The position numbers and the translations under genes are program-made. DNA of 64,000 nucleotides, from contig NC_091280.1 of NCBI RefSeq assembly GCF_042100115.1, positions 1,922,001-1,986,000 on the forward strand. The letters run 5' to 3'. Position 1 is the stretch's first letter; every line of letters starts with the position of its first letter. The DNA is from Alternaria dauci. Lineage: Eukaryota > Ascomycota > Dothideomycetes > Pleosporales > Pleosporaceae. The notes below the pieces were generated by a model. The model did no database searches. It had not been told where the DNA came from and worked only from the letters and a program-made list of their open reading frames with translations. Of this stretch, positions 1 to 64,000 are shown piece after piece.

Positions 1-2
1 GC

Positions 3-368
3 GGGTTAGGCCCAGACTGGGATATCTGGAAGGACGGCTGCGAGGACGGCGAGAGTCCTGAGGATGTTACAGAGAGGCTGGACAAGCTGATCAAGGAGCT
101 GAGGGAAAAGTATCACAAGGGCAGATTTGGCAAGGATGGGAAACCCAATGATGTGCTGATTGTGGCGCATGGACATATTCTGAGGGCTTTTGCGGCTAGG
201 TGGGTGGGCAAGAAGCTCGAGGACAATCCCAGCTTGATACTAGAGGCGGGTGGTGTGGGTACGCTGAGTTATGAACATCATAACATCGAGGAGCCGGCCA
301 TATTGCTGGGTGGTGCTTTTGTGGTTGATGTTGTGGAGAAGGAGCAGGAGCAGCAGCAGAAGTGCTAG
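3..368 (+). CDS. Histidine phosphatase superfamily protein, C-terminal part (Shb17-like)
   Basis: This is the last 121 codons of a gene that begins before the window. The reading frame is open from base 3 to the TAG at 366-368. The second phosphatase histidine motif is visible as VAHGHILRAFAARW, typical of the phosphoglycerate-mutase-like histidine phosphatases. The flanking sequence (WDIWKDGCEDGESPEDV before it, LSYEHHN after it) resembles the fungal sedoheptulose-1,7-bisphosphatase Shb17, which feeds ribose phosphate synthesis; that assignment is from family memory. The protein ends in a Glu/Gln-rich tail (EKEQEQQQKC). It converges on the next gene, whose stop lies about 100 bp away. The catalytic RHG motif would be upstream and cannot be checked. 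Confidence 0.65.
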   Translation, partial: GLGPDWDIWKDGCEDGESPEDVTERLDKLIKELREKYHKGRFGKDGKPNDVLIVAHGHILRAFAARWVGKKLEDNPSLILEAGGVGTLSYEHHNIEEPAILLGGAFVVDVVEKEQEQQQKC

Positions 369-469
369 ATCACAGATCACAATTCATATCAATCAGCAGG
401 TATGTGTGTTTGGTTCGTTGCATTTTTCGTCGTAATCCTATTCGTCCTTTCTCAGGTTTGCAAATCTCA

Positions 470-2554
470 TCAAGTTCCGGCAGCAGCAGCAGCAGCTTTT
501 GGCATGATCATCTGGTAATCCCGACTCTTCTGTTTAGCAATCTGGGCGAGCCTCTCCTTGTTTTTGAGTGCCCAAAGGCCAATCTCACGTACGGCAAAGG
601 CGTTCATGAGACTATCCCGACCATATTCTGGATCGCTCTTTAGGCCAATGTCGGGACAGGTCCTGCACAGACTATCCAATGCTATCTGCGCCTTGCTGAG
701 CGGACCCTGAGCAGCTTTCTCAAAAATCTTGGCTACGTCAACAGCACGTCCATGGATCATACGCAGCGAATCGAGATCTGAGCGTAGATTGTGGCCGACT
801 ACAATAGTCTCCTTGTCGATGAATTTGTGTAGTGCGTTCCGTGCTGCCGTCCAGCCCTTGAAGACCTTGTATCCAGACTTTCGAGCTGCTTCCATATCCT
901 TCCAGCTGAACAGTCCAGTCACTGCAGAGCGCCAGTCTGAGACTTCAGCATGCGGATCCGTGCAGACGAGGTGGTTCATAAGGATTCGGCAAGTGACAAC
1001 GTCGACAGCTGCGATTTTCACAATTTCCTGAAGGCCACCCTTGAGCAGGACTTTACTGCATGAGATGGTGACGACACCCAACGCAGGCTTTGATGGGTTA
1101 CGGGCGAGAGAGGGCTCAAAGTCGCTAAGCGGATACTCGGCGTTGTATTCATCCATGAAGGTCTTTGGAGCCGGTACATATTCACCTTGTAGGATCTTTG
1201 GGAGATGGCACAGGGTATCAAACATGGCAACCACCTCATGCTGCTTTGCGACGGCAATACGCGTCCAGTCAGTTCCGCAGACGTTGATCCGACCGTCGTG
1301 TCGAACGAAGATATCGGACTGGATCAGAAGCCGCAGGATCTTCGCTTGGACATGCTTGGCTTGATCCAATTCGGCAACACCGCTCATGCTCATGCCGGCC
1401 GGCGGTTGGACTGGCTGAATAGGCGGCATGTGATGCTGTATTGGCATAGGTCGAGCAGGGGGGTGTGGGTGCACTTGCTGCGTCATACGATGTGTGTGAG
1501 GTATCGGTCGGGGTGCGGGAGGTGCCATACGAGGCGCGGAGGGTGCACCACGAGGAGCGGAAAGCGACGCGCGTGGGGCAGGGCGACCTCGCTGACTTCG
1601 AACGCGAGACGGTGCAGAGGAGGGTTGCAGCAACAGGCCTTCTTGCCTCATTTGCTCCCGCACAGCTCGACCAGCCGCATTCTGTACCTGACCATCAACA
1701 CCATGGGCATCAGTCTTGTGTTGCCTGAGGCCAGCTTCCGACCTGAAAGCCCTATTGCAGCCGATGTTGCATTTGAAGGTACCCCAGTTACTAGTTAGAG
1801 CAGACGGGGTGGATGAGGAAGGTTGTGCGCGAGGTGCAGGTGCCGCTGTAGGGGCCTGGGTTCGCTCTGGACCTGCTACCACATGGTTTGTGACTGCCGT
1901 TGTGCTGCTACCCGATTTAGTAGCCTCCTGTACTTGGCGATTCTTTTTGGACGATGGGACGGGTGTGCAACCTAGCATATGGTTGTTGTAGTGACCCCTC
2001 GAGTGGAAGGTACGCTTGCAGTCGTGGCATTTTACTTCGTCTTCGCTATCGGCGGTATCGGCTTCGGACGATGATGATGCGTTCAAGTCCTCGTAAGATG
2101 GTATGACTGGCGGGTCGTCTTTGGACTTGTCCAGGTCAACATAAACATGGGTAACTACAGGAGCTGTGGCGAAGCGCTTCGGGGGAGTGTGCCTCCAGTC
2201 GGCGCAGCCAGAGGCGATGTTGCTGCGGTGATTGCTGTACTGTTTCTGGGTCGTGAAGGTCTTCTCACACCGATCACAGGCGATTGCCATGTCCGGTTCT
2301 TCTTTGAGGGCCTCCAGGCCTTCCTTTCGCGGCTTGGGTGGAGCTGTCTGTGGATTTCGGTGGCTGTTCTGGATCTGATGGACCTCCAGGGCATGGGAAT
2401 CGTCAAAATCCCACCCACAGGCAGCACAGATAAGCTTTTCGCTGCTTGTGTCGCAGTGATTGGCAGTGTGCAGTCGAAGATCAACTTTGCTGGCGAAGGA
2501 TTGCTCACAGAGGGCGCAGTAGTATGGTGGCTTGACGCCTCCCCGGCGCGTCAT
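470..2554 (-). CDS. C2H2 zinc-finger protein with a degenerate DEDDh exonuclease-like domain
   Basis: A 694-aa protein without coding introns. I start it at the ATG at 2554 (MTRRGGVKPP). The frame stays open to 2713, but only from a GTG, and that stretch looks like a 5' UTR intron (GTGAGT donor at 2717, CAG acceptor ending at 2572). Five zinc fingers are visible near residues 13-33, 43-65, 93-117 (last ligand Cys), 176-196 (last ligand Cys) and 262-284, followed by a Pro/Arg/Met/His-rich linker. Residues about 490-665 match the Rex4/ISG20-type RNase H fold exonuclease domain (VGHNLRSDLDSLRMIH, DWRSAVTGL). The catalytic positions are altered: DCE of Exo I reads SCS, and the His and Asp of Exo III (HDSxEDA) read Arg and Asn. 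The protein is therefore probably a nucleic-acid binder rather than an active nuclease. The C-terminus has a short polyalanine run. Confidence 0.8.
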   Translation of the reverse strand: MTRRGGVKPPYYCALCEQSFASKVDLRLHTANHCDTSSEKLICAACGWDFDDSHALEVHQIQNSHRNPQTAPPKPRKEGLEALKEEPDMAIACDRCEKTFTTQKQYSNHRSNIASGCADWRHTPPKRFATAPVVTHVYVDLDKSKDDPPVIPSYEDLNASSSSEADTADSEDEVKCHDCKRTFHSRGHYNNHMLGCTPVPSSKKNRQVQEATKSGSSTTAVTNHVVAGPERTQAPTAAPAPRAQPSSSTPSALTSNWGTFKCNIGCNRAFRSEAGLRQHKTDAHGVDGQVQNAAGRAVREQMRQEGLLLQPSSAPSRVRSQRGRPAPRASLSAPRGAPSAPRMAPPAPRPIPHTHRMTQQVHPHPPARPMPIQHHMPPIQPVQPPAGMSMSGVAELDQAKHVQAKILRLLIQSDIFVRHDGRINVCGTDWTRIAVAKQHEVVAMFDTLCHLPKILQGEYVPAPKTFMDEYNAEYPLSDFEPSLARNPSKPALGVVTISCSKVLLKGGLQEIVKIAAVDVVTCRILMNHLVCTDPHAEVSDWRSAVTGLFSWKDMEAARKSGYKVFKGWTAARNALHKFIDKETIVVGHNLRSDLDSLRMIHGRAVDVAKIFEKAAQGPLSKAQIALDSLCRTCPDIGLKSDPEYGRDSLMNAFAVREIGLWALKNKERLAQIAKQKSRDYQMIMPKAAAAAAGT

Positions 2555-3053
2555 CGCCGGTGAGATGACAACTGGAAGCCAGGCTGTCTGTTGCAAGTGA
2601 GGTGGTTGAGCTGATCGGCCTCTGTTTGCGGGGTCAAATACTGCCAGGAAAGCGCGACGGGCACGGACTGTTGGCTCTCGCGATATGCATGGGCTACTGG
2701 AAGCTTCTGCCACTCACCTTCATCTGCGAAATGCCTCACTAACTTCGCAGTCTAATCTGCGTAGGCAGACGAGTAATCGTTGCTGCAGTGTGTCCAAAGC
2801 CCAATTTGGAGGTTCGTTTATTCCCTTCCTTCTAGGTGCCTAGGTATGTTCAGGATAGGTTGAGTTGATACAGGCGCCTTCGCGAGATGTTGTAGCCCGG
2901 TTATGGGATGATCTATGGGCACGAGAGTAACTGGATTCAGTAGATTGAGAGCGGAATATAAGGAAGGTTTGTGAGATGAGCGCTTCTTGTAGGCCATTGG
3001 AGTCTTTTCGTCAGTATCGTGGGCAGGTCACCCCGAAGTTATGCATGATATCC

Positions 3054-3063
3054 TACCTAGGTA
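3054..3063. repeat. Dispersed palindrome TACCTAGGTA, copy 1
   Basis: A perfect 10-bp palindrome in intergenic sequence. It is one of four exact copies in the window; random expectation for one given 10-mer is about 0.06. Confidence 0.7.
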
Positions 3064-3955
3064 TCGTAGCAGACCATGACTCCAAATATAACCAGGTAGT
3101 GAGTATGTTTAGGGTGCTTGATGTCTGGGATACGGATGAAGACTTTTGGGTTCGTCGTATGGTAACTGCGGTGTCCGCCTTCCAGCAGCACCGGTTGGAG
3201 ACACCATCTCAAAGATCGAAGCATCAGTGACCTATTAGATGCTCCTGAATCTCCCCAGTAAGTACCTCGTGATGCCTAGAACACCATTCATACGCATGAA
3301 AATGCATATGTCGTCCTTGCACTTGGCCGTTCAGAGGTCTGAACGGCCCTTTGCAAAATTCGTTCCTTCACAAACATTGTTCCATACCCTCAAGCGCAGT
3401 TTCTCTGCTCAACAGTGCGTTTTCTTGCACTTCGATCAAGAAAAACGTAGGTAACACTGTATCAAACAAGATTCTTGCCCCTGAGATAGCCAAGGGTGTT
3501 CAATGATTCGTGCGTTCCTGGAACCCACTCTTGCCCAGCGACCATATTGTATACATCGCACTCGATTGGGCACATAGGCCATTGGAAGTCGATGGTCAAG
3601 CAGACCAGTGCAACCGTCATGTCTGAGGCTCTGTTAGCCCAAGTCTCAGAAAAGGTGTGGTGTACATTACTGCATTCTATTTCCGGCTGTCGTCTGCAAT
3701 GTGCGCTGATAACTGCAGGGAATCCGTTCACAAAGCACCCAATGGATAGATATGTGGGTTTCGACACAAAATAACACTAGGTGTCACAGCACGGCCTAAG
3801 GTGTTACAGTCGAGCATACAAACTTCGATCGCCTCATGTAGTGCATGAAAGATAGGTGCACTAGCCACTCTTTCCCGCCATCGCCAGCTGTCCAAAGCGC
3901 CACCAACCTAACACTTGAGTCTTCGCTTATCGGAAGACAGACAAAAACGAGATCT

Positions 3956-3965
3956 TACCTAGGTA
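3956..3965. repeat. Dispersed palindrome TACCTAGGTA, copy 2
   Basis: An exact second copy of the palindrome, 0.9 kb from copy 1 and also outside any gene. Confidence 0.7.
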
Positions 3966-5056
3966 CGACGCGATTCTAGATAGCCCATCTGCGCCACCAG
4001 ATGACGAATTCGAGGTTTGCGATACATTCCGGAGCTTTATTGAGCATCGAGCCTCCCGAGGTCTCTGTCAAAGCTTCGACAGCAGTGCCCGTCCCGATCA
4101 AAGCTCTCGTCGCGCGTGGTAGAAGTCGTAGATGGAGTGCGTAAGCTCGGTTTCGGCTTGGTTGATCATGTCCATGCTGTACCGAACATGATACAGCGCA
4201 TACCTGCTGTTTAGAGTCAGTGGGGATAACGCCGTGGCGGACGAGAGTCGCGATTACCAAGTGCTGCCACCTGCCCCACGGCATATTGCGGAAGTCGAGC
4301 CTCGAGGTCGATTCGGCGGCGGTAAGACCTGCGACATGTTGATGACTGAACCAATTCTTTGGAGAGAAGAGTACGGCTGACAATTCTCGTGGCGCTGGAC
4401 GGGCCTACACAGCTGGGCAATTCACGCGTCGAGTCTCAGCTGTGGGGCTCTGCGGGGTAGCTAGCGTCCTCCGCAAAATTGGTGGCTGCTTCCCGTCTCC
4501 GCAGGGCGCGCTGGCCAGACTTGCCAGTTGAGTGCGCGCTTTTGCTAAAACTGTGCGTCTTCTTTACGCCCCAATGCTCGCTTTGGAGACATTGAATATT
4601 TTTTGTCTGAAGACGCAATCAGGCTAAACGCATCTGATATGCAGGATGACTATCCGCTGTTTGGGTCCTGCATCCTTCATACATGAAATAAGCTGCACTC
4701 TCTTTCGTCCCGGGTCGATACGTGCGTTTTTCGACAAGGAATTCTCCAACATTGGCGCACAGAAACCTATCGATTACCGGCCCCCTGTGGGGCTTCATAT
4801 GAATGAGAGCTGTGCGGGGGTCGCAGAGACCACATTTTGGACACTGAACCCCCAGGAGGCGCACGCTACCCCTGGTCGATTGTAGCGGCAGTGCTCGAGG
4901 AAACTTGGGGATGCCGATCATTCATAACGGGTCCTGTCCCACGTCGTTGACATCTATAATCTGGATTCATTCGTGGGATTCCTAACATTGCTTTTTAACT
5001 TTCTCGCTACCTTTTCGGAAATTTTCTTTTAGCATTGCGCGGGAACAACCGTCACC

Positions 5057-6851
5057 ATGGGGTTCCTCGGTATTATCGAGGATAAGCATCTTGCACATGT
5101 GCCGGCAACCGTCATCCTCAGTGAGGAACAGAATCCTATCAACGCCCCAGAAGTGGCTTCCGCGAACCTGAAGCGCGGCACTGGTAGAGATGCAGACGTT
5201 ATTCTGATACCGCAACCGTATGTAGTCCCAAAGAGCAGCGTGTTCGGTTCATAGCACGTACGACATGACTGACACGACGCAGATCTGAGGACCCCAACGA
5301 TCCATTGAATTGGTCATACACTAAGAAGCTGGTCATCATGATCATTGTATCATACGGCTCTGTACTCTACGCTGCCGTGCTATCTCCTCTGCTGTCACCA
5401 GCACTAGTACTCATTGCAGCAGACTATGGGAAAAGCGTCGGAGACATCACAGTCATCTCGGGATATATGCTACTGGTGACCGGAGGCGTCGGGCCTATAG
5501 TCAGTGCGTTGTCCAGGAAGTACGGAAAGCGTCCCCAACTTTTGATTGCGTCGGTTTTCGGTCTGCTTGGAACTGTAATTGGCAGTGCAGCGGACAGCTA
5601 CGAGGGCCTCTTGGCTGGGCGTATCATTCAAGGCGGTTCTGTGTGCGTATAATCTCACTCCAAGGACGACCTGTGCTAACTTCTGGCAGCTCCGCTTTCG
5701 AGTCCCTCGTAGTCACTATGATTGGTGATCTCTTCTTCGTCCACCAGCGCGGCGTTTTCATGACACTCATCCAGTTCATTTTGGGCGCCGCGTCGAACTT
5801 CTCTGCCATCATTGTCGGACCTATCGCAACAAACCTCGGGTGGCGTTATCTGTTCCACATTCTGATCCCTTTCGTGACTCTCGAGGTCATACTTCTCTAC
5901 TTCTTCGTCCCAGAAACCACCTACAATCGTGATCATCGGTACGACATCGACGAGCTATCCAACGACAACCTTGCAGACCTTGCAGCGGCCGAGAAGCGAC
6001 ACGCCGGTAACGCCGAGAAAGCCGAGAGCGACGATATCATGAAGATCGAGACCGCGAACAGCTCATCGCCTGCCATGCGCCCAAAGAAGACCTACGTACA
6101 AGAACTTGCCATCTTCACCGGGAAGTACTCCGACGATAACCTGCTGCAACTAGTCATTGCGCCTTTTGCGGTTTGCGCAAACATGGCTGTTTTATGGATG
6201 GTTGTAGTGACAGGAGGCCTCACTGCTTTCTTCGTCGCACAATCATACGTCATGGCTCAGATTTTCATGGCCCCTCCGTATCTGCTTAGCGCAGCTGGTG
6301 TTGGCTACCTCTCCTTGGGACCTTTTCTGGGTGGCCTTCTCGGATCAATCCTTCTTGGAGCGACACTCGATCCTCTTATCAAATGGTGCGCAAAGAAGAA
6401 CAATGGAGTCTATGAGCCCGAGTATCGCCTACTTGCTATGATTCCGTCCGTAACGATTGTCATAGGCTTATGCCTGTTCGGTTACTTCGCCGAGGAGGGC
6501 AAATCATTTTATCTTACAGCCTTCTTCCATGGCATGGACCTCTTCGGTATCGTCATAGCCGCAATCTCTGCGTCGTCTTATGTCCTGGATTCATTCCGCG
6601 ATCTCAGCTCTGAGGTCTTCATCATAAACATGGTTTTCAAGAACTTCCTGTTTTACGGCTTCTCATACTTCGTCAACGACTGGGCGGCTAGCGAGGGGCC
6701 TGCTATTGTGTTCTATGTCTTTGCCGCTATCTCTGGCGTAATGATCATCACGGCTCCCATATTCTTTTTCTGGGGTAAAGTATACAGAAGCTATTGGCAT
6801 AGGCATAACTTGTTGCAGAAGTGGGGTATTGTGACTCACGCGGAGATATGA
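5057..6851 (+). CDS. MFS transporter (DHA1-type drug/polyamine-like)
   Basis: A three-exon gene: 5057-5217, 5283-5642 and 5690-6851, giving 560 aa. Intron 1 (GTATGT...GCAG) joins IPQP to SEDPNDPLNW. Intron 2 (GTGCGT, branch GCTAAC, GGCAG) joins GRIIQGGSV to SAFESL. The DPxNW segment before the first membrane span, the loop RKYGKRPQ (motif A-like) and GRIIQG are marks of the DHA1 family of 12-span proton antiporters. A charged central loop (residues about 260-310) separates the two halves. The C-terminal half (FRDLSSEVFIINMVFKNF, then FFWGKVYRSYWHR) resembles Hol1-like and multidrug transporters of fungi. It sits in the plasma membrane by family analogy. The substrate cannot be read from the sequence. 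Confidence 0.85.
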
Positions 6852-7786
6852 ACGGTTTGCATTGTATTACTGAGACTGAGAGAGGATTCGAGGCTATGTT
6901 ATCGTATAGCTCATTCAACATGGTTCATCTATCACCTATGTGCCCTCACGTCCTGCAGTATTTGATTGTATGCTCCTGAAGCTTCAGATCACTCGAACGC
7001 ATCTGGAAGGGTAAAATTTCCCACAAATTCAGCTTGTTCCATCGAGTTCATGTCCCTATTTCAATGCATACAACTAGCAAAATGTATCATAATTACTTCA
7101 AGGCAAGACGAGATCATTTTGGATTCCGATGGAAGGGGTATGCGTACATCGTACACGTCATCCTCTCATTTACTGGAGCCTATTGTAATTGCCTTAGACC
7201 ATTGTCCTCTAGTTCCCACATCTGAATTACCTGGCCAATACTCGTCATTATGGTTGGAGGTGATGTGGTGTCAGACATCAAACAACAGCGGAGCATATCC
7301 AGGATTAGATAGACCACTCCGCTTACAGTGTTGGCCTTGACACAGCACAACAGCGTCGACTGAGAGTTACAATCGCCGTATGAGGCTACGAGCTGCTGCT
7401 GAACGGTGAGATATAGACCCGGTCAACTGGAAATATATTAGTATGCATGCACAGCGCCATTGTACTGCGTTCGCTCGCTCCGAGGGGGTCTTTCTATTGG
7501 GCGGATGTTTCGAAACATGTTCTGCAGGTAAGATAGGATAAATTGCCGCGCTCGAGCGTAGCCGATGTGCGCATGAGTTGTGAGTTCTAATTCAGAATGG
7601 AATACTATGATCGAGCTTCAACCGGTAAGACATACCGATGTGAGTTAGGGTGGCATACTTGGAACTTGTAGCACGCGTCAGTATGTATTCGTGCGAGACA
7701 TTGAACGGGATTCCATCCGACATCGCCGGTTATGAATAATTGAGTAGCCTTTCGCATAGTAAGCGACTGATATCATGCTGACTAGG

Positions 7787-8025
7787 CGATATGAGAAGCG
7801 ATCACAGTGCCGCATCGAGGGTATGCGCGCTTGGTACGTTGAACCCATGTTGTCTGCTGCAAAGAAGTATGTTCCCGGCAAGATCTACATCGCCACACTT
7901 CTCGACGACGCTTGAAGCGCCACCAGGCCCACGAAGACGCCCAAGACATTATCCAGGCGCTTGACGTGCACACTATCCAAGGCGTCGGGCTGACTACATC
8001 GTGGCAGCTTAGCAGGTTCGATTAA
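7787..8025 (+). pseudogene. Coding-like fragment with a frameshift, family unknown
   Basis: From 7787, just after a possible acceptor (ATGCTGACTAG), a frame reads RYEKRSQCRIEGMRAWYVEP and on to IYIATLLDDA, then stops at 7913. The next frame takes over without a gap at 7912 and reads LKRHQAHEDAQDIIQALDVH to a stop at 8023-8025. Both stretches look like soluble helical protein, and a one-base indel at about 7911 would join them. No start or upstream exon is clear. It may be the 3' end of a dead gene. I do not recognise the family. Confidence 0.35.
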
Positions 8026-9039
8026 AGTTGCAGCCACCAACCCCCACTTCACGTACTTGAGCGCGTAAACAGTCTGGAATTCGAGTGTACCTGAAGATCC
8101 GGCACTTTGGGTTATCGATACTCACACTAATCTGATCGCACTGGGCAAATTGAGGGTCGTAGGGCTGGCGGTTACACATCGCGTATGTACGTTGACGTGC
8201 GGGGCGACGTCCAGGACGGTCTTTGGGCGCCTAACCGTTGCAACTTGCTGGAACCTGTGTTATTTTGTTTGTATACAGAGACACAACCGACCGGTCTGGC
8301 CTTGGGTCGCAATGAGGGTCATGCAGAATGAGAAGTGTGCATGTGAGGGTATGCCTGTATCACGATAATCATCTCTTTTCCTACGATAGGTGCGCCGGAC
8401 CTGCCGGACTGTGACAGCTTCGTGCTTGTTTGGCGAATCCAAGATCAACACCAAGCTGTGGTAGACTTCGAGGGTAGAGAGGGTCCACCCCTGCCTGGAT
8501 ATGGGACGGGAAGAAGGGTGGTCCGACCCACGCCATGCGATTAGACCCTTGACCGACTCTTTTCCATCATCTTTTCAAGCGATTTACCGAGCTTCAACGC
8601 TCGTACATGATGTAGCTCAATTCATGGTGTGAAGTGTCGGATGAATTCTTCCAACCAACGAGGGACGAGAGTAGGATCCTCAGCGGGCCATCAAAAGCTT
8701 GATTTTCGGCTAGGCTTCTTATGGATGGTCAGCGCTTAAAACCTCGATTGACGGCCAGTCAAAGCTTCGCAGTAGCAACGCACCCCGCTCCACAATCTTG
8801 CTTTTTCCCATGCATGGCTCTCGGTCTATCCGGCAAGGGCCTCAGGGCATCAGGGCATCAGGGCTTCCATCCTCCAATTCGCTCAACTCGCGGTCATGCG
8901 AACGAAAGGCCAGCCCACTCTGGTCCACCAGATGGACCCGAGCTATCGAGAAGCAAGAAACCTGAAGTCTGTGATACGGCTGCAAGATGTGTCTTGGTGC
9001 TCCTGCTAACACGGTATAGCGCTAGCTTGGTGAGCAGGA

Positions 9040-9049
9040 TACCTAGGTA
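9040..9049. repeat. Dispersed palindrome TACCTAGGTA, copy 3
   Basis: The third exact copy, intergenic, 0.9 kb before the ferric reductase gene. Confidence 0.7.
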
Positions 9050-9944
9050 TGCTCTGAGCCTACAATGACGAACTATCTGACATCAGATGCCGGGCCAGTA
9101 TGAAGAGTGGATGCGACGTTCATGCGGTGCAACAACCTGAGGGCTATCTCAAGATGAAGAGCATGCAAAGACCGGCTAGAGATCGAATGGCGATGTCCGC
9201 TGCAGCCGAGAGCGCCTCCCGCTCAAAAGGGATGACCAAGGCCGGTCCGCTTCCTCGACGGACCGCCACTCGCCAGTCACAGCGCTGATCCTGCATTATG
9301 CGCAGTGCGGTGATAGCGACAAGCCCTCCGACAATCTAACATGTGTATTGCTGCAGTCCGCGAATGTGATGGCGCTTTGGCTCGTCATTTCTCTTTCGGG
9401 GCCCCTGGTTCGACTCGTTATCACGTCTTGGCCCAATAGCGTGAGTTCTGGTGAGCGGTTGAAAATCATTTTCCATTTGCTGCTACGATACGACGGGTCT
9501 TACCCTTGCGAGTCACCCGCACTCCACTTGCGCATGGAACTTAAGGAACCGGACAGCTGCTCGCGCACGATACTGAGCATAAGCATTCCGCGGTTACACA
9601 CTTTGTCATTTGTTCTCCACCATCCATACCGAACATTCTTATCATATCCTGTGCTGGAGTAAGCGGTGGATAAGTTCTCGCTACCTAGGGATCTCTGCGC
9701 CACGGTACGACCACATCTCCGGATCGAGTTTCCGCTGCACCTTCGCGCGCATTGTCACAGTCAATCCTACGTCTTGGTACCCATGTAGGAACGGAGCCCC
9801 GGATGTTCATTAAGCCTCTGCTACCCCAAATCAAGATCCCTTGGTCTAGGACGCATCTCTGCCGTATTCCGGCTTCTGCTGGCAGAAGTGTTTCACGATT
9901 ACCACGCCATTTGTTGCAAAAACAAACTCGACGACTACTCGGAA

Positions 9945-12512
9945 ATGCCGGTTGTTCGGGAAGCTCTCGTGGAGCGGACGGGTGTGGCCATGGGACAGTT
10001 GGGCGTGGTAGTGTCACACGCCGAGCGAGACATTGTCGAATCGGTGTCGGCATTACTACGACGTGTAAACATACCTTTCAACAGCACAAGCCCAGCTGGA
10101 TTGATAGAAGCCAACACCGTCGATCCATGGAACAAAAGCGGAAAATATGCGCTCCCATATGTCTACTTTTGCATACCTCTGCTGGTCGTCGCAGCCCTGA
10201 TGCGATACTATCATCTATTCACGGATAAGATCCGGACAGCACTACACCAAGAAGAGGTATTACAGTCCTCAACGACATCCTCTCCCGACACAGATTACGA
10301 GATGTCGGTACTTGATACTGACAAGTCCACCATGAAGTTCTTTCCACGCGAAGGCCCGCTACCCAGTGTACCAAAACAACAATCTAGCGTTTCTTCTTTC
10401 GGGCCGGTCAACAACATGGTAGCGTTCTTCCGGTTCATCTTCTACCGGCCGATTCCACAGATCAGAGTCAAGAAGGGATGGAGACCAATTGTGTTCCCGT
10501 CCTTGGCTGTCATCGTAATCGTACTTTTAGCCCTGCTCCTGGGACTTCTTTACTGCACCCTCCCGCAGCCATTATTCTGGGACAGCATTGCCTATGGCTC
10601 ACCTCCATTGGCAGTTCGCTCCGGTATGATGGCTGTGGCACTGATGCCATGGATCGTGGCGCTTGCGACTAAAGCGAACCTCATCTCAATGGTGACGGGC
10701 ATCAGCCACGAGCGATTGAACGTGTTGCACAGATGGGCAGCGTATATCTGCCTTGTGTTGAGCATATTGCACACTGTACCCTTCTACATCACCCCAGTCT
10801 GGGAGAAGGGTGCACGCCATGCGTTCCAGCAGCTGTTCCAGCAGCAGAGCGGAATGTACATCTACGCCACTGGTATGACCTCCCCATCTAAAGACTAGAT
10901 CACATACTGACAAATTCCAGGTATCGCAGCACTGGTTCCCTTGTGCTTCCTCTGCACGCATTCGATTGCGCCCCTACGCCACCGGATGTACGAATTGTTC
11001 GTGGCGCTGCACGTGCCTGTTGCCATTGTCTTCCTCGGGATGATGTTCTGGCATTGCAACAACTACCTAACATCATGGCACTACTTGCTATCCACTTTGG
11101 GCATCTGGCTCCTCTCTTACTTCATGCGGCTGTTTTATCTCAATTGGACCCGTCCAGGCCAACTGTCATGGCTTATTGGCGACGAGGCCGCCGTAACACT
11201 CATGCCAGAGAACGCTATCAAGATCACTATCCCAACCCGGATGCGGTGGAGACCTGGACAGTATGTCTATCTTCGCATGCCTGGCATCTCAGTGTTCGAA
11301 AACCACCCCTTCACCATCGCTTCATTGTGCAGTGAAGACTTTCCTTCCCAGTACGGCGAGGGCTACCGGGATATGGTCCTCGTCTTCCGACCGTTTGGTG
11401 GCTTCACAAAGAAGGTTCTTCAAAACGCTCTCGACCACGGCCCATGGCACACATATCGTGCATTTGTTGATGGTCCATATGGAGGCATGCAACGGCGCAT
11501 TGAAGCTTTCGATGACGTCGTGCTCATTGCAGGAGGTAGTGGTATCACTGCCATTATCTCGCAGCTACTCTCTCTCATCAAGAAGATGCGCGATGGCAAA
11601 GCCGTTACGCGCAAAATCCATGTGATCTGGGCCCTCAAGCGCCCTGAAACCATGGAGTGGTTCAAGGAAGAATTGCGCATCTGCCGTGAATATGCGCCAC
11701 CAGAGACAGTACAATGCCAATTCTACATTACCGCTGCGAAGCGAAACCTAGGCGGTGGACTTGTCAGCGCGAAAACACCCACCCGTCCAGTGTCGCTGTA
11801 CTTTCACGACAAAGTCAACGATGCCTTCCAGAACATTGCCGACCACCGTCTTTCGGGTGTCTCTTCAAAGCGACACTCTGCTCTCATCCGCGACGAAGCG
11901 CAGGGAGATCCTGAGAAGGAGTCTGAGCTGCGCCGCGAGAATGAAGATAGCATCACGGCACTTCCACAGGCGCACATGGTCCCCATCAATAGGGGGCACC
12001 TCGCACCACCACGCTCGAGCTACAACAGTGGACGGAACTCTGCCGAATCAGCAGACAGCTCTAACCCCGATATGATTGCGCCTGCGCCACGTGGTCTCGC
12101 TGCTCGTCGTCAAGAGCGCAACCTCTCCCTGGACATCAATCAAGCCGTCTCTGCGGGCTCCGGCGCCATAAATCCAGACATAATTCACAATCCCACCGAA
12201 GGCGCCCAAGGCTTCGACTTTGGGTTTCCGTCAACACCCACAGAGTTCCAGAAGAACCTAATGCGCTTTGCGTTCCTGCCCGCAGCCGTCAAGAAGAAGG
12301 ACGGTTGGAGCACCGAGTATGGACGTCCGGATATACCGTATCTACTCAAAGGGCTGAGCAGAACCTTTGGGCGCAGAACGTGTGTGTTTGTTTGCGGGCC
12401 TCCCACGATGCGCATTAGCGTGAGTGAGACGATTGCGCAAATGCAGAGGAGTGTTTGGAGTGACAGTGGGCGGGATGAGATTTTCCTCCACGCCGAGAAC
12501 TACGCCTTGTAA
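9945..12512 (+). CDS. Ferric-chelate reductase (FRE/NOX-like transmembrane flavocytochrome)
   Basis: Two exons, 9945-10872 and 10921-12512, with a GTATGA...CCAG intron joining YATG to IAALVPL; about 839 aa. It reduces extracellular ferric chelates with NADPH electrons passed through FAD and two haems in the plasma membrane. Visible parts are a first span (YVYFCIPLLVVAALM), the haem histidine pair in HRWAAYICLVLSILH, a further pair around HVPVAIVFLGMMFWH, the FAD motif HPFTIAS, the NADPH glycine motif GGSGITAI and the terminal CGPP. A disordered insert of about 150 residues lies inside the NADPH domain, as is common in fungal members. The start is uncertain: ATG 9945 is the first in-frame ATG after a stop at 9786-9788, ATG 9990 is an alternative, and no clear signal peptide is seen, so an upstream exon may be missing. 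Confidence 0.85.
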
Positions 12513-13678
12513 GGCGTGGGTAGTACATTTCTTTCTCTTGTTTTATGCATAGCGTCGGATGGCTTGATGTTTATACCCCTTTCTCTTATTCTTTCATAGC
12601 CGTGTATCTATATGACGATCGACGATGTCAATATCGGTCGCTTCTCAGCTGCTTGGCTGAAGGCTTGGATCCACCAGTCTCCATGTCAATAAAGAAGTAA
12701 ACTTCAACACCAATGTTGGAAGTGTGTTTCCGATGAACCTTGAATGGGACACAAACTTTGACGAGATATTGTGCAGGCATTGCTCGCCGTGCTTACGCCC
12801 TGTGAAACTCGTCGCGCATTTCTGCCTCGGCAAGATGGACTCGAGCGACGCCATGGAGATGTACCGCGTGCCAGACTTCCAACATGGTAGAGATTGAGGC
12901 TTGATACTTGGTGTACTCGTTCAGCGGCACATGCTTGTCACGCTCTCATTCCATTGTCACCTTCTGCATGTGGTTCGCCAACGGTCGGCCAGGAGTACCC
13001 TACCCCTCCGCACGCGAGCTGGTGGGGTCGTTATCCATCCATGGACCTCGCGGCACAACCAAGGCATCCTTGTCGTGGATTGTGGAGAGGGTGTGCTTGC
13101 GGAGACACTATCCCGCGCTCTAATGGGAACCAGAAAGTTCAGGGCGGCACAGCGCCATGGTCGTACGGATGCAAAAGCAAACCGTCGTGGTTCAGCATCA
13201 TGTCGCAGTGGGTGGGCGGGCGAAGAGATGATGGGCTTGCTGACCGCCTGCTCGCCCGCTCGCTCGTTCATGGCGGCGATACGCGCTGCGTCGCGGATAG
13301 AGACATGTGCAGCGGCCGCGATACTAAACGGCGGCTGCGTACTGGCACATGGGGACGGCAGTACATAGGGCTGCAGCCGGCTAAGGGGAGATGAGGGTGT
13401 GGGATAATGGGCGTTCGCATGCCTTTGCTTTTTGGGGGGACATGCTTTTGGGCAGCCGGAATTGCCGCTTGGCGCATCTCACCCGCCCGAGCCATCTCAA
13501 ACAACATCGACTTGCATATTTCCCCTTCCTCCTCCACGCAGGTCTGCTGTAACGTTTCCCAGCCTTTGTAGCCAACTAGTAACAATTGCTACGCCCAAAC
13601 CCCATCCAGCCGTCGCACACGCGGAAGCCAGGGCGCAGACTTCCCGACCGACCATGTTCTTAAGATAATTATGTGCAC
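12513..13678. other. Intergenic region without a supported gene
   Basis: It contains the 3' side of the ferric reductase gene and the upstream region of the BLOC-1-like gene. Several overlapping frames near 12900-13580 are Arg/Ser/Pro-rich and look non-coding. Confidence 0.5.
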
Positions 13679-14168
13679 ATGTCCGCCATCCCAGTGTCTG
13701 AACTGGGCCTCAACTCGAGCGAGAGCAGATATCTCCAGCAGCAGATCGCCGCCTCACAGCAAGGCTCCAATTCGTCGCGTGCTGCCTCTCACGTCTCCAG
13801 CCAAGGCCGTCTCCTCCTGGATCCTTCTAGCTTGCAGGCGCTCAGCGCCCACTTTGACCGTCTGATGTACTCCATCCAGCAGCGCTGGCAGTATGTGAGT
13901 GTCTTTTGCCATGTCTTTGGGTAGGCGGGATTCCCCATGGTGTAGCACTGACAAAGGCCAGCTCACTCAACAGACACAAACAGCAACCCAAGTGCAGTAC
14001 GACCGCGCAGGCAACGCCATGCAAATGGCTGATGCTGAAATCGCCCGCTTCCGTGCAATCCTCCACGAAATCGACGAACTACAAGTAGAATTCGACAAAG
14101 TCCGTCGCATTGGCGAGATTGTCAAAGGTTTCAAGTCGCGCGTCGACCGGCTAGATCGCCGGATATGA
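13679..14168 (+). CDS. Small coiled-coil protein, possibly a BLOC-1 subunit (CNL1-like)
   Basis: Two exons, 13679-13894 and 13962-14168, joined by a GTGAGT...CCAG intron in phase 0 (RWQY to LTQQTQT), giving 140 aa. The start is the ATG of MSAIPVSELGLN. The N-terminal third is polar and Ser/Gln-rich. From about residue 50 the protein is one long amphipathic helix (ALSAHFDRLMYSIQQRW, then EIARFRAILHEIDELQVEF and VKGFKSRVDRLDRRI). Length, layout and the closing RVDRLDRRI resemble the fungal CNL1/cappuccino-type subunit of BLOC-1, which works in endosomal sorting. This is from memory of family shape and not a domain hit. Other small coiled-coil complex subunits remain possible. Confidence 0.6.
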
Positions 14169-15701
14169 ACACATTCCAGTGAATTGGACCGGTGTGTTCC
14201 AAGTGTCACAACCTCTTCTACACGACCCAATCTCCCTACACTCCTTTACCATCCTCGAAAAGACATACCTTGTCCCCACAGACCACACACACAATATCTA
14301 CCAAGACTGGAAAGCCTCACGGCATGGAAAACACTATGGGACACCTGCGAGAACGGAAAGCCCCACGGCTAATGGCGTTTTGGTTGCGTTTTGTTGGAAC
14401 TCTTGCTTTTGGGAATACCCACATCCGCTTTTACCCATGTTTCAGTTTGCTCGCTTGCGGTACCTTTCTCGCGTCGTTTGCGTAACTTTGAACAGCTTCT
14501 TTTGAACTATCACTTCTTGCTGCGAACTGGCTGTTGTACGTCATTGTGGATCGACGCTGCACGACTCGATACCCTGCTCAGCCGCAAGCTGTATGTTCCT
14601 CCCATTCGAGGCATTGCACCACACTGCTTTTGCACATCTTTACTTTCGCGCTGAGTGATGTTCGCAGTACGATCCTTTTTGAGAGAATCCTGACTAATGC
14701 TATAGGTTGTGCCTCCACTACCATCAACGTACTTTCGCGACGGCAATGAAACCTCACGCTTTCATCTTAGCTTACTCTGGTTCATGCAGCCCACATCATA
14801 GTCGCACAGGAACGCTTTCGGAGCCCGAAAAACCTTCGCGGTACGCAATACGACATGCCGTGTATGGAGTTTACCTGCGTAAATTTCCTTTCTCATTGAA
14901 CCAGGCATCTGCGGCCTGCCTCGCCGTTCCACATTCGCGCTCCTAGTTCGAATGATCATATGATCCTCTCCTCTCAATCAAGTACCTGCAGGAAAACCTT
15001 GCATGTTACCCGTCGGTGTACATAGCTTGGTCATGGTATGTACATTCATAGACCGCAGATGGTGGTCCCTGACATGTGTGACCTCCAAGTCGGGTGAGCC
15101 GAGGCACAGCACAATCGCAGCTGGCAACATCAGCCTGTTCAACTACACGCATTATCAACACATTCGTCGGCCGCCTCAACTAATCATCCACTAGGTAAAA
15201 AATTCACAGATGAACAATGTTATGAGGTTAAGGGACAAGTGCTTTGGCCGCTCAAAAACCACGACCACTCCGATAATAATTCATCCGTCGTCACGCATAC
15301 ACGAATGTCTCTCAGGCCCCCTGCAAAAACACCACAACCCGTCTGGTCAGAACACGCTAGTCCATCTCCGATCAGTTTCATTGGCCCGGTCGCGTCTGCA
15401 CATGCAGCGTGGGTAAGAGATGTACCTTGTCGTATATTTGCTACTTCAACGTTCTCTTTGTCCCGTGGGGATCTGCAGATCGAGAGGATTCAACGGTTAA
15501 TACGGCGCGCTGTACTCAGGCCCATTAGCCCCCATTTGGAACCAAAAGGGGACGCCTAAATGGCGCAGCAATCAAGTTTCCATTTTCCACGCCGCCGTAG
15601 AAAAAGACTTGGCTAGGCTGTCTCATCGCATCCTATGTCCTTTCAATGTACTCCACGGCTCGTCCTCGTTTCCTGTCAAACGCCATGTTTTCGTCGTCGT
15701 T
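14169..15701. other. Intergenic region without a supported gene
   Basis: About 1.5 kb between two genes on the same strand. Only short low-information frames are present; I see no RNA gene or repeat here. Confidence 0.5.
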
Positions 15702-17088
15702 ATGCCCAAAATCAATCTACGGCCAAGGAGGAATCCGCTGCGTTCGCTGGGCCGCACAGCGCAATCCCATTGGAAGTTGATTCTGGCTCTTGTGTTATTG
15801 ATGCTTCTTGAAGTATACGTACACGTACGAAACTACGATGTTCCTCGCCCCTCGACACCCCTCGACGCCCCCTTCTACGCGGGATGTCAGAGCCCCGTCC
15901 TAAACACGACCGCACGCGAGTCCGCCGTACTTGTAATGCTTGCGCGCAATTCAGAAGTCAAGGGCGCAGTTTCCAGCGTTCGGAGCGTGCAAGAACAGTT
16001 CAACGATAATTTCGGGTATCCATGGGTTTTCCTAAATGATGAAGAATGGACGGAAGATTTTAAGACAAAGGTAGGCAAAGCAGTAGGAAAAGACGCAGAA
16101 GTAAAGTTTGAGGTCATTCCCAAAGAGATGTGGGGGTATCCTGAGTGGATCGACCAAGAGCGCGCACGAAGCAGCATGCAATCCATGAAGAACCGGGGCA
16201 TACAATACGGAGGACAAGAAAGCTACCACCACATGTGTCGCTTTCAATCTGGGTATGCCACCCAAACCGAGCCCATCCCAAAAGCAGTGCGCTGATGAAG
16301 ACCCCACAGCTTCTTCTTCGACCACCCCGCACTCCTCCCTTATAAATACTACTGGCGTGTCGAGCCCTTCATATCCTTTACATGCGCCATAACCTGTAAG
16401 TACCTTTCGAAATCGAACCTTACGTGGGACGTTTGCTAACTCTGTACACCATACACTAGACAACCACTTTGTCGAAATGACGCGCCACAAGAAACGCTAC
16501 GGCTACACAACCGCACTCTGGGAACGCGGGCAAACGGTCCCTTCTCTCTTCTACAAACTCTCCCTCTTCAAGAACAAATACCGCCTCCCCACCTCCAGCC
16601 TCTGGATCGCCATGGTCGACGCAAGCTACATGCCCTGGCCCCTCCGCCGTGCACTAGCGCTACTATGGAACAGGGACGAGAGGGGGGACTTGTGGAACAT
16701 GTGTCACTTTTGGTCGAACTTTGAGATTGCGGATATGGACTTCTTCCGTGGAGGTGCGTATCGTGCCATCTTTGAGTATCTGGACCGTAACGGCGGGTTC
16801 TATTATGAGAGGTGGGGTGATGCACCCGTGCATTCATTGGCTGCTGCCATGTTGTTGCAGCCGGAGGAGTTGCATCATTTTAGTGATTGGGGGTATGTGC
16901 ATGATGGGTTGCAGGTTTGTACGTACGCCAGTACAGAGCAGGAGAGGATGAGAGGGGTGAGCGTACCGAAAATCTCGGGGCCTCCTGGGGAATCGAGGGA
17001 AGAGTTGGGTTGCAATTGCAAATGTGATAACGCGGTTAGGGTTGTGGAACCGGTTTGTTTGAATAGGATAGGATTGACTACTGGCTAG
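15702..17088 (+). CDS. Alpha-1,2-mannosyltransferase, KTR/MNT1 family
   Basis: Three exons, 15702-16252, 16310-16395 and 16460-17088, 421 aa. The introns are GTATGC...ACAG and GTAAGT...CTAG. The protein is a type II Golgi membrane enzyme with a short basic tail, a signal anchor near residues 24-42 (LILALVLLMLLEVYVHV) and a lumenal GT15 domain. It adds alpha-1,2-mannose from GDP-mannose to O- and N-linked glycans. Family signatures are FFFDHPALLPYKYYWRVEP, CHFWSNFEIADMDFFRGGAY and FYYERWGDAPVHS. The splice joins restore these blocks, which supports the exon model. The C-terminus ends in a Cys cluster (CNCKCD) like other KTR members. The start is the first ATG of the frame (MPKINLRPRR). Confidence 0.9.
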
Positions 17089-17178
17089 TCATGGGATTCC
17101 GCAAGCAGTAAAGGTTGAACATGCTTGACCTGGAAATACATGCAAGCTCTTACACCTTGTGTTCTACTGCGGCTGTCT

Positions 17179-17743
17179 TCATGACAAAGTCCACTCGAGA
17201 TCCACGTTCCCACCTGCCTTCACCACCTCTTCGGTGATGTCGTTCATGTTGATAACGAGCTGGCTCCCAAACGTGATCCATTCTTCAGCCCCACGCACAC
17301 GAGCCCGATGACGTCCATCAGAATATCCACCAGCAATTTCCATTCCGTTGATGACCATGTCGAAATCCCTGCCGATGATGTGAATGCCCTTGACGACAGT
17401 GCCTTCACTGTAAGTATCCTGAGATGGGCGCTTGACTGCAATGGATCAGCAGCCTGTCCTTTGTAACCAGAAAATACGTACATCTAATTGTTTTCTGCGC
17501 GATATTGACTTCATGGTCGATTGCGAGCTTGGCGTTGATTTTCTTCAGCTTCTCGGTTTCCCGCTTGTATGCAACCAGTGTCCTTGAAATCTTGTAGATA
17601 ACGATGGTTACGACAATTAAAACCTCATATTTCTTGGGGTGTAAAAGGCCGGTGAGGAAATCGCGGACGAGATCCAGGAGCCATAGGAAAAGCCGAACAA
17701 TGATCATCGTCATGTATGATAGTACATTGTACGGTCCAAACAT
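17179..17743 (-). CDS. Small membrane-anchored protein of unknown function
   Basis: Two exons on the minus strand, 17743-17478 and 17407-17179, 164 aa. The N-terminus carries two hydrophobic segments (MTMIIVRLFLWLLDLV and KKYEVLIVVTIVIYKI). A charged helical stretch follows (KRETEKLKKINAKLAIDHEV), then a soluble C-terminal part (GIHIIGRDFDMVINGMEIAG, ending VDLEWTLS). To keep frame, the intron must use the weaker donor GTATTT at 17477 rather than GTACGT four bases upstream; the acceptor is TTACAG. The gene ends 90 bp from the convergent mannosyltransferase gene. I do not recognise the family. Confidence 0.55.
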
Positions 17744-18141
17744 TTCGAGCGATGTTGATTGAGGTGGTTGCTGTGATATTTCGGTTTTTGTAGGGAGAGA
17801 AGGGAATGTGTACTTGTTAGTCGCAGTTGAAGGAAGTGAGAGTGGCGATTACGGAGACTAGCTATCGAGCGCTGGCCGCGCGTTTTTCCCTTCACTTGCG
17901 TAAAAATCTGATCAAACCCATGCTTGGCATATATAGATTGTTAGCATGCTGGTAACTGGTAGGGCTTTCACATGGTGGCTACAGGAAAATGCACGGACTA
18001 CACATTCACCAACGATCTCAGTGCCTGGAAATAGACGTTTACATGAAAACCAGAATCGAGTGTCTCTTTCTTACATCGCCCTGATTCACCACGAAAGAAA
18101 GCGACGTGGAGTCGACATATTAGACGGTAATGTTTTGTCGC
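17744..18141. other. Short intergenic region
   Basis: The upstream region of the small membrane protein and the 3' side of the Zn2Cys6 gene. I see nothing else in it. Confidence 0.5.
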
Positions 18142-19846
18142 TCAGTATTTTCGTGCTCTTCCTTCCTTGAACGCCCCAGGATCATGCAACAGCATATTGC
18201 GTACATCCTCCATATTGAAGCCTTTATGTTTCTCGATGCACGCTTCCATACACCGAAGTACCTTTCTCGGCCATTCCACATACTGAGCCCACTCTCCACT
18301 CTCATCGTCATCTATGGCGGCCATGATGCGAGCGGACCATTGGATAGTCGCCCTCGTAGGGGTTGTCAATGCGTTCCTAGGCGCCGATAGCGGCGCGAGA
18401 ATAAAACGTATGGCGCAAAAGTGCGCCATGACGACGTTGCCGAGTTGGTTTGTGGGATCAAAGACATGCATGAGTCCGTCATGCGGCCATGTAGCGAAGA
18501 TGGTCAGGATAGCCATGATGGCTATAAAGGACTGGAGCGGGTATGGAGCGCCTGGCGGAGCGGTTGTGAGATTTTCCCAGTCGATTTTGTCGAACACCAC
18601 GCCAAGGTCTCCTGGTAAGATCGGGTTGGCGAACGCGTAGAGATCGGAATGTGAGTTGGGCCCCGAAGCCATTTGTGGCAGAGTGCGTGCTTTTGTAAAA
18701 CCCGGTACAGAATGTGTACCTGATATTGCAGTTGTGTCGTTCTCATCATCATATTCAGTGGTCGAATCAAAAGCGTCCCTCAGTTCTGGCCTCTCTACTT
18801 CTGAGACCAGGAGACATTGAACCGTTTCGATGAGCTGTCCGACAATGGCCTTCTCGATGGCATGTGCAGCGGGCCCGGTCATCAGGCTAGAGAATCCCTT
18901 TATCGACAGCAGAGCTTCGCGTAGAAGTTCCTGATCCACTACGGGAAAATTGCAAAACGTTGTGTCCATACGTATCATGCCCAAGGTTTTCTGATCGGAG
19001 AAAGGACCAGGGAAGCCTTGGCCTAGGATTAGCTGGGACAGAAACGAGCATCCTCGTAGAGACAAGAAATGCTCCAGAAAGCCATCTTCCATGTAGCTGG
19101 ATTGAAAGCACAGTAAGTAAGATGTGGCAAGCATGATATGTGATTCTTCAGGAGTTGGAGGCCATCGAGAGAAGGAGTCCTCGAGTCCAACGATTGCTTT
19201 TTGTCGGTGTTGCAGTGCAAGACTAGTTTTGGGGTTGTCGACTTGTATGGCAAGATGAGATCCAGCTAAAGCGAGCATAGCATCCATGAGATATGAATAC
19301 TGAGTAGTCAGTGATGACCGACGTGTTGTATCGGCAGAGGAAGGGACCACATACTTGATTAGCTTTTATGGGAACATCTTTAACCCAAATGTCATTCCAA
19401 TCGTGCGGAATGCAAGGATGCGCTGAGATGAGATAGTGGTGGAACAACTGCATATCATCTGAACTGTAGACGGTAGGTGTTTCTGAGAGTCTGACTATCT
19501 GGCGCGGACTCGGCGTTTCTGTTGGTATATAGTCTCGTCGCGCGTGTTTGAATACATCCGGATACCTACAGACCACTTGAACAGTTGGTAAGATGTGGTA
19601 TACAGCGCATAATTCGGTACTCACGTCCGCGCTTATCGCAATTCGTACATGACGGCCATGTCTCTGGGCACTTGACGGAGTTTAGTGACATGGTAAGACA
19701 TGACAACACTGTTGCAGTACCTTGATCTTGCGGCGCTTGCATGGGATGCAGCCCAGACGACTTTTGGTGTGCCCGCGTCGCTGTCGTAACCCTCCTAGTG
19801 CCGCCGTGTCGCCGCTAGATACAGTGGTGCTGCTGGATATGAGCAT
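18142..19846 (-). CDS. Zn2Cys6 transcription factor (Upc2-like family)
   Basis: Four exons on the minus strand: 19846-19721, 19670-19625, 19575-19355 and 19299-18142, 516 aa. Splicing assembles a full binuclear zinc cluster with Cys at 33, 36, 43, 50, 53 and 60 (spacing 2-6-6-2-6), which confirms the first two introns. A linker follows, then a fungal-specific regulatory domain (LFHHYLISAHPC, MDAMLALAGSHLAI, HIMLATSYLLCFQSSYM). This layout resembles the Upc2/sterol-uptake-control family and its many paralogs in Pezizomycotina. It would act in the nucleus as a DNA-binding regulator. No target can be inferred from its neighbours. The start is the ATG at 19846 (MLISSSTTVSS). Confidence 0.85.
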
Positions 19847-20867
19847 GATGAAACACTCTGGATCGTACGAGGGACTACCATGGGCCAGAATCGTTCAGAT
19901 TATCTGTCTTGGGCTGTATGGCTTGCTTGCATGCTTGTGCCTGCTGTTCCGTTTGCGGAACTATGGGTGCTTTGGGATGGCCAGCTGGAACACTGGACTC
20001 AAGGAAGTCGCCTATGCGGTCCAGCACCATGTAGCCATCGAACAAATCGTCCATGATTGAGAGTACGTCAGGCAATGAGATGGGGATGATACTGCCAGAT
20101 CTGGCCCGCCAAGTCAGCGGTGGTGTTGTTCCATGGATTGCGATAACGCCAAGCTGTCAAGCTGTCATCGCTGGAGGCCTAGGTATGCAGCCTGAAAGTC
20201 GGCAGGTCGGCGTCAGTGGCGCAGTATCCGAGCCTACAAAGACGCGAACCGCTAGGAAAGTCTACTAATTCATGTGCGTACATATCTTGACCGTTAGCAC
20301 ATGGGAGACGGAGGCGCGGATAGAGAGGAAGAAGCATCTGCTTTCTCGAAGGGTGACTAGTCCTGTCTTGGTCATGAGGGTACTAGGCAGTCGGTGTGTC
20401 GCGTGAGAAGGCCGCGTCGCACCCAAGAAGCGCAATCTCGGTAAGCATCGATCCGTGTCAGAATTCCCGCTCGCGGAAACGAACTGGGAGCAAATGTCGA
20501 GATGAGATTGAGTGGTTGCGTGAGAAAAGTGGTGCAGTTGGGTGGGCAAACGTGACTGGGCAGAGAGGGTTGGATGGGTTTCTCCGCTGTCCGCCCAGTC
20601 GGGATGTTAGCCGCAAGTGACGTCTCCCCTTGACAAGCACCGCCATTCTTGTTACCACTCAATTTCGGCGCAGCACACTAAAACAATCTCCCCCCCAAAC
20701 GTACGCAGCCTCGACGGGCCTCCCGAGTGATTGCGATTGTTCCCATGTGCTGCCTAATAGTGGAGTGAGGAGCACGCCCCACCAGCCGCGCCCAAGCCCA
20801 ACGCAACGGCTGAACTGAAGTGAACATTCGAGCATCGCCCGAAGCACTCGCATCCAAACACATCGCC
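19847..20867. other. Divergent intergenic region
   Basis: It lies between the divergent Zn2Cys6 and WASP genes, so it carries both promoters. It includes one CCTAGGTA half-match near 20178 and a C-run just upstream of WASP. No gene is supported. Confidence 0.5.
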
Positions 20868-22850
20868 ATGCCGTCGATTCTCTCCGACGAGGACAAGCTG
20901 ACGGTGAAGCGCACCGTGCCCAAGTCGGCCAACAAGATCCTCACCGTCGCCGTCGCCAAGTTGTACATTGCCTACCCCGACCCGCGCCGATGGACCTACA
21001 CGGGCTTGCAGGGCGCCGTCGTGCTGGCCAACGACCTGGTCGGCCACACGTTCTGGCTCAAGATGGTGGACATTTCGGTAGGTGCGACGACTGCCGCAGC
21101 ACAGAGCGGACGACTGACGGATGCAGCCCCAAAGCCGCGGCGTCATCTGGGACCAGGAGATCTACGACACCTTCTCCTACAACCAGGACCGCGTCTTCTT
21201 CCACACCTTTGAGCTCGAGGACTGTCTCGCCGGCCTGTCCTTTGCCGACGAGAAGGAAGCCAAGTCGTTCAAGAAGAAGCTCGACGAGCGCGAAAAGAGC
21301 GCCCACAAGAACACAAAGAACACGCCCTTCAGCTTGTCCGCAGGGAGCAGCGCGCATGCAGCCAACGGCAGGAGCGGCGGCGGCGGCGGACATGGCCACG
21401 GCCTGCTGGGAGGGCTCTTTGGACACCGCCATTCTTCTGCACCCGGCCCGCCGCCAGCCTCCATCATTCCGCCGGCCAGCGTCGCATCGCCCGTGCAAAG
21501 CACCCACTCCAACGCGACAAGCGCCCGCAACTCGGCCATCGACACGACAGACCCATCATGGCAGCCGCTGCTGAAGGAACTGCTGGCCATGGGCATCACC
21601 GAGGACCAGATTGAGGAAAACGCCGACTTCATCAAGCTGTACATTGAGCAGCGGAAGACCGAGGAGAAGCTCAAGGACGAGCACAACCAGCGCAAATCCA
21701 GAGCACCTCCCCCTCCCCCGCCGAGTGCACCGCCCGCAGCCGCCTCTCTCAGCCCTCAGAACACTGGCGGTTCCAGGCGGGGACCACCTCCAGCACCGCC
21801 GCCAGCGCGGAGAACAAAGACGGACGCAACCGTCAACCGCAATTCCTCAGGCAGCCCTGCGCCGCCATCGCCGTCGCGCGAAGCAACGCCTCCTCCAGGG
21901 CCACCTAAGCCTGTCTTCAGGGCGCCCCCTCCAATTGCAGAAGCAGGAAAGTTCGCGAATCTGCCCCCTGCACCAAACAGATCGCGAGCATCGTCCAACG
22001 CTGCCAATCCTGGACCCCCGCCGCCACCACGCACACCAAAGACACCAGTGCCCGACGAAGCCTCAGCAGGAGGCAAATTTGGTGTACCGCCGCCCTTTAC
22101 GGGCAACCGTGTACCCTCTGGCCCACCGCCGCCGCCCCCAAGTCGCGGGCCAGTTCCACCACCTCCTCCAGCCAGAGATACTCCATCCGCGCCCCCAAAA
22201 CTGCCCCCTGTTCACAATATACCAGTACCGCCACCCCTTCCTCCGTCTTCTTCTCGTCCGGCGCCACCTCCACCTTCAGGTGCGGCTCCAGTCCCACCGC
22301 CTCTGCCCCCAACAAGCAATGTAGCACCCATTCCACCACCACCGCCGCCAATGCCGAATCGGTCCATTCCTCCTCCTCCACCCATGCCCAACAGCTCAGC
22401 ACCGCCAGCACCGCCCCCACCGCCACCCATGCCTTCGCGATCTGCTGTTGCGCCGCCCCCGCCTGGGCCCCCACCTCCACCCGGCCCTCCCCCTCCCCCT
22501 GGGCCCCCTCCGCCACCAGGTGGCGGCCCGTCTTTGCCCAAACCCGCGGCGGGACGAGACGGCTTGTTGGCGGATATCCGTGGAGGAGCGAGACTAAAGA
22601 AGGTTTCGGACTCGGAGAAGAAAGACCGCAGTGCGGCGGCAGTTCCTGGCGCAGAACCGGCTGGAGGTGCTTCTGGAGGTGCCTCTGGCCCAGCTACACC
22701 TGGAGAAGCTGGCTTGGCTGGCGCATTGGCCAGCGCTCTTGCGGCAAGGAAGTCTAAAGTTAGTCACAGTGGTAAGTGCTGGTCCATCTGCATTGAAAGT
22801 TTTGCGCTGACGTTTGTACAGACGACGAGTCCGACAAAGACGACTGGTAA
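20868..22850 (+). CDS. Wiskott-Aldrich syndrome protein homolog (Las17/WASP)
   Basis: Three exons, 20868-21077, 21127-22771 and 22822-22850, 627 aa. It is an activator of the Arp2/3 complex that nucleates branched actin at endocytic sites. The N-terminal WH1 domain (residues about 1-120) contains YPDPRRWTYTGLQGA and GVIWDQEIYDTFSY. A proline-rich region (about 262-540) with many P5-P8 runs would bind SH3 proteins and profilin. A WH2 actin-binding motif (GLLADIRGGARLKKV) starts near 549. The last tiny exon supplies the acidic tail DDESDKDDW with the conserved terminal Trp that contacts Arp2/3. Without that splice the frame would run on into meaningless sequence to 23142, so the intron GTAAGT...ACAG is well supported. 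Confidence 0.95.
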
Positions 22851-23100
22851 ACGACCAGATTCCGAAGCTGCTCAACGCAGCCTCAACCCGAAACGCCGAG
22901 TCGATCGAAACCCTCTTCAGACGCGGACATACCAGCTATGCAATGTAGAAAGCAGGGAAAGAGTCATCGGAACACGTTCCAGTGCGACGCCCCGTGGCAG
23001 AAGCAGCCAAGACAAGCTGAAGAAGCAAACCCCTTGGCTAGTTGGAGAAATAGTGATAGTCGATACCAAGAATGATAAAGTGTCTTCTTCGTCTTCTAAA

Positions 23101-23944
23101 TCATCGGCCTCGTGTTCCATTTTCACTTCTACGGCCGACTAGTCTTCCTATCCTCTCAAGCCGAACCATGCACTTCGTAATCCAACAGATGTCATACCCA
23201 GAAGCAACAAGAATCGCAATCTCCAGGTGCTTGTCTGCCTGCAGTTCCCCATCCTTTCCAAATTTAGCGTAAAATACATCAGGCTTACACATGTACTCCT
23301 GACAGCAGCCTGACAGTCCAGCAGCCCGACACAGCCTGCGTAGCATGTCCATGGCGTGATGGTCATATGCGGAGAGCTCTTCTGTGAACGTCAAGTCCCA
23401 GTGTGGTTCTGGCCCGTCAACTCTAGATAGACTACTAGACATTATGAGACAATTTACGATACGCGCAACTACTTTGGCAGAGACGGTCGGAAGGGATGTG
23501 GTACGGCAAGAGTTTAGAACCGCGGAGCTGAAGAGGGCATGCTTGTGTGGAAGTTGGGAGAAAGAGAGCAGTAAGGAAACAGATGATGTTTGGGGGAGGT
23601 GTGCGATTGATATGTGCGTGTGTAAGGCGTGCATCACTTCTTTGTTGAACATGCCTGGGAGGCGCGTCAGTTGGCGCGGTTCTGCGATGATGGTTCAGTA
23701 TAGTGAGTTACTCACGGCAAACGAGTCGCAAGTCTAGCGCCGCTGTGCATTCATTGAACGGCGGCGCGTTCTGACTGATGCGGTGTAGGACTGTGTACTC
23801 GATAATCAAACTCCAGAGTTCGACAGGTAGGGCAGTGATACCCGAGAATTGTGATGCCGGCATCGTGAGAGGTGGATGGATCTCTTGTGTGGTGATATTT
23901 GTTGGGGCTCGCAGTAGCGATTTGAGGGCGAGAACAGTGTTCAT
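23101..23944 (-). CDS. F-box-like protein, paralog of its divergent neighbour
   Basis: Two exons on the minus strand, 23944-23716 and 23654-23101, 260 aa. An F-box-like helix (ITALPVELWSLIIEYTVL) lies near residues 35-60. The exon junction is LVCR|MFNKEVMHAL in phase 1, the same place and phase as in the plus-strand gene at 24266. The C-terminal part (CRAAGLSGCCQEYMC, then LEIAILVASGYDICWITKCM and VRLERIGRLVG) matches the neighbour's CTAASASYCC, LLEVSLLVANGYQL and VRLGKLGLLAG. F-box proteins usually link substrates to SCF ubiquitin ligases; that role is inference here. It is shorter than its paralog because the C-terminal about 70 residues are missing. WASP ends 250 bp away. Confidence 0.65.
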
Positions 23945-24089
23945 TGTCGACTTCTGAACGTCTAGTTGCTTTGCACCTGTTTTCTGAACATTTGGTGTTT
24001 ACTTGTGCTGAGACTGTGCAAGATGAGGTTAGCAGCCAAGCACGGACGCGTGTCAATCGTGAGGGAATCAGGCAGCAGGAATTGTACAC

Positions 24090-24099
24090 TACCTAGGTA
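24090..24099. repeat. Dispersed palindrome TACCTAGGTA, copy 4
   Basis: The fourth exact copy. It lies in the 321-bp promoter region shared by the two divergent F-box-like genes. Confidence 0.7.
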
Positions 24100-24265
24100 T
24101 GTTTTACCCTAGCAAATTCCATGGATCTGACATGCTCCTTCATACCAGCATCATCTCAGGGTAGTTCGCATTGAGGTAATGTTGCAGCTAAACATCGACA
24201 TACTTGGGCGCGCCTGGAACTTTGTGTTATTCACACGTGGTCTGTGCGCTTACGTCATCGGCACC

Positions 24266-25254
24266 ATGAATAGTATTCGCGCGCACAAGAATCTGCAAGG
24301 AAAGGCTGAGCTTGGTCAGACTTTGAAAGAGATCTTGGGAGAGATGTCGAGGGAGAAACTGCGGAACATTCCAGAGTCACACCTCCATGGTATTCGAGCT
24401 CTACCAGTGGAGCTATGGAGTCAAATCATCAAACATGTCCTGGACCCATCGTTGCAGTACAGAAGACGGCGGTATCATGACATGTCCAGGGCATTGAATT
24501 TACGGCTCGTATGTCGTACGTCATGAGCTCTCCCAACTGCAAAGACGAAGAGCTGACGTTCAAGGTAGGTGCTTTCGACGAGGAGGTACGACGGGCGCTG
24601 CATCAGCGCTTGAACCTCTACCAATTGCCATACTATCCTTACCTGGCGTATGGCATGCAGACCTTGGATAATTCCCTTCGTAATGCATTTCTAGCATCGG
24701 CGCTACTCCACGAAACACAGCGCTGCTCTGGAAATGGCGCTGTGCACCCCATGGCATATCGTATCAAGAACTGCGTTCTCGTGGCCCAACACGTATCGTT
24801 TAACCACAACACCCACCAGGAGCAGCAACTGTACAAAAGATTCTGCACCGCCGCATCAGCATCGTACTGTTGTAGGAACTACATTTTCGACCTTGGACGC
24901 AGGCACAACGCGTCTGTTCCTGGCGTCGATACCCCTGGTAGCCTCGCTAGGGAAGGCGACATTCTTCTCGAAGTCTCTCTACTAGTCGCCAACGGCTACC
25001 AGCTTAGAGATGTGAAGCGGTGGATGGTGAGGCTCGGAAAATTAGGACTTTTGGCTGGCTACAGAGGATATGCTCTAACTCGGCCCAACAAACCGGAAAG
25101 CGGGTGGATGATTGATGGTCCATGTACGCTGACTTTGGACGAATATATATCCCCTGAGGAGATTGCTCTGGCAATCGCCACACCACCCTGGTCAGAGGAC
25201 ATGGAGCGAGAGGTTGACGAAGAACTCGAGGAGATGGAGAGACAAATGTTGTAG
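24266..25254 (+). CDS. F-box-like protein, longer copy of the divergent pair
   Basis: Two exons, 24266-24515 and 24569-25254, 311 aa. The intron (GTACGT...GTAG, 53 nt) joins LVCR to AFDEEVRRALH, like the paralog on the other strand. I start it at MNSIRAHKNLQ because the paralog begins MNTVLALKSLL; an upstream in-frame ATG at 24179 would add 29 residues with no counterpart. The F-box-like segment is IRALPVELWSQIIKHVL (about 47-63). The C-terminal half holds the shared block around KRWMVRLGKLGLLAG. A Glu-rich tail (EREVDEELEEMERQ) is unique to this copy. Ubiquitin-ligase adaptor function is only inferred from the weak F-box. Confidence 0.65.
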
Positions 25255-25734
25255 GGTGTCAGAGACGGCTGGCGCTGATGTTCGGGGCTGGAGGCTCTGC
25301 GGCTCTGGTGGAAGCTAAGCAGCAAGCATGTGGGAGTGGGAGCGGGCCCTAGCAACTATAGCCGAAGGGTACTTGCGGGATGGTGCGGGGTAGCACGTTC
25401 AGCAGAGTGCGGGCAGGTGTTTATGCTCGAGATGACAATCGCGACAACAGTCGCTGAACTATAGCAATAGGCGTAAAAGACTTGTGCGATGATACGACTT
25501 CATTGTGAAATTTGCGATGGCGTTTCGGAAAGGCATTCCGTGCGGCTGGCGGATATGTACTGCCTCGGTTGACGACGGGCTATCCATCCTCCCGAATTCT
25601 GCGAGCCGAGCGATGCTCATCGTCTACCCAGAACTTGTTCAAAAACCAATAGTTCCCCCAAAAGCGCCAAGTACGACTGTCCCTTTTCTCTACACCTGCA
25701 TTGACGTCGTCCGGCACGACAGACGCTAATCAAC
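25255..25734. other. Upstream region of the methylcitrate dehydratase gene
   Basis: About 480 bp between tandem genes. I see no coding frame of note. It should hold the promoter of the prpD-like gene. Confidence 0.5.
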
Positions 25735-27538
25735 ATGTCGGCCTTCAGTCGCAACCTGTGCAGTACCGCTTCACGAAACCTACGATCACGGTCCAGCGTC
25801 GTATCCAGAGCTCTGAGGCCAATTGCTCTGCGAACCGCTGCCTCGAACCCAATCACATCGCGAACAGCGGCTGCATCTTCCTTCTCCACCATGGCATCCC
25901 TCAAGAGCTCCGTGCCGCAGACGCTGAGCAAGCGCGAGTACGACCCGGAGATCAAGGACATGGCCAGCTATATCCACAACACCCCCATTGAGTCGGAACT
26001 TGCGGTAGGGTCAATTCGCCTCTGAGCGAGTATCGCGGCTAATCAAGCTTCATATAGTTCGACACCGCCCGCTGGGTCTTTGTTGACACGCTTGGCTGCG
26101 GTCTTGAGGGGCTGCGCTTCGAGCAATGCCGCAACATCCTGGGCCCCGTTGTGGAGGGCACGACGGTCCCCAATGGCTGTAAAGTACCTGGCACAAACTA
26201 CCAGCTGGATCCCGTCAACGGTGCTTTTAACATTGGTGCTATGATCCGATGGCTCGACTTCAACGACTGCTGGCTCGCTGCCGAGTGGGGCCACCCCTCT
26301 GACAACCTGGGGGCGATCCTCGCAACTGCCGACTGGATCACACGAACAAACAAGGCTGGAGGCAATCTCGGCAATGGCAAGATCTTCAAGGTCAGAGATG
26401 TCCTTGAGGCAATGATCAGGGCCCACGAGATCCAGGGCTGCATGGCCCTCGAGAACTCCTTCAACAAAGTCGGTCTGGACCACGTCATTCTGGTCAAGCT
26501 GGCCTCCACCGCCGTCGTGTCCAAGATGATGGGCCTCAGCGAGGCTCAGACACGTGACGCCATCTCGCAAGCCTTCGTTGATGGCCAATCGATGCGTACC
26601 TACAGGCACTCGCCCAACACCATGTCGCGCAAGTCCTGGGCTGCTGGTGATGCTTGCCAGACGGCCGTTAACCTCGTGCTCAAGGTCATGAAGGGCGAGC
26701 AGGGTCTTCCCACTGTTCTCTCAGCGCCCACCTGGGGCTTCTACGACGTCAACTTTGGCGGCAAGCCCTTCCAGTTCCAGAGAGGCTATGGCAGCTACGT
26801 CATGGAGAACGTTCTCTTCAAGGTCTCTTATCCTGGTAATAAACCCCCTTTAACCCAATACTGCTGCGCCGTTTATGCTAATCGGGTCCAGCCGAGTTCC
26901 ATTCCCAGACCGCTGTCGAAGCTGCCCAACGCCTCAACAAGAAGTTGGCAGCTATGGGCAAGAGCGCCAAAGACATCGAGGGTGTCGTTAACCGGACGCA
27001 CGAGGCCTGCATTCGCATCATTGATAAGCAATTCAAGCCTATGGAGAACTTTGCTGACCGCGATCACTGCGTTCAAGTAAGCCTTACCCACCGTAGCTGC
27101 CTGCTCGCGCTGACATCATGGTAGTACATGGTCGCCACCATGTTCGTTTTCAACCGTCTTGAGGCCACTGACTACCCAGATGACAGCGAAGCTGCTACAT
27201 CGGAACTCGTCGAGTCCCTGAGACAGCGCATCAGCTGTGTAGAGGACCCGCAGTTCACCAAGGACTACCACGACCCTGAGAAGCGCACCATCTCCAATGC
27301 GCTCACCGTAACGCTCAAGGATGGAACCGTGCTGGAAGAAGAGGTTGTTGAGGCTCCTCTTGGCCACCGGCTGCGACGTGAAGAAGCAAAGCCTGAGATA
27401 CTCGCCAAGTACAAGAGGCATCTCGGCCCGCACTACCCGTCGCAACACGTTGACAAGCTTGTCGCATTGGCGCAAGACAGCAAGTCGCTCGATAACATGG
27501 ACATTGACGAATACGTCGATCTGTACGTGAAGAACTAG
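25735..27538 (+). CDS. prpD: 2-methylcitrate dehydratase, mitochondrial (PrpD family)
   Basis: Four exons, 25735-26004, 26058-26835, 26892-27076 and 27125-27538, 548 aa. The enzyme dehydrates 2-methylcitrate to 2-methyl-cis-aconitate in the methylcitrate cycle, which removes propionyl-CoA. The first about 55 residues are rich in Arg, Ser and Ala without acids ([20 protein letters not shown]), a typical mitochondrial presequence. The MmgE/PrpD fold then shows [43 protein letters not shown] ([18 protein letters not shown]) and [18 protein letters not shown], the last restored by splicing. The donors are GTAGGG, GTAATA and GTAAGC. Length fits fungal PrpD. The symbol is the family name rather than a species-specific one. 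Confidence 0.93.
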
Positions 27539-28361
27539 AGATTAAGCCTAGGTAGATTGGGTGACTTCGCGATGGACGCCTCGGCATGTCTGACGTTATC
27601 GCGTCCTCGCTAATGCAACCAGATGCAGTCGAATGATATTGCGCTTCCACATTATTGCTTCTTTCTATATCCCTGTCTTTTTCCCCAAAGGTCCCTTCCA
27701 GGCGTCACACCAAAACACCGCATTGACCTCGTAGTATATTCCTGCAATATCCCGACCAAGTCGCGTGATTGTAGTCTGCCGACATACCTGTACGACCGTA
27801 ATATCGGATGCGTTATGACGACGTCGTCGCGGCCGAGAAGTGTCTCCAGATCGATACCGAGGCTGTGGGGATGTCTTGCTGACCCAACTTTGGGCAAAAA
27901 CTACCGACATAGGCCGTCCCACGTTTTCCTACTCTCCCCACGGGGAATCCTTTACGAGCTGAGCACGGAGTGGATGTGCCGACTGCTAGTTGGTTCGTCT
28001 TGGGTCCTGTCTGGACGGGACCGGCGGAAGTTGGTATGGGACAATGAGCCATCGTCAGGCTCCGCTTGCTTCGATGCTTACGGACATTGGTACCGTATAC
28101 TCCAGAGATGAATTGTGGGATGGTGTCGTCGCAGGAATTGATGACCCAGATGACACGACAGTGCGCCTCATGGCCGTGTCCTCAATAAGTACTTCTTGAG
28201 AGCTCCTAATCTAGCCTGTGCTCATTACCAATCCTTCTTCGCTGGAACCCTCGTACTTCGTTTATCAACCCTCAGCGGAAGTCACCCGTCCATCACCCCT
28301 GCCCTCCCGTCTTTTGCGCCTACCTCTCTGGACCCTGGTGCAGTTATCGCCTACCAACGAC
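27539..28361. other. Intergenic region without a supported gene
   Basis: It holds the 3' end of the prpD-like gene (with a CCTAGGTA near 27547) and the upstream region of the TmpA-like gene. The frames present are short and not convincing. Confidence 0.5.
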
Positions 28362-30264
28362 ATGTCAACCACATCGAGAAGCCGTCTTACTGGTGGCAGC
28401 AGCGCTGACTCGCTCGACGATGCGGAAAAGGGCATGTATGACAGTACGTTGGAAGTGACGGCACCTGGCTTCGTGTACATGGAGCAAAAGAGGCCCATAC
28501 ACATTGTCACATCGTTACTGCCCGCATCTCCTGTCCACCAAGGCATAACACCATGCACGAGTGTACCAGAACTGTCACTATCTTTGCCATCGGGGCGGAA
28601 GCCTACCGATGCCGCTGAACTAGACACTACCGTGAAGAAGCCAGCTGGAGAAAAGCCTCAAAAGCCAAAGATCAGCCGATGGATCCTGTTCGATCTCTGG
28701 TTCAACACATACAGAAAGTTCTTCACGTTTGTTACTTTGTTGAACCTCACGGGAATCATCTTGTCCGCCTGCGGTCGCTTCACGTACGCCGAGGAACACC
28801 TTGGCGCTTTGGTACTAGGCAACCTCCTTTGTGCTATTCTGATGAGGAATGAATTATGGATGCGCTTCTTGTACATGGTCGCCATATATGGACTGGGAGT
28901 ATGTGCTCTCTTGCCCTTGATCCCGAAGTCTGCTGACTAGTTATGATAGTGGGCACCTGTATGCGTCAAGCTCGCTGCGACATCTGTTCTACAACACGTT
29001 GGAGGCATTCACTCTGGATGCGCGTTATCTGGTGCTGCGTGAGTCACTTTTCTTAGTTCGGATCGAAACAGCATTAACGTGAGAATTAGCTGGCTCGTCT
29101 ACAAGTGTGTCGATATCATTCGATATCGTGCCGTGCAACATCCGGCCGTAATTGCGAGCGGAATCATCACCAACTTTTTCATCATCGTCTCGGTGTTGAG
29201 TGCCTTTCCTTGGGTCCGCAAGTCAGTAGCTCCGACCGATATCTAGCTTTGTGGCACCGTACTTACGCCCTTGTCAGCACCTATCATAACGTGTTCGAGA
29301 AGCACCACCGATTTGTTGGATGGTTAGGTCTCGCAGTATGTAACCTCTTTTGCGGCCTTTTTCCGGGAGTTTTACTGATATATCCCAGACGACGTGGGTG
29401 TTTGTTATCATGGGTAACACCTATGACATCAAGCGCGGCGAGTGGAGGACCAGCGCTCACAGCCTACTCAGTGCACAAGAGCTCTGGTTTGCTGTCTTCA
29501 TGACGATCTTGTAAGAAGTTCGCTTTTTTTTCTAGCTTCTCCTGCTGACCTATTCCAGCATCCTCATCCCATGGGTTACCCTAAGGGAGGTACCAGTCGA
29601 AGTTGAGATCCCTTCACCCAAGGTCGCTGTCCTCAAATTCGAGCGCGGCATGCAGCAAGGTCTCCTAGGACGAATCAGCCGCACGTCCATCATGGAGTAC
29701 CACGCCTTTGGTATCATCAGTGAGGGACGCAATGCCACCCATCATTACATGATCTGCGGTGTTCAAGGAGACTTCACAAAGAACCTTGTCGCCAATCCAC
29801 CGAAGACTGTTTGGACGCGAGAGCTCAAGTTCGGTGTGTATTCTCTTCTCGTTTATATTGCAGTTACAGTTACTAACATAACGGCAGCTGGTGTAGGTCA
29901 CGCCTCCGCAATGTTCAAGCGCGGCATCCGCATATGCACCGGTACTGGCATCGGTGCTGCACTTTCCACCTGCATCCAATCCCCTAATTGGTTCCTCATC
30001 TGGATCGGATCCGACCAAGAGCGAACTTTCGGTCCTACAGTCACAGGTCTCATCCACAAGCACATTGAGCCTGAGCGCATGATCCTCTGGGACAGCAAGA
30101 AGAGAGGTGGACGTCCAGACACAATGGAGCTCCTGAGAGATACATGGAAGAGGTTCGGCGCGGAAGTCATCTTCATTACGAGTAACAGCCAGGGCAACGA
30201 CGAGATGATGCAGGGGTGTGCTATGGAGGGTATGCACGCTTTTGGTACCCTTTGGGACTTTTAA
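28362..30264 (+). CDS. TmpA-like integral membrane flavoprotein/oxidoreductase
   Basis: Seven exons, 28362-28898, 28950-29038, 29090-29221, 29278-29335, 29389-29510, 29559-29833 and 29888-30264, 529 aa. All six introns are 51 to 57 nt with GT...AG ends. The last one is in frame and would add 18 hydrophobic residues if retained. A cytoplasmic N-terminus of about 105 residues is followed by several spans (FFTFVTLLNLTGIILSACG, WMRFLYMVAIYGLG, GIITNFFIIVSVLSAF, ELWFAVFMTIFILIPWV). A C-terminal ferredoxin-reductase-like part ends GIRICTGTGIGAALS...QGCAMEGMHAFGTLWDF. The family is related to Aspergillus nidulans TmpA, a membrane flavoprotein needed for a conidiation signal. The developmental role is inference; the exon model is well supported by restored hydrophobic segments. 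Confidence 0.8.
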
Positions 30265-32264
30265 AAAAAGTATTGATAGAACAGGGTAGATGAGTCTGGT
30301 AGGTTTCCGGCTACGAGGTACGAAACTTTTGGAAAGCATACAAGCGTTACGCATTTACACATGGAGTTTAATATGGCATCTGTTCTTATCATAGAAGTGC
30401 TTGGGTTGACAAGGGGCGTTTTTTTCCTTTGTGCTCATGCGCATGATAGCAAAAGATTAGGCATAATTACATCAGCTTCAACATCAGACTTGCAAGTAAT
30501 GGCCTTCGCAAACCATGAAGACTGTTCAAACGCAGGGAGTAGAGCGCAATCTCATACTTGCTCGGGTAGGGTTGAGATGGTGTCACTGACCGTCTATCAA
30601 AAGCAAAAAGCTGAACAGCGACACCAGCCTCTGATTCAAAGCCTCGCTATCCACGTACCACATATCACCCACATATTACTCTTGGCTCTAAATGACAGAT
30701 TCTCACAGCACCCGACTTCGCGCATACTTCATCTCGCCGTTCCACCGATCGCCAAGTCGAGCTGTCCTCACGTGCCATAACAACCGGCTGATATAGGTAC
30801 CTGATCCGCGCAAACCGCGCTATCGGATCAATCTACAATCTATATAGATTGGATCGCTGCGATTGGTGATGATAGCGGATTGCATGGAAGACCTGTGGAA
30901 TGCGCGTGCGCCATGTGCTGCGCTTTCTATCGGCGATGGTGGAAGACGGGCGCGGGTACAAGTTTCGTGTACCTGAGGTAATTGTGGCGCATCGCATCGT
31001 GGGGTTGGGCTGCAATGGTTTTCGCTTCCGGTGAGGTCTTCGTCGGAGCGAGATTCCGTTAGTGAGAAGTGTTGGTCTCTAGTCACAACGTCATGATTTG
31101 CGTTGTGGTTTCTTGGAAAGGAAGGGACATGTCTCACCAAGGCAGTACTTGATTTTTTTTAGATGGTTGTTGGAATGTAATGTGCACATACCTGGATCTT
31201 CAGGATAGTCTCTTGCGGAGTAGTCAAAGTCGAGCCCTTGTTCGAAAAAGACATTTTTGATGTCCCAAAAACTGAAGGGTAATGGCTCATGCATCAATCT
31301 ACTTTCATATTCCACATGGGCCTGCTTAAGCTTGGGCTCATTCGTATCTGAAGATAAAGTGCTAGAGAAGAGGCGGAGTTAGCCGTCGTTGTATTCCTGG
31401 AGTATCATCATCTTGGAAGAGCTGAGCATCTCTAAGTGTTTCAATGTGCGTGGCTTTTCGTTGGACACTACGATCCGGCTCGGAATCTGTTCGTCCTGTG
31501 AAAGCTGCAATAGGGTCATGGAATTCCCACACAAACTTTATGTCAAGGACTTCCTTTGTTATGGGTCGCAGGCTGTGACACGTGTGGTCGAGAGCATAGC
31601 ATGTTGCATAAGCCTCGGAGTAGTTATAGACGCGTCTGCGAATTCCCGATCTTGTCTGCCTCTTGCTGTGCGTCGAGCAAATGATCAAAGACGAGGAGCA
31701 GGATTCCAGCGAGTAGTACGAGTAACGGCTAATGACTGTTTGTGAGTGGATCAGGCATGTTGTTTTTCCACCCTTATTTGTTGTTGTAGGACGGGAGATG
31801 CGTCGTCACAGCTGGCAGGCTTTGTCGTCTGGCAAGCGAGCACGTGGATATGTGGGGGATTGTAACGCATTCCCCTAAGCCCGTTGTGTTCAAAAGCTTG
31901 GGTGGATGCGTCACTTGCTCCACACACCTTCTGAACAGAAGTTTCGTTCGATCGACGTAGGATTACACGAGGGTGGGCTTGTCGGTAGCGCGCAACTGCA
32001 GTTACGAAGTCGGACAGACCTGGTAGGTGTGAGATTCGTAACGCTGGCTTGGACTCGCACGCACTTGCACCAACAGTAACGGCGTCCAAGTCAGGCGTCT
32101 TATACTCCAGAGTTGAAGGGCATTCTGAATCCAGTAAAAACTAGACAGAGACATGGAAGTCGGGTTACATTTCCGCCTTGTTCGGTTGTAGCGTATCTTG
32201 TTGTCAGGCGTCTATTTTTGATTATGATGACTGTGATGCAGCCGCTCAAGGTCATTATGTTCCC
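30265..32264. other. Gene-poor region with coding-like remnants on the minus strand
   Basis: No intact gene is supported in these 2 kb. Pieces on the minus strand between 31192 and 31760 look coding but are in conflicting frames (see the separate entry). A 16-bp palindrome (CAATCTATATAGATTG) at 30836-30851 is about as frequent as expected by chance. Confidence 0.4.
31192..31688 (-). pseudogene. Coding-like fragments in two frames, possibly a broken gene
   Basis: On the minus strand from 31688 to 31362 one frame reads coding-like text (KEVLDIKFVWEFHDPIAAF, then HIETLRDAQLFQDDDTPG) and stops. From about 31350 to 31192 another frame reads SSDTNEPKLKQAHVEYESRL and SFWDIKNVFFEQGLDFDYSA, ending at a good GTATGT donor at 31191. 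No GT donor lies where the first frame would need to leave, so a frameshift near the run CCTCTTCTCTAG (about 31362) is the simplest link. A hydrophobic stretch (PLLVLLAGILLLVFDHLL) lies upstream in a third frame. It could be a dead small membrane-anchored protein gene. I do not recognise the family. Confidence 0.3.
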
Positions 32265-33246
32265 TCATCGAGTCTTCTTATCTGGCCCTGCAGTCCCCCT
32301 CAGCTTATTCAAATGGAAAGTTGCAGTGAAATAGTAATCAAGCACCGAAGTCGGGAGATATGTCCACGCGAACCACACAATCCAGCTCATCTTACCCTCC
32401 CATATCCATCTCGTCTTAGAGAACATGCCATCACCAGCAAGCACTTGCTTTACACAACTGCGTGCGTACTGCTTCGTGTCCATACCCAACTCCTGGCTGT
32501 GCACCAATCTTCGTTCGTATTCGGCAGCAAGCGGTTGCATATAGGAGCCCGGTGGCAGAGTGCGATGTGTTCGTGCAATGTTCGATTTGACGCCGCCCGT
32601 CACAACGTTGACAACGCGCACACCGAGAGGAGCGAGCTCGACGCGTAATGTATCCGAGTAGGCGTGCAGTGCTGCTTTGGAAGCATTGTATGGCGCGCCC
32701 CAAACGTAGGGCATGATACCAGCTAACGAACCCGTCTGTACGATAGTCCCCTTTGCTTCCACCACGAGTGGGGCAAATGTCCTGCACATCTCCATTACTG
32801 AGAAGACGTTTACTTGGAAGAGTTCCTGGAGCTCGTCCTCGTCGTAGTCCAGCGCTGGGACAACGTAGTTGCGTCCGGCATTGTTGTATAGCACGTCAAG
32901 TTTGCCTCCAGTGATCTCGGCGACGCGCTTATGTAGTTCGCGTATCGATTCCTTGTGCGGGAGTTCGAGGGGCAGATAGGTGATCTTAGGGTGCGGAGAG
33001 GTGTACTTGGACGGATCGCGGACGGTTCCGAGAACCTGAAAGCCTACACGTGAGTCAGCAACCGCAGAGTGTCGAAACGGACATTGCCCTCACCTCGTTC
33101 GGCGAATTCTAACGCGAGATAGTGTCCAATGCCGCCAGGCGTGCATCTGTTCGCGTCGGTTAGAGCTAAGAAGATCTCAAGTCTCTTACCACCGCGACAG
33201 ACAGCATTACTTACCCCGTGATCAATGCGAATTGTCCTTCAGCCAT
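32265..33246 (-). CDS. Short-chain dehydrogenase, Ayr1-like
   Basis: Three exons on the minus strand, 33246-33215, 33146-33094 and 33043-32265, 287 aa. The first two tiny exons together build the NADP-binding motif TGCTPGGIG (residues 10-18), which supports the model. NNAG is at 82-85, the catalytic Ser near 134 (QTGSLAG), and Tyr147 and Lys151 in YNASK. A hydrophobic C-terminal helix (WIVWFAWTYLPTSVL) would anchor it to a membrane. Size and sequence fit the yeast Ayr1 group, NADPH-dependent 1-acyldihydroxyacetone-phosphate reductases of lipid droplets and ER. The exact substrate is inference, since this group is large in fungi. It shares a 338-bp promoter region with the methyltransferase gene. 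Confidence 0.85.
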
Positions 33247-33584
33247 TGCGAGTGTGCAGATTGTATCAGCGTGTCGATCGTTGCGTGTTCCACGATGCGC
33301 ATTCTGATGACCCACGCCTCGGCTGTTTCTGCTACTAGCGCGTCGACGTCACACAGGTCCCCACGCGTGTAAACCCCGAACGGAATCGGCGACTACATCC
33401 TGTCTGACAAACCAATATTCCCGAGCGTTCCATTTGGGCCTAATTGTGCAAGTTCCTTTGTGGATTCTCATTCTTCATTCCTTTTCTCTACGTCCGTCCT
33501 TGAACTTCCTCCATCATCCCCACTTGCGGATCCGCTCCTGAACCATAGTATAACCATCACTTGAGATATACACAGAAGAGCATC
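33247..33584. promoter_or_regulatory. Shared divergent promoter region of SDR and methyltransferase genes
   Basis: The start codons of the two divergent genes are 338 bp apart, so both promoters must lie here. It is rich in pyrimidine tracts (for example TTCATTCCTTTTCTC near 33475). I identify no specific factor site. Confidence 0.5.
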
Positions 33585-34517
33585 ATGACATCGGCGGAAT
33601 GGCTGGGCGAGCACATCCCGACGCTCCTTCGCCCGTCGATATTACTTTGCATTGCAGCATTTAGTAAGTTGTGTCCTCGCTATCTTTGAGAGGCTCGTAC
33701 TAATCCATACTTAGATTTCTTCATGGCAGCATTTGAGGTCGTGTTCTACGACTGGCGCCCTTTTACCCTCTTCAACCTCACCAAGCTCCGTTTCAAGGGC
33801 TTTGCCCGCCTCTGGAAGAACAATGGCCAAGCAATGTCTGCTGAGATGCCAGGCCCTACATTCTCTCTTTTGGGCCAGTGCAAAGGTGTAATCCTCGATA
33901 TCGGTCCTGGATCTGGAGAAATGCTCTCTCAATTCAACCCGGACCTTATCACGGCTATCTATGGGGCGGAGCCAGCTGAGGACTTGCATCCCGGATTGGT
34001 CAAGAACGCAGAAAAGAGGGGATTCGGCAGCAAGTTCCATGCCATGCTTTGTGGTGCGGAGCCCGAGAGTCTAATTCCAGCATTGCACAAGAGCGGGATC
34101 CTGAATGTCAGTGGAAAAGGTGGATTGGCGTCAGATGGTGTATTCGATGAGATCTGCTGTACTCGCGTGCTTTGTGGTGTTCCACATCCCGAGCAAACCA
34201 TAAAAGGGCTCTACAATCTTCTCAAGCCTGGCGGCCGGATGGTTATTTGCGAGCACGTGGCCAATCCTTGGAGGACCGAAGGCAGAGTGGCTGCCCGGTT
34301 CATGCAACTTGTGTATACCATTCTGGGATGGCCGTTCTTCATGGGGGGTTGCGAACTCCAGAGACATACGCCAGAATTCTTGAGGGATGCAGGTGAATGG
34401 GACAAGTTCGATCTGAAGTACTATGGCCCAAAGGACTGCCTACCATTCGTTGTTGGGGAGCTCATCAAGAAGAACGGGTCGCTGGATAAGAGTTATGCCG
34501 AGGCTGTCAAAGAGTAG
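33585..34517 (+). CDS. Membrane-anchored SAM-dependent methyltransferase (class I)
   Basis: Two exons, 33585-33663 and 33715-34517, 293 aa. The intron has GTAAGT, a CTAATCC branch-like site and TTAG. A hydrophobic N-terminal segment (LLCIAAFNFFMAAFEVVFY), created by the splice, is likely a membrane anchor. The SAM-binding motif I is ILDIGPGSGE (about 86-95), followed by YGAEPAEDLHP and the post-motif LLKPGGRMVICEHVANP. The layout (N-terminal anchor plus Methyltransf_11) is like METTL7 proteins of lipid droplets and ER, so a hydrophobic small-molecule or lipid substrate is plausible but unproven. It is divergently paired with the Ayr1-like SDR. Confidence 0.8.
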
Positions 34518-34754
34518 TTGGAAAAACAGGCCACCCTGTAGGCGGGTGCTCACTTACAATCGAGGATAGACGGTGAGATGGATACAGAGTGCAACTTGCA
34601 AGAACCTTGAAATCTTACGAGCGGTTTAGACTTTGGTCTAAAGACCAAGTAGCTTATTGTGCAATTAATGTAAACTTATGACAAAACCTTCACCGAAGCG
34701 ATTGCTAAAGGACAACAAAAGCTTTTTCGTCGCTGCTACATGCTTCAGTATCGC

Positions 34755-35723
34755 CTATAAAGATATGAGGCTGACGATGGCCAACAGGGAAGCCACGCCC
34801 CAGCTTTGGCAGCGTATTGTTCCTGGGGCAGCATTCGCCGTTTGCTCTGCCACAGAAGTAGCTGCTGTGGGAGAACTCGTCGCATCCTCACTGGACAATA
34901 CAATTGTTGAGACAGTTGCCGGTGGCCCTGCTGCTGAAGAAGTCGGAGCTGGTGGGGTGTTGTCGGTGGGCACAGCAGTCGCAGTCGCACTCTCTGGACT
35001 CAACGTCCTTGATATTACGACTGCTGTACTTTTTGCCGGTCTCGGTGTAGGCAGACTACTAGGTAATGCCTCCGCGTTACCGCCCGCACAGTCCGCCTCA
35101 CCCCCAAGCTTCACAACCATACCAACCCCAGCCATAGCATCTCCCAATCCATTATTGTCTTGAAATTGTGTAACATCGAAGGCCTCGTCGTCTCCTGGTA
35201 ATTGTAGATCCGTGATTTCTTTCCTACCAGGGTTCGTGTACATCAAGAAACTATACTGTCGGTTGTCGCCCTTCTCTTCAACTGAGCCAGGAGCGATATA
35301 GTCAAGAAGAGCGGGAGAGCTAGTATTGATGTTGGTGATTTCGAAATTGTATTTGAAGTTTGCGCGGACGTAGTGGAGTTTTCGTGAGTCTGGACAAGTA
35401 GTGTCGACCATGATGATCGTGTACAGCGTGCTAGAAGAGATACCGCTGCTGTCACCAAGGGCGAATGTAGGCTCCTCTGCAACCGCTGGATGAACGTAAG
35501 ATTCAGAGCCTTGTGTTGGGATGAGGAACTAACCGTCTCTCTCAAAAACCGTTCCGTCCCTGAAGCCATCGACTGCGTCGCCAGTAAATGAGACCTGTAC
35601 TTCGTCGCCGTCTGGACGAAAGCCAGATTGAAGATCATCGGGTATGATAGTCTCGTCTTGCGCTGCAGTGAATGCGATGAGAGCAGCGATGAACGTTGCG
35701 TGTCTGAGGTAATGAACAACCAT
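34755..35723 (-). CDS. Secreted GPI-anchored PEBP-like protein
   Basis: Two exons on the minus strand, 35723-35534 and 35485-34755, 306 aa. The start MVVHYLRHATFIAALIAFTAAQ is a good signal peptide; the next upstream in-frame ATG (35849) would bury it. The mature part resembles phosphatidylethanolamine-binding proteins: LYTIIMVDTTCPDSRKLHYV takes the place of the DPDAP block and GDNRQYSFLMYT that of the HRYVFLLY block, though both are degenerate. A Ser/Thr/Pro-rich stalk of about 80 residues follows, then a hydrophobic C-terminal tail (WGVASLLAIVSLISL) as in GPI-anchored cell-wall proteins. The intron uses GTTAGT and TCCAG. Ligand and role are unknown. Confidence 0.7.
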
Positions 35724-36691
35724 GATGTGCAGATTATGGGATGCAAGGGTCTTAATGATAGACGGGAAAGACCGGCCCAGATACGATTCGATGATACAGC
35801 TGTCTTCATTCTGCGGTAGACCGTAGACGTAGGATATATAAATCCTCAATTATCTTCGCATTCTGCCCAGATCAAGTCCAAGACGGACATTCACACCCGC
35901 ATACACGGCCCCAAACTGCCCGTTGCGCCCCAAACTCTGTGCACGCAGCTGCTCCTGGAAGGCGTACGTCAAAATAGAGCTCAGAATTGGCAATCGGCTG
36001 ATCGCCAGACAATACGCGCGTTGGATCGCGGTGTTGCCGTTTTTAGCAGCCTGTTGGCGCCTGGGTGTGCCTGTCAGCTGTTTCGGTTTCATCTTCGTCC
36101 GGGAGCCAGGCAGCCGAGCGCTTCCACTGAGGAATCTGCCTTTGAGTACTGCGCAGCCACGCCACGTCGTCGATCGGCCCCCGTGTTTGCGATGAGTAGA
36201 TGAGGTATCATGCTGCCTGAGGTAGCCCTGGAGGTGATACGGAATTATAGCTGCCGAAGCTCTAAACAATTTGAGAAAACCTGCAGCGCACATCAGGCGG
36301 CTTCTGTGAGAGCCATCTCTAGGCCGCTGAGTGTGACTCTTTGGACATTTCTTTGTGCAACAGTGAATATTGCAGCTCGTGAGGTGAAGATGTGGTGTCA
36401 ATTTCGCAGGATCAGCAGAGTCCAAGATTCGGCCATGATGACAGATATACAATCGCACGCAGACGTTACCGAGATGCCACTGGCCTTCATCGTGAACACA
36501 GTAATGACAATATATGTGGATTCGAGAAGCAAACAGAATGCTACGCTCTCGTGTTGGCACGCCCGGAGGCGGTTGTTCCGGCCCCGGCATCACGTGGGGT
36601 CTCGCTTAGCATTTTCGCGCAACCCACGCAAAGTCTCGACGAATCCGACCACCTCGATCCATCTACATCGTCAACTCATACAACCGCCAAA
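35724..36691. other. Divergent intergenic region upstream of the eL43 gene
   Basis: About 970 bp between the divergent PEBP-like and ribosomal protein genes. The long overlapping frames here (for example 35850-36593 on the minus strand) are Cys/Arg/His-rich and lack domain logic, so I treat them as non-coding. Confidence 0.5.
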
Positions 36692-37179
36692 ATGACGAAG
36701 CGTACGACCCCCTTGGCCCTTGGGATATGGATAGTTATTGATTGCGACTGCAGGCACAAAGAAGGTCGGCATCACCGGAAAGTACGGTACCCGTTACGGT
36801 GCCTCGCTCCGTAAGCAGGTCAAGAAGATGGAGGTGCGCACACCCATACCAGCCCAGTACAGCCTCAGAAGAACGGCCCGCTCACACTCACGATAGATCA
36901 CACAGCACGCCCGCTACGTCTGCCAATTCTGCGGAAAGAACTCTGTCAAGCGTGAGGCCGTCGGTATCTGGAACTGCCGATCCTGCCGCAAGACCACCGC
37001 CGGAGGAGCCTACACCGTCTCGTAAGACTCCCCGCACATTATCGGACCCATACGCCATTGTCGAGAGACTCGCCGTGTCTGTACAGAACAGAAAAGTGCT
37101 AACCGCTATCCACAGTACTCCCGCTGCCGCTGCCACAAGGTCAACGATCCGTCGTCTCCGAGAGATTGCTGAGGTTTAA
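36692..37179 (+). CDS. rpl43: 60S ribosomal protein L43 (eL43, L37Ae family)
   Basis: Four exons, 36692-36701, 36754-36833, 36897-37021 and 37116-37179, 92 aa, exactly the family length. The first exon codes for only MTK plus one base. The protein reads [20 protein letters not shown] and ends [13 protein letters not shown]. The C4 zinc-ribbon cysteines are in YVCQFCGKN and WNCRSCRK. It belongs to the large ribosomal subunit. All three introns (GTACGA...GCAG, GTGCGC...ATAG, GTAAGA...ACAG) are fixed by the conserved protein. Intron-rich small ribosomal protein genes are normal in this group of fungi. Confidence 0.97.
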
Positions 37180-38793
37180 GGGAACATTGGGCACTGGGGT
37201 GGAGTTCTTCGAGCGTTTTCTCTGCATCGGCAGTCATGACCCGATAAAAGGGCTCATTGCAGCATTCGGATGCCGGTCTCATAACGATCATGGGTTTATC
37301 AGGAATTCACACAAAGCAATGGCACCATCATGACAGAACAAATATTGTCCTTGTTCTTGCCCTGCGGCAACGCTGTGATGAATGCACTGCTAATCTCGTG
37401 AGAGGTTCAAATGTGTTTTCTGCGGCTCATTGTGTCGTCTCGTATCCTGCTCATCGGTCCTAGTCACGTCACTAGTCTTACTAGTTTATCACATTCCTGG
37501 GGTATACAGCGGTACCGTTGTGGTCGGCATGGATACCATCTTGACTAAAAGGATCTGCATTAGTGTTATCACCCTGACACCTGCAAGAACGGCGATCGTC
37601 GCTGACGCGGAACATGGTCACGCAACCGAAATGACATCGTCACCATACCTTGTATCGCCACTCGCACTTGACACGCCATGGTGGCCGTTGGACTTGGGAA
37701 ACTAGCCCGCGCAGATGCAAACGTACCACTCCTCACCCACATGTGACTTGGAAACTCGACAAGCCATCCATGGTATTTAAACCGCGACTTCAACTAATCC
37801 CACGTAATCCCACCTTAACCTTGAAGCTCCACACTTGCCAAGAAATATTATCAGGAGAGAATTTGGAAGGTATGAGGTAGTAGGGCTTGTCGTCCCAGTG
37901 ATCGATACACTCGGTCACGGGGAAAAATCGAACGTTCACTCCTGCATCGCCGAAGACGAGCTTTGGATAGTGTTCGATTATTTCTCACGACGACGTGGAT
38001 ACGCTCTCAAATGTGAAACAGGTACGAGCACAAGGTACATCTGTAGTGTGCAACAGGCCTATATGTTTGACATTTTGCAGGATAAGCGAGCCCGCCGCGC
38101 AATGCAATCGCGTGGGATAGTGAGGCACATAGTGGAGGCAGATACACAGCGATCATCGATATGATCGAGGTCGTACACAAGGAGCCTTTAGATCAGACCA
38201 CTGAACGGCGTTACATGCGTGCTCGGACACGCGCGGCCGCCGAGGATTAACCTAGGATCTAGGCTTGCTTAAAGCGTATTACGCAGTATGCAAATTCTGG
38301 CTTAAGGCTACCCACATACGACGTCATGCCGCCATCCTGCCGGCCGGTCCGCCCACTAAGTGGAGTTCCGCAGAGCCTCAACACCAAACTCTTCTCACAA
38401 TCACGGGACGCTAGAGCGCATAGTGTCCGTACACGTTAGAGATAGCAGATTTTTCTCGTCCGATGCACTGCTTGGCGACACTGAGCGAATCTGCTGAGCA
38501 GTTATGCACAAGCACTATGACGTCGAATGTGAAAACACATGGATATCCCTTACCACGGCTCAGCATTCTTCTGCCAGCCTGTCGGGTATTTACGGTCAGG
38601 CCGTGAATAGGACGGGTGCCATCCCACACCGCCCCTAGTGGCCAACGATGCCGGTACCTCGCCGGTTTTGATAAGCAGGATGTACATGTCTGCTTTCGCT
38701 CCTAAATACCATACCTCTGCCTAGTTATGGTCGTCAGTCTCCCTCCTCCTCTTTGCTTCCCCAAACACTTCCCCACTTTAAATATCAGTCAAC
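37180..38793. other. Intergenic region without a supported gene
   Basis: 1.6 kb between two plus-strand genes. One frame (37835-38164) reads through 109 codons but shows no domain and no start context I trust. I see no repeat or RNA gene. Confidence 0.45.
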
Positions 38794-40653
38794 ATGTCTG
38801 GGTACTACGGTCCATCCTTTAATCACAAATCCTCGAGACCCCCGTCTCTAGCAGCGTCAAGAGCAAACTCATACATAGCGGCTCGTAGTGCTCCTGTTAC
38901 GCCTCGAAATGGCTCGATTGCTACTCCACGCAATGCTTCCATCGCCGCCACCATCGCCGGCACGACCGCGAACCAGACTGCTGCCAACACTGCAGCCAAC
39001 ACAGGCCCTTCAACACCCGCATTGCTCTCAAGAGTAAATAGCAAACTAGAAAATGGAGCCGAAGGAAAAGAGGAAACCCCTTCAATGAACTCGGAAATCT
39101 TGCGCAACGAAAAGGGTGAACTCATGATTGGCAGAATCGCGGGCGGCAAGCATCTCACCGATGATGTGGAGGACATCGATCCCGCTTGCGGCGAGATCAA
39201 GAGAGTCGACATCGATATGCCTCTTACCTTGACCGAGATGGTCAACCACGGGGGCAAGGAGTACATTGTACTCAGCTTCGCCACTGGCGACAAAGAGAAC
39301 CCGTTCAACTGGAACCCCTGGTACAAGCGCAGCATCACCACGATGCTGAACCTGATGACGCTGTTTATCGGTCTCGCGACAACGGCATATAGTTCGGGAA
39401 TCAACAGGATGTGTGCAGAGTTTGGCGTTGACACAATCTATGGCCAGCTTGGGCTGTTCACCTTCAACATCTCTTGTGCCATCGCACCCATGGTACTGGC
39501 TCCCTTCTGTGAGCTTGTTGGCCGCAAGATCGTATACGCCAGTGCTTTCCTCTGCTTCTCACTCATATTCATCGGCCTTGCGCTCGCACAGAACATCTCC
39601 ACTATCATCGGCCTCCGTCTACTACTTGGTCTCTTCGGCTGCGTTGGTACCATTCTCGTCGGTGGAACTTTTGACGACATGTACGAGCCTCACAAGCGTG
39701 GTCGCCCGATGGCCATGTTCGCTTTCGTCGCCATCTTCGGTACTGTCGCTGCGCCCATATACGCCGGCTTCATCGACCAATCGCTCGGCTGGCGATGGGT
39801 TGAAGGTATCCAGGGTCTCGCCAATATTCCTCTCTTGATTCTTATCTTCGTCGCTTTTCCCGAGACCCGTGGCGGTGCTAAGCTACACAAGCGGGCCAAG
39901 CAGCTACAAAAGGCGACTGGTGACGATCGATACGTCGCAGAGGACGATATCTACACCCCCGATGTCAAGTCTATGCTGAAGGCCTCTTCCGTCAAGGCGG
40001 TCCGCATGCTCGTTACTGAACCTGTCGTATTCGCCTTTGGTCTGTGGATTGCCTTCTGCTGGGCAGTAGTCTTCCTGTTTCTTTCGGTCATTCCCATCAC
40101 ATTCACCGAGAAGCGTGGTTGGTCTGAAGGTGTTAGCGGTCTGCCATACATCTCTCTTGCTGTCGGTACTTTCCTCGGTTGGGCTGCCCACCACTTCCAG
40201 ATGCGCAAGTACAACCAGCTACAGGAAGACCCCAACGTCCGTGTCGTTCCCGAGCACCGCCTATACGGTGCCATGTTTGGTGCTGTTTGGCTTCCCATTG
40301 GTCTCTTCATCTATTCCTTCACGCAGTACGGCTACCTGAGCTGGGTTGGCCCCGTCATCGGTCTCGCACCCATCGCGTTCGGTATCTTCTTCGTCTTCGA
40401 GAGCACATACTCCTACACTGCGGACTGCTATGGCGAGACCTCTTCTTCCGCCATTGCTGGTCAGGGGCTGATGAGGAACACTCTTGGTGCTGTTACGCCA
40501 CTTTTCGCCAACGCCTTCTTCCACAATGTTGGCAGTCAGTACGCTGGTCTTATCCTTGCGATGTTCGGCACAGTTCTGAGTTTGATTCCATTCGTTATGT
40601 TCAAGTATGGACATTTGCTCCGCGCAAGGAGTAAGTTGGCGAAGGAATACTAG
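38794..40653 (+). CDS. MFS multidrug transporter (DHA1 family)
   Basis: A single-exon gene of 619 aa. The first about 150 residues are cytoplasmic and low in complexity (Ser/Thr/Ala/Asn-rich, VTPRNGSIATPRNASI). The 12-span core begins after DKENPFNWNPWYKRS, the fungal DHA1 pre-TM1 signature. Further marks are the loop ELVGRKIVY, the TM4/TM5 region GRPMAMFAFVAIFGTVAAPI with motif C-like character, and LGWRWVEGIQGL. It is a probable drug/proton antiporter of the plasma membrane. The lack of introns distinguishes it from its neighbours but is usual for some DHA1 genes. The first MFS gene in the window (5057) is from a different branch. Confidence 0.9.
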   Translation: MSGYYGPSFNHKSSRPPSLAASRANSYIAARSAPVTPRNGSIATPRNASIAATIAGTTANQTAANTAANTGPSTPALLSRVNSKLENGAEGKEETPSMNSEILRNEKGELMIGRIAGGKHLTDDVEDIDPACGEIKRVDIDMPLTLTEMVNHGGKEYIVLSFATGDKENPFNWNPWYKRSITTMLNLMTLFIGLATTAYSSGINRMCAEFGVDTIYGQLGLFTFNISCAIAPMVLAPFCELVGRKIVYASAFLCFSLIFIGLALAQNISTIIGLRLLLGLFGCVGTILVGGTFDDMYEPHKRGRPMAMFAFVAIFGTVAAPIYAGFIDQSLGWRWVEGIQGLANIPLLILIFVAFPETRGGAKLHKRAKQLQKATGDDRYVAEDDIYTPDVKSMLKASSVKAVRMLVTEPVVFAFGLWIAFCWAVVFLFLSVIPITFTEKRGWSEGVSGLPYISLAVGTFLGWAAHHFQMRKYNQLQEDPNVRVVPEHRLYGAMFGAVWLPIGLFIYSFTQYGYLSWVGPVIGLAPIAFGIFFVFESTYSYTADCYGETSSSAIAGQGLMRNTLGAVTPLFANAFFHNVGSQYAGLILAMFGTVLSLIPFVMFKYGHLLRARSKLAKEY

Positions 40654-41503
40654 AAAGGACAGAGTTATTTAGTAATTGATAGCGCATAAGCGTAGCATAA
40701 TCAGCGATCTTATCGTTACATTCATATCACAACTCGTATGATGAGCTTCCGGTCAATTTGCGTGATTTTGGTGACAGCGACAGGCATAAGGTGTGACTTC
40801 CTAAATCCTTAGCTCGTGAGCGAAACGACAGCCAGAAGTCGACTTAGTCTCCTGCTTGCCACTGACAAGATTTTCTTTTCCCTTCGGTATAATTTGCCCG
40901 CATCGCATTACATTTATTGGCCCTGTACTTCCCGTGGCGTGAAAATTCAAATCTTACCCGAAACGAATCGCAATTCTCATTGATAGTCGTTAGGTGCTGC
41001 CACTCAATTCTGTGGAGATACATAACTCTAATCTAACCTGCTCGATACCGAACTGGGAGTTTTTGTTCGTTAGTTTTCGTAGAAGAGAAAGACCAAACAG
41101 CAGTAGTAATGGTCTTCTACATCTGGCCAACAACAACATCGACAGCGCCTTCGGTGTGATTAGCATGTAAGCGGTATAGGTTCTCACGATGTTGCTGCTC
41201 AAGAAGCCTGGCAATATTGTATACCGAAGAATACAAAATAGAGCTGAATAGACATAGATTTCAAAAACGGTGGTAAAAAGCGGTGGATAGTCAGGTTTAA
41301 TACCATTCAGGCATTCAGCCACTGATAGCCTAAGCAATTCCAGAGAGAAAAGAGTATTAAGCGATCCTCGTTTTTGATACTCTGATACCTCTTATCAGGG
41401 TGGATTCTGGGTATCGATCATCATGTCTAGACACTCACCTGTTGGTCCGGTCATTACGGCTAGCACATAATCATTGCGCCAGGATTGAAGTGTGTGTCGA
41501 TAA
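40654..41503. other. Convergent 3' intergenic region
   Basis: It lies between the 3' ends of the MFS and RWD-like genes. It is richer in A+T than the genes. No gene or RNA is supported. Confidence 0.5.
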
Positions 41504-41896
41504 TCATAAGCTTGAGTCGTCCCCAACATATCCCATGCCTTTCCGCCACCAGCCCCAAACACCCATCTTTTGCATGCTAGCACCAAAATCTTTCACGCTC
41601 TCCACTTCTTCCAATTTCCCATACGCGACACCATTTACCACTTCTTTCCCCTCAACTTCTTTGCCCGCAGGTTTCTTGACTAGCTGGAAGTCTTTGTAAC
41701 GTAGCCTCTGTACATTGGAAACCCATTCTCGTACACCTGTCTCAGAACCCTGGCAATACATGATGCCTGGACAACCGCCATAACGTAGTAGAGCGTATAT
41801 GTGACAGTTCGATGCTGCAGCTTTGAGCTTAGCAACCTTTTTGCGGGAAGTGATGTGATGGGTTCGGATTAGAGCGTTATAAATCGGTTGAGACAT
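41504..41896 (-). CDS. Small RWD/DUF1115-type protein
   Basis: A single exon of 130 aa on the minus strand, starting MSQPIYNALIRTHHITSRKK. The pattern of a His-rich start (RTHHITSRKKVAKLKAAA), then CHIYALLRYGGCPGIMYCQG and EWVSNVQRLRYKDFQLV, matches my memory of the C-terminal DUF1115 region found in RWD-domain proteins, which contains a GxPG loop. The N-terminal RWD half is absent, so it is a short form. The C-terminus (SMQKMGVWGWWRKGMGYV) is Trp/Gly-rich. Function is unknown. It is divergent from the Mrs2 gene with 244 bp between start codons. Confidence 0.6.
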   Translation of the reverse strand: MSQPIYNALIRTHHITSRKKVAKLKAAASNCHIYALLRYGGCPGIMYCQGSETGVREWVSNVQRLRYKDFQLVKKPAGKEVEGKEVVNGVAYGKLEEVESVKDFGASMQKMGVWGWWRKGMGYVGDDSSL

Positions 41897-42140
41897 GCCA
41901 TCGACATGAATACATTGAACGCAGAGGGCAGGCTGTATGTTTAGACTCGTGTGTGTGACGCATCTCTAGAAGGCGCTCAACAGATGGACGCGGTTGCACG
42001 TGACGTCACTAGCGCGAAACGATTTTCCAAGATCGCGGAATGCAAATGACGTGCAGGCGAGGCCTGAAGGATATTTCGAACGACTTCAACAACGACCGTA
42101 TGGATCGCTGCCGTATACGGAACCCTACGTATGGAAAGTT

Positions 42141-43996
42141 ATGAAGCCTGTTTTGCTTCATAGAGTCGCCGCCCCATCACCGTCGGTTCTGAGCTTCCTG
42201 AAAGCTCAAGTCACTAATGCATTTGAGCGGCCGTTGGCGCAATGCGCCCAGGTAGCCCCGCAACGACGTAGATACGGGACGAATATCAAATCTCAGATAC
42301 CTTTGGGAGACACAACATGCGGATCGAATACGCGAGGCTGGAAGAGAGGAGTGGGCACTGAAAGTAGGACATTCGCAACTTCACAGTGTTCCTCGGGCAC
42401 AAAGATCTCGCAACCAGTCTTCGAGACTTCACCCGTCGCTCCACAGACCACTGCTCTCTCATTGAGAGATGTCGATCCCCAGGGCACTCGGAAATTCTCT
42501 ACAACGTCGTCGAACCAAGCGTGGAATATCTTCAACTCGGCAAAGATGCGAAGATTGGCACAACTGCAAGCACCGAAACCGCCACCAGATGAAACATCTT
42601 CAGCAGCAACAGGGTTCGGGAGTAGCCTAGGACGTATAATGCGACCTACCAACGAACTCAAAATGCGTTGTACAGAACTTGACGAACACGGCAATGTCAC
42701 ACTTGTTAGTGGAGAGTTCAAGAAGAGCGAGCTTATCGCGAAGGTACGCACGGCAATGGGCCTGTCCACACTATATAGCTGATCATCGAAAATAGTACGG
42801 TCTGCTTCCTCGTGATCTTCGCAAGATCGATTCCTCGCTCCTCCCGCACATTCTCGTTCGACCTTCCGCGATCCTGATAAACCTCCTGAACCTTCGTGTC
42901 CTACTGAAGCACAATCGCGTCCTTGTATTTGACGCATATGGCACCACCGATTCGAAGTCACAGTCCGTCTTCATGTACGATCTCGATCTCAAACTCCGCC
43001 AGAAAGAATCCACGATCAATGGCACCCTTGCCTACGAGTTCCGAGCGCTAGAAGCTGTCCTCATAAGCGTAACACTGAGTTTGGAGAAGGAATTCGAAGG
43101 CGTCAGTGAGCCCGTGGTTCGAGTTCTGAGAGAGCTTGAAGAAGACATCGACAGGGACAAGCTACGATACCTGCTCATCTACAGTAAGAAGCTGGGTAGT
43201 TTCGAACAAAAAGCACGATTGGTCAGGAATGCACTAGAGGAATTGCTCGAAGCCGACGACGATCTCAGCGCCATGTATTTGACAGAGAAGGCGGAAGGCA
43301 AGACACGGGAAGAAGACGATCATACCGAAGTTGAAATGCTCCTTGAATCCTACCACAAGGTAGCCGACGAGATTGTACAAGCTGCTGAGAACTTGGTGTC
43401 TAGCATCAGGAACACTGAGGAGATGTACGTTCCTCCATACCCTTCTTTACTATTGTCCCTCTTAACTAACTCCATGTAGTGTCAAAGCTATTCTGGATGC
43501 CAACCGCAATTCCCTCATGCTTCTCGACCTCAAATTCTCTATCCTTACCCTCGCCATCACAGCCGGAACCTTCGTCGCTGCTCTGTACGGTATGAATCTG
43601 AAGAACTTCATTGAAGAATCCGATCTTGGGTTCTTCGGTATAAGCGCCTGGTGCTCAGTTTTCGGCTTCTTTGTTGCCGTATATGGACTGTCAAGGCTTC
43701 GTAAGGTGCAACGAGTCAGCATGTATGGCCATGGACCTGGCGCGCTCGTCAGCAGGGAGCCAACTAGGCCCACAGTAGCTCCAGGCAATGCGTGGGGCCT
43801 CGGTGCATGGGGTGGTGGCAGCAGAAACGGAGTTAGTCGAGGGGATATGGGCAGTACGATGCCGTCCGGTGCACCAGATCTGGGAGGTATAACGAAGAGG
43901 GGCGACACGCTGGCAAGTGTCATGGAGAGAGAAAGGGCCTTGGCAAGGAAGTTGGCCAAGGTGGAGCAGAGGGCTGATGACGCTACGAGACGTTAA
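42141..43996 (+). CDS. mrs2: Mitochondrial inner-membrane magnesium channel Mrs2 (CorA superfamily)
   Basis: Three exons, 42141-42743, 42796-43424 and 43480-43996, 582 aa. It conducts Mg2+ into the mitochondrial matrix. The long N-terminus is rich in Arg, Ser and Thr and should target mitochondria. The matrix domain starts near LKMRCTELDEHGNV and runs through YGLLPRDLRKID, restored by splicing, and a long helix (ALEAVLISVTLSLEKEFE). The channel signature YGMNLKNF is at about 447-454 after TM1 (ILTLAITAGTFVAAL), with TM2 at about 462-481. The C-terminus is Gly/Arg-rich with a final coiled coil. The start is the first ATG of the frame, since upstream codons are open only from a TTG. Confidence 0.95.
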
Positions 43997-44306
43997 GGTA
44001 GGCTCATCTGCTTTGTGTGGAAGGCAATTTTGTTTCTCTGATCTGTTTTTGATCTCTGCTCAGATATCCCTCCTCATTACTTCACGCTTTTTGTACGAAT
44101 AACGTATAGGTCTGGCTGCATAGCGATGGCGTTTGGGACACATGACAAGATGGGCATTCTTAGACTGGATACGCAAGTTGTATCATCACTGTATAGTAGT
44201 AAATGTGCCCAAGCCCTTGTTAGACTTGTCCTACCAAGCTTGCATTTAGCATTGGATTGTGTGCATTAACTCTGTCCCTGGTTTCATGACATCCAATTTT
44301 GTGTCA
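43997..44306. other. Convergent 3' region
   Basis: 310 bp between the convergent Mrs2 gene and the small minus-strand gene. Only UTR sequence is expected. Confidence 0.5.
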
Positions 44307-44801
44307 TTATGCACCAATGTTTCGATCCATATCCTTGCTTCCGCCGTATCCCTGTTCTCTCCTCTGCTTGGCCGCACTCTCATCGTCGTCGTTCAATGCT
44401 GCAGTACCGCCGAATCCAGCTGTTGGTGGTTAGCCCACTGTCCAGATACCATGACCGCTTGTTGTTGACGTACCTTCGGTCTTTGCCTCGCCTGTCGAAC
44501 TTGTCGTCTTACCACCCATACCGCCTTCCTGGATACTTTGTCCGTACCGGATCTTGTCTGCGGGGGTGATGCCTTGAGTGTTGGGCGCGCCGGGGTCGGA
44601 AGTCTTCTTGTGAACTGAGGTACCTTCTGAGGGGTCTAAATGAATTGATGGTTAGCGATTGCACGACACAAATGGAGGGTGAGAAGGCATACCGCCTAAT
44701 TGACCAGCTTCTTTGGCGTGAGGTTCAATGAAGGTGTGCACGCCTTCGTACTGGTTCTGACGCTCGCCGCCGGGCTCGGTATCCATAAGCTTGTCTGACA
44801 T
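44307..44801 (-). CDS. Small disordered protein of unknown function
   Basis: Three exons on the minus strand, 44801-44693, 44635-44474 and 44419-44307, 127 aa. Its size and three exons make it easy to miss. It is hydrophilic, without signal peptide or membrane span: MSDKLMDTEPGGERQNQYEG, later ITPADKIRYGQSIQEGGMGG and a tail QRREQGYGGSKDMDRNIGA. Both introns have strong sites (GTATGC...TTTAG, GTACGT...CAACAG), and the same open frame continues across both, which argues for a real gene. Composition (Gly, Asp, Lys, Gln, Thr) resembles fungal stress-induced or hydrophilin-like proteins, but I cannot name the family. Confidence 0.65.
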
Positions 44802-45071
44802 ATTTGCGAGTACGGTGATTAAACTGTTTTTGTGTGTATGAAAAGCTTGGTATATGGAAACGTAGGAGAGTATTTGGATTGGATGAGATTGTAGTGGAAT
44901 TGAAGCTCAGAAACTCGAGGTATGGGAAAGCTCCATGCTATGACGTAACCACCAAACGCCGAACGCGAAACGCGCTCTGTAGCGCCAGAACACCCTGGTG
45001 ATGACACATTAACTGCTTTTATCCTGCAATCGAACCAAACATGCAAATCTGCGGTTATGCCGAATCGAAAT

Positions 45072-46279
45072 CTATACCCATGGCGTAGCTGCGTCAATTG
45101 TTAGCTTCAATCCGTCTTTTTCGAAGTGCAGCATATACCTCTCGTACAACCTCATGTACTTTGCGACGAAAGCCTCCAGGTGGAATATCTGCTTAGCGCC
45201 CATCTTGCACCTATGCTCGTAAAACGCTGCCCACTTTATAACCTCAGGCTTCAATGCATCCTCGGTCAAGGGTATGAGTTTCCAGGTAAGCGTTTTTATG
45301 ATAGTTGTAGAATCGATGCAATGCGACAGCAAATCGTAAAGGGAGGCGCGGACTTGTAGAAGGCGTTGCGGAGATCGCTCCTCGACGATTTGGCGGGCGA
45401 TTTGCTGAATGAGTGCTTCCCAGTCAGGTGGGGGGATATGCGTCTGGTCGGTGATTTTCTCGCTGGTGGAATGTTAGCATTCATGGGGCTTTTGTGGTCT
45501 CAAAACATACTTCTGAGCGTGCACTGCTTCAAACATCAACAGCGCCTTCCTCAAGTTACGTCCGCTGTCCTTTGCTATCCTCTGGTTCAAACTCTCAACA
45601 TCTTTCCATCCCTCCTTCTTGCCTACTTTGCTCAGAACACTACAGATTTCAGTCTCTGTAGGCGCCGCAACCCTCACAAGGAGTGTTCTACTCCTGATAG
45701 GCGCAATGATGTTGCTCGTGGAGTTTGCGAGTAGTATCAATCGCAGGTTGGGACTGTACTTCTCCATGGTCCGCCTAAGTGCTGCTTGCGCATCTCTTGT
45801 CAAGTGATCTGCCTCGTTGATCACCACCACCTTGAAACGCTGCTTTGCGCCCAAATCGACCTGTTGTGTTTGCGCCACTTCCTTCAAAAGGTCCTGTACG
45901 ACCACTCTGTCGTAGTTCCCGACATCTGATGGTGTAATCTCAAGATGGTATACGGATGCGACGATGTTGAACTCGAGCTTGCGGTTTGTGGTGGTTTGGA
46001 AAACGCGTGCATCGATCTTGATCTTCTCGACACCGGGTCCATAGAGCTCCTTGAGAGTCGCGACGATGCGTGTCTTTTTGCCTGCGCCAGAAGGGCCATA
46101 TACGAGGAGATGTGGAAAGTCGCCGCTTTGTGCCTACACAATGTTGCGTTAGCCGCGTTTTGCCTGACGGACAATCTCAATGGCATCCTTACGAGGGCTC
46201 GTAGACGATCTGAAAGCTCGGGGTGATAGCTGAGCGCTTCAAGATTGCGCGGTCGGTGTTTGTCTACTAGGAGCGCCAT
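45072..46279 (-). CDS. rfc5: Replication factor C subunit 5 (clamp loader small subunit)
   Basis: Three exons on the minus strand, 46279-46193, 46133-45511 and 45462-45072, 366 aa. It is an AAA+ subunit of the RFC complex that loads PCNA onto primed DNA in the nucleus. MALLVDKHRPRNLEAL is the small-subunit start. The Walker A loop is GPSGAGKKT (about 42-50), the variant with KKT typical of Rfc5. The Walker B region is VVVINEADHLTRDAQAALRR and the arginine-finger segment SNIIAPIRSRTLLVRV, with the SRC-like motif reading SRT. Splicing at GTATGT...CCAG joins HAQN to EKITDQTH. Length agrees with yeast Rfc5. Confidence 0.93.
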
Positions 46280-47084
46280 TGTTTGGTTCTGTTGTGGATG
46301 TGCTTATGAAGTTGCGAAAATCGGTGGAGCGTGAGAGCCAGACGCGTCCCGACGACGCGTAAAGTGGTGGGTTAGCTTGGCGGTCCACACGTCAACGCCT
46401 AACCGCGCCCTGCACCACCATCCGCATACAAGGATTCTTCAACTTTCGAACAAAATAGCACCATCTGCTCAATCAGCATTCCAAGCCGATTTCCATGAAT
46501 AGAGCCGTTCCTTGAGCTCACACGCTGCAACGTCGCCACAGGATACGTCTTCCACAACGACAGCCAGATGATATCTGGTTAGCTACACATGATAATACGA
46601 GCATTTAGACTCAACGAAAAAAACATAGACTTGGGAAGCTTTATCCACAGATTAGATGAAATATCACACTTCAACTAGGTTTCCGCCCAAATGACATTTA
46701 CGAGGCGACAAGAGCACAAGACATCTAGCACTCACGTTCAAACAAGAAGTTTGGATATCATGATGCAGTCTGCAGCTACTGAACAAGTAGCCTTCACTCT
46801 ATAGAATATGGACTGTGAGCCAGTTCAGACGCCGAGGCTACCGAGTGCCACCACGGCATATTTAACGCAGTGAAATTATCTAACTCGTGGAGTCCAGTAT
46901 ATCATCGGGGCCTTCATCGTTCCGAACAGATCTGCGAAAAGCTTCAATCACTTGAACACTTGTACACTTGACTGCGGGCTTTCAATTGAGACAGGAAGCA
47001 AGTTCCACGGCGACGACAACAACAACAACAACAACAACAACAATAAACGCTCTGTCCATTTCGATACCCGGGTTTCAGGATATC
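46280..47084. other. Divergent intergenic region with a microsatellite
   Basis: It separates Rfc5 from the next hypothetical gene and holds the promoters of both. No gene is supported. A CAA repeat lies at its right end. Confidence 0.5.
47017..47043 (+). repeat. (CAA)9 microsatellite
   Basis: Nine uninterrupted CAA units just upstream of the hypothetical gene at 47085, probably within its 5' UTR. Length variation between isolates is likely. Confidence 0.85.
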
Positions 47085-47780
47085 ATGGTAAGACCATACA
47101 AACGTTCAGATGGTCAATGGTCCAGCTCTTCAGGGACACATCAGCCAACGGAAGAAGTATCGGACGAGCTAAGTGACTCAGAGGCCGAGTCCTGCAGCAC
47201 AGAGCAATCCTTTCGTACTGCCTGTGCCGCTATGTCTCCTGAGACTAAGAAGGTACCTAGGAACATATCCAGGAAAAGCCGATTCACCGAGCAAATCAGC
47301 AGCTTCAGACTGACCAAGGCAAACCTCTGTGCATTAGATGCTGGCCACAATAGTATAGCTCCAGAGCCGGCTATTCCTGAAGATAGCCATGTCCGTTCTG
47401 AACCATCATCACATGGAAAAGGATTCCTTATTCCTCGCAAGCCACTCCCAAATTCCGCGCTAGAGATGAATCAGAAGAAGGGAGAGGAAGCCCTTACCCA
47501 ATATGACAAGCCTTCACATTCAGAGTCTGACAGTAGCCCATCTCCTCCTCGCTCGAACGCCACCTTTACAGACTTTTTGCCGTATCACCAGCTGCGAACT
47601 TGGCAACAAGACGACAACGACGAATGGCAGCGTCATCATGCACAATCTCTATCAACTGTTGCATTGGAAAGTATGAAGAAGCTCAACTCGGGTTGTACCA
47701 ATGTATCGGTTCAGAGCAAGAAGACCGCGAATCAGCTGAAGGAGGGAATCAAGCATCGTATGCTTGACCATGACAAATAG
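47085..47780 (+). CDS. Hypothetical Ser/Lys-rich nuclear-type protein
   Basis: A single open frame of 231 aa starting MVRPYKRSDGQWSSSSGTHQ. It is highly polar with Ser-rich acidic stretches (EEVSDELSDSEAESCSTEQS) and basic clusters (RNISRKSRF, GFLIPRKPLP). It contains SDSSPSPPRSN and ends GIKHRMLDHDK. It has no signal peptide, membrane span or domain I recognise. The frame is open upstream to 46968, but the ATG at 47085 is the first. The opening ATGGTAAG looks like a splice donor, so the start might instead be spliced. It could be a disordered regulator; I do not assign a function. Confidence 0.45.
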   Translation: MVRPYKRSDGQWSSSSGTHQPTEEVSDELSDSEAESCSTEQSFRTACAAMSPETKKVPRNISRKSRFTEQISSFRLTKANLCALDAGHNSIAPEPAIPEDSHVRSEPSSHGKGFLIPRKPLPNSALEMNQKKGEEALTQYDKPSHSESDSSPSPPRSNATFTDFLPYHQLRTWQQDDNDEWQRHHAQSLSTVALESMKKLNSGCTNVSVQSKKTANQLKEGIKHRMLDHDK

Positions 47781-48019
47781 TACTACTCACCCTGCACACT
47801 TTTAGCGACTGAAAGACGGATGATTTATGTTTTTATTGCAGTAACGGAAACCATAACATTGATCAAGTGTACCAACAAATAATACAACAATGTGTGAAAT
47901 AACCGCCACAGCATCACAGGTTTGAGGTCTCAAAATTTAACAGCAAAAAAAAAAAACACTAGCATTCCATCACACTACACAAGAGCGTGGATAGTGGGAA
48001 GATAGGCTGTCAAAGAGGC

Positions 48020-48025
48020 AAAAAA
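48020..48025 (-). terminator. T6 Pol III terminator of the tRNA-Lys gene
   Basis: Six T on the minus strand, eight bases after the tRNA 3' end (48033). The position is typical of Pol III termination and suggests the locus is still a Pol III unit. Confidence 0.7.
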
Positions 48026-48048
48026 GCAATTTCGCCCGACCAGGGACT

Positions 48049-48100
48049 CTGCGACTCGTTAGTGGGGTGATTCGAAATTAGGAATTTCGAGGTTGCGTAC
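48049..48100 (-). other. Spliceosomal-type intron 2 in the tRNA T-loop (52 nt)
   Basis: Starts GTACGC, has a CACTAAC branch site nine bases before its end, and ends GTCGCAG. It splits the T-loop after TTCG and so breaks the B box. It carries a TTCGAATC core at 48076-48069 that resembles a B box itself. Confidence 0.8.
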
Positions 48101-48144
48101 CGAACCCTGAGCCTTGAGATTAAAAGTCTCACGCGCTAACCAAT

Positions 48145-48203
48145 CTGAAGAAGCCCGTTAGTCAACTGTTTGAGTTGTGGTAGTAGGAACGGTGAGTTCT
48201 TAC
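48145..48203 (-). other. Spliceosomal-type intron 1 in the tRNA D-loop (59 nt)
   Basis: Starts GTAAGA, has a GACTAAC branch site 12 bases before its end, and ends CTTCTTCAG. These are the same signals as mRNA introns in neighbouring genes. It splits the D-loop after A14 and thereby the A box of the Pol III promoter. Confidence 0.8.
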
Positions 48204-48217
48204 TGTGCCAGCCGGGC

Positions 48218-48610
48218 TGTGATGTGGTTGATGAGCATTTCACAAATTGTACAATATAGAACGCAGGCTAAGCGATCCGACAGACTTGACGCTTAAGTGG
48301 AAGCTTTTACTCATCCGGAGGGCGACACAAAGAATCATGGTGGGGGCAGTGGAGTCACGCTTCTTAGTGGGTCCACATGTAAGATCATGCGTCATCGATT
48401 TCTTTGAGCGAAGGATTATCCCAAATCAATGAACAAAGACAGTAGCAGCGTCGTACTGTAAAGCTATAGCAGGGAGCAACGCATTGATCAGGCAAGAAGT
48501 ACGCATGCTGTAAAAAATACGCGTCGTTTCGTTTCCAAAATTCATTTACACAACAGAGCGCTCATGTGCTATATGTCCCACATTCAAATCGTTGTCTCAA
48601 GCAACCTCAC
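48218..48610. other. Region between hexokinase stop and tRNA-Lys
   Basis: 393 bp that should hold the hexokinase 3' UTR and the upstream region of the tRNA gene on the same strand. I see no TATA-like element just upstream of the tRNA. Confidence 0.5.
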
Positions 48611-50603
48611 CTACTGTGGTGCGCCAACGTTCCCAGCGACAAGCGCGATAAGCGCGGCACCGACACCAGATCCGTCCTTCGCAATACCGATCCTGACCCT
48701 CTTCTCGCCCTTTGCACCAATCTCGGGTATCGCACGTAGCGCCTCACGAATGTACTCCTCAAAGTTGGGGTAGAACTCTACCAGCGAGCCATCGACACCA
48801 ATGTCAATCTCATCGCCTTCACCTTCATCAACTTCTCCACGTGCGGGCTCGATGCCTGATTTCTGCTCCGTGGTAGCGGAACCTGAGGACGTATTCAAAC
48901 GACCAGTGTTAATAATGGTACCGGCAATGGCGACCGCAGCCAGACGGGCAGCACGGCGACCGATCGCTCCAGCGATTTCGCGAACCGCCTCTGCATCCTC
49001 AGCGCTGACAGCGGAGATGTCATAGTCCTTGTCGAGCGTCTGTCGCAGCATACGGAAGCCAGGGCTGTTGTCGCCGGCGCATACGCTGAGGAAGCTCGTG
49101 TCAAGACCCCACTGCTTCCATATCGGGCTGCTATCGTGAATCTGTGTGGTGCTGTGAACATCGTTGGAGGACGAATTGTCATCAGTGAAAAGAGGAACAG
49201 CAGGGTCCTTGATCAGCTTTAGCAAAGCAAGACGTAGAAGTTCCCCCAAGAACATGCCTGAGACACGCTTCTCGAACATTTGAATTCCGGGGTTAACAGA
49301 GTCCTTGTCAAGCTGAATATCGTACGGGCTGTTGGGCAAAGTACGGAGCGAGTTGTCAAAGCTGCCCCACTCAGTGTTGACAATCATCTCTCCTGTCGAC
49401 TTGTCGTATTCGCCACCGTTCTTGTCCTTGGTGAGCTTGGTGACCTTTTCCAGCTTCTCGACGTAGGCTCCGTTGGTACCGGTTCCGAAAATTGCACCGA
49501 GTAATGTACCGGTCTTGCCCGGCGATGTATAGGAGCGCGCCATGAGAGTTCCGACAGTGTCATTCACCAAAGCAGCCACCTTGACGGGGAGATGAAGCTC
49601 ATCAATCTCCTGCTGGAGCAGGGCGCACACGTCCTTGCCGACCGTATCTTGGATGTCAAAACCTTTTGTCCAGCGCATCAGCATACCCTTGTTGATTCCT
49701 ATCTGTTGAACCGGGAACGAAAAGGTAAAACCCAGGTTGAAGATCTCCTCATGTTGTGGTTCACCTTCCTTTCCTTCTCTGCGCCTGAGCGTGCCGGTGT
49801 AGTGTTCTTCGTGGTGCAGTTTCAAAAAGGCTTCGATCTGTTTCGCGAGGAAGGAGAAGAGCTCCTTGGATGTCTTTGCGACCATAAGCTCGCGCGGGAT
49901 GGCTACTTTGCTCTGGGTGAGTGAAAAGGTGGTGTTGCCGTGAAGTTGGATGGAGCAGACGCGGAAGTTGGTGCCGCCCAAATCGACGGCCATGTATAGG
50001 CCCTGTACAGTATTAGACAGGAGCAAACACTCGCGCATATCGAAGCTGTACCTTCTCCGTACCATTGGGAACGGCAGTGACGTATGTCGGGATCTGGCTC
50101 ATTTCGGTACCTGTCTTCTCCAGGCCCTCGTCTGCGCGTCGTCAGCAATCAATTGCCCAAAAGGTATTCTCATACATACCCATCTCCCGAATAAACTCCT
50201 TGACGGCCTTGTTGACGGCATTGTCGTCAAACTCGAACTCGGCGGCGACGCGCTTCGCCTGGTCTGCGAGTGTCATACTGCGCTTGTGTTGGGTGTTGAA
50301 AGTGCCGACGAACTCGACCTGAGGTTCGGGCTTTGGGCAGATGGCAGGTTCCTGTAGGACAATCGGGTTGCGGAGAGTGAAGGAAGGAGCCTGCTTGTTG
50401 GTAACAGTGCGTACGAGGGCGTGTGGGAGGTGGGGTACGAAGAAACCGGTACCCAGCGCTAGTAGCAGGACGAGAACGGTGGCTACCGTGTGGGTCGCGA
50501 AAAGACTTCGTGTAGGTCCTGGTCGATCAGGACACGCGCCTTCTGTCGCGCTCTGAAGCGGGCGCGTGGCTTTATTGGAGCGTGACAGCGAGCTGACGCT
50601 CAT
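48611..50603 (-). CDS. Hexokinase family protein with N-terminal membrane anchor (HxkC/XprF-like)
   Basis: Three exons on the minus strand, 50603-50180, 50131-50052 and 50002-48611, 631 aa. Hexokinase blocks are intact: MAVDLGGTNFRV (about 172-183), FTFSFPVQQ, RWTKGFDI, the catalytic Asp in LVNDTVGTL, GTGTNGAYVE, NTEWGSFD and IGVDGSLVEFYP. Before the kinase fold lies a roughly 100-residue extension with a hydrophobic span near residues 38-57 (VATVLVLLLALGTGFFV), unlike cytosolic glucose-phosphorylating hexokinases. The A. nidulans set includes atypical hexokinases HxkC (mitochondrial) and XprF (nuclear) that act in starvation responses; the anchor suggests an HxkC-like type. Whether it phosphorylates sugar cannot be told. 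A 60-residue insert rich in Gly/Glu (GEVDEGEGDEIDIG) precedes the last block. Confidence 0.85.
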
Positions 50604-51768
50604 GCTGCCCCGCGTTGTCCAGCTATGACGGAGAACGAGGGGTAGGCAAGCTTGGGCATGCAATTACCATGCACCAACACCATCACTTGCATGCCAACGC
50701 GTTGCGATACGAGGCACGATCACGTTAGGGGCGTGCAATTGGTTTAAAGGCGGAACGAGAACATTGTCTTGCTTGAGGAAGGCGTTCACGCGGCTGGTTG
50801 CGCTAGCGATTGGAACGAGCAGTCGTCTAGCCGTCGGCATCGTGAAGTGAGGAGTTGGAGCACGTGCCCATCCACGTACTAACCACGATTTACGTAGGCG
50901 GCTGGCCCGAAACGGCGGCACGATCCTGTCTGGGTAGATTCGATCGCTTCTTTGCGTCTCTTCACAATGCAATCCTGTATCTTCTAGACAAAGGAACGTC
51001 TTGCTTGCTTTTGTGCTCGTCGGCCTACATATGCTCAACTACGAAATGCTTTCTCCATCCAGCCGCCAACATGATACTTGTTACCGCTTGTGTAGCTATG
51101 GTAGTCATACACAGCACTTGGGAATAGGTCAAGCCCCTCGGGCGAACAAAAGAAATGAATGGCTACAAAGAACGAGCAGATAAAATCCATATGCATGTAT
51201 CGAAAACTCCGTAGTATCGCAAGCAAGTGGTAAGGGAAAATAACCCAACCTCCACTGAGCATATAACCCATGCAAACGAGAAAAGAAAACTTGATTAGCG
51301 GGCTGCCACAGTCTGTGTGTGAAGGAGAAAAGGAGAGGCTGCTGCTGTCGCCGCCGCCGTAAGAGCGTTCTACAAGTATGTACGATATAGACAAAAGAGA
51401 AACCCCGAAAGCAACGGCTCCAGTCGTGTGAGGCCGGATTGTGTACGTCAAAATGTGTCCCTTCCCGGCCCAATTCTATTCGTCATTAGACATCCACCAT
51501 CTGAGCGGGCCGCGGGCTGTCCATGAGGCCCCCCAGACTTCCTTGGGATTGTGGTCCGTCGGATGGTGATGATTCGGTGCGTATGCGTGTTTGTGGAAGA
51601 AGGTGATGAAAGAGACGTCTAGCCCGCTCGGCTGGCCGTCTTTGAAAGAGAAAGGATGTGTCGATTGAGAACCAGTAGATGATTTCGCCAATGTCGCCCA
51701 AGTTGAAACAGTGTCAATGCAAAATATCAACATTCAAAACCAATGACCGCCAAATCTGAGTCGAACAC
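50604..51768. other. Intergenic region without a supported gene
   Basis: 1.2 kb between two minus-strand genes. It holds the hexokinase promoter and the 3' end of the next gene. The frames here are short and without domains. Confidence 0.5.
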
Positions 51769-54480
51769 TTATTCCTGTTGCTGAACCGCGACCGGAGGAC
51801 GGGGTCCGAGGCTGCTTTGACTGCTGTGCGCAGAGTTTTCCGTCGAATCTTCGGCTTTTGCGCTAGCGGAACTATTTGAGGCGCTTCCAGTCAGACTGCG
51901 AACTTGGGGACGTGACTTGGGCGGGTATAGATTGCTCACCCCAGCATGTTGTTCAACCTGTTGTGGCGCCACCGCGTTTCCTTGGCCAGGAGGATGTCTT
52001 GGTGCTGGCTGCCCCATGCCGGGGGGCGACGGCCGCCGCCCGTTAGGAGGCATTCCATTGGGAGGCATGCCATTAAACCCGTTTGGCGGTGATGGTCGGC
52101 CCATGGGTCGCGGGCCTGGGCTGAGAGGGTTACCAGGTGACTGGCTCATACGGCGGCTGTTCGGCGTTGGGTAAGCACCGTAGCCCCCGCCGCCTGAGAG
52201 CTCATCTAGACGAGCTGATGTCAGTGAGTTGGTTCTGGATTGCGCGCCCATAGCGCCGCGATCGACGTGTCCGTAGCGATCCGATGAGTAGCCCATAAGG
52301 GGATTGTTCATGATCGAGTCGTGGAGACCGGGAACGTCTGCCATCAACCGAGCACTACTCCGATTCTTGTTCATTCCTGGGCGCATAAATGGGTTGCGTC
52401 CTCCTCTGCTGGGTCCAGTAGCAAAGCCGGCGTTCTCAGGGTTGTTGCGAATCTGCTTAGCACTAGGAGCTGATCGATTGCGACGTGAGGTTACGCTCAT
52501 CATGTCAAAGTTGTCGGGGTCAATCATCGGACCACCGCGACCTCCCATGGGATCAAAGTAGTCATCGCCGTCGTCGTCATCGTCGTCGAAGCCAGCCATT
52601 GATTGGGGTGGCGGAGGTCGTCCTCGACCACGGCCCATGGGGCCCATGGGTCCCATCGGAGGACCCATTGGGCCAGGGCCACCGCGACCCATTGGTGGAC
52701 CGCCTCGCATATTCATTTCCTGTTCTCTGATTTGCAATTCTCTCTGCCTCAGCATCAGTTCCCGTTCGCGAAGTGACAGGTTGTTGGAAGAGTTTACAGC
52801 GCTCTCGTAAGGGCCTCCGTTCACAGCACCATCAGGAACCATATCATCATAGAGCATCAGATGCGAAAATTCCTCCAAGTTGCCGTTCTCCTCGAATGAG
52901 GGACGTCGTTGGCCATTGGGAGCTCCATTCATCCTTGGGGGATAGCCATTAGGGCCTGGAGGTGGGCCGCGACGCATCATTGGAGGACCTCCGTTGATTG
53001 AAGGAGCCCGGCTTCCGGGGCGCGGGCCACCGTTCATGGGACCATTGCCGTTCATCATTAGGCCTTTAACAGGGGGCCCGCGAGGCATTGGCGCTGAAGA
53101 TTGTCTGGGTGGTGGCTGCATGCCATTCTGAGGAGATTGTGTGGCAGCGACCGGAGCGGCCGGACGGGTTCGGTTGACGAGGTTGAGATGATGGAGTGTG
53201 GCGTATAGTGTCTCAATCCGAGGCACTGCAACACCAGCTTCTTGTGCGAGCTTCAAAGGGGATCCAAGATAGGTCTCAATTTCCATGGGTCGCTTCGCCT
53301 CGAAGTCCATCCACATAGTGCTGTTGTTCTCTTGCGGGCGTGTGAACTCCTGGAGCGTCGTTTCGCGGAAGTCGGCGGGAAATGTGCAGTCTGAGGCTTT
53401 GGCGAGTGCAATCATCTCATCGAGCACTCCGGTCACGAGGGCGCGTACGCCAACCTTCTCCATCAACTCAGCGTGGTTGGGTGTTTCGAATACAACACTG
53501 GCGGGGTGGAAAGCGATTGGACTGTGTCACGTTAGTGGATGATGTACGACCATACAATATATGACATACCCTATCATTCGCTCGTACTGCTGTTGTCGTA
53601 TGTTGGAGGAGACCTTGCAGTCAACCTGTCCAGAGCTCAACGTCATGGCCAGGGCCTCAGCCATGTCTGATTGGATCTGCGGCGGGATGTTTGCGTTTTT
53701 GTTGGCAGGACCAACCCAGATATCGGTCGCGCCCTTGTGTTCGAATTCGCTAGCTCCAAGCTGCGAAATTTCTGCTCCAGATACCAATGAAAGCACTACG
53801 TTTGTGGGGAAACGCTGCTCGAGATATGATTCGACGCCAAGGCTGTGTGTGGTGTTCATAAGGATGCACGTATGCTGAGGAGAGACGACCGACTCGATGA
53901 TGTTGGCGATATCGTATACATCGGGCAGGGCTTTTACGCAAAGGAGGACGTAGTCAAAAGGCTGCTTGGAAGAATGGGCGGCGTCTTCGGGAGTGCGGAC
54001 GACTGCGAGGGGTGTCAGCTGTAATCTAGGGGTGGAAGGAGCCTGGCGAGCGTACCAGCATGGGGCTTGAACCGCTCATTGCCGTAGAGTGCAGATCTGT
54101 GAGCTGTCAGAGGCCATTTGGGGCAAGTACGTTGGTTGGACGGCCTACTTGAAGGATATGCCGTACTGGGCGACGCTCTCGTATCCCGACTTCCATACGA
54201 GGGTCACGTCGCAGGCATTTGTTGCTTGCAGTCGCCATGACAAGAAGGCCGAGACGGCATTACCGCCCACTGCAGATGGTCAGCAATTGTTCAGTCGCGG
54301 CGAGGACGCGGCCGAGTGCCCAAAGGTGCAAGAGCAGACGTGGGGCATGGGCCGCGAATACAGGAACAAGCAGAGCGTGTGCGAGGACTAGGGTGGTGGA
54401 CGCCCTCGGCAGCAGTGCGACGCCCGCTGGAAATATAACGCACCTGACAGAATGCGTAATCGGGGGACTGCTGGAGCCAT
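51769..54480 (-). CDS. Ketopantoate reductase (ApbA/PanE)-like protein with a long disordered tail
   Basis: Five exons on the minus strand: 54480-54444, 54269-54149, 54096-54056, 54002-53570 and 53521-51769, 794 aa. The N-terminal Rossmann part starts MAPAVPRLRILSVGGNAVSA, with VTLVWKSG, YVLLCVKALPDVYDI and NTTHSLG, as in 2-dehydropantoate 2-reductases. The ApbA C-terminal domain (IALAKASDCTFPADF, NNSTMWMDFEAKRPMEIETYLG) ends near residue 330. About 465 residues of Gly/Pro/Met/Asn/Arg-rich sequence follow, with a charged helical patch (LRERELMLRQRELQIREQEM), RGRGRPPPP and a DDDDDD run. Typical enzymes stop at about 300-350 aa. The tail suggests a scaffold or RNA-granule role; fission yeast Mug72 may be a relative of the enzyme part. 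Catalysis of pantoate formation is not certain. Confidence 0.8.
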
Positions 54481-57400
54481 GTCGGAGTCGCCTTGGGTGG
54501 GTAGTCGGAGCGGATGGGCGGGAGCAGCAGCGTCGGAGGCGAGGGTGAAGGGCCAAAAAGTTGGCGTTGGGAGCGCGCTTCCGTGTAGCGCAGCTGGCGT
54601 GCAACAAGGGACAGCGGCAGGAAATTATCGATTAAGATAGTAGCGGAAACGAGTGTGCGGAGGCCTGGAGAGATGGATCACTGGGGCGACTCGTAACAGA
54701 ACATTAAGTGAGAGGCGCGGGTAAGAGGCAGGACAGGACAAGATAGGACGGACTGGGTCGTGACGGGCGCAGACGGCGGAGGGTGAGGGAAGCTACCACG
54801 ACTACTGCAGTCGGGTCAGCGTGAGAAGGAGCACACAGCTGGACACGGGTTCCACGGCAGATTCTCCGACAAAGCGAATGGACGCAGGTAGCAAAGACGC
54901 AATGCAGAATAGAGGGAGCAGAATGTTTGGGAGGGGGGGAAGGGCAGAGGCTTGGAGAATGGTAGAGACAAGGTTGCTGGCCTGCGCTGCCAACCCAGAG
55001 CTGCACCGGCTTGATATCGCGCTGACTGCCTGCCTGCCTGACTGCCTGCCTGCCGGTGCCCACTAGAGGGCTTTGGGCACAGGCCCTGCACTTATCGCTG
55101 TCGACGCCAAATCCATCGCTGATTTATTATGGGCGGGGCCGTGCCCGTCGTCATTGTTTTTTTGCTTCATAAAAAAGGCACATGCGCGGTGTGGCGCGCC
55201 CATGCTGTGGTGCTGCGACGGCAGATCCCCTTCCAGCGTGCAGCTGCGCAGGTCGTGCACTGCGGAAAGCAGCCCTCAGTTGCTTGCCTCTCTCTCTTGT
55301 CGCATTGCAAACACTGACAAGCGTCGCGTGCGTGTTGCGAAATCACTTTGGAAACAAACAAACCCACATCGCCAGCCCTGGCAGATTGATGCTTGCGCGG
55401 CATCATCCCGGCCAGCCCATGGAGATCCGCTTCGCCCACATGCACTCGGCGATCCGAAGCCTTCGCCTATCACGAAAACCTACTGCACCTCGCGTCTTGT
55501 GTCGAGAATGTGCCGGCCGTGGCTAGTCTGATGCAGCCCTTGATATGTACACGACGCTGCCACGCTGCCTCAACCACCTTTGCGCGTCTGGTTCACAATT
55601 CACTACCGTCAGCGCCAACCCCCAACCGGCATAGCACCAATCAAACTTACCGTCACTGCAGACTCCACGCGTCTGACGTCGACGTTCGCTACGCTGTCCC
55701 AGCCAAGACAGACTGTCCCAACGCTTATTCCACCGTCGAACTGGGGGCCGTGCAACCGCTGTCAATTCCCATCCTTGGCTGACTGCTCAACGGGCAGCCT
55801 GAAAATCTTCCAAAAGGGGCTGCCGCTGTCCGAGATACAGCTCCCGGTCAGATAGGGCCTTGTAGCAATTTCCACCTGGGCCGTTTGGTCCTTTCGGAAA
55901 CTTGATTACGCCCGCTGCTTGCTGCTACAAGTTTAGTCCTCGCACAGCAATAGCTAGTGGGTCAACTGAGTAGCTTCGAGTCGGTCTTTTCAACCATACC
56001 TCACTGCGACCCAGCGGCAGTACCGCCCGAAGCCACTACTGTACAATACCAGCGACTAATCCACCGACTGGAAATGCGCGGCTCGACTGGCTTCCCGCAC
56101 CCGAGCCGGTTTTAAACTGACAAAATCAGACCATAGCTAGAGTTGCCGACATGGTTTCGGGTACGTGTGCCAACACGACATGAGCAACACAGCGGTCACC
56201 GTGTCTGAGGTTGAGCAACCTATCAATCTGCAGCGCATCAATATTAGCTCTCGCTGTCGCCACATTCCAGTGCGCCACCAGCCGCGTCAATCGCACTCAC
56301 TCATCAGCCTGTGAAATTGCTTGGTGCAGCAGATCCACGTCTTGCTCCTGGATAGGACATCTCGCCAAGACATGCGCGAATCACAGGCAATGATCACTGC
56401 TTCAAGCGGCTATTTTCTGTACCGACACAACTGCAATTCATATGCTTCAGACGCTCAACCTGCGCAGGCTTATCTGCAAGCGAAACCATCGCTCTTGCGC
56501 CGTCAACTCTCGATCCACTACAATCGAGATCTCGCTTCAGACGTGACCGCTCCTTCCTAGAGGCACTTACCTCTGACTTGACCACACGCAACTTCCTAAC
56601 GACATTCAGTTGTAGTCGCAATTGCCGAGTCAATCCATCTAATTTCGTCACAAATGACATCAAAGCCATCTCACACCCGCTCCAGGTATTCCCAGCCAGC
56701 CCTTTTACTCAATTGGACGACGGAGCTGCTCCTACACTCGTTCTACCAAATATTGGGCAAAAAGCTGCAATGCGGCACCGTCGGCTCTGACAGCGGGAGC
56801 CAGCAGGCGGGGGTTGATTGTTCCATTTCGTCCGTAACATTGAAAAGCTTATTGTTCTAACCTAATCAAGCATTCGCGCCTTGTGCCTCCATCCCCGGCG
56901 CCTGGAGCAAGGGATCTCGTACTTCGTATCCTCCCGCCGTTCAAAGTTTTCTTGGGACGTGAGAAATCGCGCCGGACAAAGATCCATGCCGTCCATCCAA
57001 CGGCCGCTGCGTCTGATGATATGCGGCGTGTCCACGGTGTCCACGGGGTACGGGGAACTTTTGACGTTTCAATCACCTCCACAGAAATCACGCACTCGCT
57101 AACACAACAGTCGAAACGCCACATGAATGCGATGGAAGGCATATGGGAAATGATAATTGCGATTTCCAAGCCCTGCCCTATAACGCAGAACCCTATCATA
57201 TCCGGTGAGGAAACCAGTTTTGGACGGGACGTTCGCCCAAATCTCAAAATAGAACCGCATCCTTATCGCGCATCGTTCGTTGCTCTCTCTCATTCTCTGG
57301 AACATCACCTGCACAGAGGCGACAAAGTCTTGCCACATGCTCGCGAGTTGAGTCCATGTCTTATGATCGTCACTGCATCTATTGAAACACGACTCTGCAT

Positions 57401-59569
57401 CCCTTTACCTCTTATCGAATCACAAATGTCCGCGGCTTCAGCCCTCCGACATTTCGTTACCCATGTCTCATTTCGACATCACTAACCGTTCCTGGCGTCC
57501 TCGCTCGTGCTCCTGAACGCCGCCCCGCCAAGCGAGTCACTTCGGTCTTGTTCCTGACATGTGGCGCCACTGCGGGCCGGTATTGTGCGCGGCTGCCGAA
57601 CAAGGGACTGGGTCGCCGCCGTCGATCTTCACATCATGAATTTCCGCAACAGAGATATCGAAATAGCAACGTGGTGATCTTCGCCTAATGTTGCGCCCGA
57701 CCTTACGGATTGTGGTCGCGATACGCAGCATGCATCTCTCAAACATTTGTCTCCCGCACACACACACCGCCCGCTAGCCTTGCTACCTTCTTGTTACCGG
57801 CTAAAGGGATACCAATAATCCCCCTTTGCTGGCTATGTTCTATGTAGGACAAACTCACCAATCGCCTTGTATAAAAAGGGTCCGCGGCTTTGGTCGCTTG
57901 CTCCGCAACCATATTCCAACGTCTATCTAATCGTAATGACTGGTTACATGCACGTACGGAGACGCCGCCAATGCTCGCACGAGATGCAGAAGCGAGATGA
58001 GCTTCTGCGACAGATCTTGCCTGTGAGAAGGACCAGTATATAGGGCCAGCAGGCATCCTGCCAACTTTTTGTTGCTGACCCAATGGCGCATACTTCTTTA
58101 CATGTTACTGTGCTTATATCCGCAGTTGGTAGGTTATACGACGCCTATGATATAGGCAGCTCTAGTATACACCATGTGGAGGACGAGATTCAGGCAAGAT
58201 GGCGAACAGGTTCTGGCTCTTCGTCCGAAGGCACCGGACGAAACGTTTGTAACGTGAGCTAATGTTTATTGGATGTGTGTCTTAACACTGTTGGATATGG
58301 AGAGACCTGACATGACCAGTGATCATGGAGACGGTTGCCACGTTACGTTCTTGTGTAAACATAGCCTCAGGATCACGATATGAATACATGACTTTACTCG
58401 GAATATCCTGGGGTCCATTACAAACATTCAGTTCAACCAGAGCGCGCAAGTATATTACTTCTATGGGTTTCAAGACTGCAGTTCCATGGTAAAGAACCAT
58501 TGTTGGGTGGCAATAATCACGACATTCGGATAACATATTGCACTTGAAAAAACAGTCTGGTGATACCAGCTTGTTGGCCCAGGTCGCTACCGCTCCGGCA
58601 TCAAGCCGTGTGTCGTCCCGCAAACACTGCTTGAACCCTTATCTTGTCAGTCCGTGTAGTTGCTCGCCAACAACTCAAGACGCGACTTGGTAGCAAACGG
58701 ATAGAACAAACAAAAGAAGGGTCTAGTCTAGTTCCTACACATTGTTGTCTGCTGACTATGGGTCATGCTTGTCAGAGTCTCCAACAAATACGCGTCCCCG
58801 CTGCCCGTACCAACTCCTTATCTTTGACAATAAACAAGCAATAGCCTTTCTACGTCTTGAACAGTTTCTAAACCTAAGCACATGCAATATCTCAGTACAA
58901 AATACAGACACGTCCGGCCGCTGTACCGTGAACATGAACTTGTTGAACCAAAGCAAGCACAAAAGTCCCTATAATTAGATAGCAAGAGCTATGAACCATT
59001 ATACCTAGCCTTGTTCTCTTTACTTCTCCCGCCCGTGGTAGCTCTTGAAACGAGATCTCCACCATTTGCTTTTACGATCCGCCGAGCCGAAGGCCATTGA
59101 GCCCAACCGAAACACCGCGCGTAAAGCAAAGAAAATCAAGGTACGCCAACACGTAACGAAGAAAGGCTAGAACTACTGTCGGTGAAGATCACGTTATCAA
59201 TAACGGAGCACATGGTCTATTTCCCTCGTTGAGGAGGACACGTAAGCAAGCCACATGAGTACCATGAAAAAGAAGCGGTAAAGGTCATATAACTAGTGTT
59301 AGAACTAGATAACTGGCCTTGTTATAGACGGAAGATAGTATATCGATTTCTTTGTTTCCTCCCAGCGAGGCAATAGCTTCTCTGCTACCTCTGAGAACTA
59401 AATTACAGAACAAACTTTGAAGTCAAGAACCACCTGCGCCGTTGCTTTCATGATCGCTGCAAAGCGGTTCTGCTTCGATCAACGACACCTATCGAAGTTC
59501 AGTAGTGACTTTTTTTGTCCAAAAGAAAACCTTTCCTGTAACCATCCGTCACTTCATTCAAGTGACCAC
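54481..59569. other. 5 kb gene-poor region
   Basis: The longest stretch without a supported gene. Short frames on both strands are Ser/Arg/Pro-rich and show no domain or consistent splicing. The left part is GC-rich with a TGCC tandem repeat, the right part (58.0-59.5 kb) is richer in A+T. It should contain the promoter of the ketopantoate-reductase-like gene at its left end and the 3' UTR of SUB2 at its right end. A long non-coding RNA or a gene of very short exons cannot be excluded. Confidence 0.45.
55025..55054. repeat. Short tandem repeat of TGCC units
   Basis: Two near-copies of a 16-mer (ACTGCCTGCCTGCCTG), the second truncated by two bases, in the gene-poor region. Confidence 0.7.
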
Positions 59570-61410
59570 TTAGTTATCCATGTAGGTGCCGGAGTCGACA
59601 CCGTTCTCTGGGAACTCTGGGAGCTCGACCTGGAAACGCTCCTCGATTGATTTGAGGACCGCCTCGTCATCGGGGCTGCTGACAAACGAGATGGAGAGAC
59701 CCTTGGTTCCGAAACGACCGGCACGACCAACACGGTGAAGGTAGGCGTCAGCCTTGTCGGGCATGTCGTAGTTGATGGCGACGTTGATACGCTCGACATC
59801 AATACCACGACCGAAGATGTCAGTGGAGACACAGATACGAGTCTGGAACTCCTTGAACTCCTTGTAGCGCTTGATACTGTACACAAATTAGCATTGAACT
59901 AGCAAGCGGAAGCCGTCGAGTACATACCGCTCTTCTTGGCTGATTCCGGAGTGAACAGCAGTGCTGGGGAAGTTGCACTCGCGAAGAAGCTTGTCAAGCT
60001 CGGAGCAGCGAAGAGTCGAACGGACGAAGATGATGACCTGGTTGAATTCCAAGCTGTCGAGCAGGTCGTTGAGCTTGCGGTTCTTCTCCTTCTCGTCGAG
60101 CTTCATATAGTATTGCTGGAGACCGTGAAGTGTCAACTTCTTCTCGTCGTCGACGTAGATCTCGAGCGGGTTCTGCATGAACTTCTTGCAGACAATGCGG
60201 ACCTCCTTGCTGAGCGTGGCTGAAAACATCATGACCTGCTTGTGCTGGGGAGTAGCACGGAAGATGGCCTGGACGTCGTTGCGCATGTCTATTGGGTGTT
60301 AGCAAGAGTCGGTCGGGATAGAGGACGTTTACTGACCGGGCTGGTCCAACATCTTGTCGCACTCGTCAAGGACGAAGTGCTTCAGGCTGGCAAGGCGGAG
60401 ATGCCTGTCGCGTACAAGGGCGTTGATACGACCGGGGGTACCGACAATGATGTGAGGGTGAGTGTCCTTGTTGCCGAGGAGCTCGATATCCTTCTGGACG
60501 GGAGTTCCGCCGTAGAAAACACCGACCTTGACGTCTGGCAGGAACTTGGCGAAACGGTTGTACTCGTTGCGGATCTGGTAGGCCAACTCGCGAGTGTGGC
60601 ACATGACCAGGATAGTGGCGACACCAGGCTCAGGCTTCTCGTCCATCTGCTGGAGAGTTGCGAGAACGAAGACGGCGGTCTTTCCGAGACCGGACTTGGC
60701 CTGGCAGAGGACATCGTTTCCTAGAATGGCCTGGGGAATGGTGACTTGCTGGACTGTAGGGCACACGTTATGTCAGAATGGTCTTTAAAGCGGTCGAAAC
60801 GAAGCGTGGGAAGCGAAGCGTCCGTCCATCTTGAGCAGCCGAGGTATTCCATCTAGCGCGCGTGCCAGTCTGTCTGTCCTCCCCGTACGCTCACGGTGTG
60901 CCTCCTCTTGTACACCTGCACCATGCACTCCTCCTGGGAAACCAGTCCTTCGGGACCACGAAAGTGAGCCAATGGGCACCACTAGGCTTCTTGATGCATA
61001 TACCGCTGCGCACGCCGTGATGCAGTGCGCGTCGACGCCCGTAGATAGCGGAAGGCACTGGGTCCCTCGCCACTTTGCTCGTATGTAGACAGACCAGGGC
61101 GCATTGTAGACAGAGCTCGTTTCGTAGATGGACAGACGCTTATAGGTGGATAAGGCTGAGGGGAATTATTAGACTAACCCTCGGAAGGATGTTCGAAGCC
61201 ACAGTCCGTGATTGCTCGTACGAGCTCGTCCTTGAGCAAGAAGTCGCGGAAACCGGTTGAGTGGATGCCGACGTAGCTGCCCTTCTTGTCGCCGGCAGCG
61301 TCACCGGCGGTGAGGCCGCCCTTGCTTGCAGCTGCGCTGCCGTTGGCGGGCGCATCAGTCGTCTGGATCTCCTCGTCCGAGTAGTCAATGAGGTCTTCCT
61401 CGTGAGACAT
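59570..61410 (-). CDS. sub2: ATP-dependent RNA helicase Sub2/UAP56 (DECD-box)
   Basis: Four exons on the minus strand, 61410-61179, 60753-60337, 60288-59928 and 59876-59570, 438 aa. It acts in spliceosome assembly and, in the TREX complex, in mRNA export. It starts [31 protein letters not shown] precedes the Q-motif, which is completed across intron 1 (HPSE to VQQVTIPQ). Motif I is AKSGLGKT (96-103), motif II DECD, motif III SAT, and motif [12 protein letters not shown]. It ends [13 protein letters not shown]. The first intron is 425 nt (GTTAGT...TACAG), about eight times longer than the others in this gene and window. It is divergent from RPR2. Confidence 0.96.
60754..61178 (-). other. Unusually long first intron of SUB2 (425 nt)
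   Basis: It runs from a GTTAGT donor to a CTACAG acceptor and holds short frames without coding character. A long retained intron in the gene for a splicing factor suggests splicing-based autoregulation; that is inference. Confidence 0.75.
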
Positions 61411-61834
61411 GATGGGTTATGCGTTGGGGTGAGAGTGCTGGTGTCGTGTAGAGTTGGCGGTTGCGCGTGTCGCAAGGAAGGCTGCGAAACAAAGTGGAGA
61501 GGTGAGAGTACCGGAGCGCGGTAATGTACTGAAAGCTACGAAGAGAAGAAATCAGCAAGTATTTCGCGAGTTCACAGTCACGCGAATTCGACGAGGTTGC
61601 TGAGGCGGTGGAGGTTCGTGGTGGGCGGTGGACAAGAGCGGTCGCTGGTCGCTGATGTCGAGGTAAAAAGCTCGGGCCGTCTTGCTGGGCGCTACACTAG
61701 GCCGCAAACGGACGGTACCGAATCACGAACCGTGTTTGCGAGCAGCACTTCCATGACCTTGTACTACCTCTCATTCTTCAACCGTGAAACCACGGGTTCG
61801 TACACAAGCATCCAACCATAGCACGGAAACCATC
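61411..61834. promoter_or_regulatory. Shared divergent promoter region of SUB2 and RPR2
   Basis: The start codons of two divergent RNA-processing genes are 424 bp apart. No specific site is identified. Confidence 0.5.
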
Positions 61835-62380
61835 ATGAGCAAAGTCAAAGCGCCCAAATCAAAGGGCATGCCTAACAAGCACCTGCACGCTCGTTCTACT
61901 TTTCTTTACCAAGCAGCCACATACCTGACTCTGCAAACGGCCGCCCAAGACAAGTTGGTCATTGATGTCGCACAAGACAAAGAAAGTCTTGCTCACGATG
62001 CGCCTGCGGCCCAGCGACACTCACCGCTCGCACTCGAGCTTGGATCAGACCTGCAGCAAGTATCGCGAAAAGGTCAGCTACGGCTCGCTGTCGACTTGAA
62101 ACGCTCCATGTGCAAAAGCTGCAACACCGTTCTCATTCCTGGGCGGACTGTCAAACAGGCAGTCGAAAATCCGAGTAAAGGTGGCAAGAAGCCTTGGGCA
62201 GATGTTCTCGTCGTTACTTGCCTCATCTGCGGCGGCAAGAAGCGGTTTCCGGTAGGCGCAACCAAACAATTGAAGAAGTCTAAAAGGACGACCAATTCTA
62301 CGACCCCGTTGTCGAAATCCGCTTCCGAAGATGGCCGACACTCAGACACTACCACTACCTTTGTCACGGGCACTGACTGA
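61835..62380 (+). CDS. rpr2: RNase P/MRP subunit, Rpr2/Rpp21/Snm1 family
   Basis: A single exon of 181 aa starting MSKVKAPKSKGMPNKHLHAR. RNase P removes tRNA 5' leaders. The N-terminal half is helical (NKHLHARSTFLYQAATYL is the usual opening of this family). The zinc-ribbon cysteines are in KSMCKSC-like RSMCKSCNTVLIPGRT (first pair) and VVTCLICGGKKRFPVG (second pair), separated by about 35 residues. The C-terminus is a basic Ser/Thr-rich tail. The start is the first ATG of the frame (61835), although the frame is open back to 61784. It shares its promoter with SUB2. Confidence 0.88.
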   Translation: MSKVKAPKSKGMPNKHLHARSTFLYQAATYLTLQTAAQDKLVIDVAQDKESLAHDAPAAQRHSPLALELGSDLQQVSRKGQLRLAVDLKRSMCKSCNTVLIPGRTVKQAVENPSKGGKKPWADVLVVTCLICGGKKRFPVGATKQLKKSKRTTNSTTPLSKSASEDGRHSDTTTTFVTGTD

Positions 62381-63042
62381 ACCAACTTTATGGGGTGATC
62401 CACACCTCTCATTCGCTGCATGAATGCCCGAATCACGTGTTCGGACTTGTTGGAAGTTCTTTAGGTCATTTCCATGCTCCATTTACCAACAGAGAAGTCA
62501 TGGATTGCATTGCGAAAGACCATGGATAACGCTACAAACATCGTGAAACTTCTCTTGTCACTTCCAGAGCCATGACTGCGCCACATACAGCCCAATTTTG
62601 GCACAACTGGAGATGCGGTATTTGAAGCCTGTAGCTTGCATCTTGGTGCATAGCTTGCGCAGGCTTCTCCATTCGCGAATGAAGATGAGTTATGAGACCT
62701 CATGGGAGGCATGGAGATGCTAGCAATAAAGCTCAGTAAGCGACCAGTTATCGCCATCAAGTTGTACTGTTTGCACCTGGATGAGTACTAGAGGAATGAT
62801 TGTATGAACAACGAGCTGTATACTTTGTAAGTCAAAAGCACCATACTTAAGCCTATCTTCCACTTTCTTGTTTGTCTCTCTCAAAGTTCATGTGTTCATC
62901 ACTCATCGCTCATCGCTCATATCTTACAGGTTGCATATAAAGGCGTTCGCAGGTCTCTAGAACTCTATCTCGACCTTCAAACCTCCCATCTAGTGATCGG
63001 AAACCTTCTCGTTACACCCACAACCCCCATTCAGATCTCAAC
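62381..63042. other. Intergenic region upstream of the IFI6-like gene
   Basis: 660 bp. The right part holds ACTCATCGCTCATCGCTCAT (short tandem) and a TATA box. I see nothing else. Confidence 0.5.
62936..62941 (+). promoter_or_regulatory. TATA box candidate of the IFI6-like gene
   Basis: TATAAA in the context GCATATAAAGGCG, 107 bp upstream of the ATG at 63043. This is a good distance for a TATA box followed by a pyrimidine-rich 5' UTR. Confidence 0.45.
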
Positions 63043-63521
63043 ATGGTCTTCGGAAAACCCTGGCATGACTTCGGCTTCGAGTTCCCACCCGACTTTGACT
63101 TCCACGATGCATACCACACCGACGAGCGATTCCGCAACATTGTGAACAAGATAGCCTCAATGGGTATCTGCACTCTCTTGCCCACACTCCTGCTTGCCCC
63201 CATCGGATTCGGTATGGCAGGTGTGACCGCAGGTATATTACAGTACGGCCTCTTGTATTCCGCTCTTCGTGTTAACAAGTTGCCCAGGATCAGCTGCCGT
63301 GGCCTGGCAGTCGATAATTGGAAACGTGCCAGCAGGAAGTTTGTTCTCTTTCTTGCAGAGCGCTGGAGCTGGTGGTCAGGCATTGGGATACTTGCAAACC
63401 ATGTGCCAGGTACATGCTAGTGGCTGCATCACTATTTTCAGCAGCAGGTAGCATGGGTGCGATGGGTGGAAAGTCTGGAGTGTTCGCCTGCACTGTCGAT
63501 GGTGTTTGTTCGAAGATCTAG
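63043..63521 (+). CDS. Small IFI6/IFI27-like (interferon-alpha-inducible 6-16 family) protein
   Basis: Exon 1 is 63043-63232, exon 2 begins at 63288. The first intron (GTATAT...CCCAG) joins GFGMAGVTAG to SAAVAWQSIIGNVPAGSLFS and FLQSAGAGG, the Gly/Ala-rich double-helix motif of the 6-16 family. The 3' end is less sure. Reading straight on stops at 63451. A second intron at about 63375-63420 (GTCAGG...CTAG) would continue as VAASLFSAAGSMGAMGGKSG and stop at 63521, which looks better. The protein is small and hydrophobic with a soluble N-terminus (MVFGKPWHDFGFEFPPDFDF). In animals the family sits in mitochondria or ER membranes; its role in fungi is not clear to me. Confidence 0.6.
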
Positions 63522-63722
63522 GTCGAAACTCCTCAGGGAAAGACCAGATACTCCTATGCTTCTTTTCTGATGAGACGATTCTCCAAGATCAAAGTAGAGA
63601 CTGGAGCCAATACTGAATAGTTCCCCTATGCAATGCATACAATCCACTCTTAATGTCGAACGATGTGTCTTATGATTATGTATATACTATCTCCGTTTAA
63701 GCACATCTTACACTACCACCAC

Positions 63723-64000
63723 CTATAAACCCAACACCCCCCTCAGCCCCCTCACCTTACCCCTCAAATCCCCATAACCCAACCAAACAATGCCCTGGGC
63801 CATCTTCCACGCCTTCTCCCCAGCACCCTCTCCCCTCAACGGAATATCCATTGGCGGCGGAATCCCCGTCTTGATCCCTGCCCATGCCCAACGATCCCTC
63901 GTAATACTCTTCATATTGCAAAGACTCCGCAGTCCCTCTTTGCCAGCAAACCTCCCATATCCACTGCCCTTTGTACCGCCAAACGGCATCTGAACCATGT
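63723..64000 (-). CDS. Aldehyde dehydrogenase family protein, C-terminal part (Msc7-like)
   Basis: The last 92 codons of a minus-strand gene that begins beyond the window. MPFGGTKGSGYGRFAGKEGL is the C-terminal ALDH signature near the dimer interface, and LCNMKSITRDRW with the following PPPMDIPL resembles the fungal Msc7/YHR039C-type branch. The end (KAWKMAQGIVWLGYGDLRGK) fits that branch, which often carries membrane anchors. The catalytic Cys and Glu lie outside the window. Confidence 0.8.
   Translation of the reverse strand, partial: MVQMPFGGTKGSGYGRFAGKEGLRSLCNMKSITRDRWAWAGIKTGIPPPMDIPLRGEGAGEKAWKMAQGIVWLGYGDLRGKVRGLRGVLGL

Follow-up and report, generated by a model that had tools for sequence, protein, structure and literature searches.

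Spliceosomal-type introns in the nuclear tRNA-Lys(UUU) gene and in other tRNA genes of Alternaria dauci

A nuclear tRNA-Lys(UUU) gene was located on the minus strand of the analysed window (the whole stretch of DNA, 64 kb in length). It is interrupted by two inserts, and the reading put forward in a preliminary description, namely two spliceosomal-type introns in a functional tRNA gene, remains the best one; 15 further tRNA genes of the genome are built alike. With a probability of roughly 0.87, judged from sequence comparisons, this gene is transcribed by RNA polymerase III (Pol III) and its product is matured when two U2-type spliceosomal introns are excised, the gene being one of a genome-wide set. 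The preliminary description was right but understated the case: of 75 nuclear tRNA genes that were read and clearly recognised, a sample partly chosen by pattern and short of the full set, 16 and not just one contain mRNA-type introns, and the other 59 (40 + 13 + 6) are contiguous apart from introns of the 37/38 type.

Structure of the split tRNA-Lys(UUU) gene

The gene occupies positions 48217-48033 and is composed, in the order of the minus strand, of 14 nt, an insert of 59 nt, 44 nt, an insert of 52 nt and 16 nt; the coordinates and lengths first given for the two inserts were exact. Exon 1 (48204..48217) comprises positions 1-14 of the tRNA, with the 5' strands of the acceptor stem and the D-stem. 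It is followed, after position 14 in the D-loop, by an mRNA-type intron of 59 nt (48145..48203) of the form GTAAGA...CAG. The CTAAC branch-site motif of this intron (48157..48161) places the branch A at 48158, 13 nt before the 3' end. Exon 2 (48101..48144) extends from the D-loop to the T-loop and includes the anticodon TTT within GACTTTTAATC. The second mRNA-type intron (48049..48100, 52 nt, GTACGC...CAG) lies in the T-loop between positions 57 and 58; its CTAAC motif is found at 48058..48062, with the branch A at 48059, 10 nt before the 3' end. The order GT...CTAAC...CAG was thus confirmed for both inserts. Exon 3 (48033..48048) supplies the remainder of the T-loop, the 3' strands of the T-stem and acceptor stem, and the discriminator G. 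The split gene sits behind a hexokinase-like gene, which is encoded on the same strand; a scan of genome contigs with this hexokinase gave no relative.

The joined sequence of 74 nt was identified by ARAGORN as tRNA-Lys(ttt). Nothing was found by this program in the uncut gene or when either insert was kept, and the raw 64-kb window gave no tRNA with ARAGORN and no match with Rfam at gathering scores. In the joined sequence, pairing is 7/7 in the acceptor stem with one G-U pair, 5/5 in the anticodon stem and 5/5 in the T-stem, in agreement with the preliminary description. The D-stem pairs at 3/4 positions, with one A.C mismatch that this description had passed over. Group I and group II introns were considered for the inserts and rejected, because lengths of 48-60 nt leave no ribozyme core of hundreds of nt and the window contains no Rfam match.

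Split tRNA genes in the genome

The genome searched comprises 34.9 Mb in 10 contigs. A total of 16 nuclear tRNA genes with 23 mRNA-type inserts was recovered, specific for Lys, Gln, Glu, Gly, Pro, Ile, Arg and Ser. The inserts are located at 14/15 and 57/58 in the one Lys(UUU) gene, after position 11 in the D-arm (11/12) and at 57/58 in three Gln(CUG) genes and two Gln(UUG) genes, and at 57/58 in two Glu(CUC) genes, one Gly(GCC) gene and one Lys(CUU) gene. Pro(UGG) has one insert within the anticodon (34/35) and another at 55/56, while the insert of Pro(CGG) again falls within the anticodon (34/35). Single inserts are present at 52/53 in Ile(AAU) and at 53/54 in Arg(CCU), Ser(CGA) and Arg(UCG). 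All of these sites differ from the canonical 37/38 position, at which a second kind of intron was found in 13 of the 16 split genes. In Pro(UGG) (L097, 1362-1557) and Pro(CGG) (L126), the mRNA-type intron at 34/35 is followed three bases on by a separate 37/38 intron.

The pattern for a split T-loop, GGTTCGGT...CTRAY...AGANNCC, gave 10 matches in the genome versus 2 in the reversed control, and all 10 fall in tRNA genes. A looser form of the pattern gave 29 matches (control 48). A T-stem of 5/5 was obtained in exactly the 10 matches that lie in tRNA genes, the other 19 reaching at most 4/5, and chance assembly was ruled out by this control. The notion that tRNA-like pieces came together by chance in the Lys(UUU) pattern would fit the invisibility of the raw sequence to ARAGORN and Rfam, but its likelihood is practically nil: joining gives a complete tRNA, the same split occurs ten times against two in the control and coincides with the perfect T-stems, and the other 15 split genes contradict it.

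Further genes were sought with other patterns. A B-box plus CTAAC pattern gave 22 matches against 80 in the reversed control; 7 of the 22 were introns already known, 1 revealed a new gene, Pro(UGG), and 14 were unrelated sequences. A further splice-motif pattern gave 9 matches versus 4 in the control, 4 of them being split tRNA genes; its ninth match, C4:2852262, was left unread. The candidates C3:290008, C10:752056, C7:2256801 and C3:1273687 were read and rejected, none being a tRNA gene. An Rfam tRNA search of the genome was performed in which 63 of 931 candidates were scored. A tRNA pattern requiring a downstream T run resulted in 124 rows, several per gene, with 26 in the reversed control; from the matches listed, 35 selected regions were read, 9 of which held no tRNA. 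Besides the 75 clear genes, two tRNA loci are uncertain, L115 and L127. The former is tRNA-like, with acceptor, anticodon and T stems complete by eye; its anticodon loop contains a GC-rich stretch of about 94 nt that shows no GT...AG.

After removal of the inserts and of the 37/38 introns, the expected tRNA was named by ARAGORN in 16/16 split genes, in the case of Ser(CGA) after the 37/38 boundary had been moved by one base. This result is to be taken as a consistency check, because insert boundaries and 37/38 introns were placed by eye. The same genes uncut gave one wrong call and no correct one; Arg(CCU), one of the 16, was listed uncut by the Rfam tRNA search. ARAGORN isotype names were also wrong for some of the tRNA loci read, e.g. 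L032, L116 and L119.

Splice motifs of the inserts

All 23 inserts have a length of 48-60 nt and GT...AG ends, movable boundaries having been set so as to agree with this rule; one insert ends in AAG. CTAAY was found in 22/23 inserts, where it puts the branch A 9-13 nt before the end, and is missing from the remaining one; part of the set behind this count had been found by patterns demanding CTRAY. Among ten inserts that were found without a splice motif at their own site, GT...AG is present in 10/10 and CTAAY in 9/10. These ten are the five Gln D-arm inserts, which are homologous and not independent, both Pro 34/35 inserts, and those of Ile, Arg(CCU) and Ser. The insert of Arg(UCG) was kept outside this count, as the gene was listed by the T-run pattern but read after a splice-motif pattern.

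The earlier statement that the inserts are exactly like mRNA introns of the neighbouring genes held in part. It was compared with 44 coding-intron candidates of the window (reversed control 17). Length, branch site and 3' end agree, with overlapping lengths (48-60 nt in the tRNA inserts, 43-76 nt in the coding candidates). With respect to the 5' splice site the statement was too strong, for GTAAG opens 15/23 tRNA inserts versus 3/44 coding-intron candidates, the commonest start of the latter being GTATGT (7/44).

Spliceosome or tRNA endonuclease

Nuclear tRNA introns are described as being removed by a protein endonuclease and a ligase. The inserts could be ectopic tRNA introns that are cut by the tRNA endonuclease via BHB motifs, in the manner of C. 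merolae. Such a reading draws on the similarity of the insertion sites to those of tRNA introns in C. merolae (PMC9602550), on the intron lengths given for its tRNA genes (PMC3978253), and on the 13/16 split genes that also hold a 37/38-type intron. Pairing in the BHB central helix was therefore compared with shuffled sequences. The 23 inserts formed 43/92 pairs (shuffle mean 40.5, z 0.5), which is the level of the shuffles, whereas the 13 37/38 introns of the split genes, used as positive control, formed 32/52 pairs (mean 21.3, z 3.4). Of the 4 central pairs, 2 and 1 are formed in the respective introns of Lys(UUU). All four central pairs occur in 2/23 inserts and 1/13 37/38 introns and both flanking helices in none, so that the strict motif does not discriminate. 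GT...AG ends and CTAAY at a fixed distance are, moreover, unneeded by the endonuclease, and its action on the inserts is regarded as improbable.

Since BHB pairing of the inserts is at shuffle level and they overlap the coding-intron candidates in length, branch site and 3' end, though not in the usual 5' splice site, the spliceosome is the best explanation. Removal by this mechanism is strongly implied rather than demonstrated. According to this scheme, Pol III would transcribe the split Lys(UUU) gene, and the spliceosome would take the D-loop and T-loop introns out of the precursor. In many of the split genes, introns of the D-arm, the anticodon or the T-arm would be removed by the spliceosome and the separate 37/38 intron by the tRNA endonuclease. 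Pol III transcription, lariat splicing, and charging and use of the tRNA are all inferred from the DNA sequence. Pol III RNAs are not known to have the cap that aids splicing of mRNA, which counts against the spliceosomal reading. Further points against the overall explanation are the D-stem mismatch, the weak B-box-like sequence in intron 2, TATA-like motifs near shuffle level upstream of split genes, the deviating 5' splice sites, the one insert lacking CTAAY and the one ending in AAG, and the intron-free full-length U6 matches.

Paralogues, empty sites and the apparent need for removal

An intact set of other Lys(UUU) genes, together with a lack of any transcription at this locus, had been named in the preliminary description as evidence that would speak against it. 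Patterns built on the Lys(UUU) anticodon arm gave no second nuclear gene; one whose arm differs might go undetected by them. The sequence GACTTTTAATC had 6 matches in the genome (reversed control 22), with tRNAs only at this locus and in a tRNA cluster of mitochondrial look. A looser pattern gave 3 matches (control 1), namely this locus, the gene of mitochondrial look and one non-tRNA; the last, C8:2069009, was rejected. No paralogue was obtained by BLAST either, in a strict search that missed the Lys(CUU) genes too.

In the region G000:C3:3344209-3399162, near the end of a 3.4 Mb contig, 17/58 Rfam tRNA matches are crowded. Within it, locus L005 is AT-rich, has a mitochondrial look and holds a Lys UUU gene. 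The region looks like mitochondrial DNA that was joined to, or inserted in, a nuclear contig.

AAA codons were present in 4/4 ORFs counted (16 in all), and Gln codons are used in the counted ORFs. A Gln gene with an uninterrupted D-arm was not found: when at most 2 mismatches were allowed, TAGTGTARYGGTTATCAC had a single weak match, left unread, and six matches in the reversed control. Each of the five Gln genes recovered carries two inserts; a contiguous Gln gene that has diverged could have escaped this pattern. Because neither a second nuclear Lys(UUU) gene nor a Gln gene with an uninterrupted D-arm was found, removal of the inserts seems to be required.

Contiguous paralogues are present for Lys(CUU), Gly(GCC), Glu(CUC), Ile(AAU) and Arg(CCU). 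They are what would be expected if the split genes were dead pseudogenes with chance or junk inserts while contiguous genes did the work. This is very improbable: contiguous genes for Lys(UUU) and Gln were not found though their codons are used, and the exons of the split genes are intact. In the three Gln(CUG) copies, the exons show 100% identity and the introns 76-92%. When Gln(CUG) is compared with Gln(UUG), identity in the intron interiors falls to 40-56%, which is near the random value of 48%, while the splice ends are kept and CTAAY is present in 9/10 Gln inserts. Such a combination of random interiors and kept splice ends is the pattern that selection on splicing would leave.

Sites with and without an insert were compared directly. 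Once its T-loop insert is taken out, Gly(GCC) L012 agrees with the uninterrupted L148 at 88/88 nt, the 37/38 intron included, and Glu(CUC) L015 without its insert is identical to the uninterrupted L146 over 99/99 nt. Four uninterrupted paralogues of Ile(AAU) show 93-95% identity. By the two identical pairs the insert boundaries are fixed, save for a one-base shift that is settled by the GT-AG rule, and a recent gain or loss of the insert is indicated.

Putative Pol III control elements

In the Lys(UUU) gene, an A-box-like sequence, TGGCACAGTAAG, is located at 48199..48210 on the minus strand, the A box apparently being carried on across the exon-intron junction by the 5' splice site. The D-arm inserts as a group behave in this way, with the 5' splice site continuing the A box (TGGCACA/GTAAG and TAGT/GTACG, the slash marking the junction).

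The T-loop inserts at 57/58, present in ten genes, interrupt the Pol III B box. A B-box-like sequence was found within the intron in 7/10 of these cases, each with p ≤ 0.005 against shuffles. Intron 2 of Lys(UUU) contains a weak one, ATTTCGAATCA (48068..48078, minus strand), with p = 0.083 against shuffles. In Gln(UUG)-2, a B-box-like sequence is present in the D-arm intron (p = 0.015). In Gln(UUG)-1 (L011), the T-loop intron of which has none, the B-box-like sequence AGTTCGATTCG lies between the tRNA end and the terminator-like run at 34 nt, and looks like a relocated promoter element. The T-loop intron of Pro(UGG) contains a B-box-like sequence with p = 0.02, the gene itself having been found through a B-box pattern. 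Where the insert sits at 52/53 or 53/54, the junction still shows a B-box-like sequence.

A run of T5 or more is located within 34 nt behind 16/16 split genes, a raw count that includes five genes found by a pattern demanding such a run. Behind Lys(UUU) it is a terminator-like T6 run at 48020..48025, minus strand, 7 nt past the end of the tRNA. The upstream motif ATCAA, at 48228..48232 on the minus strand in Lys(UUU), is common to other split and contiguous tRNA genes of the genome and was counted in 11/16 split genes (shuffle mean 1.05) and 19/40 contiguous genes (shuffle mean 2.5). TATA-like sequences upstream are clearly enriched in contiguous genes (30/40, shuffle mean 12.4); in split genes they are not clearly above the shuffles (6/16, mean 3.9, maximum 8). 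Transcription of the split genes by Pol III would proceed with displaced control boxes.

Possible origin and spread of the introns

T-loop introns of Glu, Gly and Lys(CUU) are alike, with z values of up to 6.2; the likeness is marginal without the shared motifs (p 0.04-0.64). They have GTTCGAYTCAT..CTAACAA in common, which was perhaps copied between isotypes by gene conversion. For a mobile intron family among the tRNA introns, the sequence similarity gives marginal support, and an origin of the introns by reverse splicing is possible. The 37/38 introns of Lys(CUU) (L014 and its paralogues L044, L045, L046 and L124) all hold CTAA and have no AG end at the exon boundary; those of L014, L045 and L046 start with GT. 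GT and CTAA in these introns are possibly a relic or a coincidence.

Comparison with known systems

mRNA-type introns occur in the U6 snRNA genes of some fungi other than fission yeast. The U6 gene of fission yeast has an mRNA-type intron as well, which is thought to have arisen by reverse splicing (PMC10484740). Like the tRNA inserts, it is of spliceosomal type and interrupts a short structured RNA made by Pol III; it is the nearest Pol III case. U6, however, is itself part of the spliceosome, whereas here many tRNA genes of several isotypes are interrupted at several sites. Neither of the two U6 matches of full length in this genome, one of them (L060) read in detail, has an intron. A 5'-truncated U6 copy (L062, C1:5437718) lies about 230 nt from one full-length match.

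In C. merolae, tRNA-Ile(UAU) is interrupted at 12/13, 37/38 and 53/54 (PMC9602550), and the lengths of tRNA introns are given as 11-69 bp (PMC3978253). Introns in the D-, anticodon- and T-arms of C. merolae and crenarchaeal tRNAs are tied to BHB motifs (PMC3978253, PMC9602550). Such tRNA genes resemble the present ones in having several introns per gene in the D-, anticodon- and T-arms. They differ in being tied to BHB and endonuclease, whereas the inserts described here have no BHB signal and the form GT...CTAAY...AG. According to a title cited in PMC11782384, nuclear 18S rDNA of deuteromycete fungi harbours an mRNA-type intron; this, too, is a gene that is not transcribed by Pol II, but one for rRNA, not tRNA.

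Canonical 37/38 nuclear tRNA introns differ from the inserts in position, in following no GT-AG rule and in BHB-like pairing above the shuffles. Introner-like elements of Dothideomycetes represent recent spliceosomal intron gain in filamentous fungi and form near-identical families in protein genes. In contrast, tRNA introns of different isotypes show marginal similarity when the motifs they share are left aside. The main text of a review on tRNA introns does not contain the string 'spliceosom' (PMC4090602). No earlier report of spliceosomal introns in nuclear tRNA genes was found in the open-licence literature by title and start of abstract, and one may exist elsewhere.

Implications

ARAGORN named 0/16 split genes correctly when uncut. 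Detection of tRNAs thus has a blind spot for split genes, and genomes that seem to be without isoacceptors deserve to be scanned again. The machine for splicing of mRNA may be needed to make some of the tRNAs of this fungus. A broader view is held with slightly better than even confidence: translation would depend on the spliceosome, as U2-type splicing, in some cases across the anticodon, would act alongside the tRNA endonuclease in maturing every tRNA-Gln, the sole tRNA-Lys(UUU) and other tRNAs. The introns would have spread between tRNA genes, and the destroyed B box would have been rebuilt in the intron, in another intron or downstream. The case would show gain or loss of introns in short structured Pol III RNAs beside intron-free paralogues with identical exons. 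If true, the two splicing worlds would be joined, and translation would be made dependent on the spliceosome.
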